A DNA stretch of 64,000 bases from Betaproteobacteria bacterium SCN1 (GTDB lineage: Bacteria; Pseudomonadota; Gammaproteobacteria; Burkholderiales; Thiobacillaceae), in the NCBI GenBank assembly GCA_008923315.1, contig WBSF01000007.1, forward strand, positions 464,247 to 528,246, given 5' to 3'. Positions 1-64,000 of the stretch are shown one piece after another (the first letter of the stretch is position 1; each line of letters opens with the position of its first letter). Below the pieces are notes generated by a model. The model worked only from the letters and a program-made list of their open reading frames with translations, ran no database searches and was not told the origin of the DNA. A program made the translations under genes and the position numbers.

Positions 1-5
1 ACGTT

Positions 6-953
6 GTGACGGCGCCCGCCCATGTGCCGGTCCTGGCACAGGAGGCGGTGGCTGCGCTGGCGATCCGACCCGGAGGCGTCTACGTGGATGCCACCTTCGG
101 CCGCGGCGGGCACAGCCGTCTGATCCTGGATCGCCTGGATGCGGGCGGCCGTCTGATCGCGCTGGATCGCGATCCCGACGCCGTGCGCGCCGGCGCGGCG
201 CTGGCCGACCGGCGGCTGACGCTGGTCAAGCGCGCGTTCTCGCATCTGGGCGCGGTGCTCGACGAACAGGGCGTCGCGCAAGTGGACGGCGTGCTGCTGG
301 ACGTCGGCGTGTCGTCGCCGCAGCTCGACGACCCGGCGCGCGGATTCAGTTTCCGTTTCGATGCGCCTCTGGACATGCGCATGGACACGGAGAGCGGCCT
401 GTCCGCGGCGGACTGGCTGGCTGCGGCATCGGAGGAGGAAATCAGTGAGGTCATCCGCGACTACGGGGAAGAGCGGTTTGCTCGATCGATTGCGCGCGCG
501 ATTGTTGCGGCACGGCAAAAAGAGCCGATCCGCAGCACGGGGCGGCTGGCGGACGTCGTCGCGTCGGCCGTCAAAAAGCGCGAACCCGGCCAACACCCGG
601 CCACGCGCAGTTTCCAGGCTATACGGATTCATCTCAACCGAGAGCTCGAAGAATTGACCGCCGTGCTGCCGCAATGCGTCGACAGGCTCCTGCCGGGCGG
701 GCGCCTCGCGGTGATCAGCTTTCATTCGCTGGAGGATCGCATCGTCAAGCGCTTCCTGCGCGACGAATCGCGCGGCGAGCAGCCGCCGGCGCGCCTGCCG
801 ATTCCGGCCGCCCAGATCAAGCCCGGCCGGCTCAGGCTGGTCGGCCGCGCGCAGCACGCGGGGGCCGCCGAGATCGCGGCCAATCCGCGTGCGCGCAGCG
901 CCGTGCTGCGCGTGGCCGAGCGCGTCGATGATGCGGGAGCGCGCGCGGCATGA
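6..953 (+). CDS. rsmH: 16S rRNA m4C1402 methyltransferase RsmH (MraW)
   Basis: SAM-dependent enzyme that N4-methylates C1402 in the P-site region of 16S rRNA. The 315-residue protein has the family opening [10 protein letters not shown], a SAM-binding segment [11 protein letters not shown] near residues 27-37, [14 protein letters not shown] around 97-110 and the late motif [13 protein letters not shown], so it is full length. The GTG at 6 is the only start seen; an upstream start outside the window is possible but not needed for a complete domain. It is the first dcw gene here (mraZ would lie upstream) and its stop overlaps the ftsL start (ATGA). Confidence 0.95.
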
Positions 954-1222
954 GCCGGGTGAATCTCGCGCTGGCTTTCGTCCTGGTCGCGTGCGCGCTG
1001 GCCGTGGTGCAGGCGCAGCATCGCGCGCGCGTCTATTTCGTCGAACTGGAGCGCCTGAAGAAAGAAGCGCGCGCGCTCGACGAGCAATGGGGCCAGTTGC
1101 AGCTCGAACAAGGCACCTGGGCGAACCCGGCGCGGGTGGACGCCGCCGCGCGCGGCCGGCTGGGCCTGATCTCGCCGCCGCAGGACCGCATCCGGGTCGA
1201 AACCCTGAGCGAGGCGCCATGA
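950..1222 (+). CDS. ftsL: Cell division protein FtsL
   Basis: Small bitopic inner membrane protein that joins FtsB and FtsQ in activating FtsWI septal peptidoglycan synthesis. The 90-residue product has one N-terminal transmembrane segment (about residues 4-22, [18 protein letters not shown]) followed by a charged coiled-coil-prone stretch ([18 protein letters not shown]) and the usual short periplasmic tail. Function is called mainly from position: it overlaps rsmH by four bases and ftsI by four bases (ATGA). FtsL sequences diverge strongly, so synteny carries much of the weight. Confidence 0.9.
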
Positions 1223-2949
1223 ATTACCACGCGCGCAAACTGCTCAAGCTGCATCTCGCGCCCTGGCGCATGGCGACCGTGGCCGGCCTGCTGCTCGCCG
1301 GGGTGGCCGCGGTGGGCGCGCGCGCGTTCTATCTGCAGGGGCTGCATACCGATTATCTGCAGGGCAAGGGCGACGCCGTCGCCAACCGCAACCTCACGCT
1401 GCCCGCGCATCGCGGCCAGATCACCGACCGCTACGGTCAACTGCTGGCGATCAGCACGCCGGTCGAGGCGCTGTGGGCGCGCCCCGCCGACCTGCAGCTC
1501 AGCGCCGCGCAGCGCGCGCATCTGGCGAAGGTGCTCGACATGCCCGAGCGCGATCTGACGAGCCGGCTCGCGCACCGCGTGCGCGGCGAGTTCAGCGTGC
1601 GCCGCCCGTTGACGCCGGAGCAGGCCGCCGCCGTCGCCGCGATGGGCGTGCCCGGCCTGATCCTGCGCCGCGAATTCCGCCGCTACTACCCGGCCGGCGA
1701 AGTGGCCGCGCACGTCGTCGGTTTCACCAACATCGACGACGTCGGACAGGAAGGCGTCGAGCGCGCCTACCAGAACTGGCTCGCGGGCCGCGCCGGCGAG
1801 CGCCAGGTGCTGCGCGACCGGCACGGCAACGCGATCCGTGATCTGGCGCCGATCAAGATGGCGCAGATGGGCGGCAATCTCGCGCTGTCGCTCGATCTGA
1901 AGATTCAATTCCTGGCGCATCGCGAACTGGCCGCCGCCATCGCCAAGCACAAGGCCAAGGGCGGCAGCATCGTCGTGCTCGACGCCAAGACGGGCGAAAT
2001 CCTCGCCCTGTCGAACCAGCCGGACTTCAACCCCAACAACCGCCGCGACTACCAGCCGGGGCCGATGCGCAACCGCGCGGTGATCGACACCTTCGAGCCG
2101 GGTTCGACGGTCAAGCCCTTCGTCGCCGCCGCCGTGCTCGAACGCGGCCTGGTGCAGCCCGGCACCGTCGTCAGCACGCCTTCGGACTACCGGGTCGGGC
2201 CGAAGCGGGTGCGCGACGAGCATCCGCACGACAGCCTCACCGTCACCGAGATCATCCAGAAATCGAGCAACATCGGCGCCGCCAAGCTGGCGATGATGCT
2301 GAGCCCGCAGCAATACTGGGACGTGCTGAACCGCACCGGCTTCGGGCAGTTGCCGGGCTCCGGCTTTCCGGGCGAGACGGCCGGCCGCCTGCGCGACTAC
2401 CCGACCTGGAAACCCGTCGAACAGGCCACGATGGCCTACGGCTACGGCCTGTCGGTGAGCCTGCTGCAGCTTGCGCGGGCCTACATGGCGTTCGCCAACG
2501 ACGGCGAGGTGATGCCGCTGTCCTTCCTCAAGCGCGAGCCGCAGGAGATCGTCGGCGAACGCGTGTTCTCGTCCGCCGTGGCGCGCGAAGTGCGCACCAT
2601 GATGGAAGCGGTCACCCAGGAAGGCGGCACCGGCACGCGCACGCGCGTGCCCGGCTACCGCGTGGCGGGCAAGACCGGCACCGCGCACAAGCTGGTCGAC
2701 GGCCGGTACGCGCAGGATCGCTACCTGTCGTCGTTCGTGGGAATGGCGCCGGCCTCCAACCCGCGCCTCATCATCGGCGTCACCATCGACGAACCGTCGG
2801 ACGGCGTCTACTACGGCGGCAGCGTGGCCGGGCCGGTGTTCGCGCAGGTGATGGCGGCCAGCCTGCGCCAGCTCGGCCTGCCGCCGGACGCGCCGGATAC
2901 CGCGACGCGTCTGACCCGCAACGCGTCAAACCCGGACGGAGGCGCGTGA
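1219..2949 (+). CDS. ftsI: Peptidoglycan D,D-transpeptidase FtsI (PBP3)
   Basis: Class B penicillin-binding protein that cross-links septal peptidoglycan together with FtsW. The 576-residue protein has an N-terminal membrane anchor (about 18-38), a dimerisation/pedestal domain and a transpeptidase domain with all three motifs: STVK with nucleophile S296, SSN at 349-351 and KTG at 485-487. The ATG at 1219 overlaps the ftsL stop. A long open frame continues upstream of this ATG, but that part runs through rsmH and ftsL and is a high-GC artefact. The stop overlaps murE. Confidence 0.96.
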   Translation: MNYHARKLLKLHLAPWRMATVAGLLLAGVAAVGARAFYLQGLHTDYLQGKGDAVANRNLTLPAHRGQITDRYGQLLAISTPVEALWARPADLQLSAAQRAHLAKVLDMPERDLTSRLAHRVRGEFSVRRPLTPEQAAAVAAMGVPGLILRREFRRYYPAGEVAAHVVGFTNIDDVGQEGVERAYQNWLAGRAGERQVLRDRHGNAIRDLAPIKMAQMGGNLALSLDLKIQFLAHRELAAAIAKHKAKGGSIVVLDAKTGEILALSNQPDFNPNNRRDYQPGPMRNRAVIDTFEPGSTVKPFVAAAVLERGLVQPGTVVSTPSDYRVGPKRVRDEHPHDSLTVTEIIQKSSNIGAAKLAMMLSPQQYWDVLNRTGFGQLPGSGFPGETAGRLRDYPTWKPVEQATMAYGYGLSVSLLQLARAYMAFANDGEVMPLSFLKREPQEIVGERVFSSAVAREVRTMMEAVTQEGGTGTRTRVPGYRVAGKTGTAHKLVDGRYAQDRYLSSFVGMAPASNPRLIIGVTIDEPSDGVYYGGSVAGPVFAQVMAASLRQLGLPPDAPDTATRLTRNASNPDGGA

Positions 2950-4442
2950 TGGCGCGCGCCCGGCCGCAATCCAGCCCGCCCGCGCAGCCGATGCGCGAAT
3001 CGGCTGCGCACATCCTGGAACGCCTCGGCGTGCCCGTGACCGAGCTCGTCAACGACAGCCGCAAGGCCGCGCCCGGCGCGGTGTTCGTGGCCTATCCGGG
3101 CGAACGCCGCGACGGCCGGGATTACATTGCGCAGGCGGTCGCGCAGCGCGCGGACGGCGTGCTGTGGGAGGCCGACCATTTCCAGTGGGACCCCGCGCTG
3201 CCCGTGGCCAACGCCGGCGTCGCCGGGCTGCGCCACCGGATCGGCGAGATTGCCGCGCACGTGTATGGCGAACCGTCGCGGGCGCTGCACACGATCGGCG
3301 TCACCGGCACCAACGGCAAGACCTCGGTCGCGCACTGGATCGCGCAGGCGCTCACCCGGCTCGGCCGCAAGACCGCCGTGGTCGGCACCGTCGGCAATGG
3401 CTTCCCCGGTGCGCTGGCGCCCGCGCTCAACACCACGCCCGACGCCATCGACCTGCAGCGGCGGCTCGCGCACTACCGGCAGCAGGGCGCCGTCGCGTGC
3501 GCGATGGAAGTGTCCTCGCACGGACTCGCGCAGGACCGCGTCAACGGCACGGCGTTCAGGGTCGCGGTGCTGACCAATCTGTCGCGCGACCATCTCGACT
3601 ACCACGGCGACATGGACAACTACGCCGCCGCCAAGGCGCGCCTGTTCGCCTGGCCAGGGCTCGAGTGGGCCGTCCTCAACGTCGACGACGCCTTCGGCCG
3701 CCGGCTCGAAGGCGAGACCCGGCCGGCGCGCGTCGCCGGCTACGGCTTTGCGCGCGGCGCCGTCGTCGGCGAAAACCTGCGCCTGACGCGCGACGGCCTG
3801 CGCATGACGCTGCGCACCGACTGGGGTGACGCCGAACTCGACGCGCCGCTGCTCGGGCGCTTCAACGCCGCCAACCTGCTGGCCGTGCTCACCGCGCTGC
3901 TGGTGTCCGACGTGAAGCTGGCCGACGCCTGCGCCGCGCTCGCGCGGGTCGAGCCGCCGGCGGGCCGCATGGAGGCCTTCGGCGGTGGCGCGCAGCCGCG
4001 CGTGGTGGTGGATTACGCGCACACCCCGGATGCGCTGGAAAAGGCGCTCGCCGCGCTGCGCGAAACCGTCGCGGACGGCCGGCTGATCTGCGTGTTCGGC
4101 TGCGGCGGCAACCGCGACCGCGGCAAGCGCCCGCTGATGGGCGAAGTCGCCGGCCGCGGCGCGGACGAGGTGTGGATCACCAGCGACAACCCGCGCCACG
4201 AGGATCCGCGCGCCATCATCGACGACATCCTCGCCGGCGCGCAGGGCGCCGGCTCGAAACAGCGCCTGCACGTGGAGCCGGATCGCGCGCGCGCCATCTT
4301 CGAGGCGATCGGCGGCGCGCATCAGGGCGACGTCGTGCTCGTCGCCGGCAAGGGTCACGAGGATTACCAGGAAATCGCCAACGAACGCCTGCCGTTCTCG
4401 GATGCGGCGATGGCGAGAAAGGCGTTGGCGGCATGGACATGA
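2949..4442 (+). CDS. murE: UDP-MurNAc-tripeptide synthetase MurE, meso-DAP adding
   Basis: Cytoplasmic ATP-dependent ligase that adds the third stem residue to UDP-MurNAc-L-Ala-D-Glu. It shows the Mur ligase P-loop GVTGTNGKTS near residue 117 and the DNPRHEDP motif in the C-terminal domain, whose DNPR signature marks meso-diaminopimelate specificity. The 497-residue length is normal. The ATG at 2949 gives a one-base overlap with the ftsI stop; a GTG three bases upstream is also open. The 3' end overlaps murF by ten bases. Confidence 0.96.
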   Translation: MARARPQSSPPAQPMRESAAHILERLGVPVTELVNDSRKAAPGAVFVAYPGERRDGRDYIAQAVAQRADGVLWEADHFQWDPALPVANAGVAGLRHRIGEIAAHVYGEPSRALHTIGVTGTNGKTSVAHWIAQALTRLGRKTAVVGTVGNGFPGALAPALNTTPDAIDLQRRLAHYRQQGAVACAMEVSSHGLAQDRVNGTAFRVAVLTNLSRDHLDYHGDMDNYAAAKARLFAWPGLEWAVLNVDDAFGRRLEGETRPARVAGYGFARGAVVGENLRLTRDGLRMTLRTDWGDAELDAPLLGRFNAANLLAVLTALLVSDVKLADACAALARVEPPAGRMEAFGGGAQPRVVVDYAHTPDALEKALAALRETVADGRLICVFGCGGNRDRGKRPLMGEVAGRGADEVWITSDNPRHEDPRAIIDDILAGAQGAGSKQRLHVEPDRARAIFEAIGGAHQGDVVLVAGKGHEDYQEIANERLPFSDAAMARKALAAWT

Positions 4443-5794
4443 ACCTGCGCCTGTCCGAAGCCGCCGCAATGCTGGGCGCGCCCTTCGCGGGCGGCGACGC
4501 GGCCGTGCTGCGCGTGTCGACCGACAGCCGGACGATCCGGCCGGGCGACCTCTTCGTTGCGCTGCGCGGCGAGACTTTTGACGGCGGCGCCTTCGCCGCG
4601 CAGGCCCTGCGGCAGGGCGCGGCCGGCGTCGTGCTCGATGCCGAGCAGGCGCCGGACATCCGGCATGCGATCCGCGTGGACGACACGCGGATCGCGCTTG
4701 GCCGTCTGGCGGCAGCCTGGCGGCAGCGTTTCGACCTGCCGGTGATCGCCATCACCGGCAGCAACGGCAAGACCACGGTCAAGGAAATGCTGGCCGCCAT
4801 CCTGCGCGCCGAAACCGGCAGCGCGGATGCGGTGCTGGCGACCGAAGGCAATCTCAACAACGACATCGGCCTGCCGCAGATGTTGCTCCGCCTGCGCCCC
4901 ACGCACCAGTACGCCGTGTTCGAGATGGGCATGAACCACGCGGGCGAAATCGACTATCTGACCCGGCTCGCCCGGCCGGATGCCGCGCTGGTCAACAACG
5001 CGCTGACCGCGCACATCGGCTTTCTCGGCTCGGTGGAGGCCATCGCGCGCGCCAAGGGCGAAATCTTCAACGGCCTGTCGGAGGCGGGCATCGCCCTGTT
5101 CAATGCCGACGACCCGCATGCCGGCCTCTGGCGCGGCGCCAATGCACGGCGCAGCATCGTCGATTTCGGGCTGGGCGCGGATGCCAAGGTGCGCGGCCGG
5201 ATCGTGCCGCATCCGTTCGGCACGCATCTCGCCGTTACGCTGCCCGGCGCCGAGCTCGAGATCGAACTCCAGGTGCCGGGCGAACACAACGCGATGAACG
5301 CGCTGGCCGCCACCGCCGCCGCTTTCGCACTCGATGTCGGACATCGCAGCATCGTCGCCGGCCTGTCCGGTTTCACCGGCGTCAAGGGCCGGCTGCAAAA
5401 GAAATCCGCATTGCACGGCAGCGTTTTCATCGACGACACCTACAACGCCAATCCCGATTCGGTAAAGGCCGCGCTCGCGGTGCTGGCGCGCCAGCCGGGC
5501 AAAAAGCTGCTCGTGCTGGGCGACATGGGCGAACTGGGCGCAGATGCCGCAACGCTGCACGCGCAGATCGGGCGGGCTGCGCGCGAATCCGGCGCCGACC
5601 GGCTGTTCGCGCTGGGTGAGCTGTCGAAGGAAACCGTCGCCGCGTTCGGGCGCGGCGCCATGCATTTCGAGCGCATCGAGGAATTGCTGGCCGAACTCGA
5701 AAACGCGCTCGATGCGGAGACCACCGTACTGGTGAAGGGCTCGCGTTTCATGAAGATGGAACGCGTGGTGAACAGTTTCATGGAGACGCACTGA
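4433..5794 (+). CDS. murF: UDP-MurNAc-tripeptide:D-Ala-D-Ala ligase MurF
   Basis: Adds D-Ala-D-Ala to the UDP-MurNAc-tripeptide, the last cytoplasmic step of the stem peptide. The 453-residue product has the P-loop [15 protein letters not shown], the [11 protein letters not shown] segment and [12 protein letters not shown], all typical of MurF. The start is ATG 4433, overlapping the murE end; a second in-frame ATG at 4439 is an alternative. It is tightly followed by mraY after a single base. Confidence 0.96.
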
Positions 5795-5795
5795 C

Positions 5796-6881
5796 ATGCT
5801 GCTTTGGCTCTTCCAGCAACTCGGCCAGGATGTCCGGGCATTCAACGTCTTCAATTACCTGACGCTGCGCGCCGTGCTCGCCACGCTGACCGCGCTGACC
5901 ATTTCGTTCATCGTCGGGCCGGCCGTGATCCGCAGGCTCACCGCGCTGAAGATCGGCCAGTCGGTGCGCACCGACGGCCCGCAGACGCATCTGGTCAAGG
6001 CCGGCACGCCGACCATGGGCGGTGCGCTGATCCTCGTCTCGGTCGCCGTCACCACGCTGCTGTGGGCGGATCTGTCCAATCACTACGTCTGGGTGGCGCT
6101 CGCCACGCTGGTCGGCTTCGGCGCGATCGGCTGGGTGGACGACTGGCGCAAGGTGGTGGAGAAGAACTCGCGCGGCCTGCCCAGCCGCTGGAAATATTTC
6201 TGGCAGTCGGTGATCGGGCTCGCCGTCGCCGCGTATCTGTGGCACAGCGCCAGCCTGCCCGCGCACACCGAACTCATCATCCCCTTCCTCAAACACGCCA
6301 CCGTCGCGCTGTCGGCCGCGGGTTTCATCGCGCTGACCTATTTCGTCATCGTCGGCGCGTCGAACGCGGTCAACCTGACCGACGGCCTCGACGGGCTGGC
6401 CATCCTGCCGACTGTCATGGTCGCTTCGGCGCTGGCGATCTTTGCCTATGTCGCCGGCAATGCCGTCTTCTCCAAATACCTGGGTTTGCCGCACATCCCC
6501 GGTGCGGGCGAACTGGCGGTGTTCTGCTCGGCCATCGCGGGTGCGGGCCTGGCTTTCCTGTGGTTCAACGCCTACCCGGCGGAAGTCTTCATGGGCGACG
6601 TCGGCGCACTGGCGCTGGGGGCCGCGCTCGGCGTCGTCGCCGTCATCGTGCGGCAGGAAATCATTCTTTTCATCATGTGCGGCGTGTTCGTGATGGAAAC
6701 CCTGTCGGTGATGATCCAGGTGGCCTCGTTCAAGCTCACCGGCAAGCGCGTCTTCCGCATGGCGCCCATCCACCACCATTACGAGCTCAAGGGCTGGAAA
6801 GAGAACCAGGTGGTGGTGCGTTTCTGGATCATCAGCATGATGCTGGTGCTCATCGGCCTGTCGAGCCTGAAACTGCGATGA
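5796..6881 (+). CDS. mraY: Phospho-MurNAc-pentapeptide transferase MraY
   Basis: Integral membrane enzyme that transfers phospho-MurNAc-pentapeptide onto undecaprenyl phosphate to make lipid I. The 361-residue protein is polytopic (about ten transmembrane segments) and carries the Mg-binding VDDWRK motif, the [13 protein letters not shown] loop and the late [13 protein letters not shown] motif. It begins one base after the murF stop and overlaps murD by four bases. Confidence 0.97.
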
Positions 6882-8284
6882 ACTACGACAGCCTGCAGCT
6901 CACCGGCAAAAAAGTTCTGGTGCTTGGCCTGGGCGACACTGGCCTGTCCTGTGCGCGCTGGCTCGCGGCGCGCGGGGCCGAGGTGAGCGTGGCCGACAGC
7001 CGTGCGGCGCCGCCGCAGGCTGCGCGGCTGGCCGAGCTGCTGCCTGGCGTGGCCCTGCATGCCGGCCCGTTCGAGCCGGCCCGTCTCGCTGCGGCCGATC
7101 TGCTGGTCGTGAGCCCGGGCGTGCCGCTTGCGGCGCCGGCGGTGGCGCAGGCCGTGGCGGCCGGTGTCGAGGCCGTGGGCGATGTCGAACTGTTCGCGCG
7201 CGCGATTCGCGCGCTCAATACCCAGCGCGAGCATCCGATGCGGGTGATCGCCATCACCGGCAGCAACGGCAAGAGCACCGTCACCGCGATGTGTGGCGAC
7301 ATGTGCCGCATGGCCGGTCTGGAAACCTGCGTGGCGGGCAACATCGGCCTGCCCGTGCTCGACGCGCTGGTCGAGATCGAACAGGGGCACGCGCCTGCGC
7401 CCCAGGTGTGGGTGCTCGAACTGTCGTCGTTCCAGCTCGAGACGACGTCGAGCCTGGATGCCGATGCCGCCGCCGTGCTCAATCTGTCGGAAGATCACAT
7501 GGACCGCTACGCCGACATGGCGGCCTACGCTGCCGCCAAGGCGCGCATCTTCAGCGGTCGCGGCGTGCAGGTGCTGAATCGCGACGATGCGCGTTCGATG
7601 GTCATGGCGCGGCCGGACCGCCATGTCGTGAGCTTCGGTCTCGACCGCTGCCCGCGCGGCGAGAATTTCGGGCTCTGCGAGGACGAGCTCTGCCTCGGCG
7701 GCGACATGCTGATGCCGATCGCCGCCTTGCCGGTCGCCGGCCTGCACAACGCAGCCAACGCGCTGGCGGCGCTGGCGCTGACCCGCGCGCTCGATCTGCC
7801 GATGGAAGCGCTGCTGCGCGGGCTGGTCCATTTCAAGGGGTTGCCGCACCGGGTGGAAAAGGTGGCCGAGATCGAGGGCGTCACCTACTACGACGATTCC
7901 AAGGGCACCAATGTCGGCGCGACCGAAGCGGCGCTCTATGGCATGGGTGCGCGCAAGGCCGTGGTCATTCTCGGCGGCGACGGCAAAGGACAGGATTTCG
8001 CGCCGCTCAAGGCGGCGGTCGAAGCCAACGCCCGCGCGGTGCTGCTGATCGGCCGCGATGCGCCGCAGATCGAGGCGGCGATTCGCGGCTGCGGGATCGA
8101 GATGCACCACGAGGCCGGCTTGCAGGCTGCCGTTGCGGCGGCACACCGGCTGGCGCATCCGGGCGACGCCGTGCTGCTGTCGCCGGCCTGCGCGAGTTTC
8201 GACATGTTCCGCAACTACGTCCATCGCGCCGAGGTGTTCGTGGAAGCGGTCAACCGGCTCGCGGCGGAAAGAGGGGCCGTCTGA
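6878..8284 (+). CDS. murD: UDP-MurNAc-L-alanine:D-glutamate ligase MurD
   Basis: Second amino acid-adding enzyme of the cytoplasmic peptidoglycan pathway. The 468-residue protein shows an N-terminal Rossmann-like segment [17 protein letters not shown], the ATP-binding [10 protein letters not shown] and the family-typical LSSFQLETT and YYDDSKGTN motifs. The ATG at 6878 overlaps the mraY stop; upstream reading-frame continuation lies within mraY and is not coding. The stop overlaps the ftsW start by one base (TGATG). Confidence 0.96.
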
Positions 8285-9441
8285 TGCTGTATACCGCCCG
8301 TGCGCCCAAGCCCAGTGCCGAGCTCGACTTCGGTCTGCTGTGGCTTGCGCTCGGCCTGCTCGCGATCGGATTGGTCATGGTGTACTCGGCGTCCATCGCC
8401 ATCGCCGAGGCAGCGCGCTATACCCGTCACAACGGCGAGTACTACCTCATTCGCCAGGGCATTTTCATCCTGCTCGGCATCGGCGCCGGGATGGCCGCCT
8501 TCCAGGTGCCGATGCGCATCTGGCAACAGGCTGCGCCGTATCTGTTCCTGGGCGGCCTGCTGCTGCTGGTCGTGGTGTTGATTCCGCACATCGGCCGCGA
8601 GGTCAACGGCAGCCGCCGCTGGATTCCGCTCGGTTTCGCCAATCTGCAGCCTTCGGAACTGATGAAGCTGCTTGCGGTGTTCTATGCCGCCGACTACACC
8701 ACGCGCAAGGCCGCGTTCATGCACGATCTCAAGAAGGGTTTCCTGCCGATGGCGGCGGTGATGATGCTGACCGGTGCACTGCTGCTGAAAGAGCCGGATT
8801 TCGGTGCCTTCGTCGTCATCGTCGCCATCGCGATGGGCATCCTCTTCCTCGGCGGGCTCGACTGGAAAGTGTTCGCCGGCCTGGTGGCCGTGCTGCTGGC
8901 CGGATTCGCAGCGCTGATCCTGACGTCCGAATACCGCATGCAGCGCATGCTCGGCTTCATGGACCCTTTCGCCGATCCTTACGGCAAGGGCTACCAGCTT
9001 TCGCATGCGCTGATCGCCTTCGGGCGGGGCGAATGGTTCGGGCTCGGGCTGGGCGGCAGCGTCGAAAAACTGTTCTATCTGCCCGAAGCGCACACCGATT
9101 TTCTGCTCGCGGTGATCGCCGAGGAGTTCGGTTTCGTCGGTGTGGCAGTCGTGCTCGCGCTGTTCGGCTGGCTGATCGCCAGAATTTTCTTCGTCGCGCG
9201 CCGTGCCGCGCAGCTCGAACGCAATTTCTGCGCACTGGTGGCCGCCGGCATCGGCATCTGGCTCGGTGTGCAGTCGCTCATCAATATGGGTGTGAACGTC
9301 GGCCTTCTGCCCACCAAGGGGCTCACCCTGCCCTTCCTGTCCTTCGGCGGCAGCGGCATCGTCGCCAATTGCCTGGCCGTCGCGGTGCTGCTGCGCATCG
9401 ACTGGGAGCACCGGCAGATGATGCGGGGAAAAACCTTCTGA
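8284..9441 (+). CDS. ftsW: Septal peptidoglycan glycosyltransferase FtsW (SEDS)
   Basis: SEDS-family membrane polymerase that works with FtsI at the septum. The 385-residue protein has about ten transmembrane segments, the [14 protein letters not shown] loop, the FQ-type segment [10 protein letters not shown] and the C-terminal [13 protein letters not shown] motif seen in FtsW/RodA. Its place between murD and murG selects FtsW over RodA. Start and stop both overlap neighbours by one base (TGATG). Confidence 0.96.
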
Positions 9442-10550
9442 TGGCGCCGGCGAACCGCACGCTCATGGTCATGGCCGGCGGCACCGGCGGCCACGTCTAC
9501 CCCGCGCTCGCGGTGGCCGACGCGCTGCGCGCGCGCGGCTGGGATGTATTCTGGCTCGGCACGCGCGCCGGACTGGAGGCGCGCGTGGTGCCCGCAGCCG
9601 GCATTGACGTGGAATGGGTGGCGATGGGCGGGGTGCGCGGCAAGGGCCTGCTGAAAAAACTGCTGTTGCCCGCCAGGCTGCTGGTCGCCTTCTGGCAGAG
9701 TCTGCGTGCCATTCTGCGCCGGCGTCCCGACGTGGTGCTGGGTATGGGCGGCTACACCGCGTTTCCCGGCGGCATGATGGCGAGCCTGCTCAACAAGCCA
9801 TTGATCATTCACGAACAGAATTCCGTCGGCGGGCTCACCAATCGCGTGCTCGCCTGTCTGGCCGACCGCGTGCTGACCGCCTTTCCCCAGGCGTTCACGC
9901 AGACGCGCGACAAGCCGATTCCCTGCCGGAAGGTGGCGACCGAATGGGTGGGCAACCCGGTGCGCACCGCCATCGCCGCCGCGCCGGCGGACGACCGGGC
10001 GTCCCGTACCGGCCCGCTGCGCCTGCTGGTGGTCGGCGGCAGCCTCGGTGCGTCGGCCCTCAACGAACTGGTGCCGAAGGCGCTGGCGCTGCTGCCGGCC
10101 GAACGGCGCCCCGCCGTGGTCCACCAGTCCGGCCGCCAGCATCTCGACGCGCTGCGCGCGAACTATGCCGCCGCCGGCGTGGACGCCGACGTGCGCGACT
10201 ACATCGAAGACATGGCAGCGGAGTATCGCGCGTGCGATTTCGCCATCTGCCGGTCCGGTGCGATGACCGTGGCCGAGCTGGCGTGTGCCGGCGTGCCGGC
10301 CGTGCTCGTGCCTTTTCCGTTCGCCGTCGACGATCACCAGACCGGCAATGCCGCCTTTCTCGCCGACGCGGGCGCAGGCTGGCTGATGCAACAGGCAGAC
10401 CTGACGCCCGAGAAACTCGCGGCACGGATCGGCGCGCTCGACCGCGCTGCGCTCGCTGCCATGTCCGGCAAGGCGCGCGCGCTGGCGAAACCCGACGCGA
10501 CGGCGCGCGTGGCCGACGTATGCGAAACGCTGGCGGGAGGGGCCGCATGA
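9441..10550 (+). CDS. murG: Lipid II synthase MurG (GlcNAc transferase)
   Basis: Membrane-associated GT-B glycosyltransferase that adds GlcNAc to lipid I. The 369-residue product begins with the [14 protein letters not shown] nucleotide-lipid motif, has a second glycine-rich loop [13 protein letters not shown] and the donor-site segment [24 protein letters not shown]. The stop overlaps by ATGA not with murC itself but with a duplicated copy of the murC start (see 10547-10690). Confidence 0.96.
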
Positions 10551-10584
10551 AACACGCCGTCAAGCACATCCATTTCGTGGGCAT
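10547..10584 (+). repeat. 38 bp direct repeat, copy 1 (murC start duplicate)
   Basis: Matches positions 10687-10724 at 36 of 38 bases. The two differences are both synonymous third positions (AAA/AAG and ATC/ATT). It directly flanks the left end of a double-hairpin insert, so the pair looks like a duplication made on insertion or by slippage. Confidence 0.85.
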
Positions 10585-10690
10585 GGTCGCGCCAAGCAGG
10601 GAGCAGGGTTCCCGCTTGCGGGGTGCGACCGGCCGCGCGGGGCGCCGGATGCCCGCGCCGGGCGCCGGCAGGGGAGATCGCGGCCAATGA
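10547..10690 (+). CDS. 47-residue ORF starting with a copy of the MurC N-terminus
   Basis: This small frame opens at an ATG overlapping the murG stop and closes with a TGA overlapping the murC ATG. It therefore keeps the ATGA coupling used throughout the cluster. Its first twelve residues, [12 protein letters not shown], equal the start of MurC; the rest is basic, Gly/Arg-rich and read through two hairpins. It was most likely created when a palindromic insert separated murG from murC. Whether the peptide is made or matters is unknown. It could serve only to carry ribosomes across the insert to murC. Confidence 0.45.
10585..10685. repeat. Palindromic insert made of two abutting hairpins
   Basis: The first imperfect hairpin runs 10585-10630, with outer arms GGTCGC and GCGACC and inner AAGC/GCTT and GGGA/TCCC pairing. 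The second runs 10631-10685, with outer arms GGCCGCG and CGCGGCC and two GGCGCC palindromes inside at 10641 and 10661. Together they fill the space between two copies of the murC start almost exactly. The layout resembles REP/BIME-type or other miniature palindromic elements, but I cannot assign a family. Confidence 0.65.
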
Positions 10691-10724
10691 AGCACGCCGT
10701 CAAGCACATTCATTTCGTGGGCAT
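10687..10724 (+). repeat. 38 bp direct repeat, copy 2 (true murC start)
   Basis: Right-hand partner of 10547-10584. This copy continues into the genuine MurC sequence ([16 protein letters not shown]), whereas copy 1 diverges after the GGC-AT. Confidence 0.85.
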
Positions 10725-12090
10725 CGGCGGTGTCGGCATGAGCGGCATCGCCGAAGTCTTGAAGACGCTCGACTACACGGTCTCCGGTTCCGATCTGGCC
10801 GACAATGCGGTGACGCAGCGGCTGGCCAGATTGGGTATCCGCATCCATCAGGGGCACGCCGCGGCACATATCGACGGCGCCGACGCGGTGGTGACTTCCA
10901 CCGCAGTGGCCGAGGACAACCCCGAGGTCGTCGCCGCGCGCGAGAAAAAGCTGCCCATCGTGCCGCGCGCGCTGATGCTGGCCGAACTGATGCGCCTGAA
11001 GCAGGGCATCGCGGTAGCCGGTACGCACGGCAAGACCACGACGACCAGCCTCGTCGCCAGCATTCTCGGCGAGGCGGGCCTCGATCCGACCTACGTCATC
11101 GGCGGCAAGCTCACAGCCGCCGGCACCAACGCGCGGCTCGGACGTGGCGATTTCCTGGTCGCCGAAGCCGACGAGTCGGACGCAAGCTTTCTCTATCTCA
11201 CCCCGGTGATCGCGATCGTGACCAATATCGACGCCGATCACATGGACACCTACGGCCACGATTTCGAGCGGCTGAAAACCGCCTTCGTCGACTTTTGCCA
11301 GCGGCTGCCTTTCTATGGCATGGCCGTGCTGTGCGTCGACGATCCCCACGTTGCATCCATTCTGCCGCGCATCACCAAGCCGATCACCACCTACGGCTTT
11401 GCGGAATCGGCACAGGTGCGCGCGGTCGCGCCGCGCTTCGAGGCCGGACAGATGCGTTTCGCCGTGAAGCGCGAAGGACTGGCCGATCTCGACGTGACGC
11501 TGAACCAGCCCGGCATGCACAACGTGCAGAACGCGCTTGCCGCCATCGCCGTGGCCACCGAGGTGGGCGCGAGCGACGCCGCCATCGTCAAGGCGCTTGC
11601 GGAATTCCACGGGGTCGGCCGCCGCTTCCAGCGCTACGGCGAGCAGGCGGCGAAGGCGGGCGGAGCCTATTGCCTGATCGACGACTATGGCCACCACCCG
11701 GTCGAAATGGCGGCGACGCTGGCGGCGGCGCGCGGTGCGTTTCCGGCGCGGCGTCTGGTGCTGGTATTCCAGCCGCATCGTTATACCCGCACGCGCGACT
11801 GCTTCGAGGATTTCATCCGCGTGCTGTCCGAGACCGACGTGCTGGTGCTGACCGAGGTCTACCCGGCCGGCGAAGCGCCCATCGTCGCCGCCGACGGCCG
11901 CGCGCTCGCGCGCGCGGTGCGCGTGGCGGGCAAGGTCGAGCCGGTGTTCGTCGAGGCAGTGGCCGACGTTCCGGCGACGGTGCGCGAGCTGGCACGCGAC
12001 GGCGATGTGGTGTTGATCATGGGGGCAGGCAGCATCGGCCAGATCGCGCCGGCGCTTGCCGCCGGGGGGGAGGCGAATCGTGCGGCCTGA
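10687..12090 (+). CDS. murC: UDP-MurNAc:L-alanine ligase MurC
   Basis: First amino acid-adding ligase of peptidoglycan synthesis. The 467-residue protein has the N-terminal [11 protein letters not shown] nucleotide loop, the P-loop [12 protein letters not shown], and C-terminal DDYGHHPVE and FQPHRYTRT motifs. The ATG at 10687 gives the full N-terminal domain; the identical-looking ATG at 10547 is out of frame. There is no clear Shine-Dalgarno other than GGGGAG about 11 bases upstream. It overlaps murB by eleven bases. Confidence 0.96.
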
Positions 12091-13054
12091 CTACCGCATG
12101 GGCGAGCCCGACATCGCCGGTGGCGGCACGCCGGTGCTGCGCGGCCATTTTCTCTACAACGAACCGATGAGGAAGCACGTCTCCTGGCGTGCCGGCGGAG
12201 CGGCGCAGCGCGTTTACGTGCCTGCCGATCTCGAGGATCTGGCCTGGCTGGTGCGTTCGGTGCCGCTGCGCGAGGACATCCACATGATCGGCCTGGGCAG
12301 CAATCTGCTGGTGCGCGACGGCGGCGTATCCGGTGTCGTGATCCTGCTGCACGGCGTACTGAAGAAACTGGCGATCGAATCGCGCACCCAGGGTCTGCCG
12401 CCTCCGCCCGAAGGCATCGAGACTGCGCTGGTCTATGCCCAGGCCGGTGTCGCCACACCCAAGCTCGCGCGCTTCGCGGCCAATCACGATCTCATCGGCG
12501 CCGAATTCTGGGCCGGTATTCCGGGCACGGTCGGCGGCGCCATCGCGATGAACGCCGGCTGCTACGGCAGCGAAACCTGGGATCGCCTGGTTCAGGTCCA
12601 GACCCTGGACCGGCAGGGCATGCTCAACGAGCGCCTGCCAGCGGAGTACGTCACGGGGTATCGCCATGTGGCGTTGCGCCTGCCGCATCAGGAATGGTTC
12701 ATAGGCGGCTGGTTCCGGCTGGAAAAGGGCGACGGTGCGGCCTCGCGCGAGGCCATCAAGGCGTTGCTGCAAAAACGCATTGCGGCGCAACCGCTGCAGA
12801 TGCCGAACGCCGGCTCGGTGTTTCGCAATCCGCCGGGCGACCATGCCGCGCGCCTGATCGAATCCTGCGGGCTCAAAGGTTTTGCCATCGGCGGCGCACG
12901 GGTGTCGGAGAAGCACGCCAATTTCATCGTCAACACGGGCAACGCGACGGCGACCGATATCGAGCGCCTGATCGAATACGTGGAAAACACCGTGGAAGCG
13001 CGCACCAATGTGCGGCTGATCCGCGAAGTACGCATCATCGGAGAACGGCAGTGA
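12080..13054 (+). CDS. murB: UDP-N-acetylenolpyruvoylglucosamine reductase MurB
   Basis: FAD-dependent reductase that makes UDP-MurNAc. The 324-residue protein contains the flavin-site [32 protein letters not shown] and the late GSVFRNP and KHANFIVN motifs, fitting a type I MurB of slightly short length. I chose GTG 12080 because GGGGAGG sits six bases upstream; ATG 12098 is an alternative. It overlaps murC upstream and ddlB downstream (GTGA). Confidence 0.93.
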
Positions 13055-13962
13055 AGAAATTCGGGAAGGTCGCGGTCATGCTGGGCGGCACGTCGGCTGA
13101 GCGCCCCGTGTCGCTCAACAGCGGCAACGCGGTGCTGGCGGCCCTGCTGCGCCAGGGTATCGACGCGCATCCCTTCGATCCCGCCACCCGCAACCTCGGC
13201 GACCTCATCGGCGGCGAGTTCGACCGTGTCTTCATCGCACTGCACGGCCGCTACGGCGAGGACGGCTGCATGCAGGGTGCGCTCGAACTGCTGGGCCTGC
13301 CCTATACCGGCAGCGGCGTCATGGCCTCCGCACTCGGCATGGACAAGTGGCGCACCAAGCTCTTGTGGCGGGCGGCCGGTCTGCCCACCGCAGACTGGGC
13401 CATCCTGGATTCGAACAGCGATTTCGCTGCCGTCGAAAAACAGCTCGGCCTGCCCATCTTCGTGAAGCCCGCGCGCGAAGGTTCCAGCATCGGCATGAGC
13501 AAGGTGACCGAGCCCGGCACACTCAAGGCCGCCTACGAGACCGCCGTCGAGCACGACACGCTGGTGCTGGCCGAAAAATATATCGACGGCCCGGAATTCA
13601 CCGCCGCCCTCCTCGGCGGCACCGCCCTGCCGCTGATCCGTCTGGCGCCTGCCAGCGACAAGGCCTTCTACGATTTCGAGGCCAAATACCTGCGCAACGA
13701 CACGCAGTACCACTGCCCGGCCGGTCTGCCGGACGAGAAGGAACAGGCCCTGCGCCGGCTCGCGCTCGACGCGTTTCGTCTGCTCGGCGGGCGCGGCTGG
13801 GGGCGCGTCGACCTGATGCTGGATGGTTTCGGCAATCCCTACCTGCTGGAGGTCAACACCTCGCCGGGCATGACCGACCACAGTCTGGTGCCGATGGCCG
13901 CGCGCGCCGCCGGCCAGGATTTCGATGCCCTGTGTCTCGCGATTCTGGAGCAGACCCTGTGA
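13051..13962 (+). CDS. ddlB: D-alanine:D-alanine ligase Ddl
   Basis: ATP-grasp enzyme that makes the D-Ala-D-Ala supplied to MurF. The 303-residue protein has the N-terminal [25 protein letters not shown], the ATP-grasp segment [16 protein letters not shown] and the C-terminal [10 protein letters not shown] and [15 protein letters not shown] motifs. The GTG at 13051 overlaps the murB stop (GTGA); longer in-frame extension lies in murB. It is named ddlB by dcw position. Confidence 0.95.
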
Positions 13963-14762
13963 CGATTGCGCCCGAGCTTGCCGCCCATCCGCTGAATCAG
14001 GTCGCCCGCGTGCTGACCTGGGGCGCGCTTGGCCTGCTGGCCTACGGCGCCGCGGGCTGGCTGGTCGCGCGTCCCTGGTTTGCCTTGAACACGCTCGAGG
14101 TGAAGACCCCGGTCAGGCACGTCACCGAGGCCCAGGTGCGCTTGGTGGCGGAGCGCAAGGTGCGCGGTACGTTCTTCACCGTCGATCTGGATCGGGTGCG
14201 CGCGAGCCTGGAAAAACTGCCCTGGGTGCGCGAGGCCCGTGTCGAACGGCGCTGGCCCGACACACTGGTGGTGTCGCTCGTCGAGCACGTGCCGCTGGCG
14301 CGCTGGAACGACTCGGCGCTGGTCGATGCCGACGGCGCGGTGTTCGGTGCGGCGGTTGCGGACAGGCTGCCGCGCCTGGCCGGGCCGGAGGGCAGCAGTG
14401 CCGAAGTGGTCGAGGCCTATGCCCGTTTCGGGCAGATCCTCGCGCCGCTCGGCATGCGCATCGACACGCTGAGCCTGTCGCCCCGGCTTGCCTGGCGTAT
14501 CCGGCTCGAGTCGGGCATGCAGCTCGCGCTCGGCCGGGAAGACACCGATGCGCGGCTGACGCGTTTCGTCCGTCTGTATCCCCGCCTGTTCGGCCCGCGC
14601 ACCGATGCCGATGGACAGCAGATTCCCGTCGAGACGCCGCTCGCGGTGGACTTGCGCTACCCGGACGGCTTTGCCATCCGCATGCCCGGCGGGCGCGTGC
14701 CGTCGAGCTTCGCCGAGGCGCCTGCGTCCGGCGCACCCTCTGTGAAACCGAGTACAACATGA
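13959..14762 (+). CDS. ftsQ: Cell division protein FtsQ
   Basis: Bitopic division protein that recruits FtsL/FtsB and regulates FtsWI. The 267-residue product has an N-terminal transmembrane segment (about 21-40), a POTRA domain beginning [20 protein letters not shown] and the beta domain with [26 protein letters not shown]. The start is GTG 13959, overlapping the ddlB stop; no ATG serves. The tail after about residue 235 is Pro/Ala-rich and probably disordered. It overlaps ftsA by four bases. Confidence 0.94.
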
Positions 14763-16000
14763 GCAAGCCTAGAGATCCCAAAAACCTGGTTGTCGGCCTC
14801 GACATCGGCACCTCCAAAATCGTCTGCATCGTCGGCGAGGTGAATGACGAGGGCACGCTCGACATCATCGGCATGGGCACGCATCCGTCGCGCGGCCTGC
14901 GCCGCGGCGTGGTCGTCAACATCGAAGCCACGGTCAACGCCATCCAGCGTGCGCTGGAAGAGGCCGAGCTGATGGCCGACTGCAAGATCCGCGAGGTCTA
15001 CACCGGCATCGCGGGCAGCCACATCAAGAGCTTCAATTCCCATGGCATGTTCGCCATCAAGGACAAGGAAATCTCCCAGATGGACGTCGACCGCGTGGTG
15101 GAAACCGCGCGTGCCGTGAATATCCCCACCGACCAGCAGATCCTGCACACCATTCCGCAGGAATTCATCGTCGACGGCCAGGAGGACGTGCGCGATCCGC
15201 TCGGCATGAGCGCCGTGCGTCTCGAAGTCAAAGTGCACATCGTCACCGGCGCCGTGTCGGCCGCGCAGAACATCATCAAGTGCGTGCGCCGTTGCGGGCT
15301 CGAGGTGAGCGATCTCGTGCTGCAGCCGCTGGCCAGCGCGATGGCGGTGCTCACCGAGGACGAGAAGGAGCTGGGCGTGTGTCTGGTCGACATCGGCGGG
15401 GGCACCACCGATATCGCCGTGTTCACCAATGGCGCCATCCGCCATACCGCGGTCATTCCGGTGGCCGGCGACCAGGTCAACAACGATATCGCCGTGGCGC
15501 TGCGCACGCCGCCGAAAGAAGCCGAGGACATCAAGATCCAGTACGGCTGCGCCCTGCGCCAGTTGGCCGACGCGCGCGACATGATCGAAGTGCCCGGTAT
15601 CGGCGACCGTCCACCGCGGACCTTGTCCCGCCAGACGCTGGCGGAATTCATCGAGCCGCGCATGGAAGAGCTGTACTCGCTGGTGCAGGCCGAGTTGCGC
15701 CGTTCCGGCTTCGAGGAGCTGCTGTCGTCCGGCATCGTCATCACCGGCGGCTCGGCGGCCATGCAGGGCATGGTCGAACTGGGCGAAGAGGTTTTCCACA
15801 TGCCGGTGCGTCTGGGCTGGCCGCGTTACGAAGGCGGACTGGCTGACGTGGTGCATAACCCGCGCTACGCCACCTGCATGGGGCTGCTGCTGGCCGGGCT
15901 TGAGGCACGCGGTCGCGATGCGCCCAAGCTGTCGCTGTCGGGCAACAGTTTCAAGGATGTGCTGGAGCGCATGAAAAGCTGGTTCAAGGGGAATTTCTGA
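14759..16000 (+). CDS. ftsA: Cell division protein FtsA
   Basis: Actin-like ATPase that tethers FtsZ to the membrane. The 413-residue protein has the phosphate-1 motif LDIGTSKIVC, the phosphate-2 segment LVDIGGGTTDIAVF, the adenosine motif GIVITGGSAAMQG, and an amphipathic membrane-targeting helix at the extreme C-terminus (about the last 17 residues, FKDVLERMKSWFKGNF). Upstream open sequence in the same frame lies in ftsQ. It is followed by a 131 bp gap before ftsZ. Confidence 0.97.
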   Translation: MSKPRDPKNLVVGLDIGTSKIVCIVGEVNDEGTLDIIGMGTHPSRGLRRGVVVNIEATVNAIQRALEEAELMADCKIREVYTGIAGSHIKSFNSHGMFAIKDKEISQMDVDRVVETARAVNIPTDQQILHTIPQEFIVDGQEDVRDPLGMSAVRLEVKVHIVTGAVSAAQNIIKCVRRCGLEVSDLVLQPLASAMAVLTEDEKELGVCLVDIGGGTTDIAVFTNGAIRHTAVIPVAGDQVNNDIAVALRTPPKEAEDIKIQYGCALRQLADARDMIEVPGIGDRPPRTLSRQTLAEFIEPRMEELYSLVQAELRRSGFEELLSSGIVITGGSAAMQGMVELGEEVFHMPVRLGWPRYEGGLADVVHNPRYATCMGLLLAGLEARGRDAPKLSLSGNSFKDVLERMKSWFKGNF

Positions 16001-16055
16001 TGGCGTACCGGTCCGGGCGGACGCGGCGCGGCATCGAAACGGAATTTGACGGTCG

Positions 16056-16076
16056 TGTCGCCCGGTCGGGACGACA
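16056..16076 (+). other. Small hairpin in the ftsA-ftsZ gap
   Basis: TGTCG-CCC pairs with GGG-A-CGACA (one bulged A) around a GGTC loop. No T-run follows, so it is not a classical terminator. It lies 55 bases before the ftsZ start and could modulate read-through or the ftsZ leader. Confidence 0.35.
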
Positions 16077-16131
16077 AACACGTCAATGATTTTTGAGTGT
16101 GGTTCTTGTTTTGGGCAAAGGAGGAAGAAAG

Positions 16132-17280
16132 ATGTTTGAACTGATGGATGTGGATACCCAGGATGCGGTGATCAAGGTGATCGGCGTGGGCGGTTGCGGC
16201 GGCAATGCCGTCGACCACATGATCGCTTCGGGCTTGAGCGGCGTGGAGTTCATCGCCATCAACACCGACGCGCAGGCACTCAAGCGCAATCAGGCCAGGA
16301 TGCAGCTGCAGCTCGGCAACGGCGTGACCAAGGGGCTGGGCGCGGGCGCCAACCCCGATGTCGGCCGCGAGGCTGCGCTGGAAGACCGCGAGCGCATCGC
16401 CGAACTGATCGACGGGGCGGACATGCTGTTCATCACCGCCGGCATGGGCGGCGGCACCGGCACCGGCGCCGCACCCGTAGTGGCCGAGGTGGCCAAGGAA
16501 CTCGGCATCCTCACCGTGGCGGTCGTCACCAAGCCCTTCATGTTCGAAGGCAAGCGCGTGCGCGCCGCCAACGCCGGCATCGAGGCGCTCTCGCGCCACG
16601 TCGATTCGCTGATCATCATCCCCAACGAGAAGCTGATGCAGGTGCTGGGCGAGGACGTGTCCATGCTCGACGCCTTCAAGGCGGCCAACAACGTGCTGCA
16701 TGGTGCGGTCGGCGGCATCGCCGAAGTCATCAACTGCCCGGGCCTGGTCAACGTCGACTTCGCCGACGTGCGCACCGTGATGAGCGAGATGGGCATGGCC
16801 ATGATGGGCTCGGCCCAGGCCAGCGGCGACAACCGCGCGCGCATCGCCGCCGAACAGGCCGTGGCGAGCCCGCTGCTGGAAGACGTGAATCTGGCGGGCG
16901 CGCGCGGCGTGCTGGTCAACATCACGGCCTCCTCCAGTGTGAAGATGAAGGAGATCCACGAAGTGATGAATACCATCAAGGGATTCACCGCCGAAGAGGC
17001 CACCGTCATCGTCGGCCAGGTGCTCGACGACAGCATGGAAGACGCCCTGCGCGTGACCATGGTCGCCACCGGTCTGGGCAACCCCGTCTCTCGCCAGCAG
17101 CCCAAGCCCATGCAGATCATCCGCACCGGCACCGACGATGCGCCGATGATGGTGGGCGGCGCCGGCGAGGACCTGCCCAACGTGATGACCAGCCGCCGCA
17201 ACCGTACCATTCAGGCGATGGCCGATTCCGGCATCGATACGCTGGATATTCCGGCCTTCCTGCGCAAGCAGGCCGACTGA
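16132..17280 (+). CDS. ftsZ: Cell division GTPase FtsZ
   Basis: Tubulin-like GTPase that forms the Z-ring. The 382-residue protein has the N-terminal [11 protein letters not shown] loop, the tubulin signature [10 protein letters not shown] near residues 106-115, the T7-loop region, and the conserved C-terminal peptide [11 protein letters not shown] that binds FtsA and ZipA. The start is ATG 16132, preceded by a strong AAAGGAGG site; this fits the family, unlike an in-frame TTG further up. A linker of about 50 residues precedes the C-terminal peptide. Confidence 0.98.
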
Positions 17281-17320
17281 CCGGGAGGCGGGGTGTGCGC
17301 GCACGGGGTGAACCGTCGGT

Positions 17321-17349
17321 GCGGGAACCGGTCGCATGACGGTTCCCGC
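17321..17349 (+). terminator. 10 bp stem-loop after ftsZ
   Basis: GCGGGAACCG and CGGTTCCCGC form a perfect 10 bp stem around a 9-base loop, 40 bases after the ftsZ stop. There is no T-run, so Rho-independent termination is doubtful. RNA end protection or partial attenuation before lpxC is as likely. Confidence 0.5.
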
Positions 17350-17358
17350 GCATTCGGC

Positions 17359-17376
17359 GCCGGTCGGCCGACCGGC
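17359..17376. other. 18 bp perfect palindrome upstream of lpxC
   Basis: GCCGGTCGGCCGACCGGC is identical to its reverse complement. It abuts a TAAAAT hexamer at 17377-17382 that looks like a -10 element. This placement would suit an operator or a cruciform at the lpxC promoter. Confidence 0.45.
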
Positions 17377-17382
17377 TAAAAT
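17377..17382 (+). promoter_or_regulatory. Candidate -10 element for lpxC
   Basis: TAAAAT ends six bases before the lpxC ATG at 17389, with no Shine-Dalgarno in between and a poor -35. If used, transcription would begin at or next to the start codon, giving a leaderless or near-leaderless lpxC mRNA. Confidence 0.35.
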
Positions 17383-17388
17383 AACGGC

Positions 17389-18306
17389 ATGATCAAGCAA
17401 CGCACTCTCAAGGCGCTGGTCAAGACCACCGGCGTCGGCCTGCATTCCGGCGTCAAGGTCGAGATGACCCTGCGTCCGGCCGGGCCCGATACCGGCATCG
17501 TGTTCCGCCGCATGGATCTCGATCCGCCGGCCGAGCTCAGAGCCGACCCCTTCCTCGTCACTGATACCCGGCTGTGTTCGTTGCTGGAATCCGGCCCGGC
17601 CAAGGTGTCTACCGTCGAACACCTCATGTCCGCGCTGGCGGGTCTGGGCATCGACAATCTGCTCGTCGATCTTACCGGCCCCGAGATTCCCATTCTCGAC
17701 GGCTCTGCGGCCCCCTTCGTCTTCCTGTTGCAGTCCGCCGGCATCGTCGAGCAGGAGGCGCCCAAGCGCTACGTGCGCATCAAGGCGCCCATCGAAGTGC
17801 GGGAGGGCGACAAATGGGCGCGCTTCGTGCCGCACAACGGCTTCAAGGTCGAATTCACCATCGACTTCAAGCATCCGGTTTTCGACAAGAGCGGCAACAC
17901 GGTCAGCATCGACTTCGCCGACACTGCCTACACCCAGGAAGTCGCGCGTGCCCGCACCTTCGGCTTCATGCACGAGGTCGAGTATCTGCGCAACAACGGC
18001 CTGGCGCTGGGCGGTTCGCTCGATAACGCCATCGTCATGGACGAGTACCGCGTGCTCAACCAGGACGGCCTGCGTTACGACGACGAATTCGTGAAGCACA
18101 AGGTGCTCGACGCCATCGGCGACCTGTACCTGCTCGGTCATCCCATCATCGGCGCTTTCGAGGCCTACAAGTCCGGGCATGCGCTGAACAATGCCCTGTT
18201 GCGCGAGCTGACGCGGCATGAGGAAGCCTGGGAAACCGTCAGCTTCGACCGGGAGGCGGACGCACCGCCCGCCTACCTGCGCCTGCATCCGCTCGCCGCC
18301 GCGTGA
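17389..18306 (+). CDS. lpxC: UDP-3-O-acyl-GlcNAc deacetylase LpxC
   Basis: Zinc amidase for the committed step of lipid A synthesis. The 305-residue protein carries the [10 protein letters not shown] motif with E77 and zinc ligand H78, the [10 protein letters not shown] motif with H237 and D241, and catalytic H264 in SGHALNN. It therefore looks fully active. It follows ftsZ after 108 bp as in most proteobacterial dcw clusters. No clear ribosome site precedes the ATG. Confidence 0.97.
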
Positions 18307-18322
18307 TCCTGGAAGCGGCCGG

Positions 18323-18505
18323 ATGATAGTCCTGCGCCTGCTGATCGTCGCCGTGCTCGTCGCGGTGGCGGCACTCGCGCTGGCCTGGATCATTACCGGC
18401 AACCGCGCGTATCTTCGCCATATCGGCCGCGTGCTGCGTTTTACGCTGGTCGTGGGCGCGGTCGCTGCCTTGTTCTTTGTCGTGGAACGGCTCGTTTTGC
18501 GTTAG
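18323..18505 (+). CDS. Small two-span membrane protein of unknown function
   Basis: This 60-residue protein is almost entirely two hydrophobic segments (about 3-24 and 37-57) joined by a short basic turn, NRAYLRHIGRVLR. The ATG at 18323 lies 16 bases after lpxC with GGAAGCGGCCGG upstream, so it is probably co-transcribed with lpxC. I do not recognise a named family. Small membrane proteins in this slot occur in related genomes by my recollection, which is not verified here. Confidence 0.6.
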   Translation: MIVLRLLIVAVLVAVAALALAWIITGNRAYLRHIGRVLRFTLVVGAVAALFFVVERLVLR

Positions 18506-18700
18506 TGCGCCCTTGCCCGTCATGGGCATTCCGGCTATCCGGGATTGGAAGGGCCACCGGGGTCTGCGTGCTCCGGCACATCTGCATCGCGCATCATCGA
18601 TGTCCTGCGGCCCAATGTGAGGAAGCCCGGAACCGCTGTAAATCCGGGCGGTCTGACGGACACCTGATCCAGTCAAATGCAGCAAAATGACACAGCCAGC

Positions 18701-18728
18701 TTGCTGGTACATTTGTTCTGTCTATATT
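18701..18728 (+). promoter_or_regulatory. Sigma-70-like promoter for the accessory island
   Basis: TTGCTG, a 16-base spacer and TATATT lie in a locally AT-rich region 85-112 bases before the GTG at 18813. This is one of the better consensus promoters in the window. Confidence 0.55.
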
Positions 18729-18764
18729 GGTACAAATAAAGTTGTGCGAGAACAGGTCGTTAAT

Positions 18765-18781
18765 GGACGGCTAGGCCGTCC
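18765..18781 (+). other. Short hairpin in the 5' leader
   Basis: GGACGGC, a TAG loop, then GCCGTCC and three Ts. It sits downstream of the promoter at 18701 and 31 bases before the next start codon. It is attenuator-like in position, but the T-run is too short to be sure. Confidence 0.35.
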
Positions 18782-18812
18782 TTTGCTCGTTGCACACCCC
18801 GAGGAGACCGTT

Positions 18813-19262
18813 GTGCGCAATACCCCAACCCTGTATGCCCGTTATCGTTACCGTATTGGCGGGGCCCTCTCGCCGGTCCGGCAGCCGGATGCGCTCGCGC
18901 CGGTACTGTCCGCCCTGGAAACCGTCGAGGCCGTGGTGTCCAGGCCCGGCTTTGCCCATCCCGGCGCGCTCGACCGTGATACCGTCAACGCCTATGCGCT
19001 GGCGCTCATGCGCCTGCGCGAATGTGCGGACGCGGCGGGATGCGCCCGGCTGACGGACGCCTGCGATGCGCTGGCCGTGACGGTTGCCGCGCTGATCGAA
19101 CATAGCGTGCCGGGCCATCCGGGGCGCTGGCAGACCCTGAAGCAGTTCGCTGTTCATGCCCGGGCGATGTTCGACCGGGAAATGGCCAATCTGGCGGCGC
19201 CGGCGACCTGTCCATTGCCCGGCCACATGCTCGCGGAGCCGCGCCCGTCCGTGCCGCATTGA
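18813..19262 (+). CDS. Unknown helical protein
   Basis: I do not recognise this 149-residue protein. It is predicted mostly helical and Ala/Leu-rich, with a tyrosine/arginine-rich start (LYARYRYRIGG) and a central run of hydrophobic heptads (LTDACDALAVTVAALIEHSV). There is no signal peptide or membrane span. The GTG at 18813 has GAGGAG about 7 bases upstream and is preferred over an ATG-less extension to 18687. It is the first gene after the AT-rich promoter and is followed after 52 bp by the glycosyltransferase-like gene. Confidence 0.6.
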   Translation: MRNTPTLYARYRYRIGGALSPVRQPDALAPVLSALETVEAVVSRPGFAHPGALDRDTVNAYALALMRLRECADAAGCARLTDACDALAVTVAALIEHSVPGHPGRWQTLKQFAVHARAMFDREMANLAAPATCPLPGHMLAEPRPSVPH

Positions 19263-19314
19263 GCGGGAGGTGGCCGCGTCCGGACGTGCGCGCGCCGCAT
19301 TATTCTCGGCTACG

Positions 19315-21147
19315 ATGCCGCTCTCGTCCCCGTTTCCGCTATACATGTTTCAATTCGATACGCCGGTCTTGCGCAGCGTGCTGCAGGCGCATCCCGACGG
19401 GTTGCCCGACGGCCTGCCCGGATCGGCCGCCGCGCTGGCCGACACCTACGATCGCCTTTTCCCGCTGCTCGAGTCGGCGCTCTGGACCGGAGACGACGCG
19501 GCCTTTGACGCCAGGCTGGCGCAGTATCAGGCGCTTTTCCGCGAACAGCAGGCCCTCATCGACGCGACCGGCGCGCGCGCGCAGCACCATTTTCTGATCG
19601 GCATTCCCGTCGCGGACCGGCCGGCGCATCTGCGCCAATGCCTGGAGAGCATCCTCCAGCTGTGCCGGCTGTACGGCTACGGCGGTCAAGACGAAGCCGG
19701 CCGCTATGCCCGGATCGAGGTGGTGGTATCGGAGGACAGCCGCGAATCGCGGCACGCCGCGGCACACCGTGCGCTGATCGAGGCCTACCGTGCGCAGGGA
19801 CTCCGGGTCGTCCATTTCGATCTGCCCGAGCAGTACGCCCTGCTGCAGTCGATCCCGGAACCGGCCCGGCGCGCGGTGGTGCGTCTGCTTACCGATCAGC
19901 CGGCCGAACGTTTCTACCAGAAGGGGCAAGCGGCCAACCGCAATCTCTGCATTCTGAAGATGCGCCAGTGCGCGCCGGGCACAGGCCGGACGCTTTACTA
20001 TCTGGTGGACAGCGATCAGGCCTTTCTCGTGAATCGTCAGACGGCAGAGGGCGAAGTCGCCGTGCCGGCGCTCAACTACTTTTACAGCATCGACCGCATT
20101 TTCCGCACGACCGACATCCGGGTGTTGAGCGGCAAGCTGGTGGGCGATCCGCCGGTCTCGCCCGCGGTGATGGCGGCGAATTTTCTCGACGACACGCTGG
20201 CTTTCCTGGAGCGGATCGCGGCCTGCGAAGCGCGCGCACCCTGCAGCTTCCACGGACAGGCAACACCGCTGCCGGGCGATGCCGCCTATCACGATATGGC
20301 GAAACTGTTCGGGTTCGCGGCGCAGACACCGGCCTTCGGCTATCGCTGCCCGTTGCCGGAACCGCACGATCATGCCGCCTGCCTGGACGGCTTTACGGAC
20401 CGGCTGCGTGCCTTCTTTTTCGGCGAGCACCCCACCCGCCGAACCGGCTTTCGCTACGCGGGCGACCTCACCGCGCTGACGCCTGCGCGCACGATTTATC
20501 CGGGCAACACCGTCGTCGATGAGGCCGGTTTGCGCTACATCATTCCCTTCGGCCACCTGCGGCTGCGCATGTCGGGGCCCACGGCAGGCCGTCTGATCCA
20601 GGCCGAGATCGGCGCGCGCTTCGCCACGGCCAACCTGCCGATGTTGCACCGGCGTATCGCCGCCGACGACACCCGGGATGAATTCCGGCCCGGCGTGATC
20701 GAAGGCCCGGATGCCGCGATCGACATCTCGAACGAATTCGAGCGCCAGTTCTTTGGCGACCTGATGCTGTTTTCCGTCGTGGCCTGGCTCGAAACACGCG
20801 ATCTGGAGGCCCTCTCCGACGCCGAGGCGGTGGCAGCCACCGTCGCGCGCGTGGAAAGCGGGCTGCTCGCGCTGTATGCCGAAAAACGCGATGCGGTGAA
20901 CGCACGCCTGGAGGCCCTCGACCGCTGGCTCGATACCGCGCCGGCCGGGCTGTGCGGCGAACCGGCATGCGACCGTTTCCGGCGGTTCCGGCGCGACCTC
21001 GCCGCCAATTTCGGCGCCGGGTCGGCGGCCTGGCGGCAGATCGGCGACCCGGCGCATCGCGCGATGCGGCGCGGGCAGATCGTCGATGCGCTCACGCATT
21101 ACCGCGCCGAGCGTGCTGCCTGGGACAAACTGGTCCGGCCGGCCTGA
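19315..21147 (+). CDS. Large GT-A-like glycosyltransferase protein
   Basis: A protein of about 610 residues, apparently cytoplasmic. After an N-terminal region it shows features of a family 2-like GT-A fold: IGIPVADRPAHLRQCLESIL (an opening strand and helix as in GT2 enzymes), IEVVVSEDSRES, and YYLVDSDQAFLVN with a DSD that could be the metal/UDP-binding DXD. The long C-terminal half is unassigned. Substrate is unknown. The start is uncertain: ATG 19315 and ATG 19345 are both open and neither has a good ribosome site. It converges on a sulfotransferase-like gene, suggesting modification of a surface glycan. Confidence 0.6.
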   Translation: MPLSSPFPLYMFQFDTPVLRSVLQAHPDGLPDGLPGSAAALADTYDRLFPLLESALWTGDDAAFDARLAQYQALFREQQALIDATGARAQHHFLIGIPVADRPAHLRQCLESILQLCRLYGYGGQDEAGRYARIEVVVSEDSRESRHAAAHRALIEAYRAQGLRVVHFDLPEQYALLQSIPEPARRAVVRLLTDQPAERFYQKGQAANRNLCILKMRQCAPGTGRTLYYLVDSDQAFLVNRQTAEGEVAVPALNYFYSIDRIFRTTDIRVLSGKLVGDPPVSPAVMAANFLDDTLAFLERIAACEARAPCSFHGQATPLPGDAAYHDMAKLFGFAAQTPAFGYRCPLPEPHDHAACLDGFTDRLRAFFFGEHPTRRTGFRYAGDLTALTPARTIYPGNTVVDEAGLRYIIPFGHLRLRMSGPTAGRLIQAEIGARFATANLPMLHRRIAADDTRDEFRPGVIEGPDAAIDISNEFERQFFGDLMLFSVVAWLETRDLEALSDAEAVAATVARVESGLLALYAEKRDAVNARLEALDRWLDTAPAGLCGEPACDRFRRFRRDLAANFGAGSAAWRQIGDPAHRAMRRGQIVDALTHYRAERAAWDKLVRPA

Positions 21148-21175
21148 GGGCGGCGTCCGCCCAAGCCCGGCCGGG

Positions 21176-21218
21176 CCGAAGGCACGCAATGCGGACAGTG
21201 CCGAAAATATGCCTTCGG
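21176..21218. terminator. Inverted repeat between convergent genes
   Basis: CCGAAGGCA and TGCCTTCGG form a 9 bp stem around a 25-base interior with a nested GGCAC/GTGCC. It sits in the 91 bp gap between two convergent stops. It lacks a T-run on the plus strand, so it is a bidirectional terminator candidate of moderate quality. Confidence 0.4.
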
Positions 21219-21238
21219 ACCGGGCCTTGCCCCGTGAC

Positions 21239-21970
21239 TCAGCCCTGGGTGAGCGCGTCGGCGGCGTGAGCGACGAGCGTCGAGCGCACCTCTGCGTAGG
21301 TGCGCTCGACGCTGGCCAGGATCGCCGGGTCGAGCGCGAGTTCCGGATAGGCGGTCGGCATTCGTATCACGTGGCCGGCCGTGATGGCGGATGAGGAATC
21401 GCCGGCGCCGGCAACGCCGGTCTTCGCAAAGGTCTGGTAAGTCTCGGCAAGGGGCGTGGCGAGCCCGAGCCAGTTGCCCAGTGTCGCGAGCAGGCGGGGG
21501 GTATCGGTGCGGATCAGCGGTGCGTCGAAATAGCGGTAGCGGCCGGGGTGGCGGCAGGCGAAATCCGCCAGCGCCGCCAGCCGTTCGACGTAATAGGCGG
21601 CGGCGCCTGCCGGTTCCGCGTAGAGGACTTCGGCCGGTTTGCGCGCGAACAGACTGACGATGCTTTTCAGGGTTGGCACGGGGGGCCGTATGCTCACGAG
21701 CACCGAGACGTCGGTGACGCCGAGGTTTTCCGGCGCGAATGCGTGGGTGTTGTGAAGCAGTTTGTCGAAGAGATAGCGGCTGCCGGGCTTGAATGCGGTA
21801 TGGGTGGCATAGGCGCACGCCTGCCGGGCGAGGTCGTCGACACCGGTATAGCCCAGGTGCATTTCATAATAACCGTCGATCTCGGGATGCGAACCGAGCA
21901 GGTGGCCGATCAGGCTGGTGTAAGCACGCATGTGGCTGAGCAGGAAAATGCGCGCGACGGGAACGTTCAC
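21239..21970 (-). CDS. Sulfotransferase-like P-loop protein
   Basis: A 243-residue protein beginning IFLLSHMRAYTSLIGHLLGSHPEI, which matches the 5'-phosphosulfate-binding loop of PAPS-dependent sulfotransferases (normally S-x-R-S-G-S-T-L/S-L), here with SHMRAYTSL. The HPEI and the LFDKLLHN segment also fit the family, as does VSIRPPVPTLKSIVS (cf. R-x-P in the 3'-phosphate loop). The start is GTG 21970, needed to keep the loop. It lies 15 bases after the DUF721 stop on the same strand. Acceptor unknown; a glycan made with the neighbouring GT-like protein is possible. Confidence 0.65.
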   Translation of the reverse strand: MNVPVARIFLLSHMRAYTSLIGHLLGSHPEIDGYYEMHLGYTGVDDLARQACAYATHTAFKPGSRYLFDKLLHNTHAFAPENLGVTDVSVLVSIRPPVPTLKSIVSLFARKPAEVLYAEPAGAAAYYVERLAALADFACRHPGRYRYFDAPLIRTDTPRLLATLGNWLGLATPLAETYQTFAKTGVAGAGDSSSAITAGHVIRMPTAYPELALDPAILASVERTYAEVRSTLVAHAADALTQG

Positions 21971-21985
21971 GGCGTGCGGACGTGC

Positions 21986-22405
21986 TCAGGCATGGTGGCG
22001 CAGCAGGCGCGTGAGCGCATCCTTCAGGGGACCGTCCTCGATGTCGGCGTTCAGCCGGGCGAGGTCCTCGATCGCGCGGGGCGGCAGGCCGGCTTTTTCG
22101 ACCGGCGGCGCGTAGCGTGCCGTCAGATCGGGATCGACCGCGATACGCACCTGGTGGACCCCCCGGGTTTCCAGGCGGGTGGCCAGCGCGTCTGCCTGCT
22201 GGCGGAGCCGGCCGGCCACCGCGCCGCTGGCGCAGGCCAGCGCAAGTACGCCGGCCTCCAGTCCGCGTACCCGCACCTGTCCGGTCAGCGCGGCGGGCAA
22301 GGCGCGGTCGAGTGCATCCTGCAGCTGCAACAGCGCCTGCGCCCGTGTCGCCAGCCCGTGCGGCAGCCCGCGCGCCAGCAGATCGGCCAGCGTGGCAGCG
22401 CTCAC
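21986..22405 (-). CDS. DUF721 (DciA-like) protein
   Basis: A 139-residue basic helical protein with the DUF721 pattern: an N-terminal helix with alternating Leu, the central VRVRGLEAGVLALACASGAVAGRLRQQADAL segment and a following beta strand VRIAVDPDL. The family includes DciA, the replicative helicase loader operator, and is commonly found beside secA in betaproteobacteria. The start is GTG 22405. It is divergent from secA and leads into the sulfotransferase-like gene. Confidence 0.75.
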   Translation of the reverse strand: MSAATLADLLARGLPHGLATRAQALLQLQDALDRALPAALTGQVRVRGLEAGVLALACASGAVAGRLRQQADALATRLETRGVHQVRIAVDPDLTARYAPPVEKAGLPPRAIEDLARLNADIEDGPLKDALTRLLRHHA

Positions 22406-22526
22406 GGGCGGGGAACCCCCGGCCCGCGGCGGACTCGGAACCCTGTCATCGTGGCGACGCGGGCAGACCGGAGCGCCATGTTAAAATTCAACGCTTTACC
22501 GCGCCCCGCGGACATTTGGACTCTCC

Positions 22527-25247
22527 ATGCTGCAATCCGTGTTCAAGAAGGTCTTTGGCAGCCGCAACGACCGGCTGGTTAAACAATACCTGCAAAAGGT
22601 CAAGGCGATCAACGCGCTGGAGCCAGCGATGGAAAAGCTCTCCGACGCCGAACTGACCGCGAAGACGACCGAATTCCGGGCGCGGCTGGACAAGGGCGAG
22701 GCGCTGGACAAGCTGCTGCCCGAGGCTTTCGCCGTGGTGCGCGAGGGTGCGAAGCGCGTGCTCGGCATGCGCCATTTCGACGTGCAGCTGATCGGCGGCA
22801 TGGTGCTGAACGAAGGCAAGATCGCCGAAATGCGTACCGGCGAGGGCAAGACGCTGATGGCCACGCTGGCCGCCTACCTGAACGCCCTGCCCGGCAAGGG
22901 CGTGCACGTGGTGACGGTGAACGACTATCTCGCCCAGCGCGACGCCGAGGCCATGGGCCGGCTGTACGGTTTTCTCGGTCTCACCACCGGCATCAACCTC
23001 TCGCAGATGCCGCACGAACAGAAACAGCAGGCCTACGCCACCGATATCACCTACGGCACCAACAACGAATACGGTTTCGACTACCTGCGCGACAACATGG
23101 TCTATCAGGTGACCGACAAGGTACAGCGCCCGCTGCATTTCGCCATCATCGACGAAGTCGACTCCATTCTCATCGACGAGGCCCGCACGCCGCTCATCAT
23201 TTCGGGTCAGGCCGACGACAACACCGATCTTTACGTGCGCGTCAACGCTGTGCCGCCGCAGCTCGTGCGGCAGGAGAAGGAAGACGGCGAAGGGGATTAC
23301 TGGGTCGACGAAAAGGCGCGCCAGGTGCTGCTGTCCGAGTCGGGGCACGAAAAAGTCGAGGCCGTGCTGAACGAACTGGGCCTGCTGCCCGAAGGCGGCA
23401 GCCTGTACGATGCCAGCAACATCATGCTGATGCATCATGTCTATGCGTCGCTGCGCGCGCACGCGCTGTTCTTCAAGGACCAGCACTACGTCGTGCAGAA
23501 TGGCGAAGTCGTCATCGTCGACGAATTCACCGGCCGTCTGATGAGCGGCCGCCGCTGGTCGGAAGGTCTGCATCAGGCCGTCGAGGCCAAGGAAGGCGTG
23601 GCGATCCAGAAGGAAAACCAGACGCTTGCCTCGATCACCTTCCAGAACTATTTCCGCATGTACCAGAAGCTCTCGGGCATGACCGGGACGGCGGATACCG
23701 AGGCCTTCGAATTCCAGAGCATCTACGGACTCGAAACCGTGGTCATCCCCACGCATCGCCCGATGATCCGCAAGGACGAGCACGATCAGGTCTACCGCAC
23801 AGGGGGGGAGCGCGACCAGGCGGTCATCAACGACATCCGCGCGCGCAATGCCGGCGGCCAGCCGGTGCTGGTCGGCACCACCTCGATCGAGGCCAACGAA
23901 CAGCTTTCCGCTGCGCTGAAAAAAGCCGGTCTGGCGCACAATGTGCTGAACGCGAAGCAGCATGCGAGCGAAGCCGAAGTCATCGCGCAGGCGGGCATGC
24001 CGGGTGCGATCACCATCGCCACCAACATGGCAGGCCGCGGCACCGACATCGTGCTGGGTGGCAGCATTCACAAGGAAATCGAGGCAATCCAGCTGGACGA
24101 GTCGCTGTCCGACGCCGACAAGGCCGCGCGCGTCGCCGCACTCAAGGCCGAATGGCAGCCGCGTCACGATGCCGTCATCGCCGCCGGCGGCCTGCATATC
24201 ATCGGCACCGAGCGCCACGAATCCCGCCGCGTCGACAATCAGCTGCGCGGCCGCTCCGGCCGCCAGGGCGATCCGGGGTCCAGCCGTTTCTTCCTGTCGC
24301 TCGAAGATCCGCTGCTGCGCATCTTCGCCTCCGATCGCGTCGCCGCGATCATGAACCGCCTGAAGATGCCCGAGGGCGAGGCCATCGAGCATCCCTGGGT
24401 CACGCGCGCGATCGAAAACGCGCAGCGCAAGGTCGAACAGCGCAACTTCGACATCCGCAAGCAGTTGCTCGAATACGACGACGTGTCGAACGACCAGCGC
24501 AAGGTCATCTACGAGCAGCGCAACGAACTTCTGGCCAGCCACGAGATCGGCGAGACCATCCGGGCCATGCGCAACGACGTGCTGAACGAAGCGATCGACC
24601 TGCACATTGCGCCGGGCAGCATGGACGAGCAGTGGGATGTGCCCGGTCTGGAAAAATCGCTCGCCGCGCAGTTCAGTCTCGATCTGCCCATACAGCAATG
24701 GCTGGATGCGGAGTCGACGCTGGACGAGAGCGGTCTGCGCCGGAAGATCTGCGAAGCCGCGGACGAGTCCTATGCTGCCAAGGAGGTCCTGGTCGGCACC
24801 GACGGCCTGCGCCAGTTCGAACGTGCGGTGATGCTGCAAAGCATGGACACCCATTGGCGCGAACACCTGTCCGCGCTCGATCACCTGCGCCAGGGCATCC
24901 ATCTGCGCGGCTATGCGCAGAAGCAGCCCAAGCAGGAATACAAGCGCGAGGCTTTCGAACTGTTCTCCGCCATGCTGTCGGCGATCAAGGCCGAAGTCAC
25001 GCAGATCACCACCACCGTGCAGGTCCGCGCGCCCGAAGACGTGGCGGCCGTGGAGCTCCACGAACCTGCGGCCATGCAGTTCCAGCATTCCGAATACGAT
25101 GAGGCGCAGGATTTCGCCGAGGCCGAGGCTGCGCCGCCGTTTGCCGACGCGTCCCCGGCCATTGCGCCGCCCAAGGTCGGCCGCAACGAGCCTTGCCCGT
25201 GCGGTTCGGGCAAGAAATACAAGCATTGCCACGGCAAGCTGGCCTGA
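22527..25247 (+). CDS. secA: Preprotein translocase ATPase SecA
   Basis: Motor ATPase of the Sec pathway that pushes unfolded preproteins through SecYEG. The 906-residue protein has the Walker [14 protein letters not shown] near 100-112, Walker [18 protein letters not shown], the Q-motif region [12 protein letters not shown] and a C-terminal SEC-C zinc-binding tail with C890, C892, C901 and H902 that contacts SecB. Full length for the family. A TAAAAT hexamer at 22483 may be its -10; the -35 is weak. Confidence 0.98.
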
Positions 25248-25259
25248 GGAGGGTTCGTC

Positions 25260-25487
25260 ATGCCGTACTACGTATTCCGGCTGGGCATGTTCAAGGTGCT
25301 CGAAAAGCAGGGCGAATGGGCGAGCTTCAAGGAAGCCAAGGCGCACGTGAACGAATTGCGCAAGACGCTCGATCCCAAGAGCGGCGACCAGTACAAGATG
25401 ATCTTCGCCGAGAACGAGATCGCGGCACAGGAAACGCTCACCGCCGAACGCGAACTGGACAAGACGCTGTCCGGCGACGACTGGTAG
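25260..25487 (+). CDS. Conserved small protein downstream of secA
   Basis: A 75-residue, highly charged, soluble protein (MPYYVFRL..., then helices rich in Lys/Glu). The ATG at 25260 has GAGGAGG eight bases upstream and begins 12 bases after the secA stop, so it is likely co-transcribed. I recall small proteins of this type in other betaproteobacteria, often in unrelated contexts, but I cannot name a function. Confidence 0.7.
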   Translation: MPYYVFRLGMFKVLEKQGEWASFKEAKAHVNELRKTLDPKSGDQYKMIFAENEIAAQETLTAERELDKTLSGDDW

Positions 25488-25625
25488 CACAGCGCCCAGT
25501 CCCGGCAAACCTGCCGGGGATCCCGTGCGCACTGCCGCAATGGTGCGCCGGCGGGCTTGTCCGGGCCAGCGGACGCGTGCGGTACGGTTTCAGGATGCCC
25601 TTTTTCACCAAGTCTCCGGGTTGAT

Positions 25626-26072
25626 ATGGCCGAATACAACGAAGACGCTTATCGCCAGGCCCGTCGGGCCCATATCGAACACAGCTGTCCGTTCGAGCGC
25701 GCGCTGTTGTCGTGCTGCGTCGCCTGCGACCGTGCGCGCAAGATCAATCTCGCCGAGCGCGAGGCCATCGCCTGCGGCGATGCCCAGGTACGCCCGCATT
25801 GTCTGGCGTTCTATCAGGCCTTGCACGACAACGCGCAGTTTGCACTCAAGGTCAATCCCGACACCCCCTGGCCATTCGGCAAGGAGATTCGTGCGCAATG
25901 CGGGGGCGTGCGGGGGCTGGCGATCGCACAGGGGAACGCCGGCGACGAAGCCACGGACATCGCCGGCACCGTATTGCAGGCGTTGAGCGGATATGGCGGC
26001 GAGACGGCTTTTCCGTATTCGGAAATCATGCGTACGGTGGCGCATTACGAGCCGCGCAAGCGGCGGGGCTGA
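25626..26072 (+). CDS. Cysteine-rich conserved protein of unknown function
   Basis: A 148-residue soluble protein with several cysteines concentrated in the first half: HSCPFERALLSCCVACDRA, IACGDAQVRPHC, then QCGG near residue 93. The pattern suggests a metal or iron-sulfur site but matches no motif I can name. The ATG at 25626 is chosen because it gives the conserved-looking start MAEYNEDAYRQARRAH; an upstream in-frame start at 25557 adds no credible sequence. It follows the small post-secA gene by 138 bp. Confidence 0.65.
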   Translation: MAEYNEDAYRQARRAHIEHSCPFERALLSCCVACDRARKINLAEREAIACGDAQVRPHCLAFYQALHDNAQFALKVNPDTPWPFGKEIRAQCGGVRGLAIAQGNAGDEATDIAGTVLQALSGYGGETAFPYSEIMRTVAHYEPRKRRG

Positions 26073-26134
26073 GGGAACCCGGGGCCGGTCCGGACGGTCT
26101 TGGGGATGGCCTGCGATTTGACTAGACTGCAAGA

Positions 26135-26491
26135 ATGCGTGCCGCATTTCGCCGATTCCTGTTGACCTGCCTGATGCTGACGCTTCCACTGGAGGCGTTT
26201 GCGTCCGCAGCCATGTTCGGCTGCGCGCTGGCCCATCCCGCCGTGCCGCCCGCAGCGTCCGCGATCCCGTCGTCGTGCCACGAGGAGGCGCCCACCCAGC
26301 CGGCTGGGCCGGCCCACCACGACTGTACGCACTGCGCCGTCTGCTATCTGGCCTCGGCATTGCCGATCCCGGTGCTTGTGGCGGCGCCGGCTGAGCGTCC
26401 CCCAACAGCCTATCCGCACTTCGTTACGAGCCGTTTCGACGGCTTCATTCCCGACGGCCCCGAGCGGCCCCCACGAACCGTCCCCGCCTGA
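26135..26491 (+). CDS. Exported Cys/His-rich small protein (DUF2946-like)
   Basis: A 118-residue protein with a hydrophobic N-terminal signal region (RFLLTCLMLTLPLEAFAS) and a metal-binding-looking centre, SSCHEEAP followed by HHDCTHCAVCYLASALPIP. Short proteins of this layout precede metal efflux gene sets, and this one opens the TolC/multicopper oxidase group. The DUF2946 resemblance is from memory of the H-C-x-x-C pattern and needs a profile search. No enzyme motif is seen. Confidence 0.6.
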   Translation: MRAAFRRFLLTCLMLTLPLEAFASAAMFGCALAHPAVPPAASAIPSSCHEEAPTQPAGPAHHDCTHCAVCYLASALPIPVLVAAPAERPPTAYPHFVTSRFDGFIPDGPERPPRTVPA

Positions 26492-26563
26492 AATCCAAGG
26501 GCACCGCTTCGGCGGTGCAGGTCCGGAATTGATGCGCGGTCCGGCCGCGCAGCGAGGAACATC

Positions 26564-26845
26564 ATGAAGACGAATGCCTTGCGGCATGCCGCGCGCTGTG
26601 CGTGCGCCTGCCTGCTGGCCGCGTCGTTCGCGCAGGCGGACGATGCGGCGCCTCCGCCTCCGCCCGATGCGGCAAGCGGGATTTTCACCGGCTACCGTGC
26701 GTGGCAGCCCCCTGCCCGGCTCGACTGGCGCAGCGCCAACGACCGCATCGCCGGTTTCGACGCGCCGCCCGATACGCCCGCTTCTCCGCCGGAGCAGACC
26801 GAGCCGGCGCCGATGCAGCATGGCCCCATGCATCACCATCATTGA
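26564..26845 (+). CDS. Small periplasmic His/Met-tailed protein
   Basis: A 93-residue protein with a signal peptide (ending near ASFAQA), a proline-rich linker, a central YRAWQPPARLDWRSANDRIAGFD segment and a C-terminal MQHGPMHHHH tail that could bind copper. It sits 10 bases before the TolC-type gene, in the copper oxidase operon. The tail is genomic, not a cloning tag, since the stop and next ribosome site follow naturally. Confidence 0.6.
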   Translation: MKTNALRHAARCACACLLAASFAQADDAAPPPPPDAASGIFTGYRAWQPPARLDWRSANDRIAGFDAPPDTPASPPEQTEPAPMQHGPMHHHH

Positions 26846-26855
26846 GGAGGCGACC

Positions 26856-28235
26856 ATGACAACACGCTTGTTCATTCCGCTCGCGCTGGTCGCCGCGTTG
26901 ACCGGTTGCGCCACGCTGTCGCCCGACGGCGGCGTGGGCGCCGTCCAGGCCGACCTGCGCACGCATCTTCCCCAGGACGTCGGCGTACCGCGCGACGCCG
27001 CCCGGTCGCGCGTACGCGCGCTCCTGGCCGAGCCGCTTGCGGCCGGCGACGCGGTGCAGATCGCGCTGCTCAACAATGCCGGCCTGCTCGGCGGTTTCGA
27101 CGCGCTCGTCGAGGCCGAGACCCGCGTGGTCGCGGCGCGGCGCCTGCCCAACCCGGGCATCGCCATCGCCCGTCTGACGCGCGGCGAGGAAGTCGAATGG
27201 GAACGCAGCCTGCACCTCGATCTGGCGCGGCTGCTGACGATGCCGCTTCGGGCGGACGTCGAATCGCGCCTGTACGAACGCGCACGCCGCGCGCTCGTGC
27301 TCGACGTGCTGCGGCTCGCTGCCGACACCCGCCGCGCCTGGATCGAGGCGGTGGCGACGGCACAGTCCGCGCGCTACCAGCAGGATGCGCTCGCGGCCGC
27401 CGAAGCGGGCGCCGATCTGGCGCGCCGCATGGTCGAAACCGGCAACTGGAGCGTCCTGCGGCAAACCCGCGAACAGCGCGCCTACGCCGACGCCGCGCTG
27501 ACCGCCGCGCGCGCCGAGCAGCAGGCGAAACGCGCGCGCGAGCGCCTGGTGCGCCTGCTGGGGCTGGACGACGACGCGTCGTTGCGGCTGCCCGAGCGGC
27601 TGCCCGATCTGCCGGATGCGCTGCCGCCCCTGCCGGCGGTGGAGCAGCAGGCCATGGACAGCCGCATCGATCTGCAGGTGGCGCGGCTGCAGGCCGAGTC
27701 GCTGGCCGCCGATCTCGGTCTCACCCGGCGCACCCGGTTCGTCAACGTGCTCGAACTCGGCGTGGTCAGCAACGACTCGAATGTCGAACCGACGCAGCGC
27801 GGCTACGAGATCGGTTTCGAGCTGCCGTTGTTCGACGGCGGGGCGACGCGCGTGGCCGCCGCCGAGGCGCGCTACCGGCAGGCGCTGATGCAGACGCGCG
27901 AACTGGCCGTCGCTGCGCGTTCGCAGGTGCGCGAAGCCTACGCCCTGCGGCAGAGCCAGTACGCCATCGCGCGCCATCTGCGCGACGAGGTCGTGCCGCT
28001 CGCGCAGCGCGCGTCCGACGAAACCCTGCTGCGCTACAACGGCATGCTGGTCGACGTGTTCGCGCTGCTCGCCGACGCCCGCGACCGGGTGGCGGCGGTC
28101 AACGCCGCGCTCGATGCCCAGCGCGACTACTGGCTGGCCGAAGCCGACCTCGAAGAAGCCCGCGTCGGCAAACCGGCCGAACGCCCCATTGGCCTTGCGC
28201 CGCTTGCCGCTTCTGCCCGCGCGGACGGCCACTGA
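26856..28235 (+). CDS. TolC-family outer membrane efflux lipoprotein
   Basis: A 459-residue outer membrane factor. It has a lipoprotein signal (LVAALTGCATL, cysteine at about 18) and two long coiled-coil repeats typical of TolC/OprM proteins, with ELGVVSNDSNVEPTQRGYEIGFELPLFDGG in the second. The start ATG 26856 has TGAGGAGG just upstream. No inner membrane pump or adaptor gene adjoins it, so it may act with the RND system at 35.5-39.7 kb or serve the copper oxidase group alone. Confidence 0.85.
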   Translation: MTTRLFIPLALVAALTGCATLSPDGGVGAVQADLRTHLPQDVGVPRDAARSRVRALLAEPLAAGDAVQIALLNNAGLLGGFDALVEAETRVVAARRLPNPGIAIARLTRGEEVEWERSLHLDLARLLTMPLRADVESRLYERARRALVLDVLRLAADTRRAWIEAVATAQSARYQQDALAAAEAGADLARRMVETGNWSVLRQTREQRAYADAALTAARAEQQAKRARERLVRLLGLDDDASLRLPERLPDLPDALPPLPAVEQQAMDSRIDLQVARLQAESLAADLGLTRRTRFVNVLELGVVSNDSNVEPTQRGYEIGFELPLFDGGATRVAAAEARYRQALMQTRELAVAARSQVREAYALRQSQYAIARHLRDEVVPLAQRASDETLLRYNGMLVDVFALLADARDRVAAVNAALDAQRDYWLAEADLEEARVGKPAERPIGLAPLAASARADGH

Positions 28236-28245
28236 AAGGAACATC

Positions 28246-29631
28246 ATGACAACCCGACGCGAATTTTTCCGCCTGGCCGGCGCCGTTGCCGCCTCCGGGG
28301 CCGGCGCCACGCTGGTGAACCGCGCTGCGCTCGCCGCCGTGCCCGAGATCGTGAGCATGGACAAAGCCGAGACCGCGCCGCCGCTCGTGCCGCCCGACGG
28401 CCGGCCCTACAACCCCGTGGTCACGCTGAACGGCTGGACCCTGCCCTGGCGCATGAAGAACGGCGCCAAGGAATTCCACCTCGTGGCCGAACCGGTGGTG
28501 CGCGAGATCGCGCCCGGCATGAAGGCGCATCTGTGGGGTTACAACGGGCAGTCGCCCGGGCCGACCATCGAGGTGGTCGAGGGCGACCGGGTGCGGCTCT
28601 ACGTCACCAACCGCCTGCCCGAGCACACCACCATCCACTGGCATGGCCAGCGCCTGCCCAACGGCATGGACGGCGTCGGCGGCCTGACCCAGCCGCAGAT
28701 CAAGCCGGGCGAGACCTACGTCTACGAATTTGTGGCCAGCCGCCCCGGCACCTTCATGTACCACCCGCACGCCGACGAGATGGTGCAGATGGCGATGGGC
28801 ATGATGGGGTTCTGGGTCACGCATCCCAAGGGCAGGCATCCCCTGATCGAGGCGGTCGACCGCGACTTCTGCTTCCTGCTGAACGCCTACGACATCGATC
28901 CCGGTAGCTACACGCCCAGCGTCAACACCATGACCGAGTTCAACCTGTGGACCTGGAACAGCCGTGCCTTTCCGGGCATCGACTCGCTGAACGTGCGGCT
29001 CAACGACCGGGTGCGCATCCGGATCGGCAATCTCACCATGACCAATCACCCCATCCACCTGCACGGCCACGAATTCAGCGTGACCGGCACCGACGGCGGG
29101 CCGGTGCCCAAATCGGCGCGCTGGCCGGAAGTGACCACCGACATTGCGGTTGGACAGATGCGCCAGATCGAATTCCGTGCCGACGCGCCCGGCGACTGGA
29201 CTTTTCACTGCCACAAGAGCCATCACACCATGAATCCGATGGGCCATGGCGTACCCACGATGATCGGCGTCGACCAGCGCGGTCTGGCCGACCGGATTGC
29301 GCGGCTGGTGCCCGATTACATGAGCATGGGCAGCAGCGGCATGGCCGAGATGAGCGAAATGCAGATGCCGCTGCCGGAGAATACGCTGCCGATGATGATG
29401 GGCGACGGGCCCTTCGGGCCCATCGAGATGGGCGGCATGTTCTCGGTCGTCAAGGTGCGTGCCGACCAGAAGCCGGGTGACTATGCCGATCCCGGCTGGT
29501 ATGCGCAGCCGCCCGGCACCCGGGCGCAAGCCGTCGAAGCGCCGCCGGCGCCGGCGATGCAGAAACCGGCCGCCAGCGGTTCCGGCGATATCGAAGTGAC
29601 GGTTCGCAAGCCGGCGCAGCACCGGCATTGA
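28246..29631 (+). CDS. Tat-exported multicopper oxidase, apparently two-domain
   Basis: A 461-residue periplasmic copper oxidase. A twin-arginine signal (TRREFFRL...) leads residues 1-30. All four copper motifs are present: HWHG 131-134, HPH 173-175, HPIHLHGH 268-275 and HCHKSHHTMNPM 321-332. The distance from the first to the third motif is only about 137 residues, far less than in CueO/CopA, so the middle domain seems missing. A Met-rich stretch follows (359-397). Probable role: periplasmic Cu(I) oxidation and copper tolerance. It begins 10 bases after the TolC-type gene. Confidence 0.85.
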   Translation: MTTRREFFRLAGAVAASGAGATLVNRAALAAVPEIVSMDKAETAPPLVPPDGRPYNPVVTLNGWTLPWRMKNGAKEFHLVAEPVVREIAPGMKAHLWGYNGQSPGPTIEVVEGDRVRLYVTNRLPEHTTIHWHGQRLPNGMDGVGGLTQPQIKPGETYVYEFVASRPGTFMYHPHADEMVQMAMGMMGFWVTHPKGRHPLIEAVDRDFCFLLNAYDIDPGSYTPSVNTMTEFNLWTWNSRAFPGIDSLNVRLNDRVRIRIGNLTMTNHPIHLHGHEFSVTGTDGGPVPKSARWPEVTTDIAVGQMRQIEFRADAPGDWTFHCHKSHHTMNPMGHGVPTMIGVDQRGLADRIARLVPDYMSMGSSGMAEMSEMQMPLPENTLPMMMGDGPFGPIEMGGMFSVVKVRADQKPGDYADPGWYAQPPGTRAQAVEAPPAPAMQKPAASGSGDIEVTVRKPAQHRH

Positions 29632-29655
29632 ACCGCCGGGATCACACGGCGCCTG

Positions 29656-29684
29656 TTTATTAGAATTAAATTAATTGCTAATAT
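29656..29684 (+). promoter_or_regulatory. Rhodanese promoter with palindromic operator in the spacer
   Basis: A weak -35 TTTATT (29656) and -10 TAATAT (29679) are 17 bases apart. Between them, at 29659-29682, ATTAGAATTAA is followed by a near-perfect inverted copy TTAATTGCTAAT (one extra base). A repressor bound there would block polymerase. ArsR-type sulfide/persulfide sensors such as BigR and SqrR control rhodanese-type genes elsewhere, but no such regulator gene is adjacent. Confidence 0.55.
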
Positions 29685-29854
29685 TTAGGCGCCACCCTGT
29701 TCAAGGGCCTGCTGGCGTGATTTCGGAGGTTCCGGAAAAGCCGATTCGGGGCGATGGGTCGTTGATCGACCTTCCGTCCGTTCGGCAATACGGTTTCCAA
29801 GAACGCCGGCAGGTTCTGGGTGAGCACATGTCCAATGCAATACCAGGAGAGAAC

Positions 29855-30235
29855 ATGAGCTTGTCCGCCTTCGATCTGGTCGCCGAGGCCAAATCCCAGA
29901 TCACCGAAATCGAACCTGCAGTTGCCCGCGACGCGATCCACGATGCGCTTGTGCTGGACGTGCGCGAGCCGGCCGAATACGAAGCCGGCCGTCTGCCGGG
30001 TGCAATCAACATTCCGCGCGGCGTGCTCGAATTCCGCATCGGCGATCACCCGCAATTCACGCGTCGCGACCAGGACATTCTCGTGTATTGCAAAACCAGC
30101 GGACGTGCCGCACTCGCCGCGCTGAACCTGAAACGCATGGGCTACGACAGGGTGCGTTCGATCCATGGCGGCTTCGATGCCTGGAGTCAGGGCGGCCTGC
30201 CGGTAGAGCAGGAAAGCACGCGCTTCGGCGACTGA
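29855..30235 (+). CDS. Single-domain rhodanese (thiosulfate/persulfide sulfurtransferase-like)
   Basis: A 126-residue protein with one rhodanese domain: LVLDVREPAEYEAGRLPGAINIP and the active loop VYCKTSGR with catalytic C79. It probably handles persulfide or thiosulfate sulfur in the cytoplasm, as there is no signal peptide. I chose ATG 29855, which has AGGAGA five bases upstream; an in-frame ATG nine codons earlier is possible. A leader of about 165 bases separates it from the operator-bearing promoter at 29656-29684. It converges on the histidine kinase gene 12 bases away. Confidence 0.88.
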   Translation: MSLSAFDLVAEAKSQITEIEPAVARDAIHDALVLDVREPAEYEAGRLPGAINIPRGVLEFRIGDHPQFTRRDQDILVYCKTSGRAALAALNLKRMGYDRVRSIHGGFDAWSQGGLPVEQESTRFGD

Positions 30236-30247
30236 ACCGACCGGAAG

Positions 30248-31633
30248 CTAAACCTCCTGGCGCACCTGACCGGCTGGAGTGCGAACAGGCGCGCTGAAAT
30301 GCAGGATCGCAGCCAGGCCATGCCCGCCGTCCGGCCGGGCAAGCCCCGCGTCGAATTCGAGCCGGGCACGGGAAAGCTCGGCGATGCGCGCAACGATAGA
30401 CAGGCCGAGCCCGCAGCCTTCGGCATCGGTTTCACCCCGGGCAAACCGGGCGGTGAGCCGGCCGCGCAAACTGTCCGGCACACCGGGGCCGTTGTCGGCT
30501 ACGCTGAAACGGCATTCTTCCGTCAGGCGGGTCAGGCGCACCTCGATGTGCGCGCCTTCGCCCGCGTAGCGCAGGGCATTGTCGAGCAGATTGCGTGCCG
30601 CGATCTCGAACCACGCGGGCACCATGGCAATGCGGCAATCCGGCGCCAATGCCACATCCAGTGTCTGCGCGCGCCGCGCCGCTTCGGCCATGCGTCTCGC
30701 GCAAAGTGTGTCCAGCACGGGTGCGGGGTCGAAAGCCGATTCGCCGGCCTGGTGCGTCGGTTCGACACGGGCCAGTGTCAGGAGCTGCTCGACCAGATGC
30801 GTCATGCGGTCGACGCCGTCGATCACGTGATCGAGCGCGTGCCGGCGCGCACCGTCGGCCGTGGCGCGCTGGGCGACCTGTGCCTGGACCTTGAGGGCGG
30901 CCAGCGGCGTGCGCAGCTCGTGCGCCGCATCGGCGGTGAACCGGCGCTCGCTGTCGAGTGCGGCGCTGACGCGCGGCAGCAGGGCGTTGAAGGCGTCGCG
31001 CAGCAGCGCGATTTCGTCCGGCAGGGCGTTGCCGCCAAGCGGTGCGAGCGCGCGCGGGTCGAGCGCATCGACCTCGCGCGCCAGTGCCTCAACGGGGCGG
31101 AGCGCCCGCCGCACCGCCCACCAGACCGCCAGCGCAATGAACGGCAGGGCCAGCGTGGCCGGCACCAGCAATGACAGGCCGATTTCGCGCGCCAGCCGTT
31201 CGCGCGAGGCGTGCGCCTGCCCGACCGCGATGCGGTAATGGCCGTCCCGGCTCCGGGCTGTGAAGAAGCGCCATCGTGCGCCGTCGTGGAAACGTTCGCT
31301 GAATCCGTCCGCCAGTCCGGGTTCGAAACTGGCATGCCCCGGCGATGTGGCCAGCTGGCGCGGTATGCCGTCGTCCGTGAACCAGATTTCGAATGCCGTC
31401 GGCACCGGATTGTGTACGGCGTGTTCGTGCAGGACTTCGACCACGTGTTCGATTTCGCCGCTGCTGACGAAGGCGAGCAGTGTGTCGGCCACCTGGGTCA
31501 GCTGGCTGTCGAGCAGTTCGTCCGCTTCGTGATGCGCGCGCTGGTAGACCACCACGGCGGCCAGCAGCCAGACAACCGCCAGTGCGCCGCTCAGCATGAG
31601 CGTGAGTTGGCGGCGCAGGGAATGACGGCTCAC
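30248..31633 (-). CDS. Sensor histidine kinase, QseC/PmrB type
   Basis: Inner membrane sensor kinase of 461 residues. Two transmembrane segments (about 12-30 and 152-174) flank a periplasmic domain of about 120 residues. They are followed by a HAMP-like linker, the H-box FTADAAHELRTPLAALK with H238, and N/G boxes NLLDNALRYA and DNGPGVP...GCGLGLSIV. The start is GTG 31633, overlapping the regulator stop (GTGA). The ligand is not evident. Neighbouring metal and envelope genes suggest a PmrB/QseC-like role sensing metal or surface stress. Confidence 0.9.
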   Translation of the reverse strand: MSRHSLRRQLTLMLSGALAVVWLLAAVVVYQRAHHEADELLDSQLTQVADTLLAFVSSGEIEHVVEVLHEHAVHNPVPTAFEIWFTDDGIPRQLATSPGHASFEPGLADGFSERFHDGARWRFFTARSRDGHYRIAVGQAHASRERLAREIGLSLLVPATLALPFIALAVWWAVRRALRPVEALAREVDALDPRALAPLGGNALPDEIALLRDAFNALLPRVSAALDSERRFTADAAHELRTPLAALKVQAQVAQRATADGARRHALDHVIDGVDRMTHLVEQLLTLARVEPTHQAGESAFDPAPVLDTLCARRMAEAARRAQTLDVALAPDCRIAMVPAWFEIAARNLLDNALRYAGEGAHIEVRLTRLTEECRFSVADNGPGVPDSLRGRLTARFARGETDAEGCGLGLSIVARIAELSRARLEFDAGLARPDGGHGLAAILHFSAPVRTPAGQVRQEV

Positions 31634-32295
31634 GGGGCCGGGTCCGACAGGGTGTATCCCGCGCCGCGCACGGTACGGATCGTGTCGTTGCCGAGTTTTT
31701 TCCGCAGATGGTGGATATGCACTTCGAGCGCGTTGCTGCCGACGGCGTCGTCCCAGCTGTAGAGCTTCTCCTCGAGCGCGCGCCGGCTCAGTACGCGCCC
31801 GGCGTTCAGCATCAGCACGTGCAGCAGGTCGAATTCGCGGCTGGTCAGGTCCACCGGCTGGCCGGCCCGCATGACAGTCCGTCCGGCGGGGTCGAGCACG
31901 ATCTCGTTCAGCGTCAGGCAGGGCGAAGCCTGTCCGTGCGCCCGGCGAAGCAGGGCGCGCAGGCGGGCGGCGATCTCGTCGAGATCGAAGGGTTTGAGCA
32001 CATAGTCGTCGGCGCCGAGATCGAGGCCGCGCACCTTGTCCGACATCTGGTCGCGCGCGGTGAGAATCAGTACCGGCGTGGCATCGGAACGCGCCCGCAG
32101 CCATTGCAGCACCGACAGTCCGTCGCGTCTGGGCAGGCCGAGATCGAGCACGACGGCATCGAAGCGTTCCGCGCCCAGCGCCGCGACGGCGGCTTCGCCG
32201 TCGCGCAGCCAGTCGACGGCGAAGCCGGCCTGCAGCAAGCCGGCTTTGAGGCCGTCGCCCAGCAGGCGGTCGTCTTCTACTACCAGGATGCGCAT
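31630..32295 (-). CDS. OmpR-family response regulator, QseB/PmrA type
   Basis: A 221-residue regulator. The receiver has acidic E7-D8-D9, phospho-acceptor D51 in VVLDLGLP and K101-like KPFDLDE; the winged-helix DNA-binding domain follows with LTSREFDLLHVLM and RTVRGAGYTL. It overlaps the kinase gene by four bases. The subfamily fits QseB/PmrA, and boxes of the PmrA/QseB kind lie nearby at 33040-33056 and 34970-34986, so those are its likely targets. Confidence 0.92.
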   Translation of the reverse strand: MRILVVEDDRLLGDGLKAGLLQAGFAVDWLRDGEAAVAALGAERFDAVVLDLGLPRRDGLSVLQWLRARSDATPVLILTARDQMSDKVRGLDLGADDYVLKPFDLDEIAARLRALLRRAHGQASPCLTLNEIVLDPAGRTVMRAGQPVDLTSREFDLLHVLMLNAGRVLSRRALEEKLYSWDDAVGSNALEVHIHHLRKKLGNDTIRTVRGAGYTLSDPAP

Positions 32296-32366
32296 GGTGG
32301 TCTGCCGTATGTCATCGTCCGGGTGCGCCGGCGGCGCACCTGGGTGAAGCATAGCAGCCGCCGGGC

Positions 32367-33017
32367 TCAATCCTGCCGGGCGAGCGGATCGGCAGGCGGG
32401 ACGCGTCTGTCCGTCAGCATGCGTTGCGCAACGCGTTCCCCGCGCAGATGGTGGAAGACCAGTGCCGCGAGATGCAGGCCGACGAACCCGAGCATCAGGG
32501 CGAAACCGGCTTCGTGCGGCTCCTTGAACAGCCCGGCGGCCCACCGGGCATGCCCGAGCCAGCCGGATAGCGGGCCGGCACCGAACTCCGCCGCAGCCAG
32601 GACCAGTCCAGTAGCGACCATCAACGCTGCCACACCGTATGCGAACAGATATGCCAGACTGGCAAGCGGGTCGTGGCCGGCCCGGTGGCTGCGGGGAAGA
32701 CGCAGGGTGGTCAGCGCCGCTTTCCATACTGCGGGATGCCACAGGTCCCGCCAGCGCGCGCTGGCAGGACCGAACACGCCCCACAGCACGCGCAGTGCCA
32801 GTACGGCGGCCAGGCCATAGCCTGCGAGGATGTGCAGGTTCCAGATCGCGTCTTCATAAGGGCCGTGCTCGAAGGCCTCGGCAAGCTGGCTGGTCGCGAC
32901 GAGCGCGAGGATGGCCAGCGCCAGCGCCCAGTGCAGCAGGCGCAGGACGGGGCCGAACACGTACAGATCCGCGGCAATGGGGTTTGGACGCATGGCATTG
33001 GCTCCGGCACTGGACAT
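32367..33017 (-). CDS. Cytochrome b561-type membrane protein
   Basis: A 216-residue four-helix b-type cytochrome. It has histidines in the membrane segments (LLHWALALAIL, NLHILAGYGLA, EPHEAGFALML, GLHLAALVFHHL) positioned as haem ligands, as in cytochrome b561/hydrogenase cytochrome b proteins. The start is ATG 33017 or ATG 32993 (MRPNPIA). It lies 23 bases beyond the sulfatase stop and behind a degenerate PmrA-type box, so it may belong to the two-component regulon. Confidence 0.85.
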   Translation of the reverse strand: MSSAGANAMRPNPIAADLYVFGPVLRLLHWALALAILALVATSQLAEAFEHGPYEDAIWNLHILAGYGLAAVLALRVLWGVFGPASARWRDLWHPAVWKAALTTLRLPRSHRAGHDPLASLAYLFAYGVAALMVATGLVLAAAEFGAGPLSGWLGHARWAAGLFKEPHEAGFALMLGFVGLHLAALVFHHLRGERVAQRMLTDRRVPPADPLARQD

Positions 33018-33039
33018 GGCGCCACGATAAGCCGCGCAG

Positions 33040-33056
33040 CTTAGTGCATGCTTAAG
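33040..33056. promoter_or_regulatory. Degenerate PmrA/QseB-type box before cytochrome b561
   Basis: CTTAGT-GCATG-CTTAAG: one perfect and one imperfect half-site, five bases apart. It begins at the sulfatase stop codon and ends 23-39 bases upstream of the cytochrome b561 start on the minus strand. Confidence 0.45.
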
Positions 33057-34927
33057 ACGGCGGGACCGGGCACGTGGCGCAGCTGGCCGTCCCGGTCGCG
33101 CCGGGCCGCTTCCTGGTAGAACGCGATTGCGCGCCCGATGTCGGCGTCCGGCCGCTTCACCGTGCCCACGGGTTCCATGTGCGCGTCAAGCCGCCAGTCC
33201 TCGATCTTGCGTCCGGCGCTCAGTACGACCAGTCGATCCGGCGTCAGGTAGCCGAGCTTCTGGTAGGTTGCGATGAAGGCACGTCCCGCGTCCGGGTAGG
33301 CGCGCAACACGCTGCGGCCGATGAAGCGGTTGCGTTCGGGCAGGTTCAGCAGATCGAGCACCGTGGGCACCAGATCGATCTGGCTCGCCAGGCGCGTATC
33401 GACGTGCGGTGCGATGTGCGCGGGCGCATAGAGAACGGCCGGGATCAGATAGTTTTCGGGCGGCAGGCTCGTGCGTCCCTTGCTCGACGCGCAGTGATCG
33501 GCAACCACCACGAAGAGCGTGTCCTTGAACCAGGGTTTCCTGCGCGCGGCCTCGATGAAACGGCCGAGCGCCCAGTCGGCATATTTCACCGCGCCGGACC
33601 GGCCGGTGGGCAGATCGATCCGTCCGTCCGGGAACGTGAACGGCGTGTGGTTCGAGGTGGTCATCAGATGCATGAGAAAAGGTTTGCCCCGGGCGGCATC
33701 GCGATCCATCAGCTCCAGCGCGTAGTCGTACAGATGCTCGTCGGCCAGGCCCCAGATGTTGCCGAAGCCGCGATGGCGCGCCGGGAACTGGCTGCGATCG
33801 ACGGGCTGGTAGTGGTTGCCCGAGAAATAGGCGTCCATGTTGTCGAAGCGCGCGTAGCCGCCGTAGACGAAGCGGTTGACGTAGCCGTGGTCGGCGAGCA
33901 CCGCGCCCAGCGTTTCCAGATCGCGGTTGTGTTCGCGCCAGATGATCGAATGGCCGGGCAGCGGCGGAATCGCCAGCGACAGCGCTTCCAGCCCGCGCAC
34001 GGTGCGGTTGCCGGCGGCGTGCAGATTGGCGAGGAACAGCCCCGAATCGGCGAGACGGTCGATGTTGGGCGTGAGCCCCTTGCGGTTGCCGCCGTGCGCC
34101 GTGAAGCTCGACGACAGGCTTTCCAGCGTGACGATGACGACGTTCCGGGGCGCGCTGGCTTCGACGATGCGCGGCAGTTCCGCGGCGGGTGCGAGCGGGG
34201 TGCCGGCGCGCGTCGCGTAGAAATCGAAATAGTCGATGGCGTTGTGGGTGAACGCGTGGCCGAAGCTGTACAGGCCGTTGGCGGAGAGTTCGCGCTGGTA
34301 TTCGTTGGCGCCCCGTCGCTGCTCGATGGAAAAGCCCGCGGCGACGCCCGCGGCGACGGCCAGGCTGGCGAACCCGAGCGCGACGCGGACGGCGCGCGGC
34401 GCGTCGGGGGTCGCTGCGCGCGCGAGCCAGTCGCGGCTGGCCCACACCGCGGCCGCCACCAGCACGGCCAGCGCCCCGAGCAGCGCCCCGACCGGAAAGC
34501 TTTCGCGGATGTTGCCGACGACTTCGTGGGTGTAGACGAGATAGTCGACCGCGATGAAGTTGAAGCGCGCGCCGAACTCGTCCCAGAAGAACCATTCGGC
34601 GAGCACGCCGAAACCGAGTGCAAACAGCAGGACGGCGGCGACGCCCCAGACCAGCAGCCGGCGCAGCGGGCCGGCCGGCCGGCGGCGGCCGAGCGCGCCT
34701 TCGAACGCCAGCAGCGCGGGCAGCACGAGCGCGAGCGTGGCCAGATCGAACAGCAGGCCGACGCCCATGACCGTCAGCAGGGACGGCGCGTTCAATTGCG
34801 CGGCCTGCCAGGTCGCCGCGGCGAGCGTCAGGCGCAGGCCGCCATGCAGCAGCAGGAAGAGCGCGGCCAGCCAGGCGCTCAAGGGGTAGGGGCGGGCGCA
34901 GCGGAGCAGCGTAACGGGCACGGACAT
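33041..34927 (-). CDS. LTA synthase-family membrane sulfatase/phosphotransferase
   Basis: A 628-residue protein with about five N-terminal transmembrane helices (to about residue 190) and a C-terminal alkaline-phosphatase-fold domain. The family motifs are VTLESLSSSF, LTPNIDRLADSGLF, GNRTVRGLEAL (threonine expected as nucleophile) and VVADHCASSKG (metal ligands). In proteobacteria such enzymes transfer phosphoglycerol or phosphoethanolamine to surface glycans or lipid A. The upstream PmrA-type box supports envelope remodelling under the local two-component system. Exact substrate is not deducible. Confidence 0.82.
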   Translation of the reverse strand: MSVPVTLLRCARPYPLSAWLAALFLLLHGGLRLTLAAATWQAAQLNAPSLLTVMGVGLLFDLATLALVLPALLAFEGALGRRRPAGPLRRLLVWGVAAVLLFALGFGVLAEWFFWDEFGARFNFIAVDYLVYTHEVVGNIRESFPVGALLGALAVLVAAAVWASRDWLARAATPDAPRAVRVALGFASLAVAAGVAAGFSIEQRRGANEYQRELSANGLYSFGHAFTHNAIDYFDFYATRAGTPLAPAAELPRIVEASAPRNVVIVTLESLSSSFTAHGGNRKGLTPNIDRLADSGLFLANLHAAGNRTVRGLEALSLAIPPLPGHSIIWREHNRDLETLGAVLADHGYVNRFVYGGYARFDNMDAYFSGNHYQPVDRSQFPARHRGFGNIWGLADEHLYDYALELMDRDAARGKPFLMHLMTTSNHTPFTFPDGRIDLPTGRSGAVKYADWALGRFIEAARRKPWFKDTLFVVVADHCASSKGRTSLPPENYLIPAVLYAPAHIAPHVDTRLASQIDLVPTVLDLLNLPERNRFIGRSVLRAYPDAGRAFIATYQKLGYLTPDRLVVLSAGRKIEDWRLDAHMEPVGTVKRPDADIGRAIAFYQEAARRDRDGQLRHVPGPAVLSMH

Positions 34928-34969
34928 GCGACATCCTTATCGGGAGGATGCGTACTGTCGCGCCGCGCG

Positions 34970-34986
34970 CTTAAGGCAGGCTTAAG
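34970..34986. promoter_or_regulatory. Perfect PmrA/QseB-type box between divergent operons
   Basis: CTTAAG-GCAGG-CTTAAG. Each half-site is itself palindromic, so the box reads as a consensus direct repeat on both strands. It lies 43 bases from the sulfatase ATG and 92 bases from the GTG of the efflux operon's first gene, and could control both. Confidence 0.65.
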
Positions 34987-35077
34987 CTTGTGCGATCAGG
35001 ATTGCCTTCGAGCCGGCCCGGCCGGGTTGGCGGCGCGGCCAGCCGCGCCTTTTGCGTAGACCGGACAGCGAGGCACC

Positions 35078-35461
35078 GTGATCCGACGGACTATCCGTTC
35101 CCTGTTGCTGATGGGCTTCATCGTCCTGCAGACGGTGGCGCCGTTCATCCACGCCCATGCGGGCGCGGCGCAATGGCAGCATGCGGGCTGGCTGCATCTG
35201 CATGCCGGCCTTGCGGACGCGGGCGATGCCGGGCACGCGCAGGTCTCGAACGAGCACGGCACGGCCGTGGTCGTGGCCGACGGTCTGCCGGGGCGCGTCA
35301 AGGCGGCGGTGCCGCCGTCCGGCGCGCTGCTGCTTCCCCGGATCGAAATCGTGGCCTGCGCGGCCGCGCCGCGCGCGCCGCCCGAAAACGCCTCGCCGCA
35401 GACATCCGCAACCCCGCCCCCGTACAGCCTGCCCTTCGCCTTGGCGCCGCCGCGCGCCTGA
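35078..35461 (+). CDS. Exported His-rich small protein heading the RND operon
   Basis: A 127-residue protein starting at GTG 35078 with AGCGAGG upstream. It has a hydrophobic signal segment (SLLLMGFIVLQTVAPFIHA), then a histidine-rich stretch (HAHAG, QHAGWLHLHAGLADAGDAGH) and a Pro/Ala-rich tail. Small His-rich exported proteins often head czc/cus-type operons and may buffer or deliver metal. I do not assign a family. It lies 62 bp before the adaptor gene. Confidence 0.6.
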   Translation: MIRRTIRSLLLMGFIVLQTVAPFIHAHAGAAQWQHAGWLHLHAGLADAGDAGHAQVSNEHGTAVVVADGLPGRVKAAVPPSGALLLPRIEIVACAAAPRAPPENASPQTSATPPPYSLPFALAPPRA

Positions 35462-35523
35462 TCGACCGGGCGGCGCGCCGTGTGGCGCGCCGGATATCGA
35501 TCAGTCGCATTCGGAGCGCTTTC

Positions 35524-36597
35524 ATGTCTGTTCTTACCGTTGTTGCTTCCCGCCGCGCGCTGGGCGCGGGGATGTTGTGGATACTGTCGTGCGCGATTCC
35601 GGCCACGGCGGCCGAGACGCTGCCGCTGAACGCGGCGCAGAAGCGCAATCTCGGCATCGTCGTCGCGCCGGCCGTGCCGCGCGCATCGAGTTCCACCCCG
35701 GCCTATCCGGCGCGGGTCGCGCTGTCGCCGGCGGGCGTGCGCGTCGTGGCCGCGGCCGGCGCGGCGCTCGTCGTGCAGCTTCACGTGCAGGCCGGCGACG
35801 CCGTGCGGCAGGGCGCGCCGCTGGTCAGCCTGTCGATGCCGGGGCTGGCCGAGGCGCAGGCGGCGCTGGTGCAGGCGCGCGTGCGCGCGCAGCTCGCGGC
35901 GGACAATGCCGCGCGCGACGAAAAGCTCTTCGCCGAAGGCCTGATCGCCGAATCGCGCCTGCGGGCGGCGCGCGCCGAGACGCAATCCGCGCAGGCGAAT
36001 CGGGCGGCGGCGCAGACGGCGCGCACGCTGCTCGGCCAGGGCACGGTGTCCGGCAGCACGCTGACGCTGACCGCGCCGATGGCAGGCACGGTGATCGAAA
36101 GCCCGGTCGAGCCCGGCCAGCGGGTCGACGCCGGCATGCCGCTGCTGAAGCTGGCCGACCTGTCGCGGCTGACGCTGGACATTCCGCTGAGCCCGGCAGA
36201 AGCGCAGGGCGTGACCGTCGGCATGGACGTGCATCTGACGGACAGCACGGCAAGCGGGCGGGTGACCGCGGTGCTGCCGCAGCTCGATGCGGCGCAGAGC
36301 GTGCGGGTGCGCGCCAGTCTCGTCGATCCGCAGCACCGCCTGCGGCCGGGCCAGTCGGTCCGGGCGACGCTGGCGGGACGGACCGCGGGACAGACGCAGG
36401 CGGTGCCGGCCGGCGCGCTGGTCTGGAAACTCGACGTGCCCTACGTGTTCGTCGAGACCGCGCAGGGCTTCGCGCCGACGCGCGTGACGCTCGTCCGGCA
36501 GAACGCGCGCGAGGCCGAGATCGGCGGGCTGGCCGCCGGCAGCCGCGTCGCGGTCGCCGGCGTGGCCGCGCTCAAGGCGCAATGGCTGTCGGAGTGA
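35524..36597 (+). CDS. RND efflux periplasmic adaptor (membrane fusion protein)
   Basis: Periplasmic adaptor of 357 residues linking the RND pump to its outer membrane channel. It has a signal peptide (to about residue 30), lipoyl-like half motifs around VVQLHVQAGDAVRQGAPL and GTVIESPVEPGQRVDAGMPL, and an alpha-hairpin between them (AEAQAALVQARVRAQLAADN...). No N-terminal metal-binding extension is obvious. It is followed three bases later by the pump gene. Longer frames upstream of ATG 35524 run through another gene. Confidence 0.9.
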   Translation: MSVLTVVASRRALGAGMLWILSCAIPATAAETLPLNAAQKRNLGIVVAPAVPRASSSTPAYPARVALSPAGVRVVAAAGAALVVQLHVQAGDAVRQGAPLVSLSMPGLAEAQAALVQARVRAQLAADNAARDEKLFAEGLIAESRLRAARAETQSAQANRAAAQTARTLLGQGTVSGSTLTLTAPMAGTVIESPVEPGQRVDAGMPLLKLADLSRLTLDIPLSPAEAQGVTVGMDVHLTDSTASGRVTAVLPQLDAAQSVRVRASLVDPQHRLRPGQSVRATLAGRTAGQTQAVPAGALVWKLDVPYVFVETAQGFAPTRVTLVRQNAREAEIGGLAAGSRVAVAGVAALKAQWLSE

Positions 36598-36600
36598 ACC

Positions 36601-39600
36601 ATGCTGACGCACATCACCGAATTCGCACTGGCGCGGCGCTGGCTGGTTCTCGTTCTGGCCGCGGTGTTGGCGGGGCTGGGCGTACGCGCCTTCCAACTGA
36701 TCCCGATCGATGCCTTTCCTGACGTTTCGACGACGCAGGTCAAGCTGATCCTGAAAGCGCCCGGCATGACGCCGGAAGAGGTCGAGGCGCGCATCACCCA
36801 GCCGGTCGAGACCGAGCTGCTGGGGATCCCGCGCCAGACCATCCTGCGCAGCCAGTCGAAGAACGCGCTGGCCGACATCACCGTCGATTTCGAGGAAGGC
36901 ACCGACATCTACTGGGCGCGGCAGCAGGTGGCCGAACGCTTCGCCAACGTCAAGGGCGATCTCCCGGCCAACGTCGCGGGCGGCCTGGCGCCGATCTCGA
37001 CTCCGCTGTCCGAGCTTTTCATGTTCACCATCGAAGGCCCGCTGTCGCTGGCGGACAAGCGCACGCTGCTCGACTGGACGATCCGCCCGCAGTTGCGGGC
37101 CCTGCCCGGCGTGGCCGACGTCAATGCGCTCGGCGGCCGGGTCGCGACGTTCGCGGTGAGCCCCGATCCCGTGGCGCTGGCCGCCCGTGGCGTGAGCTTC
37201 GACGAACTGCGCGGCGCGCTGGCGCAAAACACCCGCAACGACGGCGCCGGCCGCGTCGACGAGGGCGAGGAAACCTGGGTCGTGCGCGTCGACGGCGGCA
37301 TCCGCTCGCTCGACGATTTGCGCGCGATCGGGATCAAGTCCGTCGACGGCGTGGTGGTGACCGTCGGCGACGTCGCGCAGGTCGGAATGGATGCGCTGAC
37401 CCGCTACGGCGCGGTGACGCAGAACGGCCAGGGCGAGGCCGTCGAAGGCCTGGTGATCGGCCTGAAGGGTGTCAACGCCGGTGCGCTCATCGAGCGCGTC
37501 AAGGCGAAGCTGGCGGCCATCCAGGCCACGCTGCCCGCGGGCGTGACGATCTCGCCGTTCTACGACCGCTCGCAACTGGTCGGGCGCGCCGTGGGTACGG
37601 TCAGCCGTGCGCTGATCGAGGCGGCGGTGCTGGTGGTGGTGCTGCTGCTGCTGTTTCTCGGCAACCTGCGGGCGGCGCTCGTCGTCGCGCTGATCCTGCC
37701 CTTGAGCGTGCTCGCCACCTTCATCCTGATGCGCCTGTTCGGCTTGTCGGCCAACCTGATGAGCCTGGGCGGGCTCGCCATCGCCATCGGCCTGCTGGTC
37801 GACGCCGCCGTGGTGGTGGTGGAGAACGTCGTCGCCCATTTGGCGCACGACCCCGCCAACCTGCGGGAAACGCCGACCCAGCGCGTGCTGTGGGCGGTGC
37901 AGGAAGTGGCGCGTCCGGTGGCCTCGGGCATCGCCATCATCGCCATCGTGTTCCTGCCGCTGCTGACCCTGCAGGGTCTGGAAGGCAAGCTCTTCGCACC
38001 GGTGGCGCTGACCATCGTGTTCGCGCTGGCCGCGTCGCTGCTGCTCGCGATCACCGTCATCCCGGTGCTGGCCTCGCTGCTGCTGAAGCAGGCGCCGCAC
38101 GAGGACCCCTGGCTGCTGCGCACCATCCAGCGCGCCTACACGCCGCTGCTCGATCGCGCGCTGGCGCGGCCGAAGCCCGTCTACGTTGCGGCGGGCGTGC
38201 TGATGCTGGCGGCTGCCGGCGTCTATCCGCTGATCGGCAAGACCTTCATGCCGGTGATGGACGAGGGCGACATCCTGCTGCAACTGGAAAAGCTGCCGTC
38301 GATCAGCCTCGAACAGTCGATCCAGCAGGATCTGCGCGTGCAGCAGGCCTTGCTGAAATCGGTGCCGGAAATCCGCCGCATCGTCGGCCGCGTCGGTGCC
38401 GACGAACTGGGGCTCGACCCGATGGGGCTGAACGACACCGACAGCTTTCTCGTGCTGAAACCGGTGAAGGAATGGCGGCGTCCGGACAAGGACTGGCTGA
38501 TCGACGAGATTCGCAAGGTGGTCGAGGGCTTCCCGGGCATCGCCTACAACTTCACCCAGCCGATCGACATGCGCGTGTCGGAGATGCTCACCGGCTCGCG
38601 CGGCGACGTCGCGATCAAGGTCTTCGGCCCCGATCTCGCCACGCTCAACCGGCTGACCGGGGCGATTGCCGGCGCCATCGGCAAGGTTCCCGGCGCGCTC
38701 GACGTCTATACCCAGCAGAACGCCGGCGTGCAGTACCTGCAGGCGGAGATCGACCGCCAGGCCGCCGCCCGTTTCGGTCTGTCGGTGGACGACGTCGCGC
38801 AGCTCTTGCGTACCCAGCTCGAAGGCGAGGTCATCGGCGTGATCCAGCAGCAGGGTCGCCGGGTGCCCCTGCAACTGCGCGGGCCGGCCGACCTGCGGGC
38901 TTCGCCCGACGCGCTGCAGGCGATCCGGCTGACGCTGGCCGACGGTCGCACGATCGGTCTCGACCAGGTCGCCCGGCTCAGGCGCACCGACGGTCCGGTG
39001 GCGGTGAAACGCGAAAACGCGGCCCGCTTCGCCGTGGTGCAGAGCAACGTATCCGGCCGCGACCTGGTCGGTTTCGTCGAGGACGCCCGGGCCGCGGTCG
39101 CCGCGCAGGTGGAACTGCCGCCGGGCTACCACCTCGCCTGGGGCGGCCAGTTCGAGAACCAGCAGCGCGCGGCGACGCGTCTGCTGCTGGTGGTGCCGGT
39201 CGCCCTGCTGCTGATCGGCTTCCTGCTTTACGTCACCTTCGGCGAGGCGCGCCAGGCCGTGCTGGTGATGGCGAACGTGCCGCTCGCGCTGGTCGGCGGC
39301 ATCTTCGCGCTGGCGGCTTCGGGCGAGTATCTGTCGGTGCCGGCCTCGGTGGGATTCATTGCGCTGCTGGGCATCGCCGTGCTGAACGGCGTGGTGCTGG
39401 TCAGTTATTTCAACCAGTTGCGGGCGCAGGGCCTGCGCGGCCACGCCGTCGTCCGCGACGGCGCGCTGCGGCGGCTGCGGCCGGTGCTGATGACGGCGAG
39501 CATCGCCGCCTTCGGCCTGGTGCCGCTGCTGTTCGCCAGCGGGCCGGGCTCCGAAATCCAGCGCCCGCTCGCCATCGTCGTGATCGGCGGACTGGTCAGC

Positions 39601-39672
39601 GCCACGCTGCTGACGCTGGTGCTGCTGCCGCTGCTCTATCGCCAGTTCATCATGAAAGGGGAATCCGCATGA
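36601..39672 (+). CDS. HME-family RND heavy metal efflux pump
   Basis: Inner membrane proton-driven pump of 1023 residues with twelve transmembrane segments and two large periplasmic loops, in the CzcA/CusA family (IPIDAFPDVSTTQVKL at the start). The fourth helix reads IAIGLLVDAAVVVVENV. It has the key Asp but an Ala where the Co/Zn/Cd-exporting CzcA group has DGA, so substrate specificity cannot be copied from CzcA. Copper or silver is plausible given the nearby copper oxidase. It overlaps the next gene by four bases. Confidence 0.92.
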   Translation: MLTHITEFALARRWLVLVLAAVLAGLGVRAFQLIPIDAFPDVSTTQVKLILKAPGMTPEEVEARITQPVETELLGIPRQTILRSQSKNALADITVDFEEGTDIYWARQQVAERFANVKGDLPANVAGGLAPISTPLSELFMFTIEGPLSLADKRTLLDWTIRPQLRALPGVADVNALGGRVATFAVSPDPVALAARGVSFDELRGALAQNTRNDGAGRVDEGEETWVVRVDGGIRSLDDLRAIGIKSVDGVVVTVGDVAQVGMDALTRYGAVTQNGQGEAVEGLVIGLKGVNAGALIERVKAKLAAIQATLPAGVTISPFYDRSQLVGRAVGTVSRALIEAAVLVVVLLLLFLGNLRAALVVALILPLSVLATFILMRLFGLSANLMSLGGLAIAIGLLVDAAVVVVENVVAHLAHDPANLRETPTQRVLWAVQEVARPVASGIAIIAIVFLPLLTLQGLEGKLFAPVALTIVFALAASLLLAITVIPVLASLLLKQAPHEDPWLLRTIQRAYTPLLDRALARPKPVYVAAGVLMLAAAGVYPLIGKTFMPVMDEGDILLQLEKLPSISLEQSIQQDLRVQQALLKSVPEIRRIVGRVGADELGLDPMGLNDTDSFLVLKPVKEWRRPDKDWLIDEIRKVVEGFPGIAYNFTQPIDMRVSEMLTGSRGDVAIKVFGPDLATLNRLTGAIAGAIGKVPGALDVYTQQNAGVQYLQAEIDRQAAARFGLSVDDVAQLLRTQLEGEVIGVIQQQGRRVPLQLRGPADLRASPDALQAIRLTLADGRTIGLDQVARLRRTDGPVAVKRENAARFAVVQSNVSGRDLVGFVEDARAAVAAQVELPPGYHLAWGGQFENQQRAATRLLLVVPVALLLIGFLLYVTFGEARQAVLVMANVPLALVGGIFALAASGEYLSVPASVGFIALLGIAVLNGVVLVSYFNQLRAQGLRGHAVVRDGALRRLRPVLMTASIAAFGLVPLLFASGPGSEIQRPLAIVVIGGLVSATLLTLVLLPLLYRQFIMKGESA

Positions 39673-40940
39673 ACGCGGTGCGTTGTCTGACGCTGGCGCT
39701 GGCATGCGCCCTGCCGGTCTGGCCTCTGACAGGGCAGGCCGGCCATCTGCCCGATCCGCAGGCGGCGCAGGCGGCCCTGCAGGCCGCGCCAGCCGTCGCG
39801 CAGGCGCGCGGGGAACTGGCCGCGCAGACGTACCGGAGCGAGGGGCTTGGGCGCGGCACCGCCGAATGGTCCGTCACGGCGGACGCGCTGCAACGCCGCG
39901 TCGACGTGCCCCGGGATCGTTACGCCGAATGGGGGCTCGCCGTTTCGCGGCCGCTGCGCATGCCCGCGCGTGCCGAGGCCGACCGCGCGCTCGGCGCGGC
40001 GCGGCTCGCCCACGCCGAGGCCAGTCTGGGCGAGGCGCTGCACGAAAGCGGCCGGCAGTTGCTCGCACTGTGGTTCGACTGGCTGGCCGAAGCCGGCCAG
40101 TCGGACGTGTGGCGCACGCAGGTCGAACTGGCCGAGCGCCAGCTCGACGCCGTGAATGCGCGGATCAGGCTGGGCGAAGCGGCGCGGGCGGAACGGGTCA
40201 GCGCCGAGGCCGCGCGGGCGAACGTCCGGTTGCAGGCGCAGCAGGCCGCCGCGCGCCTGCGGCAGGCCGCCGCCCGCCTGCGCGCGCAGTATCCGACGCT
40301 GGCGCCCGCGCTGGACGAGGCCCTGCCGCAGCCGGCGGCGCCCGCGGGCGCCGCCCCGGACTATGTCGAGGCGGTGCTCGCGCACAGCCACGAGAACCTG
40401 CGCGCCCGGCGCCAGGCGGAGATGCTGGGGGCCGAAGCGCGCCAGTACGCGCGCCGCCGCAGCGTCGATCCGAATCTGGGCGTGTTCTACAAGAACGAAA
40501 CGGGCGGCAGCGAGCACGTGCTGGGCGTGAGTCTCGGGCTGACGCTGCCGGGCCCGGCGCGGCGCAGCGAACAGCAGGCGGCGGAAGCGCTGCGCGATAC
40601 GGCGAACGACGCGGCGGCGCGTCTGGAGGCGCGTCTGCGCGCCGAGGCCGAGGCGAATTTCGAGGCGGCGACGGCGCTGGCGGCGAACTGGCGGCAGGCC
40701 GAGCAGGCCGCGCTGGCACTGGAAGAATCGGCCCGGCTGGCGGCGCGGGCCTACGCCCTCGGCGAAGGCGGGCTCGACGCGGTGCTGACGGCGCGCCGGC
40801 TGGCGCTGGAAGGGCGTCTGCAGGAACGCCAGATGCGGGTGGCGGCGCTGGCGGCGGATGCGCGCCTGAAGCTGGATGCGCACACCCTGTGGCCGCTGGA
40901 TGCCGATGTGGGTATGGACAGCGCGCACGCCCACCCATAG
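39669..40940 (+). CDS. TolC-family outer membrane protein of the RND operon
   Basis: A 423-residue protein with a signal peptide (ending near TGQAGH) and long Ala/Arg/Glu-rich helices typical of outer membrane factors, including GVSLGLTLPGPARRS in the second repeat. It has no lipoprotein cysteine, unlike the one at 26.9-28.2 kb. The ATG overlaps the pump stop (ATGA), making a complete three-component efflux operon with the two preceding genes. It ends in HAHP. Confidence 0.88.
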   Translation: MNAVRCLTLALACALPVWPLTGQAGHLPDPQAAQAALQAAPAVAQARGELAAQTYRSEGLGRGTAEWSVTADALQRRVDVPRDRYAEWGLAVSRPLRMPARAEADRALGAARLAHAEASLGEALHESGRQLLALWFDWLAEAGQSDVWRTQVELAERQLDAVNARIRLGEAARAERVSAEAARANVRLQAQQAAARLRQAAARLRAQYPTLAPALDEALPQPAAPAGAAPDYVEAVLAHSHENLRARRQAEMLGAEARQYARRRSVDPNLGVFYKNETGGSEHVLGVSLGLTLPGPARRSEQQAAEALRDTANDAAARLEARLRAEAEANFEAATALAANWRQAEQAALALEESARLAARAYALGEGGLDAVLTARRLALEGRLQERQMRVAALAADARLKLDAHTLWPLDADVGMDSAHAHP

Positions 40941-40956
40941 CGGATGAGCATGCCCT

Positions 40957-41730
40957 CTAGGGCGTATCGGCGGCCGCGGTTGAAGCCGATGCCGACGTTT
41001 CGGCCGGCACAGGCGCGACGGGCGCGAGCCCTGTCGCACCCATGCGGCGCGCTTCTTCCTGCATGGCCGCGATCTGTTCGGGCTTGAGCTGCCACACCAG
41101 GCTGTCGCGCGCCTTGGCGGCCGACTCTACGCCCTGTGCGGCGGCGAGATTGAACCAGAGATAGGCCCGTGCCTTGTCGATCGGGGTGCCGGTCCCGTAG
41201 CGGTGGAGCTCGCCGAGGCTGTATTGCGCGGGCGCGTAGCCCCGCAGTGCGGGTTTTTCGATCCAGTTGAACGCGGCCTTGTAGTCCTGCACCACACCGC
41301 GCCCTTGCAGCAGGGCCAGGCCGTAGCGGTACTGGGCTTCGAGCACGCCCTGGCGGGCGGCTTGGGCAAACCATTTCGCGGCTTCGGTTTCGTTCTTGAT
41401 GACGCCGTCGCCTTCCAGGTAGCGCAGGCCGAGCGCAAGCTGTGCGTCGGGATCGCCTTTCGCGGCGCGCTCGTGCGGCACGCGTTCCGGCGGTGCGTTG
41501 GCGGATTCGACATGCGCCGGCGGTGTGGCCAGCCACATGGTGGCGGCGATCAGTACGCCGCCGGCCAGCAGCAGCAGGATGGGTTTGGCCGGATTGAGCA
41601 TCCAGAACCGGTGATGGCATTCGCGGCAGCGCAGCGGCGAATAGAGCGTCATGCGGCGGATGCCGTCATAAGCGTGGAGTTTGGCGCCGCGTATCTTGTC
41701 GCTGCCGCACTGGGGACAGGTACGTGTCAT
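40957..41730 (-). CDS. Zinc-ribbon, membrane-anchored Sel1-repeat protein
   Basis: A 257-residue protein with an unusual layout. An N-terminal zinc ribbon (C5, C8, C35, C38) and one transmembrane helix (about 46-66) are followed by about three Sel1-like repeats (LALGLRYLEGDGV, YGLALLQGRGVVQDY, YSLGELHRYGTGTP) in the periplasm, and an Ala/Pro-rich tail. Sel1 repeats mediate protein contacts. I infer an envelope scaffold or stress role but cannot be specific. It converges on the RND operon. Confidence 0.75.
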   Translation of the reverse strand: MTRTCPQCGSDKIRGAKLHAYDGIRRMTLYSPLRCRECHHRFWMLNPAKPILLLLAGGVLIAATMWLATPPAHVESANAPPERVPHERAAKGDPDAQLALGLRYLEGDGVIKNETEAAKWFAQAARQGVLEAQYRYGLALLQGRGVVQDYKAAFNWIEKPALRGYAPAQYSLGELHRYGTGTPIDKARAYLWFNLAAAQGVESAAKARDSLVWQLKPEQIAAMQEEARRMGATGLAPVAPVPAETSASASTAAADTP

Positions 41731-41835
41731 GCGGAGGCATCCATGCCCGGCGACGGTTCGAACCGCGGCGACAGGAAATCGGGGCGTGGATACGTACGCA
41801 GCCGCCTGAGCGGTGGCTGCGTACGGGGAACGGGC

Positions 41836-42630
41836 TTAGAGCTTGCCGCCACCTTCGACAAGCAGATAGGCGACCGCGTGGGCCAGATCGGCATCCGCCA
41901 TGTCGGCATGGCCGCCTTTGGCCGGCATGCCGCGGATCCCGTTCAGCGCGTGATCGTACAGGGTGGCATAGCCCTGCGCGATGCGGTCTTTCCAGGCGGC
42001 CTTGTCGCCCAGTTTGGGCGCACCGGCCACGCCGGCGGCATGGCAGACAGCGCAACTGGCTTCGTAGACAGCCTTGCCCTTGGCGGGATCGCCCTTGGGC
42101 GCGCCCGCCGCGCCGGCTGCCGTGGCTGCAGCCGGTTCGGGCGTCTTGAATTTCGCGCCGGCCGCGTTGGTCATGTAGACCACCGCGCGTCCTACCTCGA
42201 TATCGGACAGGTCGCTGTCGCCGCCGCGCGGCGGCATCTGGCGAAGGCCTTCGATGGCATGCTTGAGCAGGGTGTCGTAGCCCTGCGCGATGCGCGGGGC
42301 CCAATCGCCCTTGTTTTCGTATTTCGGTGCGCCCAGTGCGCCGGACGTGTGGCAGGTGGTGCAGACAGCATCGAAGACCGCCTGTCCCGATTTTTCGACA
42401 CGGGGGGCGTTGGCGTCGCGTGCGGACAACGTGGCGAAAGGTTTGATGCGGTCGACCGTCGCCTTGTTCGCCGCTTCGCTCGAAGCATCCGGTTTGTGCG
42501 AGCTCTGGATGCCGATGACCAGTTGCGCAATCAGGAAGATCGCCAGCAGCGGAGCGAACAGGCCGGCGAGGAGCGAGATGATGACTTCACGCGGCGTGGC
42601 CTGCGTCATCTTGGCGTGCGAATCAGCCAT
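41836..42630 (-). CDS. Membrane-anchored dihaem cytochrome c (tandem c5-like)
   Basis: A 264-residue protein with an N-terminal membrane anchor (about 16-40) and two similar class I cytochrome c domains. Haem motifs are CTTCH at 90-94 and CAVCH at 193-197. Each has the same downstream context (DRIAQGY/PRIAQGY, then GLRQMPPRGG and GIRGMPAKGG supplying a Met ligand). The domains look like a duplicated cytochrome c5 unit joined by an Ala-rich linker. Probable role: periplasmic electron transfer from the quinol-oxidising chain to a terminal oxidase. Confidence 0.88.
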   Translation of the reverse strand: MADSHAKMTQATPREVIISLLAGLFAPLLAIFLIAQLVIGIQSSHKPDASSEAANKATVDRIKPFATLSARDANAPRVEKSGQAVFDAVCTTCHTSGALGAPKYENKGDWAPRIAQGYDTLLKHAIEGLRQMPPRGGDSDLSDIEVGRAVVYMTNAAGAKFKTPEPAAATAAGAAGAPKGDPAKGKAVYEASCAVCHAAGVAGAPKLGDKAAWKDRIAQGYATLYDHALNGIRGMPAKGGHADMADADLAHAVAYLLVEGGGKL

Positions 42631-42705
42631 GAAATTATCCTTGGTGGGGCGCTTCGAAAGCAGGCATTATAAGGAAAGCCCAGTGGGCAGGAAAGGGCGT
42701 GCGGA

Positions 42706-42734
42706 TGGACGGCCCCGGGCAAACCCGCTATGCT
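42706..42734 (+). promoter_or_regulatory. Candidate promoter for tRNA-Arg
   Basis: TGGACG and TATGCT are separated by 17 bases, ending 24 bases before the tRNA 5' end. Confidence 0.4.
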
Positions 42735-42758
42735 TCGGCGCGCATCCGTTTCCTCATG

Positions 42759-42835
42759 GCGCCCGTAGCTCAGCTGGATAGAGTACTGCCCTCCGAAGGC
42801 AGGGGTCGTGCGTTCGAATCGCGCCGGGCGCGCCA
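42759..42835 (+). tRNA. tRNA-Arg (anticodon CCG)
   Basis: A 77-base cloverleaf: acceptor GCGCCCG pairs with CGGGCGC, anticodon stem CTGCC/GGCAG holds loop CTCCGAA (anticodon CCG, for CGG codons), the T-loop is TTCGAAT, and an encoded CCA ends at 42835. It is not interrupted and no integrase lies downstream. Confidence 0.95.
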
Positions 42836-42943
42836 ACCATTCCATCGTCCTCGCCGGTCCGTCAGTCCATTGCGGCGTGAGGGTTTAATCCGCCCGCGGC
42901 GCGGGTAAACTTGTGCGCCTGTATTCCCGAAGGTTTCGTGATC

Positions 42944-43342
42944 ATGGCATTGCCCACTCCCACCGACATCAAACTGCACCAGGCGTCCAAAAAACTGGAA
43001 ATCGCCTTTGCTGACGGCGCGCGTTTCGAGTTGCCGTTCGAATTCCTGCGCGTCTATTCGCCTTCTGCCGAGGTGCGCGGCCATGGCCCTGGCCAGGAGG
43101 TGCTGCAGACCGGCAAGAAGGGTGTCACCATCAATGCCGCCGAGCCGGTCGGACATTACGGCATCAACTTCTTTTTCTCCGACGGCCACGACACCGGCAT
43201 CTATTCCTGGGAATACCTCTACGACCTGGGCGTGAACCACGATGCCCTCTGGGCCGACTACCTGCGCCGCATGGAAGCGGCCGGCGCCTCGCGCGATCCC
43301 GGCATTGCCGAGATGTTCCAGCGCAAGGTTCAGCCGAAGTAG
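42944..43342 (+). CDS. DUF971 protein (GBBH-like N-terminal domain)
   Basis: A 132-residue single-domain protein with the DUF971 pattern: IKLHQASKKLEIAFADG, ELPFEFLRVYSPSAEV, and YGINFFFSDGHDTGIYSWEYL. This domain is the zinc-containing N-terminal part of gamma-butyrobetaine hydroxylase; stand-alone forms are linked by others to iron-sulfur metabolism, but function here is unproven. The start is ATG 42944. In many relatives ubiE follows; here a terminator and a kinase-like gene follow instead. Confidence 0.85.
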   Translation: MALPTPTDIKLHQASKKLEIAFADGARFELPFEFLRVYSPSAEVRGHGPGQEVLQTGKKGVTINAAEPVGHYGINFFFSDGHDTGIYSWEYLYDLGVNHDALWADYLRRMEAAGASRDPGIAEMFQRKVQPK

Positions 43343-43365
43343 GCCGTGGCGGACACCCGGCCGAG

Positions 43366-43390
43366 AAACGCGCCCCACGGGGCGCGTTTT
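43366..43390 (+). terminator. Rho-independent terminator after the DUF971 gene
   Basis: AAACGCGCCCC and GGGGCGCGTTT form an 11 bp stem around a two-base centre and end in TTTT. Being A/T-flanked on both sides, it can act in both directions. It ends 20 bases before the next gene's ATG. Confidence 0.8.
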
Positions 43391-43410
43391 GCGTGGGTGG
43401 GCGGCGAACC

Positions 43411-44289
43411 ATGAATTTCGTCGATGCGGTTGCGGCGGCGATCGCACAGACCACCGGCGAGGCATTCGCGCCGCGCGAAATGCACAGTGTGTCCGGCGGC
43501 GACATCCATGCGGCCCATGTGCTGACGGATGGCGCGCGGCGGTTCTTCGTCAAGGCGAACCGGGCCGACCGGCTGCCGATGTTCGAGGCCGAGGCCGAGG
43601 CGCTCGACGCGCTGGCGGCGAGCGGTGCGGTGCGCGTACCGCACCCGGTCTGTCTCGGCGCGGTGGCGGGGCAGGCCTATCTGGCGATGGAATACCTGGC
43701 GCTGCACGGTCGCGGCGATGCCGCGGCACTGGGTACGGCGCTGGCCGCCCTGCATCGGCAGCCGCAGGCGCGCTTCGGCTGGGCGCGCGACAACTGGATC
43801 GGCAGTACGCCCCAACCGAACGGTTGGCAGGATGACTGGATCGTCTTCTGGCGCGATGCGCGTCTGGGGGTTCAGTTCGAACTGGCCGCGCAAAACGGTC
43901 ATGGCGGCGCGTTGCAGCGCGACGGCGAAATCCTGCGGGCGCAGCTCGCGGCGTTCTTCGACGGCTACGCGCCGTTGCCCTCGCTGTTGCACGGCGATCT
44001 CTGGGGCGGCAACCACGGCTATCTGCCGGACGGTGCGCCGGTGCTGTTCGACCCCGCGTCCTACGTGGGCGACCGCGAATGCGATCTCGCCATGACCGAA
44101 CTGTTCGGCGGCTTTGCGGCGGATTTTTACGCCGCCTACCGCGCGGCCTGGCCGCTCGATACGGGGTACGCGGTGCGCCGCACGCTCTACAATCTCTACC
44201 ATGTCCTCAACCATGCCAACCTGTTCGGCGGCGGTTACGCGGCGCAGGCCGCACGCATGACCGCGCAGCTGCTGGCGGAGATCCGATGA
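43411..44289 (+). CDS. Fructosamine kinase-family protein
   Basis: A 292-residue protein of the fructosamine/ketosamine-3-kinase family in the protein-kinase/aminoglycoside phosphotransferase fold. It has FFVKANRADRLPMFEAEAEAL (nucleotide-binding Lys and Glu), the catalytic LLHGDLWGGNHGY and the metal-binding FDPASYVGDRECDLA. Such enzymes phosphorylate sugars bound to amines, allowing repair of glycated proteins. The start is ATG 43411; GTG 43393 is possible. It overlaps the next gene by four bases. Confidence 0.9.
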   Translation: MNFVDAVAAAIAQTTGEAFAPREMHSVSGGDIHAAHVLTDGARRFFVKANRADRLPMFEAEAEALDALAASGAVRVPHPVCLGAVAGQAYLAMEYLALHGRGDAAALGTALAALHRQPQARFGWARDNWIGSTPQPNGWQDDWIVFWRDARLGVQFELAAQNGHGGALQRDGEILRAQLAAFFDGYAPLPSLLHGDLWGGNHGYLPDGAPVLFDPASYVGDRECDLAMTELFGGFAADFYAAYRAAWPLDTGYAVRRTLYNLYHVLNHANLFGGGYAAQAARMTAQLLAEIR

Positions 44290-44774
44290 ACCCGATGCGA
44301 TTGCGTGATCTGGTGGCAGGCTTTGCGCTGACGCTCGCGGCCTGCAGCAGCCTGCCCTACAACGCAGTGCCGCCGCGGGTCGGCGTGGCCGACGTCGAAG
44401 TGAAAAGCCTGGGGCTGTTCGAGCAGACATTCGACGTGGGACTGCGGGTGAGCAACCCGAACGATTTCGATATCACGATCGAAGGGCTCGATTTCACGCT
44501 GGAAGTGAACGGCCGGCCCTTCGCCAGCGGCGTTTCGCAGGTGTCCGTTCGCGTGCCGGCGGTGGCGAGTGCCGTGCTGCGGGTCGACGCGGTCATGGAA
44601 TCGAAAAACCTGATCCGTCAGCTCAAGACGCTGCCGCCGGCGACCCTGGCCGAAGGCGTGCCTTATCGCATCAAGGGCCGGGTCAAGGTCGACAAGGCGT
44701 CGGGGTGGCTGCCGTTCGATCATGCCGGCGTGTACGGCGGCGAGGCGAAAAAGCCGAAAGGCAGGGCGATTTAG
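44286..44774 (+). CDS. LEA type 2-family lipoprotein
   Basis: A 162-residue protein with a lipoprotein signal (LVAGFALTLAACSSLPY, cysteine at about 20) and one LEA_2/WHy-type beta domain: VEVKSLGLFEQTFDVGLRVSNPNDFDITIEGLDFTLEVNG. Water-stress/hypersensitive-response domain lipoproteins are common in the proteobacterial periplasm; their role is unclear. It is co-translated with the fructosamine kinase-like gene (ATGA). Confidence 0.85.
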   Translation: MNPMRLRDLVAGFALTLAACSSLPYNAVPPRVGVADVEVKSLGLFEQTFDVGLRVSNPNDFDITIEGLDFTLEVNGRPFASGVSQVSVRVPAVASAVLRVDAVMESKNLIRQLKTLPPATLAEGVPYRIKGRVKVDKASGWLPFDHAGVYGGEAKKPKGRAI

Positions 44775-44834
44775 GCGTTCGGGGCGGCAGCCCGCGCCCA
44801 TGGGAAGTGGAACGCAGCGTCTCGATCCCTTTGA

Positions 44835-45587
44835 TCAGACGAGCGTGCGCAGCGTCGGCACGGCCAGCCCGAACGCGTCGGCGCGTGCCAGTGCCCGCTT
44901 CAGGCGGGTCGGGGCCGAGCGGCCGGTGCAACGGTGACCGGGGTCGCCGGCAAAAGCATCGAGCATGCCGGCGATCAGGTGCTCGGGGTCGAACGACCGG
45001 CCGGTGAGGGCCTCCTGCAGGGCGATCACGTCGGTGGCGACCGCGCGGGCGAAAGGCCGGTGGTCGCGCCACAGTTCGGCCACGGTGCCGCCGGTTTTCA
45101 GACCGGCCAGATTGGTGGTGAGGATATAGACGTTCTTCACCACCAGTTCGAAGAGCAGTGCGTCGCCTGTCGCCACCGCGCGCGCGGGCAGGTCGACCGT
45201 CGCGAGCGCGTCGATCAGCAGGCGCGCGCCGGGGCCGGCGACGGGCGAAGGAATCAGGGGTTTAGCGTCGCTGCCGGTCTTCTTTTCGAACCAGACCGAA
45301 ATCACCGTGGGGCCGGCGTAGCCGTGCGCTTCCCAGTCGAGCGGCAGCAGTTCGTTCTGGATCAGTGCCACGCGGTCGCGCCAGATGAAGGGCATTTCCG
45401 CCAACGCTCTCGCCAGATCGGCTTCGCCTACCGCCACCAGCACGAGTTCGGGTGCGGGGTGGGCAGCCGCCACGCTGCGCGCGTCGTCGTCGCGGTTGAC
45501 CGGCACCACCGTACGACCTGCACGCAGCAAGGCGCCGGCAAACACGCGGCCGAGCTGGCCGAGGCCGATGACGACGACTTCGCTCAT
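44835..45587 (-). CDS. NAD(P)-binding oxidoreductase, ketopantoate reductase-like
   Basis: A 250-residue protein with an N-terminal Rossmann motif [17 protein letters not shown] and the general layout of PanE/ApbA proteins, including a helical second half with [15 protein letters not shown]. The residues usually cited for ketopantoate reduction are not obvious, so substrate is open. ATG 45587 overlaps the upstream ybiT stop by four bases. Confidence 0.6.
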
Positions 45588-47176
45588 TCGAGACCCTTCG
45601 TATGCAGGTACTCGTCGTAGGTGCCCATGTAGTACTCGACGCCGTCGGGCGTGATTTCGAGGATGCGGGTGGCAAGCGAAGACACGAACTGGCGGTCGTG
45701 CGAGACGAAGATCAGCGTGCCCTTGAACAGGTCGAGCGCGAGGTTCAGCGACTCGATCGATTCCATGTCCATGTGGTTGGTCGGTTCGTCCATCACCAGC
45801 ACGTTGTGGCGCCCGAGCATGAGCTTGCCGTAGAGCATGCGGCCCTTTTCGCCGCCGGACAGCACGCGCACGGATTTCTTCACCTCGTCGCCGGAAAACA
45901 GCAGCCGGCCGAGGATGCCGCGCAGCACTTGCTCGTCGTCGCCCGCCTGGGTCCACTGGTGCATCCAGTCGGTGAGATTCTTGTCCATGTCGAAATCGGC
46001 GACATGGTCCTGCGAGAAGTAGCCGATATTGGCGTTTTCACTCCAGCGCACCTCGCCGGCCTGCGGCTGCAGTTCGCCCATCAGGAGTTTCATCAGGGTC
46101 GATTTGCCGACGCCGTTGCCGCCGATGACGGCGAGCTTCTCGCCGGCTTCGAGCGAGAGATTCATGCCGGAGAACAGCGGGGTGCCGTCGTAGCCGAACG
46201 CGAGGTTCTCGACTTCGAGCGCGCGGCGGTGCAGCGCCTTCTCGGGCTCGAAGCGGATGTAGGGGTTCTGCCGCGAACTGGGCTTGAAGTCGTCGATCTT
46301 GATCTTGTCGATCATCTTCATGCGGCTGGTGGCCTGGCGCGCCTTGGACTTGTTGGCCGAGAAGCGGCGCACGAATTCCTGCAGTTCGGCGACCTTTTCC
46401 TTGGCGCGCGCGTTGGCGGCGGCCTGGCGTGCCTTGGCCTCGGACGAGGCGAGCATGTAGTCGTCGTAGTTGCCGGGCCAGACCTTGATGGTGCCGTAGT
46501 CGAGGTCGGCCATGTGGGTGCAGACCTGGTTGAGGAAGTGGCGGTCGTGCGAGATGACGATGATGGTCGCGTTGCTCTCGTTCAGCACGTTCTCCAGCCA
46601 GCGGATGGTGTTGATGTCGAGGTTATTGGTCGGTTCGTCGAGCAGCAGGATGTCGGGGTTGGAAAACAGCGCCTGCGCCAGCAGCACGCGCAGCTTGAAG
46701 CCGGGGGCGATCTGGGCCATGGTGCCCTGGTGCTGCTCGGTGGGGATGCCCACGCCCAGCAGGAGCTCGCCGGCGCGCGCTTCGGCGTCGTAGCCGCCCA
46801 TCTCGCCGTATTTGCCCTCCAGTTCGGCTGCGTGCAGGTAGTCTTCTTCGGTCGCCTCCGGGTTCATGTAGATGGCGTCCTTTTCCTGCATGACCCGCCA
46901 CATTTCCGCGTGGCCCTGCAGCACGACATCGAGCACGCGCATGTCCTCGTAGCCGAACTGGTCCTGCCGCAGCCAGGCCATGCGTTCGCCGGGGTCGAGC
47001 GACACGTTGCCGGCGGTGGGTTCGAGCTCGCCGGCCAGAATCTTCATGAAGGTGGACTTGCCGCAGCCGTTGGCGCCGATGAGGCCATAGCGGTTGCCGT
47101 CACCGAACTTGACGTTGACGTTCTCGAACAGCGGCTTGGTCGAAAATTGCAGGGTGATGCTGGAAGCGGTGAGCAC
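45584..47176 (-). CDS. ybiT: ABC-F family ATPase YbiT
   Basis: A 530-residue soluble protein with two ABC ATPase domains and no membrane segment. Walker A motifs are GANGCGKST and GGNGVGKST, and Walker B/DEPTN occurs twice ([24 protein letters not shown]). The first signature is the YbiT-type [15 protein letters not shown], not LSGG; the second is [11 protein letters not shown] charged linker (about 245-310) joins the domains. ABC-F proteins act on the ribosome and ease translation of difficult sequences. Confidence 0.9.
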
Positions 47177-47245
47177 GGCGGTAGTCCTGAAGTGCCTGAA
47201 AAACCGGGCATTCTAACATCGCCGTGTTCCACGGCCCCGCGTGCT

Positions 47246-50044
47246 TCAGGAGGAGGATGCGGCCTGTTGCCGCGAGACGATGGCCGGATGCAGTGCGACG
47301 GGGCGGTCCAGGAAGTAGCCCTGGACGAGGTCGACGCCGTAATTGCGCAGCAGTGCGAGCGTCTTGCCGTCCTCGACGTATTCGGCGATGACCGATTTTC
47401 CGAGTCCGAGGGCAACGCTGACCATGGCCTGCACGAACACCTGATTGTCGGGATCGCTGGGCAGGTCGCGGATGAAGATGCCGTCGATCTTGATCGTATC
47501 CACGTTGAGATGCTTGAGGTAGGCGAACGAGGCGAAACCGACGCCGAAATCGTCGAGGCTGACGCCGCAGCCGAGCTGGCCGAGCGCCTCGATCATGCGC
47601 TGGGCGTCGTGAAGATCGGATACGGCCGCGGTTTCGGTGATTTCGACGATGAGGCGGCTGGGAACGATACGGCTGACGCGCAATTCTTCGCTGATGAACT
47701 GCGGCAGGTCGGGCTCGGACAGGGAACGCCCGGACAGGTTTACCGCGATGGGCGGGATGTCGGGGTTGCTGGCCAGCATGCGCACGACCTGCCGGATCAC
47801 CCAACGGTCGATGTCGAGGATGCGCCCGCTCTTCTCGGCCAGCGGGATGAAATGACCGGGCATGATGAGATGGCCGGGTTCGCGCTCGTCGATCATCCGG
47901 ATCAGCGCTTCGAGGTGCGCGAGCGTGCCGTCCTCGGCCCGGTAGACGCCCTGGAAGTGCAGTTGGAAAAGATCCTTGTCGAGCGCGTTGCTGATGCGTT
48001 CGCCCCATGTGAGCCGGGAGCGCATTTCGCTGTCCGCCTCGTCGTCTGCGCGATAGACCCGCCAGGTATTCTTGCCTGCGGTTTTCGCCTGGTACATGGC
48101 GATGTCGGCACGCGCGACCAGCTCGTCGGCATCGGTCGCGTGCATGGGGTAGTAGGCAATGCCCAGACTGGTGGTGAGGCGCAGGTTCTGGCCTTCGAAG
48201 CGGAACGGGATTTGCGCGATGGCGCGCACCACGCGTTCTGCCAGCGTTTCGGCTTCGTTGTTGTGCACGCCCGGCAGAAGGATGGCGAATTCGTCGCCGC
48301 CCAGTCGCGCCAGGACTTCGTTGCGCCGGACCAGCGCGCCGATCTCGCCGGCCACGCGAATGAGCAGCGCGTCGCCCGCGCGGTGTCCGTAGGTGTCGTT
48401 GATGGTCTTGAATTCGTCGAGATCGAAGAACATCACCGCGGCGCGCATCTGGTGACGGTCGGATTCGAGCATGGTGCGCGTGAGTTCCTGCTGGAAGCGG
48501 TGACGGTTGTAGAGGCCGGTGAGCGGGTCGCGCTCGGCCAGATAGACGAGTTGTTCGGCGGTCTGGCGTTCGCGGGTGACGTCCTCGTAGATCCACAGAT
48601 GGCCGATGAAACGGCCCTCGCGATCGCGCACCGGGTAGTCCAGTTCGGTGATGACACGACCGTCGGTCATCTGGATCTCGTAACTGTCGGAAAGCTCGCG
48701 GGTTTCCAGAACCGACAGCAGGTGGCGCGAGAAATGGTCCGGCCGCGCCAGCGTGGAGGCGGATTTGGCGAGCACATCGCGCGCCTGCTGGCCGATCAGG
48801 CTTTCGCCTTCCTCGTCGATCATCCACATGCGGGTGAAAGCGGGATTGTGATAGATCACGCGGCCATCCGCCGCGACGAACAGGATGCCGAGATTCATCG
48901 CCGACAGCAGCGAGATCAGGCGTGCGCGTTCCTGCTCGGTTTCTTCCAGGTATTTGCGCTGCAGCGATTCCGCAGCGCGCAGTTCGTTCACCGCTTCGCG
49001 CAGGCTGGCTTCGGTGGCCTTGAGATCGTCGATGCTGTGGATGCTGGCGCGGATGCCTTGATAGACGCCGTTGTAGTCGTGGATCGGCTGCCAGTTGGCC
49101 GCTGCCCAGAAATGGCCGCCGTCCTTGCGGCATATGCGCAGTGCGTAGCCCTGCCCGGATGTGCCGCGCAAGGCCTGACGCAACTGGAATTCGGCGGCCG
49201 TTCGGTCCTCCGGATGAATCACGTCGATGGGAAAATCCATTTTTCCCATGCAGGTTCCGACGCTGTAGCCCAGCATGCGTTCGACGGAGGGGTTGACCCA
49301 CAACAGGCGCCCTTCCGGCGACAACCAGAATTCGAGATCGTGGGTGTAGTCGGCAATGGCATGAAAGCGCGCCTCGTTTTCCCGCGCACGCTGCACGTTG
49401 AAGCGTACCGATTCCGCCATGAGGTTGAAGGTCTCGACGAGCTGGCCGATCTCGTCTTCGCCGGCGTGTTCGATGCGGACGTCGAGATCGCCCTGTGCCA
49501 TGCGTGTGCTGGCGCGCGTGAGCGCCTCGAAGCGCCGGACGACACCGGTTGCGGACAAGGCCAGCAGGATGGCGGTCAGCAGCACGGCCACCAGGGCGAT
49601 GGTCAGGCTGTGCCGGAGGTAGCGTGTCTGCGTTTCCTGCAGAAAATCGTCCGGCAGGACAAGACTGATTTCGCCATAGCGCTGACCGGCCAGCACGACC
49701 GGTACGCGCGTACTGAAGTCGCTGCCAGCGCCGGCTTCGCCGGTCTGGTGGACGATGTGGCCATTGTTGTCGCGTACCGTCACCATCTTGAGGTCGCTGT
49801 CGCGCTTGAGCGAATCGGCGATGTCGCGGATGCTGGCGTCGTCCTGCTGGGACAAGGGCGCCTGCAGCGCAACGGCCAGCGTGATCGCGATTTCATGCAG
49901 GCGCTGTTCGGCCTGTTTGCGCATGGCGTCGCGGCTGACGTCGACGCCGTTCCAGATCAGGAAGGCCAGCATCACGCCTTCGACGGCCAGTGCGGCGAGC
50001 GTCAGCTTGTAGCGTAGCGACAGCGGGTTCCACCAGGCTTTCAT
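47246..50044 (-). CDS. Membrane sensor HAMP-PAS-PAS-GGDEF-EAL protein
   Basis: A 932-residue c-di-GMP protein. Transmembrane segments (about 14-34 and 146-168) flank a periplasmic region. HAMP (about 169-222), two PAS domains (about 228-345 and 375-495), GGDEF (about 500-665) and EAL (about 675-925) follow. The GGDEF site is intact (582-586, D541); the inhibitory site has R573 but E576 in place of Asp. EAL residues are present (EALIR, NLSGR, EITET, DDFGVGF, KIDG, AEYVE, VQGYF). It may thus make and break c-di-GMP. It overlaps a PhnD-like gene (ATGA). Confidence 0.93.
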   Translation of the reverse strand: MKAWWNPLSLRYKLTLAALAVEGVMLAFLIWNGVDVSRDAMRKQAEQRLHEIAITLAVALQAPLSQQDDASIRDIADSLKRDSDLKMVTVRDNNGHIVHQTGEAGAGSDFSTRVPVVLAGQRYGEISLVLPDDFLQETQTRYLRHSLTIALVAVLLTAILLALSATGVVRRFEALTRASTRMAQGDLDVRIEHAGEDEIGQLVETFNLMAESVRFNVQRARENEARFHAIADYTHDLEFWLSPEGRLLWVNPSVERMLGYSVGTCMGKMDFPIDVIHPEDRTAAEFQLRQALRGTSGQGYALRICRKDGGHFWAAANWQPIHDYNGVYQGIRASIHSIDDLKATEASLREAVNELRAAESLQRKYLEETEQERARLISLLSAMNLGILFVAADGRVIYHNPAFTRMWMIDEEGESLIGQQARDVLAKSASTLARPDHFSRHLLSVLETRELSDSYEIQMTDGRVITELDYPVRDREGRFIGHLWIYEDVTRERQTAEQLVYLAERDPLTGLYNRHRFQQELTRTMLESDRHQMRAAVMFFDLDEFKTINDTYGHRAGDALLIRVAGEIGALVRRNEVLARLGGDEFAILLPGVHNNEAETLAERVVRAIAQIPFRFEGQNLRLTTSLGIAYYPMHATDADELVARADIAMYQAKTAGKNTWRVYRADDEADSEMRSRLTWGERISNALDKDLFQLHFQGVYRAEDGTLAHLEALIRMIDEREPGHLIMPGHFIPLAEKSGRILDIDRWVIRQVVRMLASNPDIPPIAVNLSGRSLSEPDLPQFISEELRVSRIVPSRLIVEITETAAVSDLHDAQRMIEALGQLGCGVSLDDFGVGFASFAYLKHLNVDTIKIDGIFIRDLPSDPDNQVFVQAMVSVALGLGKSVIAEYVEDGKTLALLRNYGVDLVQGYFLDRPVALHPAIVSRQQAASSS

Positions 50045-50937
50045 GGCTTGTTTTTCAGCAATTCCTGGACTTGCAGCGCATAGGGCCGGAAGGCACGCAG
50101 TTCGCTGCCGTCGACGACGGCCAGGCCGCCGTAGCTGCCGCGCTGCATGAAAGCCCGGCCTTCGTCGGATTCGGCAAAATCGAGCAGTGCCTTGCGGATC
50201 GCCTGGGCCTCGGCGTCGCGCAGGCGCGGGTGCGTGAGATACATCAGGCTCGATACCGAAGGGCTTTCGAGCACGATGCGCAGCTTGTCGCGCAACTCCG
50301 GCGCCAGCAGCATGTAGGGATGCAGGCCCAGGGCAGCCGCATCCGCGCGATGATGGATCACTTGCATGACCGCATTGTTGTGCGTGCCGGCATCTGTCAC
50401 CCGGTAGTCGAGGTCATGGCGCAGGCCGTAGGCGGCGAGTTCCGCCTGTGCCGCCAGCGCGGTCACGGCCATGGGGTCTGCGCGTGCGATCGTGCGTCCG
50501 CGCAGGTCTTCGGGCACGCGCATGGCGGAGTCCGCCCGTACCACCAGCAGCCCCCGGGTCGGCTGGGCGTATTTCAGCAGCGGCCGGTAACCGGCATCCT
50601 GCCGGGCCAGCCAGGCGAGATGGGGGGCGGTGAGCAGAATGTCGTACTCGCCTGTCCGTGTGCGCTCGACGAAAGTCCGGAAATCGCGCGCGCTGTAGAT
50701 GACGATGCGCCGATGCAGGCTTTTTTCGAGTGCGTCAGCCAGCGGCTGATACAGCGTGACGACCTGACGCGCGGTGAGGTTGGGGAATACACCGAAGCTG
50801 AGCGGCGGCCGTTCGGCCAGCGCCGCACGGGGCAGCGACATGCTTGCCGCGACGAGCAGGCAGACGCACAGCGCGCGGATCGCTGCGGACAACGGGGCGC
50901 TTGCGCACAAGACGTTCCAGACAGGGCGTATGCGCAT
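50041..50937 (-). CDS. PhnD/PBP2-like periplasmic binding protein
   Basis: A protein of about 298 residues with a long signal region (to about residue 41, ALA-E) and a type 2 periplasmic-binding fold of the phosphate/phosphonate (PhnD) group: LSFGVFPNLTARQVVTLYQPLADALEKSL, YDILLTAPHLAWLARQ, LRGRTIARADP. No ABC transporter genes adjoin it. Its stop overlaps the start of the HAMP-PAS-GGDEF-EAL gene, so it is likely a ligand-sensing partner of that protein. ATG 50937 is preferred; an ATG 17 codons upstream is open. Confidence 0.82.
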   Translation of the reverse strand: MRIRPVWNVLCASAPLSAAIRALCVCLLVAASMSLPRAALAERPPLSFGVFPNLTARQVVTLYQPLADALEKSLHRRIVIYSARDFRTFVERTRTGEYDILLTAPHLAWLARQDAGYRPLLKYAQPTRGLLVVRADSAMRVPEDLRGRTIARADPMAVTALAAQAELAAYGLRHDLDYRVTDAGTHNNAVMQVIHHRADAAALGLHPYMLLAPELRDKLRIVLESPSVSSLMYLTHPRLRDAEAQAIRKALLDFAESDEGRAFMQRGSYGGLAVVDGSELRAFRPYALQVQELLKNKP

Positions 50938-51000
50938 ATACCCGGTCCGCAGCCTGCCTCCTGAACAGGCTGTCCATACATGATGCAAGGCTCGCCTCCT

Positions 51001-52317
51001 CTAGTTAAGCGATTTCTCGAGAACCTTGGATCTCCGCTTGTAGTTATATAGTGTCTGCTTGCGCTGAGGCAGCTTGTCCGGGCTGCTGTCGACGAAACCG
51101 CGTTCCTCGAACCAGTGTTCGGTGCGGGTCGTGAGGACGAATAGTCGCTTAAAACCTGCCCGCTTTCCATCTTTTTCGGCGGCATCGAGAAGCAGGTCGC
51201 CGAACCCGCGTCCCCTGAAATCGGACGATACGGCGAGGCAGGCCAGTTCGGCGGAGGCTTCCTCGGGGAAAGGGTAGAGCGCGGCGCAACCGGCCACCAC
51301 GCCGTCGGACTCCAGTATCAGAAAACGGTCGATTTCCATTTCCAGCAGCTCCCGCGAGCGCCGCACCAGCACGCCTTCCCGTTCCAGGGGTTCGATCAGC
51401 CCGAGGATGCCGCCGACGTCGTCGATGGTGGCCGGACGCAAGGTTTCCAGCGGCGTGGGGGTGACGAGCGTGCCGACGCCTTCCCGGGTGAACAGCTCGG
51501 ACAGCAGCGCGCCGTCGCGCCGCCGGCTGATCAGGTGCGCGCGTTTCACGCCGTGTGTGCAGGCAGTGATTGCGCAGGGCAGGTAATAGGTGACGTCCTC
51601 CGGCAGTTTGCCGGGCTTGTCGAGGAGCTGGCGCGCTTCCTTGACCGTGAGCGCGTTGTGGATCGTGCGGCCGCGTGCGGGCACGCCGTCGGTATCCATC
51701 AGGAAGATCAGCTTGTCGGCGGCCAGTTCCACCGCGGCCTGGGTGGCAACATCTTCCAGGCTGAGGTTGAAGATTTCGCCGGTGGGCGAGAAACCGACCG
51801 GCGACAGGAGCACGATATCGCTGTGATCCAGCCGCCGGCGGATGGCGGCCGCATCGATCTTGCGGACTTCCCCGGTGTGCAGCAGATCGACGCCCTCGAT
51901 CACCCCGATGGGCCGGGCGGTGACGAAATTGCCCGAGGCGACGCGGATGTCCGCGCCTGCCATCGGCGTGTTGGCGATGCCCAGCGAGAGCAGTGCCTCG
52001 ATTTCCATGCGCACCGTGCCGGCGGCTTCTTTCACGCAGGCCAGGGCGTCGTCGTCGGTTACTCGCAGGCCGCTTACATAACGGATCGCGGCGCCGTTCT
52101 CCGTCAGCCGCGCCTCCACCTGCGGCCGCACGCCGTGCACCAGCACCAGGCGGACCCCGAGGCTGTTCAGCAGATTGACGTCATGGGCCAGTTGTACGAA
52201 GCCCCCTTCGGATACCAGTTCGCCGCCGAAAGCGATGACGAAGGTTTTCCCGCGAAAAGCGTGGATATAGGGGGCGGCGGCACGGAACCAGTGAACGAAA
52301 TTGGCGGTGTCTTTCAA
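51001..52317 (-). CDS. argA: N-acetylglutamate synthase ArgA
   Basis: Catalyses the first step of arginine synthesis, glutamate plus acetyl-CoA to N-acetylglutamate. The protein of about 438 residues has an N-terminal amino acid kinase-like domain (IHAFRGKTFVIAFGGELV, LVHGVRPQVEARL) that normally binds arginine, and a C-terminal GNAT domain (AELACLAVSSDFRGRGFGDLLL). The start is uncertain. No ATG fits near the domain; TTG 52317 gives a family-like opening (KDTANFVHWFR), while ATG 52470 would add 51 unlike residues. Confidence 0.88.
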   Translation of the reverse strand: MKDTANFVHWFRAAAPYIHAFRGKTFVIAFGGELVSEGGFVQLAHDVNLLNSLGVRLVLVHGVRPQVEARLTENGAAIRYVSGLRVTDDDALACVKEAAGTVRMEIEALLSLGIANTPMAGADIRVASGNFVTARPIGVIEGVDLLHTGEVRKIDAAAIRRRLDHSDIVLLSPVGFSPTGEIFNLSLEDVATQAAVELAADKLIFLMDTDGVPARGRTIHNALTVKEARQLLDKPGKLPEDVTYYLPCAITACTHGVKRAHLISRRRDGALLSELFTREGVGTLVTPTPLETLRPATIDDVGGILGLIEPLEREGVLVRRSRELLEMEIDRFLILESDGVVAGCAALYPFPEEASAELACLAVSSDFRGRGFGDLLLDAAEKDGKRAGFKRLFVLTTRTEHWFEERGFVDSSPDKLPQRKQTLYNYKRRSKVLEKSLN

Positions 52318-52507
52318 GGAAATGGCCTGAAAACGCGGGGGTTCGAGGGTGAAGGATACCGAAAACCTCCATTCGGCGCAGGAGGAACGCCGGTGGGCGC
52401 GAAATAAATGGAATAAAGGTGTTGTATGGGCCGTCTTAACCACGCCAGGGCCTGAGGCGCGGCATTTCATTCAGACGATTATTTTGATTTCGACGAGGAG
52501 AGACGAC

Positions 52508-52945
52508 ATGGCAAAACGGATGCAAACGATGATGCGTGCGCTGCTGGGCGGCGCACTGATGGTGGGCGCCCTGAGTCTGCCGACAACCGGCATGGCGGAC
52601 GACAAGGCGAAGATGGTGATCCAGGTCAGCGACAATGATTCCGGTAAGTGGAATCTGGCGCTGAATAACGCGAAGAACGTCCAGAAGGACATGGGCAAGG
52701 ACAATGTGGATATCGAGATCGTCGCCTACGGCCCGGGCATCAACATGCTGAAGGGGGAATCCGAAGTGGCAAACCGTGTGAACGAAGCGGTCGATTCGGG
52801 CGTCAAGGTCATGGCCTGCGAAAACACCATGCGCAACCAGAAGCTCGACAAGGCGGACATGAATGTGAAGGTCGGCTATGTTCCGTCCGGGGTGGTGGAA
52901 ATCATGCAGCGTCAGCAGAAGGGCTATACCTATTTGCGGCCCTGA
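52508..52945 (+). CDS. Periplasmic DsrE-like protein
   Basis: A 145-residue protein with a cleavable signal peptide (to about residue 31, GMA-DD) and a DsrE/DsrF-like domain: KMVIQVSDNDSGKWNLALNNAKNVQKDM, IEIVAYGPGINML and a single mature cysteine in VKVMACENTMRNQKL. Exported DsrE-type proteins are tied to sulfur or redox chemistry by family only. Start ATG 52508 has GAGGAGAGA upstream. It is divergent from argA and followed by a clear terminator. Confidence 0.85.
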   Translation: MAKRMQTMMRALLGGALMVGALSLPTTGMADDKAKMVIQVSDNDSGKWNLALNNAKNVQKDMGKDNVDIEIVAYGPGINMLKGESEVANRVNEAVDSGVKVMACENTMRNQKLDKADMNVKVGYVPSGVVEIMQRQQKGYTYLRP

Positions 52946-52965
52946 ACGGTCGTGCAGCCGCAAGA

Positions 52966-52988
52966 CCGGGCGCGAGCCCGGTTTTTTT
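52966..52988 (+). terminator. Rho-independent terminator after the DsrE-like gene
   Basis: CCGGGC-GCGA-GCCCGG stem-loop followed by seven Ts, 20 bases after the stop. Confidence 0.9.
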
Positions 52989-53017
52989 ATGGGCGGGCAG
53001 GCGGCCGGTTTGGGGCA

Positions 53018-53746
53018 TCAGAAATCCCCCCATAGCGTCTGCATGGCGGCCAGTGCGGCCAGCGCGGCCGTCTCGGTGCGCAGAATGCGCGCGCCGAGAC
53101 GGACGGGCGTGGCCCGGGCCGCGTGCAGGGCGGCGATCTCGTCGGCCTCGAAGCCGCCTTCCGGTCCGGCCACCAGCGTATCGGCATCCGTGGGGGGCGG
53201 CAGGTCCGCGAGCCGCTGATCGGCCAGCGGCGACAGGAACAGCAGGCGGCCGGCGGGCCGTCGTCCCAGCCAGTCGGCCAGCCCCAGCGGCGGGCCGACC
53301 GGCGGCACGCGGTTGCGTCCGCACTGTTCGCAGGCGCTGGCGACCACGCCCTGCCAGTGGGCGATCCGGCGGTCGGCGCGCTCGCCGTTGAGCTTCACCA
53401 CGCTGCGGCGGGCGGCGATTGGCTGGATCGCGTCGACGCCGAGTTCCACTGCCTTCTGCAAGGTGTAATCCATCCGCTCGCCGCTGGAGATGCCCTGCGC
53501 CAGCAGCACGCGCAGCGCCGATTCGCGCTCGACCGGCTGAAAGCCGGTCACGCTGACGGCGACGTCTTCCTTCTGAATCCGTTCGATGCGTGCCGCGTAT
53601 TCGCCGCCCTGCCCGTCGAACAGCACGATCTCGGCGCCGGGCGCGAGCCGCAGCGCCCGGGCCGCGTGGCGCGCGGGGCCGGGGGGCAGATTGAGACGGG
53701 CGCCCAGGGCGAGTGGCTGGGCGAGGTAAAAACGCGGTGTGGACAT
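53018..53746 (-). CDS. rsmE: 16S rRNA m3U1498 methyltransferase RsmE
   Basis: SPOUT-class methyltransferase of 242 residues. The N-terminal PUA-like part (RFYLAQPLALGARLNLP) precedes the knotted SAM domain with GERMDYTLQKAVELGV, VVASACEQCGRNRVP, VAGPEGGFEADEI and LGARILRTETAALAAL, all standard for RsmE. It is divergent from the thioredoxin-fold gene. Confidence 0.95.
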   Translation of the reverse strand: MSTPRFYLAQPLALGARLNLPPGPARHAARALRLAPGAEIVLFDGQGGEYAARIERIQKEDVAVSVTGFQPVERESALRVLLAQGISSGERMDYTLQKAVELGVDAIQPIAARRSVVKLNGERADRRIAHWQGVVASACEQCGRNRVPPVGPPLGLADWLGRRPAGRLLFLSPLADQRLADLPPPTDADTLVAGPEGGFEADEIAALHAARATPVRLGARILRTETAALAALAAMQTLWGDF

Positions 53747-53793
53747 CGTTGGTATTATGCCGGCGTTGCCGGAACAATCCCGCGGAGATAGAC

Positions 53794-54357
53794 ATGGTTT
53801 CCCTGACCACCCCTGTATGCGACTTCGGCTGGAAGGCGCCGGACTTCAGCCTGCCCGGCGTGGACGGCCGGATCTGGACCCTGCAGGACGCGATGGGTCC
53901 GAACGGCCTGCTCGTCATGTTCATCTGCAATCACTGTCCCTACGTGAAGGCGATCCGGCCGCGCCTGGTACGCGATCTGGCTGAGCTGAAGCGCGGCCAC
54001 GGCATCCACGCCATCGGCATCATGTCCAACGATCCGGGCGAATATGCCGAGGACAGTTTCGATAACATGAAAACGGTGGCGGCCGAATTCGGTTTTCCGT
54101 TCCCTTACGTCATCGACGAAACCCAGGCGGTCGCGCAGGCTTACGGCGCCGTGTGCACGCCGGACTTCTTCGGGTTCAACCGCGATTTCGCCCTGCAGTA
54201 TCGTGGCCGCTTCGACGAATCGCGCAAGGAAACCGCGCCGGAAGGCGTGCGCCGCGATCTGTTCGAGGCGATGAAGACGGTCGCCGCCACCCAGCATGGC
54301 CCTGTCGAGCAGATTCCCAGCATGGGGTGCTCGATCAAGTGGAAGCACGCCGGTTGA
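53794..54357 (+). CDS. Thioredoxin-fold (AhpC/TSA-like) protein with CNHCPYV site
   Basis: A 187-residue cytoplasmic protein: APDFSLPGVDGRIWTL, then MFICNHCPYVKAI with C45 and C48, and a peroxiredoxin-like core (IGIMSNDPGEYAEDSFDNM, YGAVCTPDFFGFN). The C-x-x-C variant of the AhpC/TSA superfamily is widespread, with thiol reductase or peroxidase roles proposed. The start is ATG 53794 with CGGAGA upstream. It runs directly into the phosphatase gene. Confidence 0.88.
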   Translation: MVSLTTPVCDFGWKAPDFSLPGVDGRIWTLQDAMGPNGLLVMFICNHCPYVKAIRPRLVRDLAELKRGHGIHAIGIMSNDPGEYAEDSFDNMKTVAAEFGFPFPYVIDETQAVAQAYGAVCTPDFFGFNRDFALQYRGRFDESRKETAPEGVRRDLFEAMKTVAATQHGPVEQIPSMGCSIKWKHAG

Positions 54358-54371
54358 GCGCGCAGGTGTCG

Positions 54372-55154
54372 ATGCTCGAAGCCGTGCAGGCACTGGTGCG
54401 CGACGTGGCCCGTCGCGAAGTCACACCGCGTTTTCTCAAGGTGGCGCACCGTCACAAGGATGACGGCAGCCTGTTCACCGAGGCCGACGCGGCGACGCAG
54501 GCCGCGCTGGAAGCCGGGCTGCCTTCGATTCGCGATGTGCCCGTGCTGGGCGAGGAAATGACCGAGCAGCAGCAGCGCGATGCCTGGGCGGCGGGGCGCG
54601 ATGGCCTGTGGTGCGTCGATCCCATCGACGGCACCTCGAATTTCGTTGCCGGCGTGCCGTATTTCGCCGTGTCGGTGGCGTATCTGTACAAGGGCGAGCG
54701 CCTGCTCGGCGTTGTCTACGATCCGGTGGCGGACGAGATGTTCAGTGCGGAACGTGGCTGTGGCGCGCATCTCAACGGTACGCCCCTGCCGCTGCGGGCG
54801 CCGGCTATGGAATTGCGCCGGGCGCTGGCCGGTGTCGAACTCAAGCGCATCGATCGCGAACTGGCGGGCCGGCTAGCGGCCTGGCCGCCGTATGCGTCGC
54901 AACGCAACTTCGGCGCCAGTACGCTCGACTGGTGCTATACCGCCGCGGGCCGTTTCGACGTCTACGTGCATGGCGGCCAGAAACTGTGGGATTACGCTGC
55001 CGGCGCGTTGATCCTGGAGGAGGCGGGCGGGCGCATGAGCTGCCTGACAGGCAGTTTCGACACGGCCAGCCCGTGGGAGCGTTCAGTGGTTGCTTCGGCC
55101 AGTCCGGCGCTGTTTGCGCTCTGGCGCGACTGGCTGAAGGCGGCGGGCGCATAA
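54372..55154 (+). CDS. Inositol monophosphatase-family phosphatase
   Basis: A Mg-dependent sugar/nucleotide phosphatase of about 260 residues. Motifs: LGEEMTEQ (metal-binding Glu pair), [15 protein letters not shown] and [17 protein letters not shown], which are the three IMPase signatures. The substrate could be inositol phosphate, 3'-phosphoadenosine phosphate or fructose bisphosphate; motifs do not decide. The start is uncertain: TTG 54354 overlaps the previous stop (TTGA), and GTG 54366 and ATG 54372 are also in frame. Confidence 0.88.
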
Positions 55155-55267
55155 GCCGCCGCAGGGCGGGAATAAAAACATTTTGGGTTTTCCGCGCTGA
55201 AAGCACGTCGGCCCTTCGAGGTTTAAGTCCTTGTCGTGCCTGGACTTTTCGTCTGTATGGGGCCGGC

Positions 55268-55297
55268 TTGCGGAAGCCCGGCCTGCTGACGGATAAT
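55268..55297 (+). promoter_or_regulatory. Candidate promoter upstream of tkt
   Basis: TTGCGG and GATAAT are 18 bases apart, about 95 bases before the tkt ATG. A GC-rich hairpin (GGCCGG...CCGGCC) overlaps the -35 side. The rest of the 236 bp gap holds no gene. Confidence 0.4.
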
Positions 55298-55390
55298 CGA
55301 GGCTTTTGCATATTCTGCCCGAGCTGTCGCTGCGCGGCGCGGCGCGGCGGGAAATTGCCCCGGTTTTCATTACTTCAAGAAGGGAACGCA

Positions 55391-57376
55391 ATGCCTACCC
55401 GTAACGATCTGGCCAATGCCATTCGCGCGCTCGCGATGGACGCCGTCGAAAAAGCCAAATCCGGCCACCCCGGCGCCCCCATGGGCATGGCGGAAATCGC
55501 CGAGACGCTGTGGAACCATCACATGCGCCACAACCCGGCCAATCCGAAATGGGCCGACCGCGATCGTTTCGTGCTGTCGAACGGCCATGGTTCGATGCTG
55601 ATCTACGCGCTCCTGCACCTGACCGGCTACGACCTGTCGATGGAAGACCTGAAGCAGTTCCGCCAGTTGCATTCCAAGACGCCCGGCCACCCCGAATACG
55701 GCTACGCGCCCGGCATCGAGACCACCACCGGCCCGCTCGGCCAGGGCATCACCAACGCCGTGGGCATGGCGATGGCCGAAAAAGTGCTGGCTGCCGAATT
55801 CAACAAGCCTGGCCACGAGATCGTCAACCACCATACCTACGTGTTCATGGGCGACGGCTGCATGATGGAAGGCATCTCGCACGAAGCCTGCGCGCTGGCC
55901 GGCACCTGGAAGCTGAACAAGCTGATCGCCTTCTGGGACGACAACGGCATTTCCATCGACGGCCACATCGAACACTGGTACACCGACGATACCGCCAAGC
56001 GTTTCGAAGCCTACGGCTGGAACGTGATTCCCGGCGTCGACGGCCATGACGTCATCGCCATCGAGGCTGCGATCCAGAAAGCCAAGGCCAGCAGCGACAA
56101 GCCGACCCTGATCTGCTGCAAGACCATCATCGGCAAGGGCTCGCCCAACAAGGAAGGCACGCACGACGTGCACGGCGCTGCACTGGGCGCGGCCGAGGTC
56201 GAGGCCACCCGCAAGCACATCGGCTGGAATTCGCCGGCCTTCGAAGTGCCCGCCGACATCTACGCCGGCTGGGACGCCAAAACCAAGGGCCAGGGGCTGG
56301 AAAGCCTGTGGAACAACAAATTTGCCGAATACAAGGCTGCGTTCCCGAAAGAGGCCGCCGAATTCGAGCGCCGCATGAAAGGCGAGCTGCCGGCCAACTG
56401 GAAGGCATATGTGGCCGAACAACTGGCCGCGATCAACGCCAAGGCCGAAACCGTCGCTACCCGCAAGGCCAGCCAGATTGCGATCAATGCGCTGGCGCCT
56501 GCGCTGCCAGAGTTCCTTGGCGGTTCGGCCGACCTCACCGGTTCCAATCTGACCAACTGGACGGGGTGCCACCCGGTGCGCCACGGTAATCCCGGCAACT
56601 ACATCAGCTATGGCGTGCGCGAATTCGGTATGGCCGCGATCATGAACGGCATGGCGCTGCACGGCGGCCTGCTGCCCTTCGGCGGTACCTTCCTGATGTT
56701 CTCGGAGTACTCGCGCAACGCCATCCGCATGGCTGCGCTGATGAAGCAGCGCGTGATCCATGTGTTCACGCACGATTCCATCGGTCTGGGCGAAGACGGT
56801 CCGACCCACCAGCCCGTCGAGCAGACCGCGACCCTGCGCATGATCCCGAACATGGACGTCTGGCGTCCCTGCGATACCGTCGAAACCCTGGTCGGCTGGG
56901 CGCATTCGGTCGAACGTGCCGATGGCCCGACCGCGCACATCCTGTCGCGTCAGAATCTGCCTTTCATGGCGCGCGATGAAGCGACGGTCGCCGGTATTGC
57001 CAAGGGTGGCTATGTGCTGAAGGACGCCGCCGGCGCCAAGGCGGTGATCATCGCCACCGGTTCCGAAGTCGAACTCGCGGTCAAGGCGCAGGAAGCGCTG
57101 GCTGCCGAAGGCATCGCCGTGCGCGTCGTCTCGATGCCGTCGACCAATACCTTCGACAAACAGGACGCCGCCTACAAGGCGAGCGTGCTGCCCAAAGGGC
57201 TGCCGCGCGTGGCCGTCGAAGCCGGCGTCACCGACTTCTGGCGCAAGTACGTGGGTCTGGAAGGCGCCGTGGTCGGCATCGATACCTTTGGCGAATCGGC
57301 CCCGGCCCCGGCGCTGTTCAAGCATTTCGGCATCACTGCCGAGGCCGTTGCGGCCGCGGTGAAGAGCGTTTTGTAA
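55391..57376 (+). CDS. tkt: Transketolase
   Basis: Thiamine diphosphate enzyme moving two-carbon units between sugar phosphates in the pentose phosphate and Calvin cycles. The 661-residue protein has the start-of-fold [13 protein letters not shown], the ThDP motif [13 protein letters not shown]...[19 protein letters not shown] and [18 protein letters not shown]. It heads a tkt-gap-pgk-pyk-fba block, an order used for cbbT-cbbG-cbbK-pyk-cbbA in autotrophic and related betaproteobacteria; no RuBisCO gene is in the window. Confidence 0.97.
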
Positions 57377-57388
57377 GTTCAGAGGGCA

Positions 57389-57457
57389 AGGGATCGGGAT
57401 ATTCAGGGGGTGAGCGGGCAGCGCCCGCGCGATTTTCTGCCCCGGCCCCGCCCTCTA
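57389..57457 (+). repeat. Intergenic repeat copy 1 (tkt-gap)
   Basis: It opens with AGGGATCGGGAT and AGGGGG, then has a hairpin GCGGGC-AGC-GCCCGC and a C-rich tail CCCCGGCCCC. The order matches copies at 58507 and 59838. It begins 13 bases after the tkt stop. Confidence 0.6.
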
Positions 57458-57488
57458 ATAAAAGATTTTCAACCTCACTGGAGACTGA

Positions 57489-58493
<1,005 letters not shown>

Positions 58494-58506
58494 GGGAGCA
58501 GGATCC

Positions 58507-58572
58507 AGGGATCGGGATTCAGGGGGACGTGCGGGCGCGGCTTTCGCCGCACATCCCCGGTCCCCGGCCCTG
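58507..58572 (+). repeat. Intergenic repeat copy 2 (gap-pgk)
   Basis: AGGGATCGGGATTCAGGGGG opens the copy, followed by a hairpin GCGGC-TTTC-GCCGC inside GTGCGG...CCGCAC and a tail CCCCGGTCCCCGGCCC. It starts 13 bases after the gap stop. The pgk leader that follows holds a further GC-rich hairpin (TGGCGCGG...CCGCGCCA). Confidence 0.65.
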
Positions 58573-58658
58573 GCGCCTTCAAAGATGAGCCTTAAGGCCT
58601 GGCGCGGTCTCGCACCGCGCCAACCCTTAAACCTTACCTTTTCGTGGAGAACAGAAAA

Positions 58659-59837
58659 ATGGCATTCAAACGCGTCACCGATCTCGATCTTGCTGGCAAA
58701 CGCGTCTTCATCCGCGCCGACATGAACGTGCCCGTCAAGGACGGCAAGGTCACATCCGACGCCCGCATCACCGCCTCGATGCGCACCATCGAGCATTGCC
58801 TCAAGGCCGGCGCCAAGGTGATGGTCACCTCGCACCTTGGCCGTCCCACCGAAGGCGAATTCAAGGAAGAGGATTCCCTCAAGCCCGTGGTCGACGTCAT
58901 TGCGCAGAAACTCGGCAAGAACATCCGCCTGATCCGCGAATGGACCGATGGCGGTTTCGACGTGGCCGACGGTGAGCTGGTCGTGCTGGAAAACTGCCGC
59001 GTCAACAAGGGTGAGAAAAAGAACGTCGACGAGACCGCCAAGAAATACGCCGCGCTGTGCGATGTGTTCGTGATGGACGCCTTCGGTACCGCGCACCGCG
59101 CCGAAGCCTCGACCCATGGCATCGCCAAGTTCGCGCCGGTCGCAGCGGCCGGCATCCTTTTGACCGAAGAACTCGACGCGCTGGCCAAGGCGCTGGCCGA
59201 ACCCGCCCGCCCGATGGTCGCCATCGTCGGCGGCTCGAAAGTCTCGACCAAGCTGACCGTGCTCGAAGCACTGTCCGAGAAGGTCGACCAGCTCGTGGTC
59301 GGCGGCGGTATCGCCAACACCTTCCTTGCCGCCATGGGCAAGAACGTCGGCAAGTCGCTGTGCGAACACGACCTGATCCCGACCGCCAAGGCGCTGATCG
59401 AAAAGATGGCTGCGCGTGGCGCCTCGATCCCCATCGCCGTCGACGTAGTCGTCGGCAAGAAATTCGATGCCAGCGAACCCGCCGTGCTGAAGACCGCCGA
59501 CGAAGTGGCTGACGACGACATGATTTTCGACATCGGTCCGAAGAGCGCGCAGGAACTGGCCGACATCATCGCCAAAGCCGGCACCATCGTGTGGAACGGG
59601 CCGGTCGGCGTGTTCGAATTCGACCAGTTCGGCGACGGCACCAAGACGGTTTCGATGGCCATTGCCAACGCGCCCGGCTTCTCGCTGGCCGGCGGCGGCG
59701 ACACCATCGCCGCGATCCAGAAATACGACATTTACGACAAGGTCAGCTATATCTCGACCGCCGGCGGCGCCTTCCTCGAATATCTCGAAGGCAAGGTACT
59801 GCCCGCCGTGGCGATTCTGGAGGAACGGGCGCAGTAA
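58659..59837 (+). CDS. pgk: Phosphoglycerate kinase
   Basis: A 392-residue two-lobed kinase with the family opening [31 protein letters not shown], the nucleotide-side [10 protein letters not shown] and the C-terminal [10 protein letters not shown] and [10 protein letters not shown] motifs. I chose ATG 58659; it has GTGGAGA about 10 bases upstream and gives the conserved start. An earlier in-frame start at 58644 would overlap that site. Confidence 0.98.
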
Positions 59838-59920
59838 GGGATCAGGGGATAGGAGATAGGAATTGAGGGGTGTGCGGGTCAGGCCCGCCCATTTCAAAAT
59901 GGCGCGGCCCTGGCCACGCT
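59838..59920 (+). repeat. Intergenic repeat copy 3 (pgk-pyk)
   Basis: AGGGATCAGGGGAT (its first A is the last base of the pgk stop) is followed by AGGGG, the hairpin GCGGG-TCAGG-CCCGC, and a GGCCCTGGCC tail. It is the most diverged of the three copies, with an extra GATAGGA stretch. Confidence 0.5.
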
Positions 59921-59969
59921 TCCCCTAAAGCCGAGTCCCAGAGCCATTCCACCACACACCCATACCCCC

Positions 59970-61403
59970 ATGATCCGCAGAACCAAAATCGTCGCCACGC
60001 TCGGCCCCGCCTGCTCCGATGCCAAAACCCTGGATCGGATGATGGAAGCGGGTATCGACGTCGTGCGTCTCAACTTTTCCCACGGCACTGCCCAGGATCA
60101 CATCGACCGTGCCGAGCTCGTGCGCTCGCTGGCGCGCGCGCGCGGCCGTGCGGTCGGCGTGCTGGTCGATCTGCAGGGTCCGAAGATCCGCATCGGCAAG
60201 TTCAAGGACGGCAAGATCGTCCTCGCCAAGGGCGATCGTTTCATTCTCGACGCTGCCTGTCCGCTGGGCGACCAGACCCGCGTCGGCCTTGATTACAAGG
60301 AGCTGCCGAACGACGTGTCGCGCGGCGTGACGCTGTTGCTCGACGACGGCCGCATCGAATTCTGGGTCGAAGAGGTCCAGGGCACCGAAATCCACTGCAC
60401 CGTGGTGCAGGGCGGCGTGCTGTCCAACAACAAGGGCATCAACCGCAAGGGGGGCGGCCTCTCGGCCGCGGCGCTGACCGAGAAGGATATCGAGGACATC
60501 AAGACGGCGGCCGCGCTCAAGGCCGACTATCTCGCCGTGTCCTTCCCGCGTTCCGGGGCTGACATGCGCCAGGCGCGCGAACTCCTGCGTGCCGCCGGCG
60601 GCAAGAGCCAGCTGGTCGCCAAGATCGAGCGCTGCGAGGCGATCGAGCATCTCGAGGAGATCCTCGAAGCGTCCGACGCCATCATGGTCGCGCGCGGCGA
60701 CCTCGGCGTGGAGGTCGGCGACGCCGCGGTACCGGCGCTGCAGAAACGCATGATCCGCATGGCGCTGGAGCGTAACAAGACCGTGATCACCGCGACCCAG
60801 ATGATGGAGTCGATGATCAGCAGCCCGATTCCCACCCGTGCCGAGGTCTCCGACGTGGCCAACGCCGTGCTCGACGGCACGGATGCCGTGATGCTGTCGG
60901 CGGAGACCGCGGCGGGCCAGTTCCCGGTCGAGGCGGTGCAGGCGATGGACCGCGTGTGTCTGGAAGCCGAGAAGGAAGCCGAGCCCGGTTTCTCGAACGA
61001 CCGCCTGATGAAGAGCTTTCTGCGTGCCGACGAGGCGATCGCCATGTCGGCCGTGTTCACCTCGGTGCATCTCAACATCAAGGCCATCGCGGCGCTCACC
61101 GAGTCGGGCAATACCTGTCTGTGGATGAGCCGTCTGTCCACGCGCGTGCCGATCTACGCCTTGACACCCCAGGTCGAAACCCGTAGAAAAGTCACTCTGT
61201 TCCGCGGCGTCTACCCCATCAACCTGAAAACCGCGACCAAGGAGCGGGACGTGTTGCTGGCCGAGGCGGAAGAAGAATTGCGCCGGCGTGGCGCGGTGCG
61301 CGAAGGCGACCTGATCCTGCTGACCATCGGCGAGCCCATCGGCCAGTCCGGGGGTACCAACACCATGAAAATCGTCCGCGTCGGCGGCACGAAAAAAGCC
61401 TGA
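59970..61403 (+). CDS. pyk: Pyruvate kinase
   Basis: A 477-residue enzyme turning phosphoenolpyruvate and ADP into pyruvate and ATP. It has RRTKIVATLGPACSD, VVRLNFSHGT, LVDLQGPKIRIG, the active-site AKIERCEAIEHLEEI, MVARGDLGVEV and TQMMESMI motifs. It has the usual extra C-terminal regulatory domain. It lies within the transketolase-aldolase block, as in Calvin-type clusters. The ATG lacks a strong ribosome site. Confidence 0.97.
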   Translation: MIRRTKIVATLGPACSDAKTLDRMMEAGIDVVRLNFSHGTAQDHIDRAELVRSLARARGRAVGVLVDLQGPKIRIGKFKDGKIVLAKGDRFILDAACPLGDQTRVGLDYKELPNDVSRGVTLLLDDGRIEFWVEEVQGTEIHCTVVQGGVLSNNKGINRKGGGLSAAALTEKDIEDIKTAAALKADYLAVSFPRSGADMRQARELLRAAGGKSQLVAKIERCEAIEHLEEILEASDAIMVARGDLGVEVGDAAVPALQKRMIRMALERNKTVITATQMMESMISSPIPTRAEVSDVANAVLDGTDAVMLSAETAAGQFPVEAVQAMDRVCLEAEKEAEPGFSNDRLMKSFLRADEAIAMSAVFTSVHLNIKAIAALTESGNTCLWMSRLSTRVPIYALTPQVETRRKVTLFRGVYPINLKTATKERDVLLAEAEEELRRRGAVREGDLILLTIGEPIGQSGGTNTMKIVRVGGTKKA

Positions 61404-61439
61404 TCCGCCTATCCCTTTTCAACCTAGGAGACTCTACAA

Positions 61440-62507
61440 ATGGCCCTGATTTCGCTTCGTCAACTGCTCGACCATGCCGCCGAGAACGGCTATGGCCTGC
61501 CGGCGTTCAACGTCAACAACATGGAGCAGGTGCACGCCATCATGCAGGCTGCCGCCGCCGTCGATTCGCCGGTGATCCTGCAAGGCTCCGCCGGTGCGCG
61601 TTCCTACGCGGGCGAGCCTTTCCTGCGCCACCTGATTCTGGCTGCCATCGAAATGTATCCGCAGATTCCCGTCTGCATGCACCAGGACCACGGCGCTTCG
61701 CCCAGCATCTGTTTCCGCTCCATCCAGTCCGGCTTCAGCTCGGTGATGATGGACGGCTCGCTGAAAGAAGACGGCAAGACCCCGGCTTCCTATGAATACA
61801 ACGTCGAAGTGACCCGCAAGGTGTCCGACCTGGCCCACGCTTGCGGCGTCTCGGTCGAGGGCGAACTGGGCTGCCTGGGCTCGCTCGAAACCGGTAAGGC
61901 CGGCGAGGAAGACGGCCACGGCGCCGAAGGCACGCTGGATCATTCCATGCTGCTGACCGATCCCGACGAAGCCGCCGATTTCGTCAGCAAGACCCGCGTC
62001 GATGCGCTGGCCATCGCCATCGGCACCTCGCACGGCGCCTACAAGTTCACCCAGAAGCCCACCGGCAAGGTGCTGCGCATCGACCGCGTGAAGGAAATCC
62101 ACGCGCGCATTCCCAACGTGCATCTGGTGATGCACGGTTCCTCCTCGGTGCCGGAAGACTGGCTCGCCGTCATCAACAGCTACGGCGGCGACATGGGCCA
62201 GACCTACGGCGTGCCGGTCAGCGAAATCGTTGAAGGCATCAAGAGCGGCGTGCGCAAGGTCAACATCGACACCGACCTGCGCATGGCGTCCACCGGTGCG
62301 ATCCGCAAGCACCTGGCGGAGAACAAGGCCAACTTCGACCCGCGCAAATTCCTCAAGGAAGCGACCAAAGGCATGAGCGAGATCTGCAAGGCGCGCTACG
62401 AAGCCTTCGGCGCGGCGGGCCAGGCCAGCAAGATCAAGAAGGTCTTCAACCTGGAAGAAATGCAGAAGCGCTACGACAAGGGCGAACTGGATCCCAAAGT
62501 CAACTGA
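61440..62507 (+). CDS. fba: Fructose-1,6-bisphosphate aldolase, class II (CbbA-like)
   Basis: A 355-residue zinc aldolase. It has [11 protein letters not shown] (zinc-binding and catalytic Asp/His), [23 protein letters not shown] (zinc ligand Glu and the insertion typical of CbbA-type enzymes), [10 protein letters not shown] and [11 protein letters not shown]. This subtype serves the Calvin cycle and glycolysis in betaproteobacteria. The ATG has TAGGAGA upstream, and a clear terminator follows the stop. Confidence 0.97.
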
Positions 62508-62525
62508 TTTCCGGGTTCGACCGGT

Positions 62526-62551
62526 AAAAGGGCGCTTCGGCGCCCTTTTTT
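62526..62551 (+). terminator. Rho-independent terminator after fba
   Basis: AAAAGGGCGC-TTCG-GCGCCCTTTT, with a stable UUCG tetraloop and a further TT, 19 bases after the stop. It closes the tkt-fba transcription unit. Confidence 0.93.
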
Positions 62552-62631
62552 ATTCTGGACAGCCGCGTTATCGGAAGCTATATTGATATAAGAATGTCCT
62601 AATATTCCTTTTATTTTTTCGGAGAGTCTCC

Positions 62632-62928
62632 ATGTACAAACTGATTGCCCTGGCCGTTCTCGCCCTGGCCACCCTGCCTGCCCAGGCCAGTCCCGATCTG
62701 GCCAACAAGAGCAAGTGCATGACCTGCCATCAGGTCGACAAGAAAGTCCTGGGTCCGTCCTTCAAGGACATTTCCGCCAAATACAAAGGCCAGAAGACAG
62801 CCGAAGCCATGCTGGCGGACAGCATCGTCAAGGGTTCGAAAGGCAAATGGGGCGCTATTCCGATGCCGGTCCAGAAGGTGTCGCCGGCAGACGCCAAGAC
62901 CCTGTCGAAGTGGATCCTGACGCTGTAA
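62632..62928 (+). CDS. Small class I cytochrome c (c551/c552-like)
   Basis: A 98-residue periplasmic monohaem cytochrome: signal peptide to about residue 19 (AQA-S), haem motif CMTCH near residue 29, LGPSFKDISAKYKG, and a distal Met in IPMPVQKVSPADAKTLSKWIL. It resembles c551/c8 electron carriers to nitrite reductase or oxidases. Start ATG 62632 has CGGAGA upstream, and the preceding 60 bases are AT-rich with several TATATT/TAATAT hexamers that could form its own promoter. Confidence 0.9.
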   Translation: MYKLIALAVLALATLPAQASPDLANKSKCMTCHQVDKKVLGPSFKDISAKYKGQKTAEAMLADSIVKGSKGKWGAIPMPVQKVSPADAKTLSKWILTL

Positions 62929-62941
62929 GCAGGGTTGGGTA

Positions 62942-64000
62942 CTAGCCGAGCATCGCCTTCAGCGCGGCCAGCCGGTCGCTGCCGCTGGCTTTGGATTCGG
63001 CATCGGGGGCGGCATCCGGGCGCCGGATTTCGTCCCCCAGTTCCTCGATGAAGCGCGAAGGCTCGCACGACACCGACTCGCGCGCCCGCTTGCGGCGTGC
63101 GCAATAGGACAGGGTCAGCGATTTCCGTGCGCGGGTGACGCCGACGTACATCAGCCGGCGTTCCTCTTCCAGCCGGCCTTCGTCCACCGCGTCGCGGTGC
63201 GGCAGGATGTTTTCCTCCACGCCGACCAGGAAGACGTGGCCGAATTCCAGGCCCTTGGCGGCGTGCAGGGTCGACAGCCGTACCGCGTCGGGCTCCTCGT
63301 CCTCGCGGCCTTCCAGCAGCGTGATCAGGGCAATAGTCTGCGTGAGCTGCAGCAGATCCTTCTCGTCTTCCTCGCCCTTCTTCGCGATCCATGCGGCGAA
63401 TTCGCGCACGTTGTCCCAGCGCGACTGCGCGGCGCGCTGGTCGTCCTGATCGAACAGCCAGGCCTCGTAGCCGGTGGCCTGCAGCAGTTCGTCGAGCAGT
63501 TCGCCCGCCGGTTCGCGCGCGACGCGCGCTTCGAAGCGGTTGATGAACTGGCAGAACTCGACCAGCGGCGCGAGCTGGCGTTCGCCGATCTGCGCCGCGG
63601 CGGCGGCCGAGAACACGGCCTCGAACAGACTCACATGCAGCGTCGCGGCCACTTGGCCGAGCTTTTCGAGCGTGGCGGCACCGACACCGCGACGCGGTGT
63701 CGTGACCGCGCGAATGAAAGCGGGATCGTCGTCGCCGTTGGCGATCAGCCGCAGATAGGCGATGACGTCCTTGATCTCGCTCTTGTCGAAAAAGGATTGC
63801 CCGCCCGAGAGCTGGTAAGGGACCTTTTCGTTACGCAACGCCTGCTCGAAGATGCGCGCCTGATAGTTGCCGCGGTACAGGATCGCGTAGTCGCGCCATT
63901 CGGTGCGATGCTGAAACTTGTGCGACAGCAGGCGCATGACGACCGATTCGGCCTCGTGTTCGTCGTCCTTCGTCGGCATCACCTGGATGGCGTCGCCCAC
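62942..64000 (-). CDS. rep: Rep/UvrD-family DNA helicase (5' end outside window)
   Basis: C-terminal 352 residues of a superfamily 1 helicase; the gene continues beyond the window's right edge. It shows motif IV-type DYAILYRGNYQARIFEQALR, motif V VRLSTLHAAKGLEFGHVFLVG and motif VI EERRLMYVGVTRARKSL, closer to Rep (short tail after motif VI) than to UvrD. Rep unwinds DNA 3'-5' and helps forks past obstacles. The stop at 62942 is 13 bases from the convergent cytochrome gene. Confidence 0.85.
   Translation of the reverse strand: MGDAIQVMPTKDDEHEAESVVMRLLSHKFQHRTEWRDYAILYRGNYQARIFEQALRNEKVPYQLSGGQSFFDKSEIKDVIAYLRLIANGDDDPAFIRAVTTPRRGVGAATLEKLGQVAATLHVSLFEAVFSAAAAAQIGERQLAPLVEFCQFINRFEARVAREPAGELLDELLQATGYEAWLFDQDDQRAAQSRWDNVREFAAWIAKKGEEDEKDLLQLTQTIALITLLEGREDEEPDAVRLSTLHAAKGLEFGHVFLVGVEENILPHRDAVDEGRLEEERRLMYVGVTRARKSLTLSYCARRKRARESVSCEPSRFIEELGDEIRRPDAAPDAESKASGSDRLAALKAMLG

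Follow-up and report, generated by a model that had tools for sequence, protein, structure and literature searches.

A conserved QseB/PmrA-type box between divergent metal-efflux and sulfatase-family genes in Betaproteobacteria bacterium SCN1 as a candidate two-way promoter switch

The window analysed here is a 64,000-nt stretch of the genome of Betaproteobacteria bacterium SCN1. Two sets of genes diverge from a 150-nt gap between the ORFs at 33041-34927 (− strand) and 35078-35461 (+ strand). Within that gap lies a candidate shared operator box, CTTAAG-GCAGG-CTTAAG (CTTAAGGCAGGCTTAAG; 34970-34986, no strand assigned), both half-sites of which are exact. The rightward genes, all on the + strand, begin with one for a small His-rich protein (35078-35461), which matches no Pfam or NCBIfam family and has homologues at the same place in relatives. 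They continue with a CzcB/CusB-like periplasmic adaptor (35524-36597; RND_mfp model, 130 bits, over cut-off), a heavy-metal RND pump of the CusA/CzcA family (36601-39672), and an outer-membrane efflux protein (39669-40940; Pfam OEP, 55 bits). The original prediction placed a heavy metal RND operon beside the box, and the pump bears this out with a TIGR00914 score of 1047 bits against a cut-off of 701; its best solved relatives are ZneA and CusA. A gene for a Sel1-repeat protein (40957-41730) is convergent with the RND operon, and it sits beside the region in most relatives, even those without the RND operon. The RND leader also contains a terminator-like hairpin with a TTTT tail (35032-35049). 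Attenuation in the leader was considered and rejected: the stretch folds no better than shuffled sequences (z 0.5), and a terminator-like pattern is present in only 1 of the 12 relatives' leaders compared.

The leftward genes, all on the − strand, begin with one for an LtaS-like membrane protein of the sulfatase superfamily (33041-34927; Pfam Sulfatase, 137.9 bits), hereafter the sulfatase. This had been called an LTA-synthase-family enzyme. The protein scores 45 bits with the NCBIfam LTA synthase model, far below the cut-off of 970, and it is below the cut-off for phosphoglycerol transferase I too, leaving the Pfam Sulfatase domain as the one assignment reached. Next come a cytochrome b561 family protein (32367-33017; PF01292, 108 bits), a QseB/PmrA-like response regulator (31630-32295), and a QseC/PmrB-like histidine kinase (30248-31633; domains 2CSK_N, HisKA and HATPase_c), whose GTG start overlaps the regulator stop. 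Both members of this pair are under the NCBIfam equivalog cut-offs: the regulator scores 276 bits with the QseB model (cut-off 345) and 251.5 bits with the PmrA model (cut-off 330), and the kinase scores 257.8 bits with the QseC model (cut-off 475). A multicopper oxidase gene (28246-29631) lies near the kinase gene, as it does in several relatives.

The regulator and kinase genes are oriented as the sulfatase gene is, with the cytochrome b561 gene between sulfatase and regulator. From this arrangement, the sulfatase, cytochrome b561, QseB-like and QseC-like genes probably form one operon, with the regulator and kinase distal. The pair had been described as lying 3 kb from the box. While the positions are correct, the two genes are not mere neighbors; they are the distal genes of the probable sulfatase operon. 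Their place in a probable target operon means that the sensor, too, is probably under feedback control by the box. In most relatives, the leftward operon consists of genes for cytochrome b561, DUF1924/SHP, dihaem cytochrome c, regulator and kinase. The SCN1 genome has no DUF1924/SHP or dihaem cytochrome c gene at that place; about 70 nt are left (32296-32366), and the sulfatase gene stands in front. A second, weaker box with two mismatches, CTTAAG-CATGC-ACTAAG (33040-33056, − strand), overlaps the sulfatase stop and precedes the cytochrome b561 gene, and boxes are found at this place in relatives as well. Ten nt after it is a putative −10 hexamer for the cytochrome-regulator-kinase part, TATCGT (33024-33029, − strand), a −10-like feature being defined throughout as six nucleotides of which the second is A and the sixth is T (A2/T6 hexamer). 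The corresponding hexamer in relatives is mostly TACAGT or TAGAGT. The annotated ATG of the cytochrome gene is near the hexamer, and the true start may be later. Cytochrome boxes have a hexamer at 10 nt in at least 34 of 40 cases, a lower bound because the neighboring RND box was sometimes picked in the cytochrome list.

How unusual is the box? The original prediction recognized in it the direct-repeat form of PmrA/QseB-type regulators, and this holds: two CTTAAG-like half-sites are directly repeated with a 5-nt spacing (TTAAG-N6-TTAAG), matching the PmrA/BqsR form. A scan of the whole 3.09-Mb genome, which had been proposed as a check, found two exact copies, against 0.02 expected from base composition, together with one copy at one mismatch and eight at two. 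Loose matching carries no signal. Within the window, two box sites are found at up to three mismatches versus 3.5 expected; across the genome, at up to two mismatches, hits to a reversed control pattern outnumber those to the box (77 versus 11). Raw genome-wide enrichment at two to three mismatches is no better than controls and was dropped as evidence. Hence, the case for the box comes from its exactness, spacing and location, and not from loose-match counts. Spacing was assessed across 56 genomes of the genus: of 63 exact CTTAAG pairs separated by 0-20 nt, 47 are spaced by 5 nt and the other 16 are scattered across the remaining spacings (hand tally; binomial p ~1e-48 against equal spacings).

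For location, the neighborhoods of the regulator, sulfatase and RND genes were collected across the genus, and genes and boxes were mapped. RND orthologs were taken as those with at least 70% identity and enough upstream sequence; L364, L366 and L371 had too little and were left out. A box with at most one mismatch lies no more than 2 kb from the RND start in 37 of 38 orthologs, and the mapped RND-side boxes usually precede the small first gene by ~100 nt. The sole ortholog without a box (G066, L365) has no match in its leader even at three mismatches. As controls in the same regions, no palindromic hexamer other than CTTAAG occurs at 5-nt spacing in more than nine of the 37, and CTTAAG at 15 other spacings occurs in at most one. 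Four of five RND paralogs at 60-61% identity lack the box, so the box is no general feature of such pumps; the fifth (G064, L287) has an exact box ~1.9 kb upstream. Two CTTAAG words could in principle stand 11 nt apart by accident, and the finding that loose matches are no commoner than controls would sit comfortably with that. However, an expectation of 0.02 exact copies per genome, the spectrum of spacings, and the location of the box in 37 of 37 regions make such an accident vanishingly improbable. A chance origin is already refuted by the conservation data, and CTTAAG-GCAGG-CTTAAG stands as first read, with both halves exact.

The box is equally a companion of the sulfatase gene. With at most one mismatch, it is found at 15 of 16 sulfatase starts, and the one start without it (G014, L089) is in a stretch that shows neither the regulator nor the RND gene. 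Three sulfatase loci (L091, L161 and L166) have an exact box with no RND gene alongside, and the box is kept with the RND gene in 25 loci without an adjoining sulfatase. Thus, the box accompanies either gene alone. More distant sulfatase homologues (L054-L072) have no box at up to two mismatches, bar one two-mismatch site in L057. The box also follows the regulator: regulator orthologs, fragments included, are present in 48 of the 56 genus genomes, and an exact box occurs in 37 of these 48 versus one of the eight genomes without the regulator (both counts again tallied by hand). Among those eight is G022, which is 75% complete and keeps its cytochrome box. G034 has one-mismatch boxes, yet no close regulator ortholog.

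Putative start signals flank the box at equal distances. For the RND operon, the candidate −10 hexamer is CAGGAT (34997-35002, + strand), 10 nt after the box; for the sulfatase operon, it is GACAGT (34954-34959, − strand), likewise 10 nt after the box. No sigma-70 consensus promoter was found in 32300-35500. An A2/T6 hexamer, usually CAGGAT, lies exactly 10 nt past the RND-side box in 37 of 37 cases, and the E. coli eptA box has the same fixed position before its −10 element. On the opposite side, 11 of the 12 loci that have a sulfatase there show a hexamer at 10 nt, as against 2 of 25 without (Fisher 1e-6), and the twelfth sulfatase-side locus (L088) has an A2/T6 hexamer at 11 nt instead. L170, the closest relative of the window by RND pump (90%), lacks both the sulfatase and a hexamer of this kind on that side. 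Sulfatase state changes seven times on the RND tree, which yields three well-supported independent pairs for a relatedness-aware test of the sulfatase-side hexamer; the test is not significant, with the hexamer following the sulfatase in 2.4 of 3 pairs on average and never opposing it.

Do these hexamers mean that the box serves both sides, as the original prediction had it? The box might drive the RND operon only, with the sulfatase operon using an unrelated promoter across the gap. Retention of the box in the 25 RND loci without an adjoining sulfatase would fit that arrangement, as would the fact that one dimer can point in only one direction at once, and the phylogenetically independent test is weak. 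It is nevertheless unlikely, given the three sulfatase loci that keep an exact box without an RND gene alongside, and given that the −10-like hexamer on that side is almost confined to loci with a sulfatase. A box serving both sides is the reading that the comparison favors: the box is kept with either gene alone, and each gene-bearing side has a −10-like hexamer. Only 37 nt separate the two hexamers (34959 to 34997), too little for two polymerases to be readily accommodated together, and so the promoters probably alternate.

Boxes elsewhere suggest which other genes may be involved. Divergent ArnT-like and PAP2 genes flank the second exact box (L012:7236-7252), and a one-mismatch box (L012:9456) precedes genes for an ArnC-like glycosyltransferase and a DedA-like (VTT-domain) protein. 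Such envelope or lipid-A-type genes are the classical company of the PmrA box. The ArnT-like protein scores 119.6 bits against an NCBIfam ArnT cut-off of 567; since the ArnT, ArnC and phosphatase matches are all below the NCBIfam cut-offs, these proteins are described as "-like" only. A box with at most one mismatch is present at the ArnT/PAP2 site in 8 of the 11 genus genomes that have that PAP2 gene. The three exceptions are G010, G074 and G001, of which G074 has no regulator and G001 has a distant homologue only. The predicted regulon also takes in cytochrome and lipid-A-type genes.

Several further sites were observed. Boxes at L289:4734, L290:927 and L298:5019, each with a −10 feature at 10 nt, precede genes for small, mostly His-rich exported proteins of ~160-176 aa with an HPGW-type motif at the end; the two of these three that were scanned match no Pfam family. 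Boxes with a −10 feature are also found before another cytochrome b561 gene at L290:3684, L291:5015 and L297:4904 (one of the three proteins was scanned). At L192:9085-9112 in G029, three CTTAAG half-sites in 11-nt steps stand directly before the gene for a 57% identical regulator. Exact CTTAAG pairs with a 4-nt spacing occur near genes for a 61-62% identical regulator in G067 (C31:53296) and G071 (C19:82604), perhaps reflecting a paralogous system with another spacing.

The association extends beyond the genus. Beyond the closest three, 77 named loci were considered, 67 of which have at least 2.4 kb of sequence upstream of the regulator. A box with at most two mismatches is found within 3.2 kb in 52 of the 67, and 47 of these 52 have at least one box with a −10 feature; the 15 loci without a box include all three from Trinickia and all seven from Paraburkholderia. 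An RND gene of at least 60% identity is present in nine outside loci. All five with more than 1.1 kb of upstream sequence (L241, L244, L249, L262 and L274) have a box, located 1117-1126 nt before the RND gene and followed at 10 nt by TAGACT or TACACT; the box of L262 has two mismatches. L270 has no box within its upstream sequence, which is only 517 nt long, and the remaining three have no upstream sequence.

Which regulator uses the box? A FastTree phylogeny of 30 sequences places the window regulator with E. coli QseB (local support 0.95) and separates it from BasR/PmrA and from the TctD-like regulator of the same genome. The QseB/PmrA class originally proposed is therefore right, with the correction that the regulator is nearer QseB than PmrA, by both the tree and the bit scores. 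Two His residues have been described as likely determinants of base specificity in PmrA (PMC3973317), and both are kept in the window regulator (EVHIHHLRKK). Another regulator of the same class could use the box, the TctD-like protein encoded at C1:86599 being an example: it shares 55% identity with the window regulator, and it likewise carries a winged-helix DNA-binding domain. That is highly unlikely, however, because its recognition region reads EVYIHRLRRK as opposed to EVHIHHLRKK, and because TctD-like genes occur in several genomes without an exact box (e.g., G034 and G070), whereas the box tracks the neighboring regulator. Hence, the protein that probably uses the box as its operator is the QseB-type regulator of 31630-32295.

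The signal is the least certain part of the proposal. The kinase has a periplasmic HHExDE motif, each position of which is kept in 40-46 of 48 genus kinases, and HHE recurs in the five loci outside the genus that have an RND box. ExxE has been described as the Fe(II) motif of BqsS (PMC12666569). The periplasmic ExxE expected of a BqsS-like iron-sensing kinase, often preceded by a basic residue, is present in the window kinase, although it is not specific: 42 of the 47 scored betaproteobacterial QseC-like kinases outside the genus (73 examined) have it. Because ExxE is so widespread in these kinases, it points to metal only weakly. The switch could be right and its signal not a metal, with redox, NO or cationic envelope damage being sensed and efflux being one of several defenses. 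The autoregulated operon of relatives has DUF1924/SHP and dihaem cytochrome c genes, roles as an oxygenase and as an NO dioxygenase have been discussed for SHP (PMC2909971), and the ArnT-like and PAP2 genes point to envelope damage. Set against this are the metal pump, which is the most constant predicted target besides the system's own operon, and the resemblance of HHExDE to the BqsS Fe(II) motif (PMC12666569), tempered by how common ExxE is in related kinases. A non-metal signal is thus a real prospect, if not a probable one. Our best guess for the signal is a metal ion in the periplasm, for example Fe(II), Zn or Cu, and Fe(II) is as good a guess as copper or zinc.

How does the system compare with those already known? 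The PmrA box has the form CTTAAG-N5-XTTAAT, with a 5-nt spacing (PMC3973317), and the box of the enterobacterial eptA-basRS (pmrCAB) system shares its CTTAAG form and spacing with the window box. At E. coli eptA, CTTAAGGTTGGCTTAAT is followed after 10 nt by GAGCAT, the same geometry of box and hexamer as in the window. The likeness extends to a sulfatase-superfamily envelope enzyme heading a probable regulator-kinase operon and to ArnT-like genes among the predicted targets. Unlike in pmrCAB, the window regulator belongs to the QseB clade, the enzyme is LtaS-like, a metal pump shares the box, and the operon includes a cytochrome b561 gene. The window system resembles QseB/QseC of E. coli and the Pasteurellaceae in regulator clade, recognition helix and predicted autoregulation; the gap between the divergent E. 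coli ygiW and qseB genes holds the box CTTAACAACTTCTTAAG, and QseBC of H. influenzae has been reported to answer Fe(II) (PMC12737762). However, the window pair is below the equivalog cut-offs, ygiW is absent and the targets are others, and E. coli QseC has no HHE, unlike the window kinase.

The operator of BqsR/BqsS (CarR/CarS) from Pseudomonas aeruginosa, TTAAG-N6-TTAAG, is the window motif in other words; BqsR activates from upstream of the start site (PMC4682146), and its kinase likewise has ExxE. The comparison covers the operator and the kinase motif; the targets described in the available text include no metal pump. An SHP operon with a QseC-type sensor (SK2, PMC2909971) matches the cytochrome b561-DUF1924/SHP-DHC-regulator-kinase order of relatives, although the window genome lacks SHP and DHC there. 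A link between the SHP operon and czc genes has already been suggested (PMC2909971); the czc examples in the available text of that source have a sensor of type SK1 or of unspecified type, and come with no description of an operator. In Cupriavidus necator C39, czcC-czcA-czcB lie directly beside qseC-qseB (PMC10304115), a cluster given as annotation only, with no box or shared promoter in the available text. No description of the present operator was found in the open-access literature searched. Thus, operator and regulator are of a known kind, and the combination of targets looks new.

Taken from sequence comparison, it is very likely that an operator of the QseB/PmrA/BqsR type fires two divergent promoters, which are probably mutually exclusive. 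The neighboring QseC-type kinase would phosphorylate the regulator, and a head-to-tail regulator dimer would bind the two half-sites. Because each half-site is palindromic, the dimer can lie in either direction, and each orientation would recruit RNA polymerase to the −10 element 10 nt beyond the box. The rightward start would lead into the metal-efflux operon, and the leftward start into the sulfatase-cytochrome b561-regulator-kinase operon, with feedback on the sensor. We infer that the two promoters fire in turn and not together. The second box, before the cytochrome gene, would give the sensor genes their own autoregulation. Since the box is conserved and the start signals are equidistant on both sides, one sensor probably turns on both sets of genes.

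What are the implications? First, free-living bacteria now provide an example of a QseBC-type system whose proposed regulon is both concrete and conserved. It centers on metal efflux and envelope chemistry, and so bears on the question of what QseC-type kinases sense. Second, a broader proposal can be made, tentatively and as something that may well prove wrong: the betaproteobacterial QseBC/PmrAB-type system could be, fundamentally, a sensor of periplasmic metal whose core regulon comprises its own cytochrome-SHP-QseBC operon, an RND pump for heavy metals and enzymes of the envelope, and with one operator whose palindromic halves and two mutually exclusive divergent promoters make a two-way switch worked by a single dimer. 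If so, the proposed adrenergic and quorum role of QseC would be a late addition to a metal sensor, or a misreading of one. Third, the locus offers a natural experiment on whether two promoters can share one direct-repeat operator whose halves are palindromes, since there are relatives with both genes and relatives with either alone, in which the second −10 element is mostly present or absent to match.
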